Assembly (NCBI RefSeq): GCF_021134715.1
Contig: NC_060025.1
Span: forward strand, 1,736,001 to 1,800,000
Direction of reading: 5' to 3'
Length of the DNA stretch: 64,000 nucleotides
Source of the DNA: Daphnia pulex
Taxonomy: Eukaryota > Arthropoda > Branchiopoda > Diplostraca > Daphniidae
Shown here: piece by piece, positions 1-64,000 of the stretch
Numbering within the stretch: position 1 is the stretch's first letter
Layout of the letters: every line of letters begins with the position of its first letter
Made by a program: the position numbers and the translations under genes
The notes under the pieces: model-generated
Database searches by the model: none
The model's input: the letters and a program-made list of their open reading frames with translations, nothing else
What the model was told of the DNA's origin: nothing

Positions 1-850
1 CGCATTTCATTCAATCCCAAGCATTGACCGTCAGAGTATAAATAGTTGACATTCTTTAACCTTGAATTGTTACGTAAACGTTATATTTTTTTCCCTCTTG
101 AAACAACATACCTCACCTTGGAATTGCTAGCGATCAGCCCACCCTGCATGCGATTCAGTATTCAAATAAAACGCCCTATTTAAGTCAAGTTATTATCAGC
201 CATCCTCGCTTGGGAGTGTCGTAATAAAATACACTCTTCAGGCGTATCTGATTTTCCAATTGAAGATATCGTTCTTTCTGTTTGTCTATTTTTACCGACT
301 TGAATTTGCACCAGGGAATTCAATCCTATAAAATGAAGCAGCTGGTGTAGAATCGGCCCTACTGAGCTGATTGAGCCAACCCAAAAAACGCCCCAATTTC
401 GCCTGAGTAAGAAAGCAAATGTTGAATCGCAGTTGACCCATTTGAATTGGCTCTAGCCACTGTAACCACAATGATAAATGTCACGCAACAGGTTATGATA
501 TTCACGTGCGTACAACTTACACAATGTCGTCTGCGACAGAAAACGAAGAATGCGAGAGTGGTAAAAGACGCAATTCAGCAGTCCCACAGAATCAGAAACC
601 AGTCGCTGGGAGACGAACGGGTTTGTTAAATTTCACAAACAAGAAGAATAGTCTCGATGCTCTCCTCTAAATGCAAATCGACATGCCAATCAATATTTAC
701 TACTCCGGTCCGAAACGTGCTACCATCTGTGAACGTCATTTGTCACTTGATAGAGAACATTTCAACGAACAAATTAAGCCCACGGATAAAAATAAAACAT
801 GCGTGAACGATATTTAACAAAATGTAGTTGAAATGAAAGCCTTGAAAAAA
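1..850. repeat. Diverged dispersed repeat, copy A
   Basis: This stretch aligns by eye, in order, with 3150-3990 (copy B) and in part with 8815-9500 (copy C). Shared blocks include the 'accttgaatt' block (near 60 and 3194), 'tgattttcca' (near 249 and 3321), 'aaatgttgaatcgca' (near 417 and 3464) and 'tcacttgata' (near 740 and 3842). No open reading frame is conserved between copies. The left edge may lie outside the window. A degenerate transposon or an old segmental duplication are both possible; no terminal repeats were found. Confidence 0.5.
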
Positions 851-3149
851 AAGTTCCTTAAACAACACAAGGATGGGTTTTCATGTAGAAAAAAAATGTA
901 TCAATGAAATTTCTAGATCAGTTAGTTGCAGGTTTAAACGTCAATTGGGTAATGAATGAAATCATAAAATATGAACGAATTCAAAGTATGACTTCAAAGA
1001 AAATGAAATCGAGCAATCGACCCCATGACAAAAAATTCACGAAGATTTCATCGGTCGGATCGGAAACACTGAAGGTGTCAAGGAATTGCAGAAAAGTCCA
1101 AAACTATTACGATAAGAAAAAATGCCGTACGCAAAGTCTTGAAGATACACTTAATAAGTGAAATGAGTTTGAAAATCTCGGAAGCATCATGAAGTAAAAT
1201 AATTGCGCTGACTCAAACTCACGGTTAAATTTATTCCTAATGAGACTTCAAACATAAAAAGTTGACCTGATGGGGCAAGACAGTTTTGTCGAACACTATG
1301 CTGACCCAACTGAACGAAGAAGATGTCATCAAATGAAATACTCATTTATGTTATTTTTGCTCCCCTCATTAGCTGCCAATGGGAGGTGAGCAACTTCTAC
1401 AACAGTCTTCGAGATGTTGTAACGAAAAGCAAGGCTCACAAATGGAAAGTAGGATAGATTTTTCCTACCTTGAAGCTCGGGAAATACAGCCAAGCATTTC
1501 CAAGGGATCCATCCGAACTCCGAAGAGATGAAGTTGAACACGCCAGGCGGGATAGGAGGAAGGGAGTCCTCGTGAATACACACACATTCCCATGAGTGTA
1601 CACAAGGACATTGAAAGAAGGGGGAAAGAAGGCATGTATTAGCTGGACACTCTCCTATAAAGCAGGTTGTTGATCACCTACATTAAAAAATTTAATAAAT
1701 GTTGTGGAAATCAAGAAAATGTAAAGTTTTGTTGAAGCACACTGGGCAGAAGCAAGCCATGCAAAATAATTTCAATACGTGACAGAAGAAAAGGTAATAG
1801 AAACACACAATGAATACCTTACCGATGAAGCTGACACCAGTTGATGCTGATGAGTGATGAGTGATGACAAGGAAAACTTTTGCATGTTATGATGATGACT
1901 GGCTCACAAATCACACCTGCAGAGTGAAGAAAAAGGACAACATGAACTAAAATATCAAACAAAATTAATGCCAATAGCATGCCAACCATGCCGTGCATCG
2001 ACTGAGGGCAAACATGTGCTACCATACCAAGTGATAATCAGGAACCAAAATCATACCAGTTTGGTATGATTTGCAATTTTCTATTGCAACGAAATATTAC
2101 GTTGCACTAACTAGCCATTTTGGCTATTGCAACGAAGTCTACAAGTCTGGCACAGTTTATTGCTTTTAACCCTTTTAGCTATAGCCCACATTTTAACCTT
2201 ATTTAAATTCTTAGTTTAAAGTTATTTACCTGCTTAGAAGAGGCCCTAACGGACACTACCTTGGACACGACTATCGACTAATCACATTTTCGTAATTTAA
2301 CTCTGTGCGATTTTTCGTGCAGCCATTAATTCAGCACTGTTGCCAAATGTAAGTTCGTGTTCCCTCTCGACTTTCCCGCCAAATGCATCCACAGAAAAGA
2401 AGAATCTGGACATGATTAAATGAGGAAACAGGAAAGAAATATTCATTTTACAGAATTTAAAAAAAAATTACATTAAATTTTCGGGTTTACAAAATATAGA
2501 TGTTAATGTTATTTTATTATTTTAATAATTTTTTAATAATTTGCTATTATTATTTTATTATTATTTTATTAATTTTATTGATTGTTTAATTTTATTATTA
2601 ATTTACAAAATTAAGTTGATAAAAATCTGGTGGACAATATTTGCAATGTTGGTACCCGAATGACGCAAGTCTAGTGCCCGAGGCTGACAATGAAGTCGGT
2701 CGACTGGCCGGCCATTGAAACCAATCTGTGTTGCATCACGCACGGGTTAGTATAGTAGTAGTAAAAGTTTTAGTATTCCAATTCATTATGACATTGAATA
2801 CTGTAAGTAAAAATATCTTATAACTCCTTATCTTGACATTTCGTTGTCAGGCCAAATTAATGACTGTGCGGATTGGTTCCCATTGATCGAGTTTCATCGG
2901 GAATTCCGTGATGTTTGATATTGTGCTTGGATCACGCTGTAGGTGTGGGCTGGCCGTATGGTATCGACTTCACCACGAGTCACGCGCGAAACTGGTATCT
3001 CCGGTTTTTGCATGGGCGACCTTTCAATATCGAATTATAAATGCATTTCGCCTCAAGAGATAGTTCAACAAACCCGCGCGGGGAATTTATTACACTTTGG
3101 AGACACGATACAAACCGGTGGTGATGGGTGGCGCCCACCTGAGAATAAA
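851..3149. other. Intergenic, no gene recognised
   Basis: I see no coding exon with a recognisable product. There is a small inverted repeat near 2054-2072 (TCATACCA and TGGTATGA arms) and a very AT-rich stretch of TTA/TTTA units at about 2490-2620. Short open frames on both strands show no domain or splice logic. Confidence 0.6.
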
Positions 3150-3990
3150 ACGCATCTCGTTCAATTCGCACTGACCGTCTGCAGTCTATTTACAACCTTG
3201 AATTTTGTTAATATAAAATTTGACAACAGCTGTCAGCCAACCTGCATCATGCTCTAAGTTATATTCTCGATTATTAAGGGCGTCGTAACGGAATAACTAT
3301 ATTCGAGCCAGCGTATAATTATGATTTTCCAGTTTCAGTTATTGCTATTTGAGTTAGACCCATATCTCTTTTTACCGAGAATTCTTTCTTGCAAATTTAC
3401 TTTACTTAGCTTACAAAGTAGAGCAAAACATCCCAGTTAACAGTTTCACTTAAATCAGAAAGAAAATGTTGAATCGCATTTAACTCATCATTTGAAAGGG
3501 CGCCAGGAACCATGTCACTGCTTAACCGAATACGCGAAATAACCTTTGAATGTCATTCAACAGATTGCTGTGCTCACGTAGATGACTACCTACACAAAAT
3601 GTTGAATACTGCTGCCAACTGTTGCTGTGCTGGCATAACACGAACGTTGGGAGTGGGAAAGACGCAAGTCAATAATTCAGCAGTCCCAAACGCCTTATCG
3701 GGAATCCACCGCTGGCAGACGGAACAGGTTCGTTTGTTTTGCCAAACAAGTCTAGACATTCGCTCCGAGTTTGATTCTACAATGCCAATGATAAATTTTT
3801 CAAATTTTTACTGCGTGCACTAGAAATAATTTAAGGGAAATATCACTTGATAGAAAAGCATTGAAATAAGTGGTATGGGGAATGCGATGGATTTAAAATT
3901 CCCGACAATCAGGAAGCAACCACTATTAGTTGGTAGTCTGAATTCTTCATTTGGTATTCATTTTAATCAGAGTAGAGTATACGGACTGAC
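3150..3990. repeat. Diverged dispersed repeat, copy B
   Basis: Second copy of the repeat described at 1-850. It lies directly upstream of the first secreted-protein gene. Its right part ('attcccgacaatcag' near 3900) also matches copy C ('attcccgataatcag' near 9350). Divergence includes many small gaps, so the copies are old. Confidence 0.5.
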
Positions 3991-4364
3991 GTTCAAATTT
4001 GCCATTGCAAGCAAACCAAGTTGAATGCGACAATTTTTAAAAGATCATTCTATTTTACAAAACATCTTGGATTGATTCAAGTTAACCGTGTACGCGAACC
4101 GAAATTAAATTGGCGGGTGCAAACAAATCCAGTTTCCAAGTTGAAATCGATTCTACAAGATTAAAAAAAAAAAACAAAAAAAAAAAACTCATGTGTCGAC
4201 GACACTCAAATTTGGAGATGAGCCAAAGTTAAGGGAGAACCAGAATGACTGCTCGTCTGACATCTGCGATAATTGTAAAAAAAAAAAAAAAATAAATAAA
4301 TAAAAAAAAAAGTAAAATTTAATACTCGATAGATATTCACGCAAGTTCCGCCCTTCTCGAGAGC

Positions 4365-4370
4365 TATAAA
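4365..4370 (+). promoter_or_regulatory. TATA box of first secreted-protein gene
   Basis: TATAAA lies 87 bp before the start codon, followed about 25 bp later by a TCAGTC initiator-like site. The preceding block 'cccttctcg' and the TATA box are conserved in the same order upstream of the paralogue at 7180 (TATATAA at 7124). Confidence 0.65.
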
Positions 4371-4451
4371 ATGCCACGCTTTTCAGTCGACACTCCACTG
4401 GAATCTCTCCCTCTCGTCCAGCACGCGTCCGACTTTCGCAAATCAGCAGCG

Positions 4452-5462
4452 ATGGCGTTTTCTACTTCAGCAGTTTCCTTGCTTTTGGTAGGCTAAATTG
4501 AAATCATTCATTTGTATTTGTTTGAGTCCAATTTTGACGTTAAGTTTGTAGCCTAATGATAAAAATTTGACCGTATGAATTTATAAGGTATTTCTGTTGT
4601 TACGAATTTCAGGTGGTGACGGTTTGCTGTTTCCAAGGCTGTTTCATCGTGAATGCAGCCGAAGAGAGACCATTCCTTCCTTCTGTTGACAATCGCCAAT
4701 CCAAGCAAATGTTCTATATGCCTTCATCGCTGTTTAATTATTACAATCCTTATGGAGCTCAGATTATGGTGCCAACAGCAGGTCGAATTCAACCCGAGTT
4801 TTTGTCATCAGGTAAATTAACCGAAACACATCCAGGCCTTTTTTTCTTCGTAGCTAAATTTTCTGACATTATTTTCTCATTGCATGGTCGTGGTGTATTT
4901 TTCTAATGCCAAAAAGGCGGCACCGAATTAGCGCCAATGGAAAAAATATTTAATCAAAGTGAGGACATTTCTTTGACCCCAGCAGCTACAGGTAAGGCTG
5001 TTCTCTTAATACTAGTCATGTGTTTGATTGCACAGTTCCATTGTGCAATGTGCATTTTCATTTCCTCCAACAGCGTGCACCGGTACGGCCGGCTACACCG
5101 GTTGTACAGTGTCATCCAGTGCGGCGTCAGGAACTATTACTGTTACGTTTGCTGCAACTGGACAAGGTGCTACTGTGGCCATCTCGCCGAAAAACCTTTT
5201 TTCTACCAGAGTGAAATTCACCTGTAATACCCTCACCGATGTTATTGGCTTCACGGTAATAAGTCTACTATTGTGTCAAATTGTTCATTCAAGTAGCCAT
5301 ATAAGACTAGCTGTTTTGCTGTTTTTTTTTTAGAAATCCGCCAAATTAACAGCCACAGGGGTTAAGGAAGTGACTGAAAGTAAACCAGCCGTGTTGATTG
5401 TTGTTGTTGACGGTGCCAAGACCTCCGGCACGTTGAAATGCAGTTGGACCTCGTCGTCTTAA
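4452..5462 (+). CDS. Small secreted protein, unknown family, tandem copy 1
   Basis: Five exons: 4452-4487, 4613-4811, 4917-4991, 5074-5255 and 5334-5462, all with GT/AG introns and consistent phases, giving 206 residues. The N-terminus (MAFSTSAVSLLL, then VVTVCCFQGC and FIVNAAEE) is a signal peptide, so the product is probably secreted. The mature part carries RQSKQMF followed by YYNPYGAQI, then a Thr/Gly-rich segment (CTGTAGYTGC) with beta-strand-like alternation, and ends KCSWTSSS. The gene model is supported by the paralogue at 7180-8227, which has the same five exons, the same phases and the same key motifs. I recognise no known domain. It may be a lineage-restricted extracellular protein; a cuticle, gut or immune role would be guesswork. 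The promoter has a TATA box at 4365. Confidence 0.7.
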
Positions 5463-7123
5463 TCACTCGACTTGTTGCTCATCCAGCAAGTAGAGTAGCT
5501 ATATACAACAGACCCTGCTTGTATACTTAATATATATCTTTTCACAGTGTATAGCTTCGCTCTCCTATAATCAGAATCAAGAGCACAAACACTGATTTAA
5601 TGTTGCCATTTTTTTCGATGGGCTTATTTTATTTTACGCTGTCGTCAAAATGTCGATGTAATATTTAAAAAGTATGAGAATACATTTATTTGAAAAAATT
5701 CAACCACATGTTAAACGTCTTGCGTTTTCGACTATTCGTTTAAGACCAAGGAAATGGATTAAGAATTATTCCTATATATAGTGGCTGAACATGAGGGCTG
5801 AACGTTAAATGTCTGAGCCAGAATAACGGAAGCAGAAGTTGTGCAACAGTTTAAAAATTTACTTGAGAAATCATCGGGTGGGCAGCTATTTGCAATGGTA
5901 CATTGACTATATAGGCCTACACCCAGAATCAAATTTACATATAACTCATTTTCTTTTTTTTTACTTCCGTTAAATTAGGATGCCTATGATTGATAAGTTA
6001 ATGATCATGTTGATATGGTATAAGCGAGGTTAAAAGAGTAGCCGGCAGATAAAAGAGCATCCCCTTCCATTAATAAAAAACGTATAATTAAATAAAAAAA
6101 CTTTTAAATTAATTTAAAAAACTTGATTAATTTTTAAAAAATAAATTAATTTTAAAATTTTAAATAATTATCATTATAATCAAAAGACTTAAACTTAATC
6201 AACTATAGCGTGCGCCATAGTTGTAAATGGCATAAAAGTTTATAAATCAGTTGATTACAAGTAAACAATAAAAGCGCACTGTGCGCAATCGTTAATGAAT
6301 AAAAGGTGCCGCCAAATGATTACAAACCGCTTTATGACTGAGATGTCACTTCATTTTGAAATAGTTGATTTTGTTATCCGACAACGAGATCTGCTATAAT
6401 AAGCTACGCTTCGCAGTTGAAAGTTTTATGCACAATTCCACTCTTTGTCGGATCCTCGTTTGAGGTGTCGATGAACCCACAACCAAAAAACAAACAAAAA
6501 AGCGAAGGTCGGGTCGACTATACGGGAACTAGAGAAAATAGGGGAAAACCCCACACGCCATTCTCCCGTCCAGATTCCAGTTTTCACGTCCAGTTATATC
6601 TAATACAATTTCGACTGGGGCCAGAAAATCAACGGTTGTCGGTGTATATTGGTGGCGTGTGGGATATATTATCATTTTTAATTATTATATTATGCATTAC
6701 ATCATATATTAATGTATATTAAACCAGCGCCAAGCAAGCAGAAATGATCTCGAGTTAAAAATATTTCAAAATTCGGATAAAAATGTTTTTTTGTTTTTGT
6801 TTTTTTTTTTAATGTCTGAATTCTTATATATATAAGGATCGTCAAGTCACAGCCAAGGTCACAGCTCACAGGATACCATGCAACTCCCTTCTATTTTAAT
6901 TGGCGAGTTCAAACGAACCGGATTTTTAATTGCATAGTCTGACATTTCCAGCTGAAGGTGAGACAGAGTTTTATAAGGAAGAACTAAATCGCCGACGAAC
7001 AAAATGCGACAAAATGCTCCTTTTTGTTCAAAATTTATTTTATTTTATTTTTATTTTTATTTTTTAAATAAATATGCAAGCCTGCAAGTCCCCCAAGCGA
7101 AGTTTTGCCCTTCTCGCGGGAGC
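5463..7123. other. Intergenic between the secreted-protein paralogues
   Basis: The first ~150 bp after the stop match the region after the second gene (both begin 'aatcactcgac' and share 'gtatagcttcg'), so the 3' flank was duplicated with the gene. About 6070-6200 is extremely AT-rich. From about 6895 the sequence again matches the region upstream of gene 1 (near 4120). No further gene was seen; the open frame 6417-6722 has no recognisable features. Confidence 0.55.
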
Positions 7124-7130
7124 TATATAA
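7124..7130 (+). promoter_or_regulatory. TATA box of second secreted-protein gene
   Basis: TATATAA in the same context as the paralogue's TATA box: 'gcccttctcg', then a short spacer, then the TATA box, then a TCAGT initiator about 20 bp later. Confidence 0.65.
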
Positions 7131-7179
7131 ACGCAACGCATATCATTTCAGTAAACATCCACCTGACTTTGCAGCAATA

Positions 7180-8227
7180 ATGGCTTATTCTACTCCAGTT
7201 TCTTTGCTTTGGGTAAGTTTATATTTTCTTTCTGTTTATTATATCATGTTAATGTTGAGTTTTGTTTAATAAATTGACCATGTGCGAATTTATTGCGTAT
7301 TTTTCTGTTAATAACAAATGTTAGGTTTTGGCGACGGTTTCCTGTCTCATCGTCAATGCAGTTGAAGAGGAACTAGCATCTCTTCCTCATGGAGTCGTTC
7401 GCCAATCCAAGCAAATGTTTTCCCCACCACTTTATAGTTATTACAATCCCTATGGGGCTCCGATTTGGATCCCAACAGTACAAGGTGAAATTCATCCTCA
7501 ATCCGGATTATTGTTTTCAGGTAAATTAATAACCGAAACACATTATAGCCATTTTTGTCGTAACTCAATTTTGGTTATTTTAAATTGTATCCCATAATTT
7601 TGTCTTTCTAAATCTAAAGGCGACTCCAAATCAGCCCTAACGGAGAGAGCAGCTCGAAATGAGGACATTTCCATTACCCCAGCAAGTACAGGTATATAAA
7701 GTATAAAGGACTGCTGTTGTTTTTTTTTTGTTTTTTAAATAGATATTAATTGCACCAGAGTTATATTGATTTGTAATATAATTCCTCCAAAAGATTGCCT
7801 GTTTATGGCCAGCACCCTTAGCAAATGCATGAAGTCGTCAACTGCCGTGTCTGGAACTATCACTATCCAATTTTCTTCTGCTGGTGCCCAAGTCGCTACG
7901 GTGTCAATCGCGCCAAACAAGTTGCTTTATTCCAGAGTGAAAATAACTTGTACTGAATTGTCCACTGGTGGTGCTGTTGGTGTCTACATGGTAATAATCC
8001 GTCTGCTTTCGTGTCAAATTGTTAATAATTCAAGTTCAAGCTCCTAGTCCCAGTTCACATTTTGGCAATTTTTCATTTAATTTGTACGACAGAAATCCGG
8101 CGCTGCTGATGTATTTCCTTCGTTCTCAGCACCTTTCACGACGACTGAACTTAAACCTGTACAAATGGTGGCGATTGCAACTTCGGCCACTGCTAAGGTG
8201 AAATGCAGTTGGTCATCCTCGTTTTAA
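7180..8227 (+). CDS. Small secreted protein, unknown family, tandem copy 2
   Basis: Paralogue of 4452-5462. Exons: 7180-7212, 7325-7520, 7620-7691, 7794-7990 and 8093-8227, giving 210 residues with the same intron phases. The signal peptide starts MAYSTPVSLLW. Shared motifs are RQSKQMF, YYNPYGAPI, the EDISITPAST linker, SGTITIQF, the VKITCTE strand and the C-terminal KCSWSSSF. Cysteines near the start of exon 4, in the ITC strand and in KCSW line up with copy 1, so disulphides are likely. The last exon is much more diverged than exons 2 and 4, which points to relaxed or diversifying change at the C-terminus. No family assigned. An alternative reading of either gene as non-coding is unlikely, because reading frame and splice sites are kept through many substitutions. 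Confidence 0.7.
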
Positions 8228-8559
8228 TCACTCGACGTACTACAAGCATGCTGCAAGTACACGACAGGCTGGCCTATATGCATAATGTATAGCTTCGTTG
8301 GCCGTACACTATATAAATAATCATATTAAGAACACAATCAGCGATTTATCTATATTGTCGTTGGTGTGACGGGTGACGGGCTAATCTGGATTGATTTTAC
8401 GCTGGCGCATTTAATGATGTCCATGTAGTTTATTTAAAAGTAAAAAGAATACATTGATTTGAAGAACTGCAACATCAAAAAGCGTATTAGCCTATATTTA
8501 CCTTGTTTTTTCGACTTGTCGTCGATACATCTTTTAATAAAACGAATTTCGTCTACGTT

Positions 8560-9500
8560 CAGCGGATTTTGAACGCTGAGAAAAAAAAAACGCAGTGGCG
8601 TTTATTATATAACTCGTTGCGGAGTACGGAGTGCGATTATTCCTGGGCCATGCAGTTGGCAGAAACTGCATGTTGTTGTAAACAGGGTTCATTAAATATA
8701 GCTCACCACTGCAGATCAGTCCTGTTTTTGTACCTCGATACTTTGTCTGTACTATTTAACTTTTCAGACAGATGTTATTTTCCTAAATGCAATCATTGCT
8801 CTTTTTGGGTTTTTTTTTGTTCACCGACTGTAATTTTCACCTGGAATTCCATCTCCCAAAGAGAGTTGGACGAGAAAAAAGAAAGAAAATGTTGTACATG
8901 CATTTAATTGACTTTCTTGAATTAGTACCAGTTACACTGTAACCAAATGGCTGCATCAAATAATCTTCAAATGCCGTCAAACTGGTTATCTTATTCAGAC
9001 GAAGTTCAGGTGTCATTTTACATAACAAAGTAAAAAACTGCCATCCGTCTACCGACTAATCAGAAACCTGTCGCTGATGGCAACATACCAGATTTGTTTA
9101 TTTTTGCCAAAAGAAGAAGGGGAATTCCCTAGACGTTCGCTCTAAAAACGCGGTTCTAGATTTCAATCAACATTTGATTCAACAAAAAATTCCCGGGAAA
9201 ATAAACAAATCGGACCATTCCGGCCGGAAGAATGACGTGCTGCCATCTACGAGCGAAATTAGTCACTCGACAGAAAGGTCCAAAACATTCCGACGAACGG
9301 GAGCGGAGACTTCAGCTCACAGTTTGGTGGAAGAATGCGTCAGATTCAAGATTCCCGATAATCAGTCGACGAGACCCGATTCGATGAAGAGAATTCCCGA
9401 GAAATGTTCCGCCGATAGAACTCGGCCGGCAGATAAAAGAAACACACAATGCCATTCTCCTTACATATTATTGTCGTCCATTTTCTTTCATCAAAGCGGG
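8560..9500. repeat. Diverged dispersed repeat, copy C
   Basis: Third copy of the repeat at 1-850 and 3150-3990. Best matches are 'gaaagaaaatgttg' (near 8880, with 3459), 'aatcagaaacctgtcgctg' (near 9059, with 591) and the 'attcccgataatcag' block. Its left boundary is uncertain: the matching part is clear only from about 8815. A further short block, 'ccggcagataaaaga', near 9425 also occurs near 6043. Confidence 0.45.
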
Positions 9501-9905
9501 AACTAGTCAAACTACTACAAAGAGACCCCCCCACCAAAAAAGGAACTCGGAAAAATCTCAGACTCAATAAATATAGGAAATTCGATCCTAGTTTACAAGG
9601 TCGAAGCGAACTTTTAAAAGAAAAATAAACTCTGATGGGGGGGGGAGTTCGAATTCGAGAAGAAGCCCAACCCTCTTTCCTTGTCTAACGAATTCTGAAC
9701 GTGTTTGGTCATATATCGATCCCTCTTTATGTATGTGTAACACTTGAAAGTTGTAAAACGATATTGCTCTCTGACAACACACAGCCTATATGGGCTGAAA
9801 GAGTCAGTCGTTCCAGGGTAGACAACCAGACAACATCCCAGCACCGAATTCTTTCTTAAAAGAAAAAAAAAAAGAACAACATATATATTGTTGTAGTTCG
9901 GGAAA

Positions 9906-12350
9906 ATGATTACCGAAGTTCTGGTACTCTTAGTTCTTTTCGCACTGCTCATCAAAGCTTCCATCCGGCCTTCGAATTTCCCGCCAGGTATTTTTATTTC
10001 CACCCGCCTACTCAATGGCAATAAGCAACATTAATAAATAACAGCAACTTTTTGTCTGGTTCTGTACCAATTGTCATAGTTGTACTACCGAGTTTCTTCC
10101 CATATGTGTGTGTAACTTTACAAATGTCAAATGTCTGATCTCATTATTTTTCACAGCCGGGAGGGTATACAGACACACCTTATATATTATTAAAAAGTTG
10201 TTGGCCGTTTGGAATCAGAAATCTAGACAGCGATGAATGTAAGCAACTTGAGTTATATAAGCATACACGCCAACGTGTATATATGTTTGGTAGGTTGTAT
10301 AATGAATTTATATCAGGAACTCGACACAAGTTGAAGAACTTTTGTGATAGGCTCCCAGACTTTATATATTCCACTTCTTCTTCGTTGCTCATTATATCTT
10401 ATGATTTCTCTTCTGACGACTAATCAAAGACTTTAATTTAATTTAATTTTTTAATTCAAATAAGGACCGAGAGGATTGCCATTGGTTGGTTACATCCCGT
10501 TCCTCTCGAAACTGGACCCGGAGTATCCGCATTTGGCGCTGAAGAAGCTGTCGGATCATTACGGTCCAGTCGCCGGCTTCTATCTGGGGCCCAGTCAGCC
10601 ATTCATTTCCGTTTGCGGATACCAGGCTGTTAGGGAGGCACTCTACAACGAGGATTTGGCCGGACGGCCGAGCAATGCGGCCAGAAGGGAGCGGACATTC
10701 GGCCAGCGACTCGGAGTCATCCACAACGACGGGCCCGAGTGGCTGGAGCAGCGCAGATTCGCTCTGCGCCATCTGAGGGATTTGGGGTTCGGGCGGACGT
10801 CGTCGGAGGGTCTCATCCGTGAAGAGATCGAGGACCTGACGCAGGAGATAAGAGCCCATCAATTGGCCCACGGATCGGTGGACTTGAAAGGCCTGTTCAA
10901 CTTGTCTTTGATCAACATTTTGTGGGCCCTTGTGGGCGGCGAGCGGTTCAGGAGGGACGACACAAGATTGGCTCATTTGCTCGACATTGTCGACAACTTT
11001 GTCAGGAGCGCCGATTTCACCCGGGCAAATATCCCCCTGCCGGACTTTTGCCTGCGCTACTTTCCGTCCTTGACCAGGAAATTGCTGGGCTTGCGCAACG
11101 ACCTGTTTACTCCACTCCAGGATTTCATCCGGGTAATAATATAGTCAATTCAGTCAAGTTATTGACTGAGGGGGTTCGATATCCAATCAAAACTTTTTTG
11201 ATTTTTAATTTCAGGAAAGGATTCGGGAACATGCCAAGGATCGTTCCGAGGATCATCCCAGAGATTTTATTGACGTTTATCTCCAGGAAATGAGCAAACG
11301 TCAATCCACTGAGTCTTCGTTCCACGGTAAATAATAATCCGCATTTTCCAAAAAAAAAAGTGAACTTGAACGTTTAGATGTGGACTATTAAAAACTTGTG
11401 TGTGTAGAAAATCAATTGATTGGTGTCATCATCGATTTCTTTATCGCCGGAGCGGAAACGACTAGCGGATCCATCGGGTTCGCCCTTTTGTATCTGTTAC
11501 ACAACCCCGACATTCAGCGCCAAATTCAAACGGAATTGGACCAAGTGTGCGGCGATTCACTGCCTCAATTGGCCCACCGACCCAGGTGTGATTCTAATCG
11601 AATTAATCGATTGCATATAACAATAACGCACCTTTACGTAATTTCCTTTTGTTGTGTATTACAAGTTTACCTTATACTGAAGCCGCTCTGATGGAAGCCC
11701 AACGCCTTAGCAACATCACTCCATTAGCGGTTGCTCACAAAGCTTTGCGAGACACCCAACTAGGGGGTTATTCCATTCCTCGGGTATTATAAAGTCGTCT
11801 AGACTGTTGTACCTATTTTTTAAGACACTTATATAAGCTCTAGCTGGGATATTTGTCTATAACAGTTGATGTATGTTTCTCAAACAAATCTATATATCAA
11901 AACTTTGTCTCTACAGGGCAGTATAGTGACGGTGAATCTGTTTACCGTTCACCATGACGACGAAAGCTTTTGGCAAGATCCCGAAAGCTTCCGCCCCGAA
12001 AGACATTTGAGTCCTGACGGCAGAAAATTGATCAAAACCGACCATCTTTTACCTTTCAGCGCCGGTATATAAAGACTCTCTCTCTGCTGATGGCCGTTTT
12101 TTATAAAAGAATTTTCCAGCAACAGCACTATATAGAAAGCTTTTTTTGTTTGCTTTTGTCATTTATAGGTAAACGGGCGTGTCTAGGTGAACCGCTGGCC
12201 AGAAATACTTATTTCCTTTTCACGACGTCTTTGTTGAAAGTCTTTGAGTTTCATCCGCTACCAGACCGTCCGCTGCCGACTCTGAAACCCAAGAACGGAC
12301 TCACGCTGAGCTACGACGGATTCGAAGCCATAGTTACCCCAAGAACTTGA
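9906..12350 (+). CDS. Cytochrome P450, CYP2 clan
   Basis: Seven exons (9906-9987, 10465-11132, 11215-11326, 11408-11585, 11666-11783, 11917-12064, 12169-12350) encode 495 residues, a normal microsomal P450 length. The N-terminus is a hydrophobic ER anchor followed by a proline-rich hinge (PPGPRGLPLVGY), typical of CYP2-clan enzymes. Helix C has WLEQR. The oxygen-binding I-helix is AGAETT (residues 301-306). The K-helix ExxR is EAQR (357-360), followed by FRPERH. The haem-ligand loop is FSAGKRACLG with Cys440. All catalytic landmarks are intact, so it should be an active haem-thiolate monooxygenase of the ER using NADPH-P450 reductase. Substrate cannot be told from sequence; Daphnia CYP2-clan families (such as CYP364 and CYP370) are the natural comparison. 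An AATAAA signal lies at 12423. A larger first intron (477 bp) contrasts with the short others. Confidence 0.93.
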
Positions 12351-12422
12351 ACACATTATATACCTTATTATATAAACTATACATAAATGCCGAGATGAAT
12401 CAAAAATTATACGCAAAGGATT

Positions 12423-12428
12423 AATAAA
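12423..12428 (+). terminator. Polyadenylation signal of the P450 gene
   Basis: AATAAA 73 bp after the stop codon. Confidence 0.6.
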
Positions 12429-15400
12429 GAAGGTCCTCATATTCTTTTCGTGGATGAACGGCGACTGCTGCTGCCATGTGACGCAATTAGCTTTGCATGT
12501 CGCTTTGAATTATCTTGGCATTTTTTGAAAAAAAAAGCTTCAAAGGACGTTGGTGTTGTGATGGAACTAAATAAATAATCCAGAGGAAAAAGTGTATTTT
12601 AAAAAAAAGGAGAAAATCTAAAGTCTCTCGTAATTATATGTAATATAATTTAGTTCTTTTTTACTTTTTTAGATTTTTCTTTACTTTCGTTCCTCTTGTG
12701 GAAAATGAGAGACAGCACGCATAGTTTCGGAATGAAAACGGTCGTCTGGTCCGCTGCGCCATACGCTTTGATCAAAGGGAATCAAATAGCTGTACAGATA
12801 ATATAGACATTATGTGACGTTTCATCAAGGATTCTTCAGGATCTTTTTTTCACGACATGTGCCGAGATTTATATCCTTTTTTACTCTTGTCTCTGTATAG
12901 AGCTTAATATTATGGCCAGCCAGATAGACCCTCTTTTAAAAAAGCAGACGAATTTTTTGAAAGGATCAAATGATGCGGCGCGAAATAATCCTGATTTTCA
13001 AAATCAATATTGTGCTATACCGTACTACATATGCTAAGTATTCGCTAAAAATGTAGAGTATAGTACTGTTCTCGACACAGCAGGCTGTGCTTTATTGATA
13101 TTTACCGCTGGGCGACGTCATGTATACATTTGGACCAATAAAAAGATGTTATTTCCGTCCTATAGACATATTGCGCGATTGATCCGCAGAGACGCCAGAA
13201 GGGCATGTCCGACATACATTTGTCATATATATACGCAGCAGCAGAGACTTTTTGTTTGACATAGCTAGTGTCTATACACACATGATCGACCGACCAAGCG
13301 TACTACATCTACCTATAACATATAAGTCAAACTCAATTTCTTTTGTAACCCAATTTGATTTTTATATTTTTTCATTTTCGTTTCAGGGTAAATAAAATCA
13401 CCGTGGCGACAGACAGACAGACGCCATCCACATCGAGATAAATAGGCCTATATAGAGTCCTATCACACATGAACTCGTCCGTATCCGGGGGACTATACAG
13501 GGTACGTTATGAAAATAATAAAAAGGGCTTGTAATTCTTTCTTATATATACGGTGGCGGATGAAGAAGAAAGAAGATAAGAAAAATCCGCACACATATCT
13601 AGAGCTCTATCTTCTTGATTCCGTGCGGCTCCAATCGATTTTGTGTTGTTCTTCTTTTAATTCCGGGCGAAGAAAAAAAGAAAGGAGCGACTATATGTAT
13701 TGGATTCGTTTTAGACATGAGAGAAACAAGCCTACACAGCGCAGAAGAGAGATGAGTACATTTGAGACTTGTTTCCCCCTTTTCCTTCCTTTTTTAGAAT
13801 GGCGAGAAAAAAAAAACAGGCCACACAGAGTATACAGCGGCTGGACTACACTCCGTAATGATCAAAGTGAAAGGATATTAACTAGAAAGAGGAAGGAAGG
13901 AAGCCTATAAACTATAGGGAGCTATAGGCCTACTAAGTCCAGGTTCCTTTTTACTGTGTCACGTCAAAAAGTACATGTAAACGTATTTGTGGGAAATTGC
14001 ATTATTTCAAATAGAGATGTATAAAAACGGGCCAGACGTATTTTGGGCGTGACCTAGCAACCTGTCAGCTTGTCTGTCAGCAACAGAAGAACTTGAATGT
14101 AACATGCAGCGCTGGCGAACAGTAGATATAGATCGCAACATTGATTGAACACATATATATGTACGTATAAAAAATATCTATAGCTCTTAATGTAATATAG
14201 CCTTATAGATCATTTGAATAGCGAGGACGACGGACAAATGGGAAATTTCGAGTTCAACGGAAACATCTCTCACAAGTCGCTGTTATTGTGAATTATAGAA
14301 AGACAATAAGGACCTTTCGTGGAATGAAAACTTATTGGACTCTGTCGTCGTGGTGGCCACTCGTGCTGGATATATTCCAATTTCCATCTCGTGATGAGCG
14401 CGCCCTGCGCTGGATTGTTATACACAGTCGCGAGTATAATCTTTCCCATGTATATACTATATCGGCTGACTTGTTTTCTTTGATACAAATCTTCCTGGAA
14501 AGTCAGCTGCACCAGTGCAAAACCCCAGAGTTTTCGAGCCGATCGCTTTTTCACGGACAACGCATAATAAATAACTTGCACATTATTCCTTATATCGTCC
14601 TCTCCTTTTGTGCCGATTTGCATAAACCTAGTATAGCTACATTTGTGAACAACAGTTGAAAAGATAATACGGGTTAAAAATAATACGAATGCTAATAATT
14701 ATAGTGAACTCAGTTGAATTCCCACTTATATGATAAAAATCGCCTTGTATTCCTGTTGCGGAGTTTCTTTTATATTGTTCCTTTTTATCAAATTTCAAAT
14801 TGATGTTATATAAATTCTTGGAAAACGTTTTTCACTGGAGCCTGATGCTGCTGGTCCCCCGCTTTAACGCAGTTTATTCTACGAACGGGGGGGCGACACG
14901 GAGGTTTATATTTATAGTCTCATACATATCCTTGATGTCGTTCAGTTTCGCCAACTTTTTCAACGAAATTGGATGGGCACTATATACGCTTCCGGTCGTC
15001 TCTTTTGTGCGATTGCACTTGTACAATTTTTTGGGCGATCTACTTTGCGAAAGTGGGCCCTACTCTTATATAATAATTGGATAGGCTATATATCAAAATA
15101 AATTATTACTGGTATTTCATCCTTCGTGACGTAATCATATTTTGTCAGGGCCTATTCATTCACGCACCACCTGATGCTGCACTCTCGGAACCCGGGGAAA
15201 AGTTGTCCAATTATAGCTTCGCTGTACCACGAATTATAGATATCTTATTCGCTCTTATTATTTGTCATATAGTGGCAGTCAAGGATCTGGTGGGCCCGTT
15301 ATTATTGATTCGTGACAAAAGGACGCGTTATTCTATATCTAGGCCTTATAATATACCAAGACGACGATATTAACGTATATATACATATTATACTTGCGCA

Positions 15401-15738
15401 GGAAATTGTATACCGATGCACAATTAGATATTGTTGTATCAAGCAGAAAAAGATATAGAGATGAATCTGTCTTTTTTTTCCCAGTGCCCATAAGATATTA
15501 TATTACCCTGGGATTTATATATACTTGTTTGCTTTTCTCTGTAAGCCCCACACTATAAGCCTATAGTATCGATTTTGTACTTTTGAAATATACATTCGCT
15601 GATCAATCATCATCAACTAAAGTTTCAAGGGAAAAGATCCAGCATCTGCCTGAGTGTAAACGTATTTGCCTAATCGATCTTAATAAATGGAGACGTTTAA
15701 GAAGAAAAAGAAAAGTTTGTTGCTGGCACACACATATT

Positions 15739-15758
15739 TCTCTCTCTCGAGAGAGAGA
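15739..15758. repeat. Perfect (TC)5(GA)5 palindrome
   Basis: Twenty-base perfect palindrome of five TC followed by five GA dinucleotides. GAGA-type tracts are known binding sites of GAGA factor in arthropods; that role here is inference. Confidence 0.6.
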
Positions 15759-17138
15759 GATTATATCGACAGTGGAGCCATCGTCGAGTGCTGCTCCCAT
15801 CTGCGCTGATGCAGCTTCATCGTCCAAAGGATCTCTACAGAGTGTAGATATTATACAACTCTCTATCGTCTCTTGCAGGAGCTTTAGGCGCATGCCCTTT
15901 AAATACCGCACAGGGTGGTGACTACGTGTTTAGCTACAGGAGGACGAACGACACGCTCAACTATCTAAAGACGTGTGTGTATAGCGGCTACAGAATAGGC
16001 AGCATATCAAGGGGAGTTAGGAGCATCGGTCTAGACTCGGAGCATTCACTCGACTGCTTCTAGGAGCCGCGGCAGGACACAGGAGCGCCGACACAAAAAG
16101 GAACTTTTTGGGTATAATACAAATCAGCCGTCTCTACATATTCAAAAGTGCCAATCCAATTTCGCCTATCGAGTTCCAGTGCGCTGCTGAATAACCCAGG
16201 TAAAAGCATGGCCATTGATATTATACATTTGCCGCTATGGCCGAGATCAAAACCATCTGTCAAGTATTGCTGCATGCTTCCGCATTCGTTGAATAATGAG
16301 GGTTAGCTATATGGAACAGGTAGAAATGGAGAACGTGCCGTATGTAGATATTTTTCCGGGTCACGCGATAACCATTTCCCATCAGATTTGGGAGCGTGGC
16401 AATTCATAAAACAGCACGTACGATTTGTATAATATGTAAACGCACATGGAAATGTTTATTTTATGAGTTGAATTTTCGATGAATTTCCCAAATTCATCGG
16501 ATTATTCAGCAATATATAGTCTGTGTGTATCACGAGCTTCCTCATGAAATGATTTGAAACGACGCCAGTTGGCTACTAGCCTTGAACAACAGCAAAAGGA
16601 CGTACACAATATAACAAGAGCATACGTGTATTCTTTTAAATGTTGTACATCGTCGTCGATCCTGTTTTTATTATTCTTGTATCCGTCAGCTATATCCGCC
16701 TCAAATTGCTTTTCTCTCTCCCGAAAACAAATAGGAAATGTAACATACAACAGTTTCTGTGTAACGTGGATACGATTTACTTAATATTGGGCTGCTGCAT
16801 GTCTGCAATGTACACACAAGTCCTTTGATGTAATATCCTAATTTGGGCTACTCTGATGTACAGTAAAACGAGACGTGTTTGTTTAGGTCGAATCTCCATT
16901 TCGCGACGCGTTTGAAGTCACTTGTAGAGCTCGATGATCTGTCAGAAAGCTCATTTCTTTTAACAACAAGATTCTATAAATAGAAGGATTGATAGACTAT
17001 TTTATTCCGGCCATCCGCCGATAATGTCAACGCTGGATTTTTTTCCATTCCGACTTATGGTGCCTACGGCCAAGGTCGAACAAAAATGGCCACCGGATCT
17101 GGCGCCATTTCCTTTTTCACACAAAAGGAGAAAAAACC

Positions 17139-17267
17139 AAACCCTTCCTCCCCTAGAAACGGAAAAAAAGATGGCCGCCGTCCCAACCTCCGATTTTAAT
17201 GAGCCCCTCCTTTTTTTGAAAAAAATCAAACCCTTCCTCCTAGAAACGAAAAAGAAAGATGGCCGCC
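17139..17267. repeat. Duplicated ~40-bp module ending AAGATGGCCGCC
   Basis: Two copies (17139-17179 and 17228-17267) of a module running from AAACCCTTCCTCC through TAGAAACG to AAGATGGCCGCC, 89 bp apart. A related AAAAATGGCCACC lies at about 17083. The core GCCAT/ATGGC resembles YY1/Pho sites; the regulatory role is inference. Confidence 0.55.
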
Positions 17268-17929
17268 ATTTTCAACAAACATTTTTGTTTTTCAGTGGCT
17301 TTTGGTGGCTTAAACTGTGTGGGTGTCTGATGCTGATCACGTCCACGTTAAAATTTGCTTAAAGTTAATATTCAAAGAAGATTTTAGTCACGTATAGACT
17401 CAGTGTATCAAAAGGTTCACTAGGATAACATTTTTCCTGGTGTCATTTGAAAAAGACTTTTGAACATGAGGACCCATTTGTGTCGGGACAACTTTGTCGA
17501 AAGGTGCCAAACTTATTCCTCGACAGTGACGTAATTTTTTTCTCAAACACCCACGCCAATTTACAGATAGACTCTTTACTTTTTGAATGAATCCAATATT
17601 CGAACTTGCTTTCACGTATATCGACTTCCACCTTTGAAATTCACGTGAAGAGTTGAGTCTCGTATTGACGTGGTGCTTGTACGTCAATTGGCCTCTAGAT
17701 CACAAGATTATTCGTCGAGTGAATGGCGTTTACAGACTGGTATCTCCCGATATTGAAATCCCACGTATAGCAGCCCCCTGAATCTCTATATAGCACATCA
17801 ATTATTCTGTGCTGTAGTCAAGTGCTGTAATCATTCAATGGCCGCGTGCATCTCGACTCACGATGCCGGCAGTTCAAAGCACACATGTCGACTGCTCGTG
17901 GACTGCTAATAAAGAGCCACTTAATCTCT

Positions 17930-17982
17930 GCAGGAGGACCGACAAACTCGAATTTCACTACAGCAAAGCTACTGCCCAACGG
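17930..17982 (+). other. Probable 5' untranslated exon of arthropsin 1
   Basis: The exon end is a strong donor (GG then GTAAGT at 17983). The coding exon at 19186 is preceded by a clear acceptor ('cttgttgcag' ending 19180) only five bases before its ATG, so an upstream non-coding exon is required. The start of the exon is not defined. The paralogue at 26016 has the same arrangement with a donor after 25084. Confidence 0.45.
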
Positions 17983-19185
17983 GTAAGTCCTTTTATTTTA
18001 ATATACTAAAACTTGAAATGTGGGTCAGGACCTAATTCACGCAATTTTCGTAATACCCTATCAAGAAACCGCGAAGAGCGTCCACCACAGACGTAGAGCC
18101 TGAAGGGGCTTAGCCGGATTAATCTAATACCGTCGTATGTTATGAAAAAAGGAAATAAATTCTTGTTATAGGCTTGTAATTTCGTTAGATTAGAAGCCAG
18201 TAGAACAGGGTCGCCGAGAATTTGTTTTTGTGGTATTATTAGAATTGATTTTCTCGTCTAATGCGACGAGATCGATTATCTGACGTATCTATCTAATATC
18301 GATCGGATTCATAGCCTGAAAAGGACTATGTGTACACACACATCTAAATCCCATATAGAGACAGGAGGATGCACACAAGTTCTGGTTTATTCATTTTGAA
18401 GAACATCTGTGCGAATTATATTCGTGTGTGTGTCCCGAGTGAACAGTTCATGGCGATCATTGCGTGTAAACAGATGAGACATTTCCCATCGTGTCACATG
18501 CTTCAGGAAAAAAAAGGACATCTTGTTGACAGGAACAAGTGAACAAGAAAGAAAAGAGATGTATAAAATCTGCCTATTCAATCAATAGACAGGCTAACAT
18601 GGTTCGATTTAAACATGGGACGAAAGTATAGGATCTCAGACCCGCCATTTATGGACGAAACCCATTCACCAATTCCAGCCGGCATTATCAGGAGCTTTCC
18701 TTTACTACCAGTTCTATTATTATTATCTGCCAAAGTTCCTGTCTGTCTGCTACAATACTTTATTCGTGTGTAGACTTTTTTGGGTGATGATGCTGTGGTA
18801 TTTCCCCTTTTTTTCCTTCCGTTCGTTTGATCAAAATACCCTGGAGGCTGAAATCTACCGATGAAAGGGAACAGAAAGAGATGGATAGAGAACTCCCTGG
18901 AAATCAAATCACGACTGCTGTCTGGCAGGAAATAACCCCCTCAAAAAAGGCCTCCAAAATTTGTTGTGTATGTGCACAGCCAAAATGAATGACTCGACGA
19001 TAAATTTAACCGATGCTCCCAAACTTTTGAGATTCTTGTGTGTACAAGTTACTGGCAAGTTACTGCCAGTTCTCCAATAGGAACCTGTAATTTCCTTGTA
19101 TTCAAATATTTGAATAGTGTTCCTTTGATTTTGGCATTCAATATGGAATATATACAGCAGGTTTTATTTTCTTGTTGCAGACGGG

Positions 19186-21096
19186 ATGAATCCCAACAGG
19201 AGCGACAATGGCAGTCAAATCGCGATGGATCATCATGTCGTGGCGGATGAAACCGACTGGCAAAATTCGGTGAATCGTAACGTGATCGGCATCGAACCGA
19301 ATGAGTCCACTTTGCTGGTATCGACTGGTGATGTATCAGACGGTGACGATCCGTTTTGGAGCAAAGAACAGCTGATTCTGATTGAAAATTTCCCCGCAAA
19401 CGCATTCGTCGTCATGGGCTTGATTGTCTCAATCATCGGAATTTTTGGGCTTGTTGCCAATGGAATGGTACTCTTCATCTTTTCCAGGTATAATTCAATT
19501 ACCTTTTCTCTTTACTTCCCTTTGAAGTTGCTTCCGGCTCTTTGCGCTCCGGATGTTATTTGCCATTCCTGCTGGCCGCTTTACTTCATTTCAATTGATT
19601 GTAATTAAATATCAGGCAGCTTCTTCTCCCCTCGTCAAATCATTTCTAATCTCCAATTAATTCGTTTTCACCGTTTCATTCAAAGATTCAAACGACTCCG
19701 ATCGCCACCGGCCAATACGTTCATCATCAATTTAGCGTTCAGCGACATGTCGGCGTCGATCCTTCACTCGATGGCCGCCTATTCCAATTTCAACGGCCGC
19801 TGGGCGTTCGGTCGGCTGGGCTGCGAACTCTACGCTATGGGTGTTGGATTTTTCGGCTTCGTTTCGATCCTGACGTTCAGCGCCATCGCCTGCGAACGGT
19901 GTCTGGTCATCGCCGGTCCAGCTACTAGATCAGCCGTCGGCCTGGCCGATGGACATTGGAAAGTCAGCCGAACTCAGGCTCAAAAAGTGTGCGCCTTAAT
20001 TTGGCTGCACTGCGCCATTCTTGTGTCGATGCCTTTTTTCGGTTGGTCGTCCTACGTGCCGGAAGGAATGCTGACCAGCTGCTCGTGGGATTACACGACC
20101 AAGACGGCGGCCAACCGGGCCTATTACATCCTACTCCTCACCACCGGTTTCCTGCTACCTTTGATGCTCATTTGCGCCAGTTACGGGCGAATTATGGCCT
20201 CGGTCGTGTGGCACGCCCGTCAAATGGTCTGCATCAATTCACAGAACAGCGCCTTCCGTAAACTCCGACGTCAGACGGAAATCAGGACGGCCCAAATTGT
20301 TGTCACGCTCATCCTCGTTTACCTGACGGCCTGGACACCCTACGCCATCGTGACGCTCATCGGACAATTCGGCTCGGAGGATTCCCACTTGTCTCCCATG
20401 GCCACCGCCATTCCGGCCTATTTCGCCAAAACGGCCGTGGTTCTGGATCCGCTGGTCTACGGATTCTCTCATCCGCACTTCCGCAATTCGCTGAGACATT
20501 TCATGGCCAATTTGGCCGACGTGGCTCACAACAACAAGAAGGCCAAGAGTTCCAGCGTCCGTTACAATCGCGACGGGGTTGCCTTGCCAAACCAAGGAGA
20601 ATTAAACAGTAAAAGTTGGCCGACTGGCCGTCGAGCTAACCGCAATTCTTTTGGCAGCAGTTACCAGTCCCGCGGAATGACCGTCTACCCGACGGCCAGC
20701 GCCTGTTGCCGGACATTACAAGGAGTGCACGGCGATAAATCCAACAATCAACGGCGGATGTTGAGGACGTTTCGCGATTTATCGGTCGAATCGGCCAACG
20801 TCAAGACGGTCCACTACGCCAACAGATCGCCACCGAACGTTGGCGATTTAGAAATGAGCACCAATAATTGCGTGGCCCTCATTCCCAGCATTCCCGGCGC
20901 CGACACTCAACACAAGGCCAACAAGACGAGCCCAGCAGATGACGCAAAGCATCGTAAAGTCGTTAATAACCGCCAAGTCTACGCCTCCGTTAATAATTTC
21001 AAGTACAAAGTGCGCAACGCCGAGTTCCACAGCGAATGTGCTGGACTTTCGACTCTGTCACAGATTACGGTTGAAGCCCAGCCAAGCAATATTTAG
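19186..21096 (+). CDS. Arthropsin-like opsin, tandem copy 1
   Basis: Two coding exons (19186-19487, 19686-21096) encode 570 residues. It is a seven-transmembrane rhodopsin-class receptor with the retinal-binding lysine in AYFAKTAVV (Lys349). The helix 3 end is ERC in place of DRY. A tyrosine sits three residues after the conserved helix 3 cysteine, as at position 113 of r-type opsins. The second extracellular loop has SYVPEG, giving the Glu181-type counterion, and TSCSWDY with the disulphide cysteine. Helix 7 ends DPLVY, then SHPHFR. These features fit the r-type/arthropsin side of the family; the ciliary-type pteropsins do not have the HPxFR end. The long C-terminal tail ends in a block (FKYKVRNAEFHSEC) shared with the paralogue. 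Arthropsins are known from Daphnia. The upstream intron separates a 5' UTR exon. The second intracellular loop has nine extra residues relative to copy 2. Confidence 0.85.
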
Positions 21097-23047
21097 TTTT
21101 AGTTTTTGATTTTTCCAGATTTTTTAACCAGCCAATCAGCAAACATTCGTGATGTTTTTTTCAAAATAGGAAATTGTTTGACGTGCGTGTAAATTTTTTT
21201 GAGGGATTGTTACCTGATTAATATTGGAATTTAACAAAATATTTATTGTGACCTTTTTCCAATTAACGTTCAGAGAATTACTGTGAATAATGGGCTCATA
21301 TTTTTTTTATTGCTACACGTGTCGGTATTTTTGAAAATTTGCATATCACAAGTTTGTGATTATAAAAATGTCTTGCAGTTTTTTCTTAATAATTGGTGGA
21401 ATATCATCATATCTTCTCCTTGCATATTTATTTGGAATTTCTCAAAGAATTCAGTCGACACGCAGACTGTTATAGGAAACTACCGTATCGATTATTCATT
21501 TAACCATCTTATTTACTGTATTTAAATTTGTCATTCCATTGATATTTACACACGCGTGGGGGGTAAATCCTTTCAAACAATTGACGATAGAAAGCATTGT
21601 TTACTTACATAACATACTCTGTTGCTCAATATAACGAGAGAAATCAGTTTGTCGTTCTATTTGATTAATCCTCTTGTTCGTGTACCCTAACTTCCGTTAG
21701 AATTTCTTTTATTTTTCAAAACCATAAAAATTCAGCGTATTGTCCATAGAAAGACATTCAATCAATAAATCATCCACCTCCAAGGCTGCTAATGGATTCT
21801 CGGCTGAACGTTCTACCATATAACGATCGTCTAAATGGACATCCATCACCACAAGATAATCTGTCAGCGACGAAACATGGGAGTCTCCTGGCCGGTGGCC
21901 ATCTATAGCACTCGTTCCCGTCGTCCTAAATATAGCTTTTTCGATAGCACTAATGCAAGAGTATCCATTCCCATATCAAGAGTTATTATTGATCAACAAC
22001 AAAAGAGAGATACAGACGACTGGATATGTGTAACATACAATAAAAGTTTAATAATCATAGCTCGACATTTATAGGCCATCCGATGACGCAGGCATCAGGC
22101 ACGTGTAAACAGACGAAGGAAGAATCATCCATATCGCACCCCGCAAAAATGGATGTTAGTTGCTAACTAACTAATTACTACTACGACGTACACTACTACC
22201 CTTGTGGCTTTTGTTTATAGACTCCATTTTGGCTTCCATGTTAAAGTCGGCATGACAACGGTTCATTAATGAATGGCCTCTGTCACTCTGTGCCCCCCCC
22301 CTCGTGTTTGAAATCATCATCAAGAGGCCCTAATATACATATTGATTTGACTTTTGGTGCAACTTAAGAAGCGCCCACCAAACGGACTCGGATAACTCGT
22401 TAGCGGATCGTTTATTGTGTGCCGGCATAAAGGTTACTCTGACAATTCCCACGTTGTTATCTGTACAATAATGATTAAAAGATTTTTGATTTTGGCATGG
22501 GCAAAAACAGACCATCCTATAATTAATGTAGGAAGAACAAATGCGAGCAAATGTAACATGATCCGTCTTGGACGGTATACAACAAAAGACATGAATACAT
22601 ACAGAGAGTACGTTTATAATTGAAACCTTTGGCGGAGATGGTCGTGCCAAATAACGGTAAAGCGATATCGATTTGTGGCATTTCAACGAGAAGCCGTTTT
22701 AATCAAACAGTCTAGGAGACATTTTTTCCGTTTAATTTCTACCTGGTCCTTAAGGAAAAGCCTCGAGAAAAATAAATATTCAACAACAGGGAAAAATTAG
22801 CAGCCCTTTTCAGGATAGGCTACTGGTTATTAACTTACATCTCTTATGCAATATAGGAGCGCGGAATATAAGGCCGTTACAGATACGCCGGGGATTTTGC
22901 ATGTATATTTTATTGAGCTAAAAAATAATTAGCCATTAGCGCTAATAGCTTCTGACTGAAAACTGCAATGTGAAAACAATAAAGGGCGTGGATCAACAGC
23001 AGCGGAGAATATAATTGAAATTAACGGCAATGAATTCCAGGAAATCA
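21097..23047. other. Intergenic after arthropsin 1, no gene recognised
   Basis: The first few hundred bases are AT-rich and probably hold the 3' UTR. Open frames at 21283-21525, 21835-22074 and 22330-22686 have no recognisable features. A C9 tract lies near 22294. Confidence 0.55.
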
Positions 23048-23380
23048 TCAGGCGTTGGGACAGTTGGCGCTTTCTGGATAATCGCACGTATTGACGGATC
23101 TGTTCCAGTGAAGCCCAGGTGAGCAGGACTGTTGCCATGGAATGCCGCCGGAGCAAATGTAAAACAACCTAATTTTGTTTGTCGCAATGTTTATATGTAG
23201 TTATTTGAAGTTAAAATACCCTGTATTATTAATTAAATAGAATTATTACTCGCAGTTTTGTGAGTCGGGCAAGTAAACCGTTAGCTGGCCGTCACTTTCC
23301 GGACAAGTTCCCAACGGCGACTGAGCCAAAGCGCCGACAATTACGACGGCCAAAACCAACAAAATTCCACCAAATTTCAT
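23048..23380 (-). CDS. Secreted single-domain chitin-binding peptide (CBM14/peritrophin-A)
   Basis: Two exons on the minus strand (23380-23250 and 23168-23048) join across an 81-bp GT-AG intron to give 83 residues. A signal peptide (MKFGGILLVLAVVIVGALA) is followed by one complete peritrophin-A domain with six cysteines spaced C-16-C-5-C-9-C-12-C-7-C, which matches the family pattern. Conserved aromatic residues are present (NCELFYIC, GLHWN, TCDYP). The family binds chitin in gut lining, cuticle or immune proteins; the product is extracellular. Neither exon makes a long open frame alone, which is why it is easily missed. A 5' UTR exon probably ends at 23463 (AAGAAG then GTACTA), joined to an acceptor TTTGTAG three bases before the ATG-containing AAATG. 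A TATA box lies at 23523-23528. It sits between and antisense to the two opsins, with no obvious functional link. Confidence 0.85.
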
Positions 23381-23522
23381 TTCTACAAATTTAAAAAAAA
23401 AGAATAAAAAGAAATCAAATTCCAATTAAATTCCAGAAAAAAAAATTAAGTATGAGTAGTACCTTCTTTTGTAAGAGAGAACACAGCACTAGAATGGAGA
23501 GGTTAACACTTGGCAATTTGAA

Positions 23523-23528
23523 TTTATA
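23523..23528 (-). promoter_or_regulatory. TATA box of the chitin-binding peptide gene
   Basis: TATAAA on the minus strand, about 60 bp before the inferred 5' UTR donor at 23463, at the right distance for a transcription start near 23495. Confidence 0.5.
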
Positions 23529-25005
23529 CATTTTTTTTTCTTATCATCGTCGCTGCTGCCGGCGCCAATTTCTTTTGTAGCTACGCACATATTCTTGTGT
23601 GTCGCAACATGAAAGCTCTGTGCAAGCAGAGTGTTCTGCTGTGCTTGTTATCACACATTCAAACGTATTATTACGCTGCCGGCAGCGCAGAAGGATTCAG
23701 AAGCGATAAAGCACGCGGGATCCGTTCGACAACAACATAACAGCCCAGACAGTGTGTTTACTACGACTGCAGCAGTTTGATGGACCGTTTCATCTTTCGT
23801 TTGATTAAAGACAAACGAAATTGAGCGCGATTTTGGACATTTGGGAAAAAAAACGCTGCGTCGTTGTTGATTTTGGGTGGGATTACGTAATCGAATGATT
23901 ATAAAAACACTTTGGCGGTTGTCACATTTTTTAAAAATTATTATTTGCTCTGTGTTGATGATAGCCAACAAAGGATTTATTTAGTAGAATTAAATGGAGA
24001 TAAGTTGGATGATAATCCCTGTCAGGATTTTTTATTTTTTCGTTCGTCCAAAAGAGATTTTCTACCTGTCATGTTTTGACGGATTTATTTATCACCCGAT
24101 AGGTGGATTTAACGAGAGGCTTACTTACTAATTTGACGGCTACGTACTATCTATGACATTCTCCTGTAGATGTCAGGATTTTTCCGTAGCGCTTGGTTAC
24201 ATTTCAAAACCTTGAAAAAGAAAAAAAAAATCGATAAAGGTGCGCATATTCGATACGACACTTCAAGATTATTATTATTTATTTATTTATTTTTCAAAAT
24301 AACGTAAAAAGATTGAGTCTCTCGTTCTGACAAGGACGAACCAATAAATAAATATTTATTTTGTTTCCACTTTAGGTTTCCTTTTTTCTCCTTCCAGCAT
24401 CCAACACGTTGCTAGGAGCCCTTAATATAACAGAGCAATGTCTATCCGACATCTGCCAGCCCAGCAGGTCGGAATACCAAGACAAATGTTTGGTATTAAC
24501 CAGCTGAGAACTAATCTCAGATCCTACTATAGCCATTGTCCCGCACAAAAGAAAATGAGTTTCTTTTTTTCTTTCTTTCTTTCTTTAAGTATAAGAATTG
24601 CCACCGAAAAATGCCTTTGAGGCGAATGGCAAAACGCCCACCGATCCGTCGTAGCCATTTTTGTTTTGTGTACGAGACATACAGTGCTAGAAGGAGCGGA
24701 CTACAAAGACCTCGCGAACCTGCCTCGTCTGCAGAAGCAAAGCGAAGTATACACACAGCCGAGATTGAAATCGGCCAGCAGCAGCCAGCAAAGGAAAAAA
24801 CCCAATGCCTGTGAATGGAATGGAGCGTGACTATTACGCGGATCGGGATGGATGCTGGCGCATGTCTTGAAACACATCCAGTAGCATTGCGCAGCCGGTC
24901 TCTCTCTTTGTCGGCCAAAGAAATCTACCCCCCGTCTAGTCGCCTCCAGCCCCGTTTTGACAGCGAAATCGATCAGGAATTGCACGGCGGGCAAGAGCAA
25001 CGAAA
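23529..25005. other. Intergenic upstream of arthropsin 2
   Basis: No gene recognised. There is a TTTA microsatellite-like tract near 24272-24295 and an imperfect TTTC tract near 24565-24587. The frame at 24517-24918 on the minus strand has no domain. The 3' part is likely the opsin promoter region. Confidence 0.5.
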
Positions 25006-25084
25006 TATATAAAGTGGCGGCTCATTCCAGTCTGTTCCCGTGTCCATGGTCAATCGGCCACACATGAGCATTCGCCTTCATCCG
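25006..25084 (+). promoter_or_regulatory. TATA box and probable 5' UTR exon of arthropsin 2
   Basis: TATATAAA at 25006-25013, followed about 25 bp on by a likely start at the CTCATTCCAGTC region and a strong donor (CCG then GTAAGT) at 25085. The matching acceptor is probably the TTTCTCAG ending at 25831. The exon contains an ATG at 25046 that would open an upstream frame (see findings). Confidence 0.55.
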
Positions 25085-26015
25085 GTAAGTTATTTTAATT
25101 ATTTATTTTTGCTAATCAAAATTGTCATTTTAACATTGATCGATTTGATGGATTCGATTTTTTAAAATTTCTATTCATTGAAAATGTTTAGAGGGGAAGC
25201 CCCTGCGGTATTGGTATATTGTACATTTTCTCGCGAAATGTTTTATTCATTTTTAAATTATGCACAAAGGTAATAAAAGTAAATAAGAGCTTGCGGAAAC
25301 TGTTTTTCTATTTGCGGCGCATGGGGGTAAATGCAAAATCAAATTGAATCAAAACTCGTCGACAAACGATGTTTGCTGGAAAAACAACAAAAAAAGGAGT
25401 TGATCAAACAAAATGTCGTTCTAATCTAATCTTTTCCCATCGTCAGGTCTCTCTCTCTCTCCGTTTTTTGAATTATCCAGCATTTTTCAGTGCATATGTT
25501 TGATGTACTATATTGCATTGATTAGAGAGCGAGCATTAGACACTCGAGGGTAGCTGCTATGTACGCTGCATTTCCTCTTTTAAAACTGCTCTCTAGACGC
25601 TATCACGAGATCTATAATTGATTTAAAGGCTGCTGCTGCCGCCGTATTTGATTATTTTGATGACAGGCGCCATTGCCTGATGGTTCCGATGTGGCGGAAG
25701 AGACGGGCAGAAATTGAAATGAGGATCGATCCTGTGTAAGGGAAAAAATCTAAAAATAAAATGCGTCGATTACGTCGAATGGAGTAAACTCGGCATTTGC
25801 ATAAACCGGAATTAGCATTATCGTTTCTCAGAAACTAATCGTAGTTTCGTGTAAAACTTGTCTCATTATTTTCATGTTGGACCGCGCTTCGTTGACGTAC
25901 GTCAAAGTCGATCGAGTTGGACCGATAAGTTGGAATAGAAGAAGAAGACGCTGGCGCCGTTTGAGCGCATGTTGCATCAAAGACTGTTGCTTCAACAGTC
26001 ACCGTCGTCGTGGCG

Positions 26016-27822
26016 ATGAATTTCAGTAGCGATCGAAGAGTTGGTGAAGCGGAAAAACTGATGATGGAAGCAGCAGTCGATTGGCTGATGCAAGTTCTCG
26101 ATCGAAACACGAGCGGAATCCATCCTAATGAATCCACTTTGCTGGTGGAGGGCGATGATGACGATCCATTTTGGAGCCAAGAACAGCTGATTCTCATTGA
26201 GAATTTCCCCGCAAACGCATTCGTCGTTATGGGCTTGATTGTCTCAATCATCGGCATCTTCGGGCTTGTTGCCAATGGAATGGTCCTCTTCATCTTTTCC
26301 AGGTATAATTCAATTATCTTTTTATCTATTTCCCTTTGAAGTTTCCCGGCTTTCCTTGGGCGACGGATCTTGTATATTTGCCGCCTTTACTGGCCCTTAC
26401 CTATCAATGGCTGACTATTTCCTTTTAATTTATTACATTTATAATAAAAGATTAGCCCAGCTTCTTCTAATCTCTCCAATTTAATTCGTGTTTTTAAATG
26501 TTTCAAGATTCAAACGACTCCGATCACCTCCAGTTAATACGTTCATCATCAATTTGGCGTTCAGCGACATGTTGTCGTCGATCCTTCACTCTATGGCCGC
26601 CTATTCGAATTTCAACGGCCGCTGGGCGTTCGGTCGTCTGGGCTGCAAACTCTACGCCATGGGCATCACTTGCTTCGGACTGGTCTCCATTTTAACGTTC
26701 AGCGCCATCGCTTGCGAACGGTGTCTAGTCATCGGTGTGGCCAGCAGTCGCTTTAAGGTGAGCCGATCGCAGGCCAAAAAGGCCTGCTGTTTCATATGGT
26801 TGCACTGCGCCGTTCTTGTGTCGATGCCTTTGTTCGGCTGGTCGTCCTACGTGCCGGAAGGGCTTTTGACGACCTGCTCCTGGGATTACAAGACACGGAC
26901 AGTGTCCAATCGGGCGTATTACGTCCTTCTCCTTTCCGCCGGATTCTTCCTTCCCTTGTTAGTCATCTTTGTCAGTTACGGTCGAATCATGTCGTCGGTC
27001 ATGTCGCAGGCCCGCCAGATGATCTGCATCAATTCACAGAACAGCGTCTTGCGCAAATTGCGACGTCAGACGGAAATCAGGACGGCCCAAATTGTTGTCA
27101 CGCTCATCCTCGTTTACCTGACGGCCTGGACGCCCTACGCCATCGTGACGCTCATCGGACAATTCGGCTCCAAAGATTACCAACTATCTCCAATGGCCAC
27201 GGCCATTCCGGCCTATTTCGCCAAAACGGCCGTGGTTTTGGATCCGCTGGTCTACGGATTTTCTCATCCGCACTTCCGGACATCTCTCAAGAATTACCTG
27301 TCCAATGTGTGCGGTTCCCGGAATCTGAAAATCGGCTCCGACATCCGGCCGCACAACCACAGTGGCGGAATGTCCAAGTGCAGCAGCAAAAGTTGGCCAG
27401 GCGGAATGCCCGGCAACAGCAGCTACCAGTCGCGCGGAATGACGGTTTATCCGACTAGCGCTTGTTGCGCTCTGCGTATCTGCGAGCCGCACAATTGCAC
27501 GCGGATGAATTCGTCCGCAGCTTCGGCTGTTGCTACAACTGGCGCCGATAATGGCCAGCGCCGGATGTTGCGCACTTTCCGCGAACTATCCCTACACGAC
27601 GTCCAGCAGCACGAAACGAGCTTTAATAATAAAACATCCAACTGTCGAAGACCTAGCGCCGCTACCACAATGGGCCGGCATCCATCCATCCGGCGGAATA
27701 GTCAGCAGACTCACCAAGCGGATCATCATTTATTCCGTCAGTTCAAGTACAAAGTTCGCAATGCCGAATTCCACAGCGAATGTTGTGGACCGTCGACTTT
27801 GGTAGTCGTCGGAGCTCATTGA
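26016..27822 (+). CDS. Arthropsin-like opsin, tandem copy 2
   Basis: Two coding exons (26016-26302, 26508-27822) encode 533 residues. I start at the ATG at 26016 because the frame upstream has no ATG before a stop at 25962. All landmarks of copy 1 are present: Lys335 in AYFAKTAVV, ERC at the end of helix 3, the r-type tyrosine, SYVPEG and the TTCSWDY disulphide loop, DPLVY and SHPHFR. The tail ends with the same FKYKVRNAEFHSEC block. The intron sits at the same place, after the FIFSR codon in helix 1, and its first bases resemble those of copy 1. Helices 6 and 7 are almost identical to copy 1 in DNA, while helices 3-5 and the tail have diverged. AATAAA lies at 27830. Likely a Gq-type light receptor of photoreceptor or brain cells; that role is inferred from the family. 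Confidence 0.85.
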
Positions 27823-29688
27823 AAATTTTAATAAAAACCCAACCCTAAATCTTATATAATTACATATCCATGTCATATGTTAAACCCCAAAAAATTGATT
27901 CGCAAATCATTTGGAGAAAATGTAAATACAATTGATTGAATTACAAAATGACGCAGCCTGCTGTGCAATACACACTAAGTTGTGCATAGATTATGCACAT
28001 AATAGAAAGTTTGAGACAGAGCGTTGGCTGGTATAGTTGAGAGCACTCTAATAATTATTACGTTCCACGTCCTTTTTCTGCTTGAGGATTCCCAGAGGTT
28101 CTAATTTAGAGAGACAACCATCCGAGTTCCGGCCCCCGATTCCTCGTACCACTTCTGTTGGAATATTGATTGCTCTTTGAGCGGAGCAGAACAGTATAAG
28201 GATTTCCTCGAATGATTAGCGCCACTTTCCCTGTGATATGTGACGTCATTTGAAACATCGGCTACTTGACTCAACCAGCAAGTGTTTGGCTCATCAAATC
28301 GGAAAGATGAAATCTTTTTTTTTTGTTGAACGTAAATGTAATTATTAATGGGAGAGAGATATAGACCTTATTGGCATTCCTAATGGGGCAATTACGAAGT
28401 TTGGATTGACGTACAGAGAGTTTCAGAGCAATTCAAACCCTAAAAAAAATGTTATTATACGAACTGAATTCAATGCATATGGAAGGAGGATATAGAGTAC
28501 GAATAGGAGTACTAATCCTTCTTCTTTGAATTACACTTCAAATAGTTCGATTGAACGTTTGCTGTTACAAGATATTATTGGCGGGAAGTTTATTCCCGAA
28601 AAGGATTTCCAGTGATGCCGGAAATATCAAAAGAAAATTCTCTGAATTTGAATACCGAATTGCAAGCCTTCTCTAAAAGTCTATAATTTTTGTCGTTGGT
28701 GCAAAAAATTTGAATAATGCGCGTGTTCGTGAATTTGTTGTGAATTCGTGAATTCCAAGTCGGGTTCATTTGCATATGACAAATGGCAAAACTGTCACTG
28801 ACGACTCGATTCTTTTAGCTAGTACTAGAATGTTTTGTATAATATACAAATTTGCTGGTTCAATATTATCACGCAAAATGTACACTGTACATGCATCACA
28901 CATTGTTTGAATGACGTAAGCAATTAATTCATCTCCGACAGAGGGCAAGAAGTTCGACTGTCATTTGTTTTAATCCTCGTTCACTTCATGTCGTCTAGTC
29001 CCTCATTCACGTCATTACACATTCAAGACTGTCGAGGACAATAATCTCTCCAGAGAAGCAGTCAGACTTAGTAAGAGAAGGTAATAATCTTTGATTTGTA
29101 TCAAGCCATATTGTTTAAGTCGTTAAATGTCCAACCAAACTAAGAAATTAATTTCCGAGTGTATCTTGGGGTGTCGTGATTCTCGACGTCTGATTGTCAA
29201 CATTGTATGTTAAAATTTAATCTCTGCCTTCAATGTAGTACTTGAAGCATGTAGAAAAGTGATTACTCTCTGTACCCTGAAGATCAAATTCTTTTTTTCC
29301 CATTACTTGTCATTGTTGTGGAAAGAGTGGGAGACGTCTTCACGTTCAGTTCAATTTCAATGCCCTCGTTGGTTTTCACGTGGTTTCCTTCAAAGCTGAG
29401 AAAAAAAAGGGGCGATCGATGACTGCTCGCTTTTAATGTAACCTGACGTAATATTGCATAACAGTAATTGCTATTTTAAAGTGGATAGTAAATTATGGTG
29501 AGTTGCCAAGAGTTTATCAGAATCGTTCAATTTTTTCTGCTGCCCAATTTGTTCTGAAGTCCCTTAAAAGGCACCCAATTGTGACCCTTATATAATCTTA
29601 ATTATTTCATTAAGAGGTAGTTATGTAGAAAATTTGATGTTTTTAAATGCACCATTTTGAATGATTCTTCTTTTTTTTATTTTAGATG
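27823..29688. other. Intergenic between arthropsin 2 and the snoRNA host locus
   Basis: Polyadenylation signal of the opsin at 27830-27835. Beyond it I see no gene; the 60-codon frames at 28590-28948 on the minus strand are not convincing. The stretch 28980-29090 may hold the start of the transcript that hosts the snoRNAs, with a possible donor at 29081 (GAGAAG then GTAATA), but this is weak. Confidence 0.45.
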
Positions 29689-29857
29689 ACTCAAATGAGA
29701 TATACCATTCAAGGATTGGTAATACCATTTGTGCTGGTATTCTACTTACTTTCTCCTACCTTCTATGGCTCAACCTTTTGTTTTGTTCATCGGACCTTAC
29801 CAGGAAGTCAACGGTCTAGGTAGGCCAACAACTTTTTCCCCCTTTTTATCATCTGCT

Positions 29858-29991
29858 ATCCTCAAATCTTGGCCATGGTGTTTGTTAAATTCAAGCATTG
29901 TGGAATGCAAAAGGAGGTATATTATCAAAAGTTGAAGTCTTCGATGCCATAGCCAGAACTGCTCTTGGGATCCTCTAGCTTCTGCACAATT
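29858..29991 (+). ncRNA. H/ACA-box snoRNA, copy 1
   Basis: About 134 nt with hairpin-hinge-hairpin-tail architecture. The 5' hairpin has a 4-bp lower stem (CCTC/GAGG), an internal loop and a 12-bp upper stem (CCATGGTGTTTG with CAAGCATTGTGG, including G-U pairs) closed by TTAAATT. The H box is ATATTA (29919-29924). The 3' hairpin closes with GTTGAAG/CTTCTGC. ACA is at 29986-29988, three nucleotides from the inferred 3' end. It lies inside a candidate intron. Its paralogue at 31193 keeps every element. H/ACA RNAs guide pseudouridylation with dyskerin; I could not assign a target. Confidence 0.75.
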
Positions 29992-31192
29992 TCAGTAATT
30001 GAATTCCTTGACTCTATGCCATTCAGCAGCTCTAGTGTCAATCGACACTTTATAATAAGACGAGCTTTCGTTATTTAAAATACGTGATGCATCCTTTTGA
30101 CATTTCAAAGTCATCTAAATATTCATATACCCATTTTCATGTTCTTTTGTTGTTTCATATTTTGTTACAGTGGTGGAATCCGTTGAAACGCTTCATTCAG
30201 AAACGAAGGTAGTTTAAAATCACTTTAGAACTTGTAAATTATTCTTTTTTACTTGTTAGTGTCCATAGCAACACGACTTGAAAATGCACAAAAAAATTAC
30301 TTGTGTGCATTATGTCTGTTTAGATTATCATCCCTCTTGAGTGGTTTTTTTTTTATTCTTTCCAGGAATTAGCTTTATTTGAATGTCGTGCGTCCAGCAG
30401 AACCCCTTTGTGGCGAATAGAATGAAAAGATCCACGTCCAATGTGATTCTCAAGACGTTGCCGTAGTTGGAGCAATGTAGGCGTGGTGAGAAGCACTGGT
30501 ATAAGAACACTTATTAAGAATTAAAGAGAAATCCGATACTGAGAATAGGATTTCTGTCGCCCACGATAGGTCAACAACAACTGGTATCAAATGGACACGT
30601 CTGAATAAACTTGCTATTCGTATACCCTTCTCGGGATTCATTTGTGCGCTAGCTGCACTCGACGAGTAGCCTACCGACCTTTTGGAAACGTGTGAGTAAC
30701 TTCATGATTCTATACAATAGCTACCCACGTGTTTCTTCTCCCGTTCCGACAGATACTACAGGTTCGTGAGTTATTGATTTTTCCTTTACTTTTTATTTGC
30801 TCTATTGCCGCTCAATAGATCCGCAGGACATTAATGTCTTTGAAGTGTGCAGAAGTGGTGTGCAGCTGTTGCTACGGGCTGTGTGGTTCGTTTTCCCATG
30901 TAGAGATAAAATGTTGCGAGTTCCCTTTTCTTTTAAGTGGCATTGAAGTTCTAGATTGGCGAATCAAAAACTGTAAAGCAGAAAAATTTACTTTCCTGAT
31001 TTTATCCAACAGACGAATGTCTGAAAATTCGAGCGACAATTCATGAGTTGTTAGCATTGCTTGTTTAACTGACATTCCTTTCTTTTTTAGGACAATTGCA
31101 TCCCGTCAAGTTGTCTGCAACTATTTTCAAGATGACAGTACTATTGCTCTTTCGTAGGTAATGTGCCTTATTTTAATTTCTTATTTATTGGT

Positions 31193-31325
31193 TTCCTCGA
31201 ATCTTGGCCTTGATGCTTGTTAAATTTAAGCGTCACGGAATGCAAAATTGAGGTAGATAATTGATTAGAAGTCTTCGATACCATAGCCATTACTGCTGTC
31301 GGGATCCTCTAGCTTCTGTACAATT
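31193..31325 (+). ncRNA. H/ACA-box snoRNA, copy 2
   Basis: Paralogue of 29858-29991. CCTC/GAGG lower stem, upper stem CCTTGATGCTTG with TAAGCGTCACGG (one mismatch, several changes compensated relative to copy 1) and the same TTAAATT loop. The H box is AGATAA (31255-31260) and ACA is at 31320-31322. The 3' hairpin is nearly identical to copy 1, including the internal-loop strands TCTTCGAT and GATCCTCTAG, so the 3' guide probably targets the same site. The 5' internal-loop strands are also similar. It lies in a separate candidate intron (31161-31348). Confidence 0.75.
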
Positions 31326-32440
31326 AATTTAATTTGGTTTTCTTAGAATGTTTCAATGGAGTGGGAGTTACTTGAGCTTGGTGTCAGGTGTCGGAGGAAT
31401 CTTCTGATTGCTTCTGATTTTTTCACACCATTGTCAGGTGTTTGTTGGGTAAGTTATATTCTAAAACTTAACAGTCTGATGAGAAAAGGTACTAGAGGGG
31501 CTGGAGGGGGCAAGTTTTACCTGTCAACTTTCTGTACGTTAGTCTCTCCCGAGAAACAGTAATAAGGGAGTCCGTTCAATATTTTTCTATTGTGATGGGG
31601 TTCGTGATAGTAGCCGAAAGTTGAGTAAAATTTCTCCGTTGGTTTAGGTAGGTCATATAGCTCCTACAGTCGCTGCTTTCATGATGTAATTACTTAAATA
31701 GGGCCATGTTCCATCCAAAAACTCTCCGCGAGTTTTATTGTCTTGACATCGTGTTTTACATAAGTAGGTGGTTACAAAATAAATTGGGCGGGTTACACGG
31801 TGTGCGTGATCCTTCTTGGTGAACTAATAAGTAAATTTTGTAAATTATTATGTGAATTGGAGAAACTGAAAAACATAACACCTACTACTGCGATTTGTTA
31901 ATTCACGACTCGTTAAAAGTAATTGGTCGAATTTTTAAGTTTGGTAAAATTCTCGCTGGGTGCGTTAGTTTAGTAAATATTTGCTACCGTCACTTGAATT
32001 AAAATTTTAACTAATTTAATTCTTGCTCTGGCATTAAGCACTGTTTAGCTTTGTCTTGTATAAATATTAAATTGTGTTAAATGAAAACTTTTCTGCTTTT
32101 ACACAGGTTGGCGTGTTCTGTAAAGTTTTGATGTATGCATTCGCCAAATTCAAGATCGCTGTTTACAGTGAAACCAATATGTGAGTTAAAACAAACAATT
32201 CTGTTTTAAGAGTAACATGATTAATATAACCATACCATCTTTCGGCTGAAGAATGATGAAATCTAATAATATGATTCAAATTTTCTTTAGAACAAATTTT
32301 TGTTTTTGTGTTTAGACAAGTAATTTGTGTCTCTAAAAATATTTAACGTTTACAGAAACCGACAGAATTGTGCGTCTCCAGGCGATCGCGACTTAAGGAG
32401 CAATACTGGGTTTGGTTATTATAAACTTGTCGCCATCCTA

Positions 32441-33650
32441 AGAAATCAATTATAAGAAATCAATTATTGTACCCGATATATAAACAATATCTAAACAAAA
32501 AATGTTAAATTGAAAAAGTTCAACTGGATTAAAATAGTGAAGCGAATTTCATTAATAAATATTCGTGATTTTGTTATTATTAAATGTTTTATTTGGGATA
32601 TTGTTTATCTTTTCCTTAGTACGATTATCAAGCGATTCGAGTTTAAACTTTCTCCCTTTAACCGACGAATAATCGACATGTCATATTGGTTAGGTAAAGT
32701 TGTGAAACAATGTTAATAGTTTATATGATTACTCAGTTACCATCCAATTAATTTTTTCACATCTAGGGCTGTTAGATACTAGTGAAGATTTATGTTAACT
32801 TACGGTGAATGGACGATATTCGATATCGATATCGAATAGACTGGATCCAGTCTCTTACTACAGGATTTTCTTACAGGTGAAATGCACTTTGATTAGCAAA
32901 TTAGGTAACGTGTTCTATTATTCATATCTAGTGCTGTTTTGTGTATTGGTCAATAGTCATTATATCTAATCGATGTGCCTTAATTATCCTTTAAACGAAT
33001 TCAAGAGATATTCCACTCTCGTCCACTCTTGAACCTTCCGCGAACACAACGATGCCGCTAATTAACTTTCTCTAACTAGGATGTGTGGCAACTGGAAAAC
33101 TACAGCGAAAATTTCAAGAAATTGTAAGTTGTTGGTTCGAAGTTTGGAATTAATAAAATATAAATTAACCATGTTTCTCAGCAGAATAGTCTACTGTCAG
33201 CTGAAAGACGGGGAAAGGTATCCAGAAGTTCATCATTCATGACAAGAGGCAGATCTATTAAAAGAAAATCAAATTTTCTGTACAAGAACTTTAGTGAACA
33301 TACGCAACTTTATACAGCTCATCAATTGCCGTTTCGTCGAAAGTAATTAATAGAATGAACAAAAGGGTGTCATTATTGCTTCGTAGGATTTCAGGTAAAG
33401 GTGATGTAGACTAGCATGACATTTAATTATCCTTTCTTGTTTACTTACAATAAGAGCAAAAAGCTATGGGATGGATTATAATCTGGGAGCAATTTTTGTT
33501 GTAATAAGCGTGCAGGTTGCAAGTGCAGGTTACAAGTTCCTTATCATTGTGTAATTCCATTGGTAAACATAAAACAATTAATTCAAGTATTTAATCGTTA
33601 CTGTATTTTGAGTTAGCTATAAATAATGTTATCGCGTAGAAAAATGTATC
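32441..33650. other. Intergenic, no gene recognised
   Basis: AT-rich DNA. The frame at 32510-32716 has no recognisable feature. A short tandem ATCGAT-type palindrome (GATATCGATATCG) lies near 32820-32835. Confidence 0.5.
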
Positions 33651-33722
33651 GGCTCAATGGTCTAGGGGTATGATTCTCGCTTTGGGTGCGAGAGGTCCCG
33701 GGTTCAAATCCCGGTTGAGCCC
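33651..33722 (+). tRNA. tRNA-Pro (UGG)
   Basis: 72-nt cloverleaf. Acceptor stem GGCTCAA/TTGAGCC, anticodon stem CTCGC/GCGAG with loop TTTGGGT (anticodon TGG), T arm with GGTTCAAATCC, discriminator C. Internal A box TGGTCTAGGGGTA and B box are intact, and a TTTTT terminator follows at about 33729. No intron. Confidence 0.97.
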
Positions 33723-34482
33723 AAATCTATTTTTACTTGTTTATTTTTTAAATTCCTGCTCATACGTTCGAAGTCATTATACGAAACTACAGCTAATTCA
33801 TATAATCGTTTTTGACAGTAAGGGTAAGATCAGTGATGCTTAGAAAAAGCCAGATAAAATTATTTAAAACTTAGACAAGAGTTTTTACTTTGTTGCATGT
33901 TTGTCTTGATTGATGCTTCCAGTTAAATGAACTAGCGAATTTAAAAATTCAAATGTTTTATCCGTTTAGTTATTCGTCAATGCGATTATGCTAAGCCTTT
34001 GTAAAATTGCATCTTAAGTTCTTAACCGGTCTTAAAAATAATAATAATAACACAAATAAAAAAGTAGGTCAACGGCAAGTGGCCCTTTTTTGAAGTGGGT
34101 TTTCTTTCCGTTTAGAAAGCGCAAGCCGTTTGGATAGTCCCATAAGCTCGTGTATAAAAACAATTAGAATAATTAACATTATTGATGAATCATGAATTCT
34201 TATAATATACATAATGTTTCCAAATGCCGAGTGTTTCGCCCCGTTATTTTGTTTTGTCCTTGTCTTTTCGCTCGAATCAGTCTGTAATTTACTGGTTTGT
34301 TTAAAGTTGAACGAAAATGGAATTTATCTTGTTCTCTATCGCTGTTAGGTCGTCTCCAATGTAAATTTCCCCCCTTTATTGTGTCTTTAATTTAAGTTTG
34401 GTTCGTGCAACGGTTGAAGAAATTCAATTATTTAACCATTGCTCACATTGTTTATACCTTAACTTTCATCCAAACATTCATC
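33723..34482. other. Spacer between tRNA-Pro genes
   Basis: AT-rich spacer with the Pol III terminator of the first tRNA. No gene recognised. Confidence 0.6.
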
Positions 34483-34554
34483 GGCTCGATGGTCTAGGGG
34501 TATGATTCTCGCTTAGGGTGCGAGAGGTCCCGGGTTCAAATCCCGGTCGAGCCC
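34483..34554 (+). tRNA. tRNA-Pro (AGG), copy 1
   Basis: 72-nt cloverleaf with acceptor GGCTCGA/TCGAGCC, anticodon loop TTAGGGT (AGG, read as IGG after editing) and intact A and B boxes. It differs from the UGG gene in the anticodon and in one acceptor pair (G-C for A-U), a compensated change. TTTTT follows about 10 nt downstream. Confidence 0.97.
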
Positions 34555-35513
34555 ACTGATGTTTTTATCTTTTACTTGCTACAATATTCAATGTAATTCA
34601 TTCTCATGTCAGTCATATTTGTTTAGGATCAGTACAGCTATTTTCATCAAGGAAGAGCTACACTAATGGTAAGCGCGTAGTATCACGGCCAAAGGATCTC
34701 TTTTTTCGTAACGTGCACCGTTTATCAGTCGATTCTTAAGACAATCCGCTGATTTTTCGTTATTAGTTATTTTTATGTTGAATCGATGATTTAGGAACTG
34801 GTAACATACAAGGATCCTGAAAAGCATTTAATTGAACGCATAATTATGTCGCTTACGTTGGTATTCCACATCAAACTCGCTCTACACTCAACAAGTGGTG
34901 ACTTTTCGTTCCTTTTTTTGTTCTTCTACTTAGGTTAATAAGAAACATTAAATTAGGGTCTAACGATTAACTACAACCATTTTCAAAACGTTTTTACGGA
35001 ATTTTCAATCATTTTACATGATACGCTTGGAGAACCGTGGAGAACTTAAAGTGCCTTGACAAAATAAGCAGCGCCATAGCTTGTTGCACATGTTCCATCT
35101 TTAATTTCTTTACATATACTTTACTTTGTTCGACTTTGTTACTTCTCTTCTTGTGATGAGAAATTCAGGTCATTTATAAAGAAAATTATGGAATAAGAAC
35201 ATTGGCATCATTTAAATTTTAAAGTGAAAGTTGCCTGTCAGCACTTGTGTATCAGTGGGAAATACAGAGAACAAGAGTAAACTGTCGTCTACTTTTGATT
35301 GCTGATTTTAGGCAAAACACACCTTTAGTCAATTTTGCAAGTATATTTTCCATTTTTCCGGATTTTGTGGTCGTAAGCCAGTTTCAATTGACGTTTTTAT
35401 CAGGAGCTGTAAATCATTGTAATTTATCCTAACAGTTCCGTAGTTCGACTATCATTGTTTTAAATTCTTCCCTGTGATTTGATTACATAATTACCATGAC
35501 ATCACCATTTATT
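34555..35513. other. Spacer between tRNA-Pro genes
   Basis: AT-rich spacer with no gene recognised; the short frame at 35247-35432 is not supported. Confidence 0.6.
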
Positions 35514-35585
35514 GGCTCGATGGTCTAGGGGTATGATTCTCGCTTAGGGTGCGAGAGGTCCCGGGTTCAAATCCCGGTCGAGCCC
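35514..35585 (+). tRNA. tRNA-Pro (AGG), copy 2
   Basis: Identical to the gene at 34483-34554 over its 72 nt, including anticodon AGG. Flanks are not similar beyond a few bases, so the duplication is old or flank-free. A TTTT terminator follows at about 35597. Confidence 0.97.
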
Positions 35586-35640
35586 AGAACAGTCTCTTTT
35601 AATGGTTTTTACGAAACATAAACATTACGCTATTAGCATT

Positions 35641-36070
35641 AGCGGAGAGGGCTTCCCATTTTCCGGTGGTCACATCTTAACACTAATGCCCACTGGATTC
35701 CGGTGGCCAATAGCACTTTTTGACACTAGCGCCCACTGGGTTCCAGTGGGCAATAGGCGCGATCGTCTTTGGAGTTCTAATGTCGCATACATAGGAATTT
35801 TATTTTTTACGTTAGGTTTTATTAAAAATATCCGACAAAAGAACTCCAGCACGACAGTAGAACTCCACTACGCGACCAGTACGTGACAATAGAACTCCAA
35901 TAAATTCTTGAATAAATTCTTTAATTATTTTCATGATCAATAATAGAACTACATTGAATTTTAAATATTTTAAATGTCCGACAATAGAACTCCAACGATT
36001 TTAAAACTATTTTCATGTCCGACAGTAGAACTCCATTGAATTTTAAATGTCTCAAATGTCCGACAATCCA
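35641..36070. repeat. Composite repeat: tandem hairpins plus CGACAnTAGAACTCC array
   Basis: Left part: two tandem units, 43 bp apart, each starting ACACTA and containing GCCCACTGG...CCAGTGGGC-type hairpins (35680 and 35723; arms perfect in the second). Right part: a motif CGACAnTAGAACTCCA occurs in degenerate form near 35834, 35852, 35884, 35977 and 36017, with one inverted copy near 35773 and a shared tail TTGAATTTTAAAT. This resembles the end structure of a foldback element or a decayed minisatellite; no coding capacity seen. Confidence 0.55.
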
Positions 36071-37553
36071 TCCATCCATGATTCCTTTCTTTCCGTACAG
36101 TCAAACGTGGTAATCGTGGAGGAATCTTTTGGCTCCGTCAGTAGGTGGCTAAAATCAAGTTGTCCCACAGCCGCCAGATGACGCGAGTCTCTTTGAGAGG
36201 AAGACGAAATTTTCGCCATTTTGTTCCCAAACGCCAAGTGGAAAGGTATTCCAAATTCGTTACGGAATTGCGTTGTCAATCTACATTTTCTGATTTTCAG
36301 CATTGAAATTGAATGGTAAATTCTAGTTTGGATTTCTCAAATGTAATTAATCCTAGACGTTGCTGTGTGAATTTACAGTCAATCTAGCATATGATTTCCA
36401 CTTATAATCGATCACGTGGACTGAAACTGCTTTAGTGCTTTCCATTTTGCCGAAATGTCGTCCGTTGTTAGCTGTACCTGTTCGGATGTAGTCTCATCTC
36501 AGGCAGAAACACTGCAGAGGTAGTAGAGTAATTTTGTTGATCAATTTCCCTGCAATGATGCTATAGATTTTATCAGTTGGTGTTCAGGTTGGAGATCCCG
36601 TTGCTTAACTGTTGCAGAATGTGAGCAATCAACAAATTCTGAGCTCCATGGCTGGCATCGTGGCCACAGTGGTTTTGTTGCAGCCAGCTGGTGAAAGGCG
36701 TGATCAAGTCAAGTTGAGCTGCTGCTGCTGCTGCATGCAGTTTATCGAGCTGGTGTTATCCTGAAGTGTCATTGCAGGAACTTTTTGAAATGGTAAGTTG
36801 ATTGAATTTATTGGTTGTAACTTGGGAAGTCTTGCGTCTTTTTTAAAAAGTAAACTCTGATCTGATGTAGACAATAAGTGGTGCTATTTCTTGCTTCCAA
36901 ATAATAGTTTCTGTGAAAGATATCAGAGAGCAATCAGCTTCCTTTGAGTTAACAACTTTCTTCTGATCAAACTAAACAAAAATTTCCGCTCTGTATTACC
37001 AACTCTTTCTAACACTTAAGAATTAGATGTACAGAATTCTCTTTTCATAGGATTTAATCTTCATTTAAAATTTCATTTGCCAATGGAATCTTGGAAAAAT
37101 GTCTTTACACAATATCTTTTGCATCTTAAGTTTGATCATGGAAAATAATATTCCTTTTTCCCCATAGGACTTGGTGATACTTAAACTATGCCTGTGCTGT
37201 TCAATGTACCGTGGTTTTGCAGCCTGCTTCCAGTTGAGAGATGTTATTATGCAGCTGATACCGGATTGAAGAAAAAGAACTGAAGTAGCTGTGCTGGTGT
37301 TCTCCTGAAATTGCTGTGCCACAGGAGTTGCAGATAGTGTTTGGTTCCTCATAGAAGTTTATTTAAAGAGTCTGGAGATGATCAGCCACTTCTGCCTATA
37401 ACTTATGTAAAACTTCAAAGTTGTAAGAAATATACAAGTCAAGTGCTAAACATGATTTTATTATTAGTTATAAGACACAGCAAACAAACAACTTTAAAAG
37501 GAATTGCTTTATTGTCCCACCTCCACCCACAATTCCACCACATTTTACAGTCA
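36071..37553. other. Intergenic, no gene recognised
   Basis: Contains a short GCT repeat near 36717-36734. Some sites look like splice signals, but no coding exon with a recognisable product was found. Confidence 0.5.
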
Positions 37554-37575
37554 CATACATACATACATACATACA
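37554..37575. repeat. (CATA)n microsatellite
   Basis: Five to six perfect CATA units directly upstream of the TTAA-flanked element. Confidence 0.8.
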
Positions 37576-37585
37576 CTTAAGTTAA

Positions 37586-37911
37586 CCCGTTGGCTGCCAC
37601 GCCATACAACCCGTAAGTTGTTCTCTACTTTCTACGCGCCATGTCTGAAGGATCCATGACCAAGGTGGGACTTGCCATTGCTGACAAGTCCGGGCTGACA
37701 CGGTGACAGGAGAAGATGGAATGCACAACCTCTAGAATCCATCACCGTATCGACAAGGGGGAAGTCCCTATGGTGCATTGCCTAACAGGCGCCTTTCGGC
37801 GAATCTGGGGCTGGTGCGACTGTCCGACCCCGCGGCATGAAAACCACGAGACCGAACAGCGCGGCCCGTGCTAAGGAGCTAGGGGAGAACAAAGGCGTGG
37901 CAGGCAACGGG
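37586..37911. mobile_element. piggyBac-type miniature element (MITE)
   Basis: A 326-bp element flanked on both sides by TTAA (37582-37585 and 37912-37915). Its terminal inverted repeats are 18 bp with one mismatch (CCCGTTGGCTGCCACGCC at the left; the right end reads GGCGTGGCAGGCAACGGG). TTAA target sites and CCC...GGG ends define piggyBac-type transposons. The interior is GC-rich compared with its surroundings and has no transposase frame, so it would have moved with enzyme supplied in trans. In Daphnia the piggyBac-family element Pokey and its miniature derivatives are known; whether this is one of them needs comparison of the ends. Confidence 0.85.
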
Positions 37912-37915
37912 TTAA

Positions 37916-38205
37916 CTAACACAAACAACAACACAAATATTACCAACAACAAATGATGATCCGCGCTGACATTTTGGAGATAACGGAGATGTTTTGCTGT
38001 CCATCTTCTCGACGTCTCCTCTCCTCTGCATTACCTGAAGAAAGACAAAACAATTATTATTAAGTGAAATGCCAATAAAAGTTACATAATACAGATAGAA
38101 ACAGAAACAGTCAGGTTTCAGTAGTCAGGTTTTTTAGCTCAAAGATTTAAAGATGCAATTTTCTAAACTTAAAATAAAGCTTGCAATGTTGAGAACTGTA
38201 AACAG
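37916..38205. other. Intergenic, no gene recognised
   Basis: AT-rich spacer between two miniature elements. A CAACAA-rich tract lies at about 37920-37950. Confidence 0.5.
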
Positions 38206-38593
38206 AACAAAGCTCACTTGCTAGTTTTTTGAAAATTTTCCGGAAGTATACCGGAAGTAACCACAGCGCCTCAACCATTGAGCTGTCGTAAAATTAAACC
38301 ACATATTCGTGATCTCCATGAAATTTGGGGTCGATTAGGTGTGATTTAAACGAAATCGAAAATTTGGCCAAAATCGAGAATTTTCCTGAACTATAGTTCA
38401 GGAAAATTTTCAAAACCGGAAGTACGAAAACGTACAAAAAAAAACATGAACTTTACCACAAATTTGACGAGGATCACGAATTTGTGGTTCTTTTGTTCCT
38501 CAAATGAATATTTACTGAACTACTGACTGAAATCAGAAAACCGGAAGTAGAAAAAAAAACACAATATTAAAAATCTAACAAGTGAGCTTTGTT
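38206..38593. mobile_element. Non-autonomous element with ~20-bp inverted termini
   Basis: About 388 bp bounded by inverted repeats: AACAAAGCTCACTTGCTAG at the left, and CTAACAAGTGAGCTTTGTT at the right (one mismatch). Inside are a 28-bp perfect palindrome and four CCGGAAGT motifs. No reading frame. Target-site duplication is not clear, so the superfamily is left open. Confidence 0.6.
38380..38407. repeat. 28-bp perfect palindrome
   Basis: Arms ATTTTCCTGAACTA and its exact reverse complement with no spacer, in the middle of the inverted-repeat element. Confidence 0.85.
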
Positions 38594-40167
38594 GGGGGAA
38601 TAGTTATCGTCAGTTTTCACTAAAAAATTTCCACACAACAGCTGCCGATACATGTTTAAAGAGATTTTAAAGTAACTGAAACTGACTGTTTTAACAGCTG
38701 ACAATTATCGAAAAGCCATCTAGCGTTAGAAAAAAAAAACGTCTAAGAAACAATACGTTTGCGCGCAAGTAGGGCCTGATTTCGGAATTATTACAGACAC
38801 AAGTAAGTTTACTATTAGAATAGATAATCTACGGAAATAAGTAAATTGTCGGGTACCTGGCCATAATCCCGTGGTGAGTGACTGCAGGTGTAACAGCGGC
38901 ACGGAAGCGACCACTGAAGTGTTTAGTGAAGTAAGACAAGTTGTCTTTTTGTGTACGAAGGATGAAGCAGAAGCTGGATGAGCTTACGTCGGGAAGATAA
39001 GGATGGAGCAGAACGTTGGTCATGGACAAAAGCCAGCGTTGGCTCAAGAATATCCGTGCCAGGACCACAAAGAAACTGCGTGCTCTGTAAAAAAAAAATG
39101 TTTTACATTAATGAAGATATAAAAATAAATAAATCATATCAATCTTTACCTGTTCTAAGAAGCACACTGGAAAGTTCATGATGACAAAACCGTAAAAATG
39201 GAATTCACAGCAACCAACAGCATTACTCCACATGTTGAGATAAATTTCCTGATGCTAAAGAAAGTGTCATGAAGTATTGCAGTAGCGTGGTGATAGGTGG
39301 TGTCACTTCACACTCTTCATGTCACTGAAACTCTAAGGGAAATGGGACAAGGAAATTCTCTACGTTATTTACAAATTTACACAAATTTACCTATAAGAAA
39401 TAAAACTCTACCTATCTCTTAGCTGGGTTGCCTTCTAAACCAAAGTAAAAACAGCCATAACAACAAACATGCTGTTGCAAGGTACACCACCAAAATTGCG
39501 AGATTCAGAAAAGATCCTATGGTTCATAAGCAAGAATACCTATGTTATATGAAAATCTGAATTGTAATGCTCTGGTAGCAGTGATGGGGAAATACCTTAT
39601 CTCGGCACATTTATATTCCACTATATGTGCTCTTCAAACATGAGTTTTAGGCTTTTGACAGCATGAGGATCTAATGGATGGAAATTGACTGAGCACTAAG
39701 TCAACTTGTTGGAACTGACAGTATGCATCTAGAATTTGAAGAAATAAGTTGGTACAGTATAAAAATAAGAAAACTAGGTAAAGATAAACCTACATATTAA
39801 GATACGAAGTTAAATTGGTATTTGAAATCACAGGAATAAGTATAAATTAGCAACAATTTGTTTCGCTCATTTCGCCTCGTTTCACCATGAAAGAACAACA
39901 TCGGCGACCCTGGCGACATCTAGTAATGAGTTTTGGAACTTAAGTTGGTTGCACAGTCAGTCACAGACAGACTTGTTCCACTGATTTGAATCAATTTTTA
40001 AACGGTATTATTTTACATCGCTTAATATGCAAAAATATTAAAGTTACAGTACAAACGAACATAATTAATAACAAACAAAACAAACAATAAATCTAATTGC
40101 GTTTGAAAAATCTCCAAAAACCTGAAATAAACGTGCAGACTGCAGAATCAAAGTACAAATAGTAGTA
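38594..40167. other. Intergenic, possible minus-strand untranslated transcript
   Basis: On the minus strand several donor-like sites occur (near 39147 and 38857), and the frame 38829-39068 could be an exon. It has no recognisable domain and I could not build a gene model. Confidence 0.35.
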
Positions 40168-40169
40168 TA

Positions 40170-40438
40170 TGGGGCTCTTCGGGATCTGTTTTATTTAGCC
40201 GATTTATCTGGCAACGCAGCATGGCGCCAGTCTTTTTTGAGGGAAGAACGGGGAGAAGAGGGAGAATGGGACGAATGGGGGAGAAGAGGAAACGTGGGTC
40301 CCCTTTTTTTTCGTACGCCCTCCTCCCTCCCACTCGTCCCATTCTCCCTCTTCTCCCCGTTCTTCCCTCAAAAAAGACTGGCGCCATGCTGCGTTGCCAG
40401 ATAAATCGGCTAAATAAAACAGATCCCGAAGAGCCCCA
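40170..40438. mobile_element. Long-hairpin (foldback) miniature element
   Basis: 269 bp made of two arms of about 110 bp that are reverse complements with about one mismatch, around a ~40-bp centre. Ends are TGGGGCTC...GAGCCCCA. Flanking TA on both sides (40168-40169, 40439-40440) suggests a Tc1/mariner-type TA duplication; an 8-bp TAGTAGTA flank match is an alternative. The near-perfect arms imply a recent insertion or strong homogenisation. Transcribed RNA would fold into a long double strand. Confidence 0.85.
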
Positions 40439-40703
40439 TAGTAGTAGTACAAAAGATCAAAGGCTTCTTCGCACTTCGCAGCTAACAGGATCGTTAGAAA
40501 ATCTAGTTAAAATAACTTGACTTTTTATGAGGTCCGTTTAACTGTATTTTTATTCCTGTTAATCATTTTTTAAATCAAGTAAAAAGTACTAGTTCCTTTA
40601 ATATAAGGAAAGTAAATCAATTTCCCCTTTTTCTAGTCTAGATATAATTATATTTCTGCTTTCCTTCAGTGTGCATTCATTGTTAGATGGCATATCTGAT
40701 TTC

Positions 40704-41978
40704 TCAAAGAACAAGGCTGGCAAGTGTTGTGGGTGGGTTCAGCAATGAGTCAACTAAATAATAAATATGTTAATTAGTAAGTAGGTTAGTTTTTACTGGG
40801 AGGTTAGTACTGGAAAATAATCCGTGTATGCAATACTATTATAAACATACCGTAATGTTGAAGAACAGTGTTGATAAGGTTCGTAATAGGTCCTTCTAGG
40901 AGTTCCTTGAAGAACGGTGCCAAGAGATTGAGAGTAAAATCGACAATCTGCAGTAGTTTACAAATATGAGTGTCGGAAACCATTTATAAATTATGTTTTA
41001 TAGTCTTTTTTTACGATTTCAGCAAGCCAGTTGAATATTCCCAGACCAGTAATTTCCGTACTGATGTGACCCATTTGCTTCAAATCAAACACGTCAACGA
41101 CAACGATTCCGGAAAGAATATCGATCGTGGACTGTGTGAAAATAATCAGTTCAAAATTTTTGTAAAATATTTATTTTAGGAAAGCAAAAACATACGTGGA
41201 AGTAGAAGTTGATGTAGTCCGCAGTTCCAACCATTGAGGCGGTCGGTCCGATATCCAAGAAAAGAATGCTAATTGCATAACCAAAAGCAGCCTATGATAT
41301 TTTGTAAAACTTGTTAATTTTCCTTTTTTTTATGAGCGGGTAATAATTTCAAACTAACGTTGTTGATGCCGCAATCAGATTCAAAGAAAATGACAGTGTC
41401 AGTGTTGCTAAGAGTAGCGTCCCCAACACGGTGAATTGTTTCCATACCAGTAGCTAAACCATCGTGCAAATATACACCTCCGGTAACTCCAGGATATTCG
41501 TCCCATCTTATCAAGACACGTGAGATATTATTATTTGCAAAGCAATAAGTTATTCATAAATCAACACATACGTAAAGCTAAAGTCACCATCCGGAAGCGC
41601 AATGCGATCGTATCCTTGGATGACGATTTGTTCGCGAACTAAAGCCAACACCTGAGTTAAAAAAAAATGGATATTATTTTACACAATGAGATAACTTTGA
41701 TTAACAAGAAATTTTTAAAATAATACTTCGTCCATGTAATCGTTGGCATTTCCCAATTCTCCACTACGAACTCGAGCCAAGAGTTTTCCTGTGGCCGGAA
41801 ATTTAAGACTGAGAACAGGAGTATCTTGTTTAGAATCGGGTCGTCGAATACTAGCTCCTATGAAAATATAACAAATAGTTTAAATTGCATGCATAGGAAT
41901 TCGTTTCAATATCAATAAAAACATACCGTGCGAATGTACGACGAGGCAAAGCAATGCGAGAACATATACTACTTTCAT
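40704..41978 (-). CDS. Group 7 allergen-like (BPI/TULIP fold) secreted protein, copy A
   Basis: Eight exons on the minus strand (41978-41927, 41857-41727, 41651-41572, 41506-41359, 41291-41196, 41131-41015, 40947-40851, 40753-40704) give 256 residues with consistent phases. A signal peptide (MKVVYVLALLCLVVHSHG) is followed by an alpha/beta region with LVREQIVIQGYDRI, LPDGDFSF, LHDGLATGMETIHRVGDATL and a late amphipathic helix region (GLGIFNWLAEI, NLLAPFFKELLEGPI). The order, with RVGDA and a C-terminal helix ending in a proline-flanked amphipathic segment, resembles mite group 7 allergens and the wider BPI-like/takeout lipid-binding fold. Likely an extracellular carrier of a hydrophobic ligand; ligand unknown. 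Next to a tandem paralogue at 42393-43672 in the same orientation. Confidence 0.7.
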
Positions 41979-42392
41979 GGTGTAGGAAGAAAATCTCACT
42001 TTCTTGATGAAAGAAGACCAAGGCAATAACTACAAGAAACTGTTCAAAAACTGCGTACCAACAATAAATAGTCCATCAGCTAATCATGTCTATCAATCGA
42101 ATCGAAAACGTACCAAACGGCCGGTTAGTGATAATAATGCAATAGACTGTTTTCGTAAGATTAAAATCGTGACGACAAACTAGACCAATATTTTTAAAAA
42201 GTATGCAGTGACGTTAAAGAGAAAACAAATAAGACTACACTACTATTGTAATTGAAATCCATATCGGGTGTTTGTGAATACAAATTTCGATTTCCCTGTA
42301 TTTATTCACTACATACTAGCTAGGGAATGTTTCTTTTTTTTGTCTGGCTGTATTTCTTTAGCTTATCCACCGTAAATTGCGCTGGCAGTTTC
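41979..42392. other. Spacer between lipid-binding paralogues (promoter of copy A)
   Basis: Contains the 5' flank of copy A. On the minus strand a GATTGATAGAC block near 42090-42100 also occurs upstream of copy B (CATTGATAGACC near 43780), pointing to a shared promoter element. A TATTTA sits near 42067. Confidence 0.45.
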
Positions 42393-43672
42393 TTAAATAA
42401 GGCTGGCGATTGTCGTTGGTGGGTTTCTTAGCGAGTCGACTAAAAAGGAAAAATTGTTGTGAACATTGATTAGAGGCGGTAATAAAGTCATTCCTATCGA
42501 ACTTGGACCTACTGTAAGCTTGAAGTACAACGTTGATAAGGTTCGTAAGAGGACCTTCTATGAGCTCCTTGAAAAAGGGCTTCAGTAGGTTAAGGGCAAA
42601 ATCGACAATCTATAAAGGCATTCAAAAATTATCAAACCAAATTGAGAATGCAGAACATGTTAAAGCTTCTCTTTTACGATTTCGGCGAGCCAATTAAAAA
42701 TTCCCAAGCCTTGTATATCTGTGCTGATATGACCAATTTTCTTTAAATCAAAAACGTCGACAACAACAATTCCGGAGAGAATATCGATAGTAGACTGTAG
42801 AAATGAAAAGATGGTTAGTTAATTAGTTACTATGTGAATTGTTATTTAACGTAGAGAAAAGCAAACATGGAAGTAGAAGTTGATGTAATCGGCAGTTCCG
42901 GTCATCGAAGCGGTTGGTCCGATATCCATAAAAAGAATGCTAATGGCATAACCAAAAGCTCCCTATAAAGTTTTGCAAAACCGTTAATTTTTATTTCTGT
43001 TACGAGCGGGAAATAAATGAAACCTACATTGTTGATGCCGCAATCAGATTCAAAGAAAATGACAGTGTCAGTGTTGCTAAGAGTAGCGTCCCCAACACGG
43101 TGAATTGTTTCCAAACCAGTAGCCAAGCCATCGTGCAAAAAGACACCGCCATTTACGCCGGGGTAAGCATCCCATCTATTTAGGAAATTTCAGAAAATTC
43201 ATATTTACTAAAAATAAAGTTGATTGTCAATTTTTCCCGTCATACGTAAAGCTAAAATCGCCATCTGGAAGCTGAATACGGTCGTATCCTAGCAGGACTA
43301 TCTGCTCGCGAACTAAAGCCAAAACCTAAAATATAAAATGTTTTTAAAAAGACAAAATTCAGTAAATCAAAGAACGAAATTGAATTATATTACAAATACC
43401 TCGTCCATGTATTCATTGGCATTTCCTGCTTCCCCACTTCGAGCACGATTCATCAAATGTTCAGAGGCCGGAAAGGAAAGACGAAGAAGCGGCTCGCCTT
43501 TTCCAGAAACGGGGCGTCGAATTCCAGCACCTACCAAAAGTAATGACAAAATTAAAAATTATGGTCGTTAGAAATTTAGAATCAACCCAATCAAGGAACG
43601 AGTAACAAATATGAGCAAACCATTGGAAAGGGTAAAAAGGCAGAGCAAAGCGAAAATGCCAACCACTTTCAT
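42393..43672 (-). CDS. Group 7 allergen-like (BPI/TULIP fold) secreted protein, copy B
   Basis: Eight minus-strand exons parallel to copy A (43672-43621, 43530-43400, 43325-43246, 43175-43028, 42962-42867, about 42794-42679, 42609-42513, 42439-42393), predicted about 255 residues. Signal peptide MKVVGIFALLCLFTLSNG. It shares REQIVLLGYDRIQLPDGDF, LHDGLATGLETIHRVGDATL, ESDCGINN and GLGIFNWLAEI with copy A. Exon 4 is almost identical in DNA to copy A, while exons 2 and 8 differ more. I could not confirm the length of exon 6 to the base (I count one fewer base than in copy A), so its frame deserves a direct check. TATA box at 43759-43764. Function inferred as for copy A. Confidence 0.68.
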
Positions 43673-43758
43673 GACGAACGAACACAATTTCAGTTTAAAG
43701 TTAAAGAAAGAAACCGTGTCCTTTTGAGAAACAGAAAATGCAAACTGCACACGACCAA

Positions 43759-43764
43759 TTTATA
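43759..43764 (-). promoter_or_regulatory. TATA box of lipid-binding protein copy B
   Basis: TATAAA on the minus strand 87 bp before the ATG, followed about 12 bp later by a CAGT-containing initiator-like sequence. Confidence 0.55.
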
Positions 43765-44608
43765 CAAAAATTATTGGTCTATCAATGATTGGGCAATCGA
43801 TCACTTCTTGATTAGAAAGTGATATAAATGGGTTTTTCAAAGATTATGATTGTGACATCGAACTTGATTTGACTAATCTGATAATCCGTATTGCGTGCTA
43901 AAATCAAAGGGCAAACAAAATTACCCAATGATTATATTTTTGTACACCTTCGAAGGACGAACTTATACAAAAAAAAACATTCTATTGAAAATGAATTACG
44001 AAATTCTAATTCACCAATTGCTTAGTTGATTTTTAGAAACCCGGAAATTGCTTGTTTCCGGGTTTATGGTTCAAGTAAGCAATTTGTATCCAGGCAGAAA
44101 AAATCTACACTATGCTGAACATCATTATCTGAACCATGAATATCGCTTTCAAAATATAGACTTCTGTTGACATAAGTTAATCAAGGTAAACAGAGTTCTG
44201 ATAATACATCCAAACAAATTCGAGACAAACTCTAAACTTTGAGATGATTACACAACACCCAAGACCCAACAGCGTTACCAGACACAAAATAAGGGTTTTT
44301 TAGTTAGTTATCAGGATAGTAATTCAAACGATAAAAAATAGTAGCCCCATCTTGTACAAATAATTATTTACTTGACGCATGACCATGATAATCAAACGAA
44401 ATTTTGAATCGCGTTACAAGATTTGAATGAAGTAGTTCACGCCATCTACAGGACAATAATTCTACTTTTTCGTTTACCGGCATTAACGCGTTGCATTCGT
44501 TTTATGTGTCTGCTATCCTTTCCGTAACTCTGCATTCGAGTTTCCTTAATTCTTAAACAATAAGAAAAGCTGTCAATTTTGGCTCTTGGGGTAAATATCT
44601 TTTCAAAA
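43765..44608. other. Intergenic between lipid-binding gene B and USP39
   Basis: Divergent promoters likely lie here. A short inverted repeat (AACCCGGAAA and TTTCCGGGTT arms) is at about 44039-44066. No gene recognised; the minus-strand frame 44446-44742 overlaps the first USP39 exon and is a shadow. Confidence 0.5.
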
Positions 44609-46614
44609 ATGGGGACGGAAAAGAGTGATATAAAGCGCAAACATGAAGATTTCGATGATGAAGACGAACCCGTCGTGAAAACAAGTATTGTTGTCACTAT
44701 CCACAAAACCAAATAATAAATATAGTGCAATCCGTGTAACAACTTTTACTGATAAAAATTCTAGGAGAACCAATTGCCAAATCTCGTTTGTGTCCTTATT
44801 TGGACACAATAAACAGGACAGTTTTGGATTTTGATTTTGAAAAACTCTGTTCAGTCTCGCTCACAAGGATTAATGTCTATGCATGTTTGGTGTGTGGGAA
44901 ATACTTTCAAGGTAAATTTGAAGTTAAACAGCAATATTCACATATTTTAAATTGTTTCAAATGAATTCTAGGAAGAGGCCCCAGCACACATGCATATCTT
45001 CACAGTGTGGGAGAGGGACATCATGTTTTTTTGAACCTTCACACCCTAAGATTCTATTGTCTGCCAGACAACTATGAAATCATTGATTCATCACTCGATG
45101 ATATCAAATATGTCTTGAATCCAACATTCAAAAAAGCAAATATTGCAGTGTTGGATGTCATTGATAAAGTATCTAGGTCTTGTGATGGTACTCTTTACCG
45201 TCCTGGAGTAGTTGGACTCAATAACATCAAAGCTAATGATTACTGCAATGTAGTCCTACAGGTAATGAAGTAGTAAACTATAAATTAAAATAATAAACTT
45301 TACTTACTTTTGTATTAGGCTTTATCTCATGTTGTTCCACTACGCGATTACTTTCTCAGGGAAGAGAACTACATTGGTATCAAGCGTCCTCCTGGAGACA
45401 ATAACGTCATCTTAGTTCAGCGTTTTGGTGAATTGATTCGTAAGCTTTGGAATCCACGCAACTTTAAGGCTCACGTTTCCCCCCACGAGATGCTCCAGGC
45501 TGTCGTTCTGTGCAGTAAAAAGAAATTCCAAATTACAAGCCAGGGTAATATTAAATTATGAGAATTGTTATTAAAATTTTACCTTGCTAATTCTTCATTT
45601 TCCATATTTCAGGTGATCCAGTGGAATTTCTTTCGTGGTTTTTAAACGCGTTGCATCTGGCATTAAACGGTACCAAGAAGCCAACTTCTTCAATCATCTA
45701 CAAATCTTTTTTGGGAGCAATGAAAATTCATTCTCAGCGAATCCCACCCATCGATGCCACTGATACAGAAAAGGATGCACTGATGTTGACTGCCGAATAC
45801 GTCGAAACATTTGTCGATTCGCCTTTCCTTTTTCTGGCAGCCGACTTGCCTCCCCCTCCTCTGTTCAAAGATGAATTTCGCGAAAACATCATTCCACAGG
45901 TTTGCCAAAATCAATTAGCTTGTAGCATTAATTAAAAGCTAGATCGAGTCTTTTGTTGATTTTTCAGGTATCTCTGTTTGCATTGCTGTCTCAATTCAAT
46001 GGAGTCCAGCAAAAGGAATACAAGACCTACAAGGAAAATTTTTTGAAGAGATTCGAATTGACAAAACTGCCACGTTACATTATTCTCAACATCAAGAGAT
46101 TCACGAAGAACACGTTTTTCATAGAAAAGAATCCCACCATCATAAACTTCCCCATCAGGTAAATAAAATTACCACACCATTTTTTGTTGACTGTTACAAA
46201 ATTGAGATGTGCTTTTAGGGGTGTGGATTTTGGCGATATTCTAGGTGCAGATGTTCGCGCCAAACACGGATGTACCACATACGATCTGTTAGCCAATATT
46301 GTACATGATGGAGAACCAACCAAGGGAACTTATCGTGTTCACATACTTCATAAGGTAAATTCGTTTTATTGTTGACCAATAATCACAATAAACTTCACGA
46401 GTCAATTGCTTCTATTAGGCGACAGGAAAATGGTTTGAAATGCAAGATCTGCACGTGACAGAAATTCTTCCGCAGATGATCACTCTCACAGAAGCTTACA
46501 TTCAGGTAGAAAAAAAAATACAATAAAACGTTATTATGTCCCATTTAAAATGTTCAAACATTTTAGATATGGGAACAATCTACGGAAAGAAGCGACGTTG
46601 AAATGTCCAACTGA
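44609..46614 (+). CDS. USP39: USP39 / Sad1p homologue, U4/U6.U5 tri-snRNP protein
   Basis: Nine exons (44609-44684, 44765-44911, 44972-45261, 45319-45544, 45613-45899, 45968-46158, 46219-46354, 46419-46505, 46567-46614) encode 495 residues. A short acidic/basic N-terminus leads into a ZnF-UBP domain (RLCPYLDTINRTVLDFDFE, YACLVCGKYFQG, HAYLHSVGEGHHV) and then a USP-fold domain. The catalytic cysteine box reads GLNNIKANDYCNVVLQ, with Asp where active peptidases have the cysteine of NTCYMN. The usual His box is DLHVTEILPQMI, without the catalytic histidine. This is characteristic of USP39, a catalytically dead family member needed for spliceosome tri-snRNP function in the nucleus. Somewhat shorter than the human protein because the RS-like N-terminus is reduced. 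AATAAA at 46647. Confidence 0.96.
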
Positions 46615-47544
46615 AATTTCTGTCAAAAGTGTAAAACCCGAGTTGAAATAAATATTCAAATTCGTACTAAAGCATTAATGTGAGACTTCTTATTGGATTG
46701 AATAAAATTAACACACCACGTCGCGAGGAAAACGAACCATGTTTGATTACACAAGATGCAATAATACACAACTTATTTCGTTTTTTTTTGTTTCATTTAT
46801 CTTGCTCCAAACGATGTTGTGTGGCAAAACAGGGAAAAAGGAGTGATTTGTTTAATTAAGAGAGAAGAAGTGGGTTTGAGAATGCAGAGCAAAATAAAGA
46901 AATCTTGAAACAAACACGTAAGAGACAACCCCCAAAGAGGACAGAAGGGATGAAAAAATAAAGGGTCGTAGTGAAAAATTAGATTCACACCGCGCAATCA
47001 AATTGTCCTTCATGAATTCCGCTCGTTTGCTACTCTTTTTCCCTTACATACACTCGCACAAAGTTTCTTCAAAAATCAGACCAGCATTCGATCGAATTCA
47101 AATAGCTTATTTTTTTGCGGTGAGCAGCGGTGGGGTGATTTTTATTTTATGCTACAAAAAATTGGAAAACGGCCAAAAGTTGGAAGGACGAAAAAAAATT
47201 AGGAGAAACAATTGGTGGGCCTTTTTTTTTAGCTTTGTCGCGAATAAACGAGGTGTGTGTGCGGGAACAAGAAAAAAGTGATCAGTCGGGGAAAAAGTAC
47301 AAAGGATCAAAGAAGGAAAAAGGGGAGTTTAGGGCGGCAGCTGCAGGGCTAGCAGAAGACGACAAATGTCCGGTACAAAAGGACAAGTTATCTTCTTACG
47401 CTCTTTAATTTTTTCCCCGTGCGTCAGCTTTGCAAAAAGAAAGTCTGTGTGAAATCTTCCACTCAGGAAACCGAGTCCTTCAAACGAAAAACTTGCACAG
47501 CACTTTTTTTTAAGTTTTTTTTTTCTTTTACTATCTCCTCAAAT
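46615..47544. other. Convergent 3' UTRs of USP39 and PRRC2
   Basis: USP39 has an AATAAA at 46647-46652. The rest, on the minus strand, is probably the PRRC2 3' UTR. No further coding sequence seen; the frame at 46797-46997 (minus) has no features. Confidence 0.5.
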
Positions 47545-55157
<7,613 letters not shown>

Positions 55158-56542
55158 GCTGGACACACAATCCCCAACATGAGGCACTCAGATTCCCACC
55201 CACAGAACGAACCTTTGCCCTGGGCTGGGTTCAACCAGAAAAGAAACAATAGTATTAGTACTCTTTGAGTAATGTTCCTCTCGTGTTTTGACAGTTGCAA
55301 TATCTTGAGGTTCCCAACACCCAATCAAAGGGTTTTAACCAGCTACCACACAAAATTAAAATAACTCAACAATTGAGAACAGTTGATTGAGTTTTCCACC
55401 AACTAAGGGAGTGATTTTAGATGGAATGTTAAAACTTTTTTACTAGTTTATGTAATAAACTTGAGAGTGCCAACAAAGCACAACTGATTTTATCACTGAA
55501 ACGTTTGTCACTATCTCGAAATTATTACACAATAAGAGGATATACTGGAGCCTTCGAATCACGAACGTCGGCGAACCCTTTTAAAAAGTAAAGTGGAGGT
55601 GCGGAGACGATCGTTAAAAAGAAATTTTTGACTGAGACAAACGGTATTGAAATATTTCCGGTTCTTGTTACCTAGGTTCGTCCACTTGGGTTAATCCAGA
55701 ATAAAATAACACAACACTTGTTAATGTATCGGCCTAATGGATGTAGCCGGATGAAAAATGTTCTTTGTGCACGGAAAATTTTCCTACTAGGGCGCGCACG
55801 AATAAATCTTTTTCCCTTTATTTCCACTAGCCACCAAACGTAGTGAAAAAGTACTTTGGCTGCCTGCCTGTAGGGGCTGCTTGTCGCAACTATGGAGGGG
55901 GATGGGAATCGACGCCTGCAAAAATGGCTGCTTCACTACACCGTTGCCGCTTCTACTTTTGTTGGCTACGCTTTTTCATGACATTTGGCATGCATTTGCT
56001 TCTCTCGAATTACGCTTATTTCCATTTTCTTTTTCAATTATAACCGGAAAATTATTGCACGCAAATATTTCATTAGAGGCAGTAGCATATCCTGCACATT
56101 CCATCAGAGCTTATTGAATAACAAACTTCCGTTAAAAAGATATTCGTGAGATCTCTTGTTTCTGATCCTTTAATCGCTGAATTCTTTATCGTTAATTCAT
56201 CACACAAGGCTTGACCTAGCATTTATTTGATTATGCTGATTAAATTATATCGGTTTAATTAACTATGAAACACTAATGCAATACTCAATAGTATATTATT
56301 ACGTAACGGCTGATTCTCGAATAATGCGCACAATTCATATCGCTAGCTGGTAAATCTGGACAAGTTTCACCAAAATCTCCTAACGTGCGTGAATTTTCAC
56401 GCTCTATTTTTAAACCTCGATATCCAACCGCTTTTGGAAAAACGCGATTTGTTAGTTATTTATAATAAATGGAGATAAACAATTGAATTTGACGGACATC
56501 GAGTGTAATGAGCCCGATAGCAAAGATATCCAAAGCATAATT
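55158..56542. other. PRRC2 promoter region and RpL35 3' flank
   Basis: The PRRC2 5' UTR and promoter should lie in 55158-55800. No recognisable gene; 55800-56100 has short plus-strand frames without features. Confidence 0.5.
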
Positions 56543-57394
56543 TTAAGCCTTGACTGCGAATTTGCGCATGGGGAATGCCCTGCTCCTCCTCAGTTCCTTG
56601 GAGGTCTTCTTTGCCTTCTCGCCGGTGGTGAGGGCACGACGCATAGCACGTGTTCTCTTGCTGCGGAGATCCAGGGGCTTGTATTTCTTATTCTGTGAAG
56701 ATGAAAGATGTATTAGATTCATCGAAAAATGTCAATGCAGTATAATGAACCTCATACCTTGTAAACTTTTCGCAAGTTCTCCTTTTGTTTCTGGTTCATA
56801 ACAATAAGAACGCGGGCGATAGATTTGCGGACGACGCGACTGTAAAGGAAAATAGTAGTTCATTAAAGATCATTGAAACCGTGCACAAACATAACAATGA
56901 AATAATGAATTGTCAACAGGTGAACTGTGCAAGATGAAGGTTTACACCATTCGCACACTTCAGACAAGACATAACATTAAACATGTAAAGAGAACCAAAG
57001 TAAAAATAATCTTACATCTTGGACAGTTTGGATGCAGCTCCGCTTGTGACTTTGGCCACCCTAAGCTGAGAGAGCTCTTTCTTGAGCTCATCAAGTTGTT
57101 TAAGGAGTTCCTCCTTCTTCTTGGTACGAAGATCGCGGCATCTCACTTTAGCCTATTAAGTAATAAGAAAAATGAAAAATTATTGAATTGCTACAAACAC
57201 CACATGAACAGCCAGGGTCGGCACACACACCGACATTTAACTCTATGTCAAAAACAAACCATCACTGGACAACTTTCAACATAAATGGGTTCACAAAAAG
57301 GTGCAAAATCAACTCTTCAATTACAGTCGACTGTAATGGTTGAAATAGTTTTATAATTCAGGATGATTTTGGATAGAAAAACCTTGCTTACCAT
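56543..57394 (-). CDS. RpL35: 60S ribosomal protein L35 (uL29)
   Basis: Four minus-strand coding exons (57394-57392, 57152-57016, 56839-56758, 56692-56543) encode 123 residues, exactly the standard eukaryotic length. The first coding exon holds only the ATG. Family blocks are intact: [74 protein letters not shown] and the C-terminal MRKFAVKA. uL29 sits at the exit tunnel of the large subunit and helps dock nascent-chain factors. A pyrimidine run (CCCTTCTTT, minus strand, near 57453-57461) is a candidate 5' TOP start. The gene is divergent to the mannosidase at 57950. Confidence 0.98.
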
Positions 57395-57949
57395 TTCGGA
57401 ACTGCTTTTTCTTCAAGTGACTGAAGGAAGAACTGCTCTGCTATAAGCTGGGCAAAGAAGGGAACAACGGTGCCAGCTATTCGATTTACCGGAGCGAAAA
57501 CAAGGAAAAAACCTACAATTTTTTACGAAAAGAAAAGTGATTAAAACATTGGGAACGAAAATTATTAAAATCAAGTTTAAATTTTAAAAATAAACGTATT
57601 GAATTGTAATTTTTTTAGAAGATGATTTTGATTTGTGTTTTGTTTTGCTTTAGGTGGCAATCGCCGCTGTGGCCTATGACGTCGAATTCTTACAGACAGC
57701 AAAATATGCTGGTCAAGGTATTAATGAGATTGTTAGCACAAGTCCTAAAAGTTTTCCGTGTTTTAATGAAGTTTTACTGAAGTTTACCGTTATCTGTTTT
57801 GAAACGATGTAAATAAGTGGCGATATTATCGATGCAGACGTCGAAATCCTCCGACACAAAAATTTAGGATCCATAGTTAGTTAGAGCAGGTTTTTCATTT
57901 GTAATTTTGTGGCTGGAAGAACCAGAGAAAATTATTCACTGGTAATTCA
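57395..57949. other. Divergent RpL35/mannosidase promoter and 5' UTR
   Basis: On the minus strand the RpL35 TOP-like start lies near 57453-57461. On the plus strand a segment 57655-57718 bounded by TTTAG and AAG-GTATTA could be a 5' UTR exon of the mannosidase. No coding sequence seen. Confidence 0.45.
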
Positions 57950-60285
57950 ATGGGGACACCTATTCATGAACGAGGATACACATCTGTCCTCGTACCTTAT
58001 GTTCTTCAGTATCCAGCCAACACTTTGTGGGGAGAAAATACCCAAAGAAAACGTTTATGGCGTGTAAGTTGACATTTCACAGTCCCATCAAAGAGACAAG
58101 TATTAATTATTTTGGATTCTCAGAGGTGGAATCAGCTATCCAGATTTCAGCGCAACACTTGTCTACTCTTCATGGCTCTGCTAATCACTTTGTCCATACT
58201 ATTTGTGTTGCCTAACCTTCCATCAAGTGGAGGTTTGCCAGCCCCATCTAAAAACGAAGCAGCAGCAGGTCTGGATACAGTGCAAGGAATAAAACCAAGT
58301 TTAGATTATGAACGAGAACCTGAAGGTCCTCCAAAACCCATCACTCAATCAAGACCTATCCAAGAAAATTTCAGACCACTTACCAAAGAAGAGGAAGATC
58401 ATCACGCTGGCAAGAATGAAGACAAGTCTGTGAACCTACCCAGGAATGGATTTGATCCACTCAACACGAACAACAAGAAAATTATTTTTACTGGACCCAC
58501 CAACGACCGTCAAAGAGCAGTTGTGGAAGCTTTTAGTCACGCTTGGAAGGGTTACAAAACCTATGCATGGGGCCACGACCACTTGAAGCCGATTAGCCAG
58601 ACTTACAACGATTGGTTTCATCTTGGATTAACAATCATAGACTCTCTAGATACCATGTACATAATGGGTCTAACTGACGGTTTGTCCCCAAACACATTTC
58701 AATTTCATAAGTTTTTATTTCATTTCTTATCTTTCCAAATGTTTGAGATAGAATTCAACGAAGCCCGAAGTTGGGTCAAAGACTCTTTGCAATTCAATGG
58801 AAATCGAGATATTAATTTATTTGAAACCACTATTCGAGTACTGGGCGGATTGCTCAGCACGTATCATTTATCTGGTGATAAAATGTTTCTAGACAAAGCG
58901 GTGAGATCCTTAAACTACTTTGTGCAACGGCTAAAACGAAAAAATCAATACCTTTTAAATGTCAACTCTCCTTGCTTACAGCTGGAACTGGGTTTGCTTC
59001 TTTTGCCGAGCTTTAAAACGTCTTCGGGAGTGCCATATTCCGATGTTAACCTTGGCACGAAGAAGGCTCACCCTCCCAAGTGGAACGCCGACTCGACCAC
59101 TTCGGAGGTGACGACCATTCAACTTGAATTTCGCGATCTCAGCCGCTCGACTGGTGATCCCACCTTCGAAGTAAGTATAGTTGAATTGAAATGATTGCCG
59201 TTGAACCGACGAAAAACTGATCAATTCCAATGATAATTCCAGGAGCTGTCGTTTAGAGTGTCAAAGTTTATCCACAAGTTGCCAAAAACGGAAGGGTTGG
59301 TTCCCATTTTTATCAATCCGAACACGGGCCAATTCCGCAAGTCGACCATAACGCTGGGAGCTCGCGGAGATTCGTATTACGAGTACCTACTGAAGCAGTG
59401 GATTCAGACGGGCAGGACCATCGATTTGTAAGTTTGTGATGCCCCAATTAGACAACGGGACTAAAGTAAATCATTTTCTTGCATTGGATAGTTTACGAGA
59501 TGACTACAACGCATCCATCAGTGGCGTCAAGAACCTCCTGGTTCGTCATTCCAAGCCGAACAATTTACTTTTCGTCGGAGAGCTTATCAACGGGAATGAC
59601 TTTAAAGCCAAAATGGACCATTTGTTGTGTTTCCTTCCGGGCACGCTGGCCCTTGGCGTTCACTACGGCATGCCAAAAGAACATTTGCGCCTGGCGGAGG
59701 ACCTCCTCTACACTTGCTACCAGACTTACGCAGCTCAGCCCACTCATCTAGCGCCCGAAATCACTTATTTCAACGAAGTAAGTCGTCAAGCCAACACCAA
59801 ACAAACCAAAACACAAAGTAACCGCCATTCTTTTTTCCAAAACAAAAACAGGATGAAAGTGATAACGACATGATCGTCAAACCGGCCGATTCGCACAATC
59901 TTTTGCGACCGGAAACGGTGGAGAGCCTGTGGTACATGTACCACTTGACGGGCAATACCACCTACCAAGACTGGGGCTGGAAAATTTTCCAGGTTTGCCA
60001 GAAATTGTAGGAAATGCTTAGGTTAATGCGATTAACAATGTTCTTTCATTGAATTATTCGCAGGCATTTGAAAAGTTTGCTCGGGTGGAAAACGGTTACA
60101 GCTCACTGGGCAACGTCAGGAGCGTGTCTGAGATTAAATTGCGAGACATGATGGAATCGTTCTTCCTGGGCGAGACGCTGAAATACTTTTACCTGCTCTT
60201 TAGCGACGACCAGAAGACGCTCAGCGTCGACCGCTACGTTCTCAATTCGGAAGCTCATTTCTTCCCCATTCACACTTCCCGATGA
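57950..60285 (+). CDS. MAN1B1: ER mannosyl-oligosaccharide 1,2-alpha-mannosidase (GH47)
   Basis: Eight exons (57950-58063, 58124-58679, 58752-58900, 58982-59170, 59243-59427, 59492-59777, 59852-59992, 60064-60285) encode 613 residues. It is a type II membrane protein with a 50-residue cytosolic tail containing [14 protein letters not shown] (as in animal MAN1B1), one membrane helix ([18 protein letters not shown]), a stem, then the GH47 barrel. Catalytic blocks are present: [12 protein letters not shown] (acid/base Glu region), [11 protein letters not shown] (Asp), [14 protein letters not shown] (Glu) and [20 protein letters not shown]. It trims mannose from N-glycans for ER quality control and ERAD timing. 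The calcium-binding NTEAH motif reads NSEAH here. The start at 57950 is chosen because it joins in phase to the exon at 58124. Introns 2 and 3 (72 and 81 bp) are multiples of three without stops, so a naive open frame reads through them. Confidence 0.95.
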
Positions 60286-61705
60286 CCACATCCTTTTTGC
60301 ACCAACTACTTTTTCCCATCTTCTTTGACCTTCTCTCTCTCTCTCTCTTTTCTTCGAGTAAGAAAATATCACGAAGTTGAAACGAAAACATTCTAGTGTG
60401 CTCACGCGGGAATTTTGGGGGGGATGGTGGACATGTGTGTGTCTTGTTTCTTTATGTGTGCCGTATCAAACAACCTGGTTCTTTCACTTATATTACTTCA
60501 CGTTTGTTTGTTTTTTCTCTTTTTTTATAAATTTATATATCTGGTCGAGAAGAGAAATGTGGGGGATAACACTAAACAAAAAAGCAAACAGCAACAACAT
60601 TATTATTGTATGTTTCATTACACTAGTCGGAAAAAAAAGTTGACGACCATTTTATTTGTTACACATCTAAATTCTTTTTTTTTTCTCTTGTGTCATAATA
60701 TGATTTGAACTTATATCCCTCAGTCCCCTCTAGGCTCTAGGCTATTTCGATGCGAGAAACGATTTCCCAAAAGAATTGGGCAGCAGAACAGTCACGTCGA
60801 AAGAAAAAAAAGAAACGAGCGCGATCACGAAAACCCTCATCGTGTAAATAATACGAGACGGGGTGGGGGCCAGTAGAAAACTCACGTAACGTATTGTGTG
60901 TGGCGTTCGATCAAGGAGGAAGTAGTAGGGGGACTAGTGTGCGTGATATCGACGCGGACCTCACACAAAACAGACTTTCTCCCAACACAAAATAAATAAT
61001 TTCTTTCAAAAAGGCATATAACAAAAAAGAGAAAAAGATATACCTGCTAGTCTGCCACACGACAGAGTCTACTAGTACCAAGGCACGTTTGCGTGTCTAG
61101 CCGGACAGGGCCAGAACTAAAAAGAGAATATCCATAACATCAGATATGTCCACCGAAATGAAAAAAAAGGATCTCGTTATTGTTAGATGAGTCATTTCAT
61201 TCGGTTATTTACAAGCACGCTCGAATGGCGAGCGAGCGAGCGGTGAGTTATACATTGACACGAGTACGGCAAGTTGATGGTCGAAATTAGCGCCACGACG
61301 AGACACAATCCAGATGGATGAGAATCAAGAGAATTAGAAACACAAGAGCGACAAAGAGTGATTTATGGACGGGCCGGAAGAAGGGAGAATCAAATAGTAC
61401 AATCGAGGTTCCAACAAAAATGAAAAAGAAAAAGTTGGACGTTATAAATGGGAGAAAAGAGGTCGGGGAGACAGCCGGAAGCCGGATCGATTGTGTGTGT
61501 GGTCACCGTCACGCGAAGCGGGTTAAGAAAAGGGGACATGAAAAGCCACAGGGGCAACATCAAAAAGTTGACAACAACAACAACAACCCCAAAAAAAACG
61601 GCTCGGGGGTCAACACTTTTGCCCCGCTGTTGTTGCAACTTTTCTTTGGTCCGTCCGTTCCGGCTTCCAACTCAAACCCAAACAATGTGGCCTTTTTTAA
61701 AAATG
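60286..61705. other. 3' flanks of the mannosidase and the right-edge gene
   Basis: Probably 3' UTRs of two convergent genes. Contains a TC tract near 60332-60349. The plus-strand frames 61318-61929 and 61448-62125 overlap exons of the minus-strand gene and are shadows or chance. Confidence 0.45.
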
Positions 61706-64000
61706 TCAGTAGTCGGGAGCTGCGCCCCAAAAGTCTTCGACGATGGGAATCTCCTCCACTTGCTGGGCCAACGAGCCTTGGTGGTGAATCAACGGCCCAG
61801 TGTCGTACTGGACGGCGCTGCTGCTGCTGCCCGACTGCTCAGACATGTTGGCGTCGCGACGGGCCGGCGGCAATATCAAATGCTCGGCCGCCTGGTAGAT
61901 ATCGTCCACTGTCTGCCCAAATCGATTGAAAAGATGACCTCAATTCTTATCAGGTTTTTAGCCTGGACTTTAATATTATTTTACCTGGCCGCAGTTGAAG
62001 AAATCGCCGGAAATGAAGGATCGCCTGGGCGCCTGTGTGTCCGACTGGGCCGGCGCTGCCGCCACGTCCGACAGACGGGGTATGTGATGAGCCCTGGACG
62101 TGGTCATCAGGTCGGAAGACGGTGATGTGGAATTGGACAAAACTAAACTGTCGGCCGATCCTTCGTCGGCCCGGTGTCGACTGGAGCGGCCCGTTTTGCC
62201 CTTGCCCGTCCCTTTGCTCTTCGAGTGTTTGGCCAGCAATGCCGGGACCGGCTGGGACGGGGCTGGACTGACCGCCGGCAAACTGGACGACGTTGTACCT
62301 TTCAATTTGGACGGCCTGATGGTCACGTGATGCTTGGAATGGTGTCCCTTGCTGGGCGAAGTGTGCCGACGGACCTTGACGGGCGATTTGACGTGAACTG
62401 TCGTCTTGGGTCGGACGGATCCGCTGGTTGACTGTCGTCCGTTAAAAATTTTCAATTAGATAAAATGGATCAATTTAGAATAATAGGATTTTCCCAGTTT
62501 TACCGAGAGTTGGACAACCGACTGGACTTTGCGCTCGGCCAGCCTCTCCTGGAGAGACGAGATGGACGCTTGCTGCAGCGCCAACTGCAGACGCTCAATG
62601 TACTGGCCGTCGGTCAAAGCGGCGGCTCCCTGGTCGGCCAATCCGTTGATGGAACGCGGCCGGATGATGTGCGGATAACCAACGGCCGCTCCACTGGCCG
62701 CTTTAAACTTACTGCGATCAAACAATAAATGTAAAAATCCAAAGTTAACCATCGAAAAATCTACAACAAACAAATGAAAACGAAAACAATACGGCGGATT
62801 TCTGGGATTCGACTTGTATCCGGCGGAAGCTCGAAATTCTTGCATGTTTCGTAGCCAATCGAAAATCGTTTCAAATTCATTCCCGCACTCGCAAACGATC
62901 ACCCCACATACTAACTGGGCAAAAACTTAATAAGAAAAACGGACAGACTGGGCAAATTGACCAAGACAAAAAATTGAAATCCCAGAAGAGCTGGGACCGG
63001 CAGCAACTGCTCTGCGTCTCCCGGGGCCCTGGACAACAATTCGGCCCGCCTAAGTTTCTAGGACAAAGCCCAAGCCAAATGGGAAGGATTGTGGCGCGGT
63101 CGTCCGTCTTCAAAGTTGAGCACGCGCATCTATACCCCCCTGTTATTTTGGTTGTACACACACACAAACAGCAATACGTATACAAATTCCCATACAACCA
63201 ATTGGTTTGGCTGGATATAACCGTCGGTTGGTAACCATGGCAACAACCGCACAAGGGGAAAAACTTGAAAAACAATTTTTTGTTTTTCTACCCCGCTGTT
63301 GTTTATTTTGTGTCCCGAGGCGGTGGAGCGGCCAAGTCCGTCCGGCATGCAACGACGACGTCAAGAAAATGGAAAGAAAAAAAAAAAGGAAAAATAATAA
63401 TAATAACAATAAATAAAATACAAAAGAAAAATGCTATGGGCGGGTACTTCCGATCCGGCGGAAGAGAGGGGTAGGGGGCGGGAAATTTGATAGCGAAAAA
63501 TTTTCAAGTACGTGCACTCTCTCTGCTCCTTCGTGACATGTTTGGCTGGCCGGCGGAACGACACGCTGGAAATCGATGAAGATGGAAATGTTTTCCTATC
63601 AGGCTGGATGGGTGGTGGGTGGCCCAGCTGCGACTCGGGTAGAAGGAGCGATAGGTAAGGTAGACAAGGTCATTTATATTTCCACCTAATGATCGTGATC
63701 GGCGGACACAATCCTTAGCGTGACCTGTCCAGTAAACTGGCGTACATACGCCAACACTTATCCCCACCCCCCAGAACTCACTGGATGATGGACGGGTCGG
63801 CGCTGCCGCCGCTGCTGCCGCCGCTGCTGCTGGACGCCGGCGACGGAGGAGGCAGGAGCGAGTAGGAGAAGGAAGGAGGAGGAACCGGAAGAGTGGAGCC
63901 AAGCGGAAGAGGCAGATGGAAAGCCGTCGACGATTTCGATTGGGCAGCGGCCGCCACGGCGATGGCAGCGACAGATCGGCGAGACGGGCGCGCAGGTCGC
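61706..64000 (-). CDS. Unidentified gene, 3' part, runs off the right edge
   Basis: Minus-strand exons with good splice sites and matched phases: 62711-62504, 62431-61985 and 61912-61706 (stop). Upstream is an exon ending at 62793 (reading NEFETIFDWLRNMQEFRASA and onwards, start uncertain) and a further open segment from the window edge to about 63782, rich in Pro/Ser/Ala/Gly. The readable C-terminal part has a helical stretch (YIERLQLALQQASISSLQERL) with YPHIIRPRSINGLADQGAAA before it, a basic serine/proline-rich region (VKVRRHTSPSKGHHSKHHV) and an acidic end (EEIPIVEDFWGAAPDY). I do not recognise the family. The connection between the 63.8-kb segment and the 62.8-kb exon does not match in phase as I read it, so an exon may be missing. 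Confidence 0.6.
62794..63781. other. Intron of the right-edge gene
   Basis: Lies between two candidate exons of the minus-strand gene. Contains A-rich and AAT-rich tracts near 63370-63420. No independent gene recognised. Confidence 0.4.

Follow-up and report, generated by a model that had tools for sequence, protein, structure and literature searches.

Background

Box H/ACA snoRNAs share a hairpin-hinge-hairpin-tail architecture, an H box of the form ANANNA and an ACA triplet placed three nucleotides before the 3' end. Each of their pockets lies 14–16 nt ahead of a box and presents two guide arms that are complementary to the sequence around a target uridine. In animals, a location on the sense strand of an intron is common for these RNAs, though not obligatory.

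The closest described counterpart of the elements reported here is human SNORA57. According to the published account, the 5' pocket of this RNA guides position 1004 of 18S rRNA and the 3' pocket position 1045/1046; yeast 18S position 947 is the equivalent of human 1004, a single U-to-C change in the SNORA57 5' arm enables action on yeast, and the 5' pocket is described with three unpaired nucleotides (PMC8522698). A literature search for Daphnia together with snoRNA yielded, among the matches listed, no title on such RNAs.

Results

The window analysed here is a 64,000-nt stretch of the Daphnia pulex genome (C9:1736001-1800000), and the genome searched comprises 133 Mb in 13 contigs. The original prediction had placed in this window a duplicated pair of H/ACA snoRNAs in one host locus, 1.3 kb apart. 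The two segments, now regarded as candidate box H/ACA snoRNAs of the SNORA57 kind, lie on the plus strand at 29858..29991 (copy A, 134 nt) and 31193..31325 (copy B, 133 nt); the predicted coordinates, lengths and spacing are all correct, and the aligned copies share 109 of 132 positions. A genome search with A or B as the query produced at least three matches, namely the two copies themselves and a third unit, copy C, on the minus strand of another contig (C10:853379-853508), which is identical to A at 109/131 positions and to B at 112/132. As C lies on a second contig, the family has at least three members, and more diverged copies may be present elsewhere in the genome. The notion of a pair in one host locus thus gives way to three copies at two loci, and what points to a host transcript common to A and B is sequence that resembles splice sites. 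Where only two of the copies have the same base, these are A and B at 6 sites, A and C at 7 and B and C at 9, a split that favours no particular order of duplication.

Ungapped identity is 82–90% within the units, drops to 40–60% over the 15 nt that adjoin them and to 7–40% over the 30 nt beyond, such that similarity ends where the H/ACA unit ends. These limits bear on the proposal that the copies are a repeat without function, mobile or not, whose fold is due to chance, with which the presence of three copies at two loci and folds only mildly better than those of shuffled sequences would agree. A repeat of this kind seems to us exceedingly improbable, given that the matches in 133 Mb number only three (a lower bound), and that variation has spared the boxes and guide arms in addition to respecting the unit boundaries.

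The succession of hairpin, H box, hairpin and ACA box attributed to A and B is borne out by their minimum-energy folds and by the boxes themselves, and C has the same anatomy: in each copy, two hairpins flank the H box and a tail follows. The H box reads AUAUUA in A (29919..29924), AGAUAA in B (31255..31260) and AGAUGA in C, all compatible with ANANNA. The ACA box is present in 3/3 copies (29986..29988 in A; 31320..31322 in B), and similarity fades past ACA+3, the 3' ends of the RNAs being judged here from sequence. The 5' pocket is found 15, 16 and 16 nt from the H box in the three copies, and the 3' pocket 14 nt from ACA when the base of the upper stem is shifted by one pair. Folding of both units, a check proposed with the original prediction, returned the expected layout in A and B with z-scores against shuffles of -1.03 and -2.41 (-1.25 for C), values so modest that folding energy by itself is weak evidence. 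The antisense strand was rejected as the RNA strand, since in A as well as in B it gives a less stable fold than the sense strand does.

A further argument, that the 12-bp upper stem of the 5' hairpin is kept through paired or G-U-tolerated changes as expected for structured RNA, did not survive closer analysis. Standard pairs number 12/12 in A, 11/12 in B and 10/12 in C, so that the stem is complete only in A, and the changes among copies are either one-sided (G-U) or pair-breaking, with no two-sided change at all. When the same number of substitutions was re-placed at random, as many pairs or more were kept in 13% of cases for A to B and in 58% for A to C; when partners were re-dealt by shuffling, the share of pairing was the same (94.9%), with 385/500 shuffles equal or higher. 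Covariation was therefore rejected as proof of structured RNA and lends no support, although the repeat is real; the pairing with targets described below is a better argument.

The broken pairs of this stem, two in C and one in B, together with variation at 32 of the 134 columns, would suit a state of decay in which one or two of the duplicates have lost their expression or their guide function. What varies and what does not argues against such decay, which we consider improbable: the boxes are intact in the three copies, as are all 28 of the 28 guide columns, compared with 74 invariant columns out of the other 106 (Fisher P 1.7e-4). The stem of the 3' hairpin is also largely invariant among the copies.

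Copy C sits inside a DDX5/DDX17-like helicase gene, in the intron between two exons and on the sense strand. The two flanking exons and the next one, translated and joined, match human DDX17 over 218 residues with no length difference (6uv0, E 6.9e-118), and the joined translation also matches DDX5. This intron is 204 nt long (L002:1662 to L002:1459, in descending coordinates), and the unit starts approximately 31 nt past the donor. For A and B, the intronic position is suggestive: A starts about 38 nt after a donor-like GT at 29820 and is followed by an acceptor-like CAG at 30170, while B starts about 35 nt after a donor-like GT at 31158, with an acceptor-like site at 31437. The possible introns would thus be 29820..30170 and 31158..31437 on the plus strand, in a region where many such sites occur.

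Guide pockets were compared with 18S sequences from a tardigrade (a stretch given in PMC5830310) and from six eukaryotic rDNA contigs drawn from prokaryote bins and placed by Rfam, not from the Daphnia genome itself. Two patterns and one 18S DNA query found no match to this genome's own rDNA, which may be unassembled, and no 18S turned up when viral contigs were scanned with two patterns. The six contigs (L006-L011) are prokaryote-MAG contigs with eukaryotic rDNA, and hence mis-binned; L007 and L009 carry group I introns. Since the rDNA contigs were fetched by a pattern containing the first of the two sites described below, the presence of that site in them is no result; a result is that the 5' pocket fits no other site as well.

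With its fold left unchanged, the 5' pocket of each copy forms 5 + 6 = 11 Watson-Crick pairs with GCAUU[UG]CCAAGA of ecdysozoan 18S rRNA. The left arm, UCUUGG, pairs with CCAAGA (29867..29872 in A; 31202..31207 in B) and the right arm, AAUGC, with GCAUU (29904..29908 in A; 31239..31243 in B). The outermost U of the left arm is opposite A in L011 and the tardigrade, and opposite G in the other five rDNA loci. The 3' pocket, again identically in the three copies, matches AAGUUAGAGG[UU]CGAAGGC in 10 + 7 = 17 contiguous pairs, two of them G-U; in ecdysozoan 18S rRNA the site is also written GUUAGAGG[UU]CGAAGGC. Its left arm, GUCUUCG, pairs with CGAAGGC with one G-U (29937..29943 in A; 31271..31277 in B), and its right arm, CCUCUAGCUU, pairs with AAGUUAGAGG with the other (29972..29981 in A; 31306..31315 in B). 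The last bases of the right arm double as lower stem; by eye, some 11 of the 17 pairs fall in the internal loop as folded and the remainder require the lower stem to be opened. The two sites are 41 nt apart, and the sequence of the second is present in insect 18S primers given in four papers (PMC5977256, PMC8964073, PMC9290502, PMC11942876).

The specificity of these fits was assessed with shuffled guide arms. Under strict Watson-Crick scoring, the 11-pair score of the 5' pocket was reached anywhere in the rRNA used by 6/5000 shuffled arm sets; under G-U tolerant scoring it was reached by 9/400 and 40/2000 shuffles, and the score of the 3' pocket by 0/2000. Pairing at the exact sites was reached by 0/1,000,000 shuffles for each pocket. 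The initial geometry of the 3' pocket had given no good 18S site and was discarded; a shift of the upper-stem base by one pair yielded the second site. Because this geometry was settled once SNORA57 was suspected, with the target in mind, a free-geometry control was also run. With a sliding pocket base allowed, shuffles reach the score in 35/150 cases for the 5' pocket and 2/150 for the 3' pocket, so neither pocket is proof by itself.

These sliding-base frequencies lend some weight to the possibility that the copies are true H/ACA RNAs with another target, be it elsewhere in rRNA, in a spliceosomal RNA or in an mRNA, and that the 18S fit is due to chance; for the 3' pocket, alternative fits to LSU rRNA do exist, with several G-U pairs. 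Among spliceosomal RNAs, the comparison covered U2 and a U6-like locus, and both were rejected as targets, neither offering a good fit and the best U6 match looking degenerate by eye. The best sites of the two pockets lie 41 nt apart and, by prediction, are the very pair that a single known RNA guides with its own two pockets. It is hard to envisage a chance origin for one RNA with both pockets on the two sites in SNORA57 order, and we regard a different target as unlikely. Support for the assignment of A, B and C as H/ACA guide RNAs comes from the layout that the three copies share, from the location of C on the sense strand of an intron and from the fit of both pockets to 18S rRNA.

Profile searches did not recover the copies as members of a known family. 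No Rfam H/ACA family matches at 28000-36000 or 29850-31340 up to E = 10; in particular, the SNORA57 model (RF00191, cut-off 40 bits) has no match at 29850-31340 up to E 10, and its only match in the genome lies elsewhere, at 19.1 bits, a search in which 9 of 14 prokaryote controls also give matches. Gathering-level Rfam matches in the window consist only of three tRNAs. These are tRNA-Pro genes on the plus strand (33651-33722, 34483-34554, 35514-35585), in a row and within 5 kb past the snoRNA copies; the anticodon is TGG in one of them and AGG in the other two.

A putative box C/D RNA similar to SNORD51 (RF00280) lies at 32209..32282, approximately 880 nt downstream of B on the same strand (31.1 bits; E 0.027 for 8 kb). 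It spans the whole model and its D' guide, ACCAUCUUUCGG, is identical to the consensus, while its score is under the 50-bit cut-off and its final D box is AUGA. The 12 nt upstream of D' are complementary to the LSU rRNA of L009, a match not found in the partial LSU of L011; a genome search with RF00280 gave nothing at E 0.001. This candidate is perhaps part of the same host transcript as A and B, and such a neighbour would be consistent with a locus that hosts several snoRNAs. A simple scan for further C/D RNAs at 28501-36600 found none and also missed the SNORD51-like candidate, and is therefore insensitive.

Other features were observed in passing. Upstream of the copies, also on the plus strand, tandem open frames at 19609-21096 and 26485-27822 encode rhodopsin-family receptors (Pfam 7tm_1), opsin-like by eye, and at 35860-36070 (+) a short phrase like GACAATAGAACTCCA is repeated several times, as judged by eye. 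Of 16 U2-like matches in the genome, 14 lie on contig C8, for example near 6.94-6.97 Mb; some of these follow one another at a regular spacing of 8,871 nt (6946653, 6955524, 6964395), which suggests a tandem array.

Discussion

We place at roughly 0.8 the probability that A, B and C work like SNORA57, that is, as box H/ACA snoRNAs that are released from introns and act as redundant guides of two 18S uridines. On this model, the three RNAs would be released from introns of host transcripts, an intron that is evident from the sequence for C and presumed for A and B, and would be bound by the dyskerin complex, as predicted from their RNA class. The 5' pocket would then hold the GCAUU[U]GCCAAGA stretch of 18S rRNA and, 41 nt downstream, the 3' pocket would hold GUUAGAGG[U]UCGAAGGC, with conversion of the bracketed uridines to pseudouridines. 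In human 18S numbering these would be 1004 and 1045, an assignment that combines the 41-nt spacing with remarks in PMC8522698, which come without a printed sequence. The identical guide arms of the three copies predict redundancy. What began as an unnamed repeat is thereby turned into a testable prediction that involves two 18S uridines and three guide RNAs missed by RF00191.

The suggestion that A and B may be undescribed guide RNAs holds insofar as neither matches any Rfam H/ACA family, but the targets predicted for them are the ones that human SNORA57 serves, and hence the specificity itself is already known. Since the resemblance lies in the predicted targets and RF00191 failed, we describe A, B and C as like SNORA57 and as its probable counterparts in arthropods; they would be new members of a kind of guide RNA already described. 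Should this be true, the two targets of one guide RNA have been conserved between crustaceans and humans even as its sequence diverged too far for RF00191 to recognise, and relatives of this sort can be recovered by comparing guide arms with rRNA. The interest of the case lies in the deep conservation of a dual specificity, in a 5' pocket with the standard two nucleotides and in the occurrence of three copies in two hosts.

The comparison with the published description of human SNORA57 extends to several particulars. The same two 18S sites are predicted for A, B and C, with the 5' pocket on the upstream and the 3' pocket on the downstream site, and the U-to-C change that adapts human SNORA57 to yeast agrees with the arm U of the copies, which faces A in the animal sequences and G in the remaining loci. 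The 5' pocket differs, with the standard two unpaired nucleotides in A, B and C and three in human SNORA57. We tentatively propose, at slightly less than even odds, that the double specificity of SNORA57, with a two-nucleotide 5' pocket, is older than the split between arthropods and vertebrates and is served in this lineage by three redundant copies in two hosts; if so, the three-nucleotide pocket of the human RNA is a later departure. The Daphnia RNAs, three copies at two loci, are likened to human SNORA57 by their predicted targets and by that paper's description.
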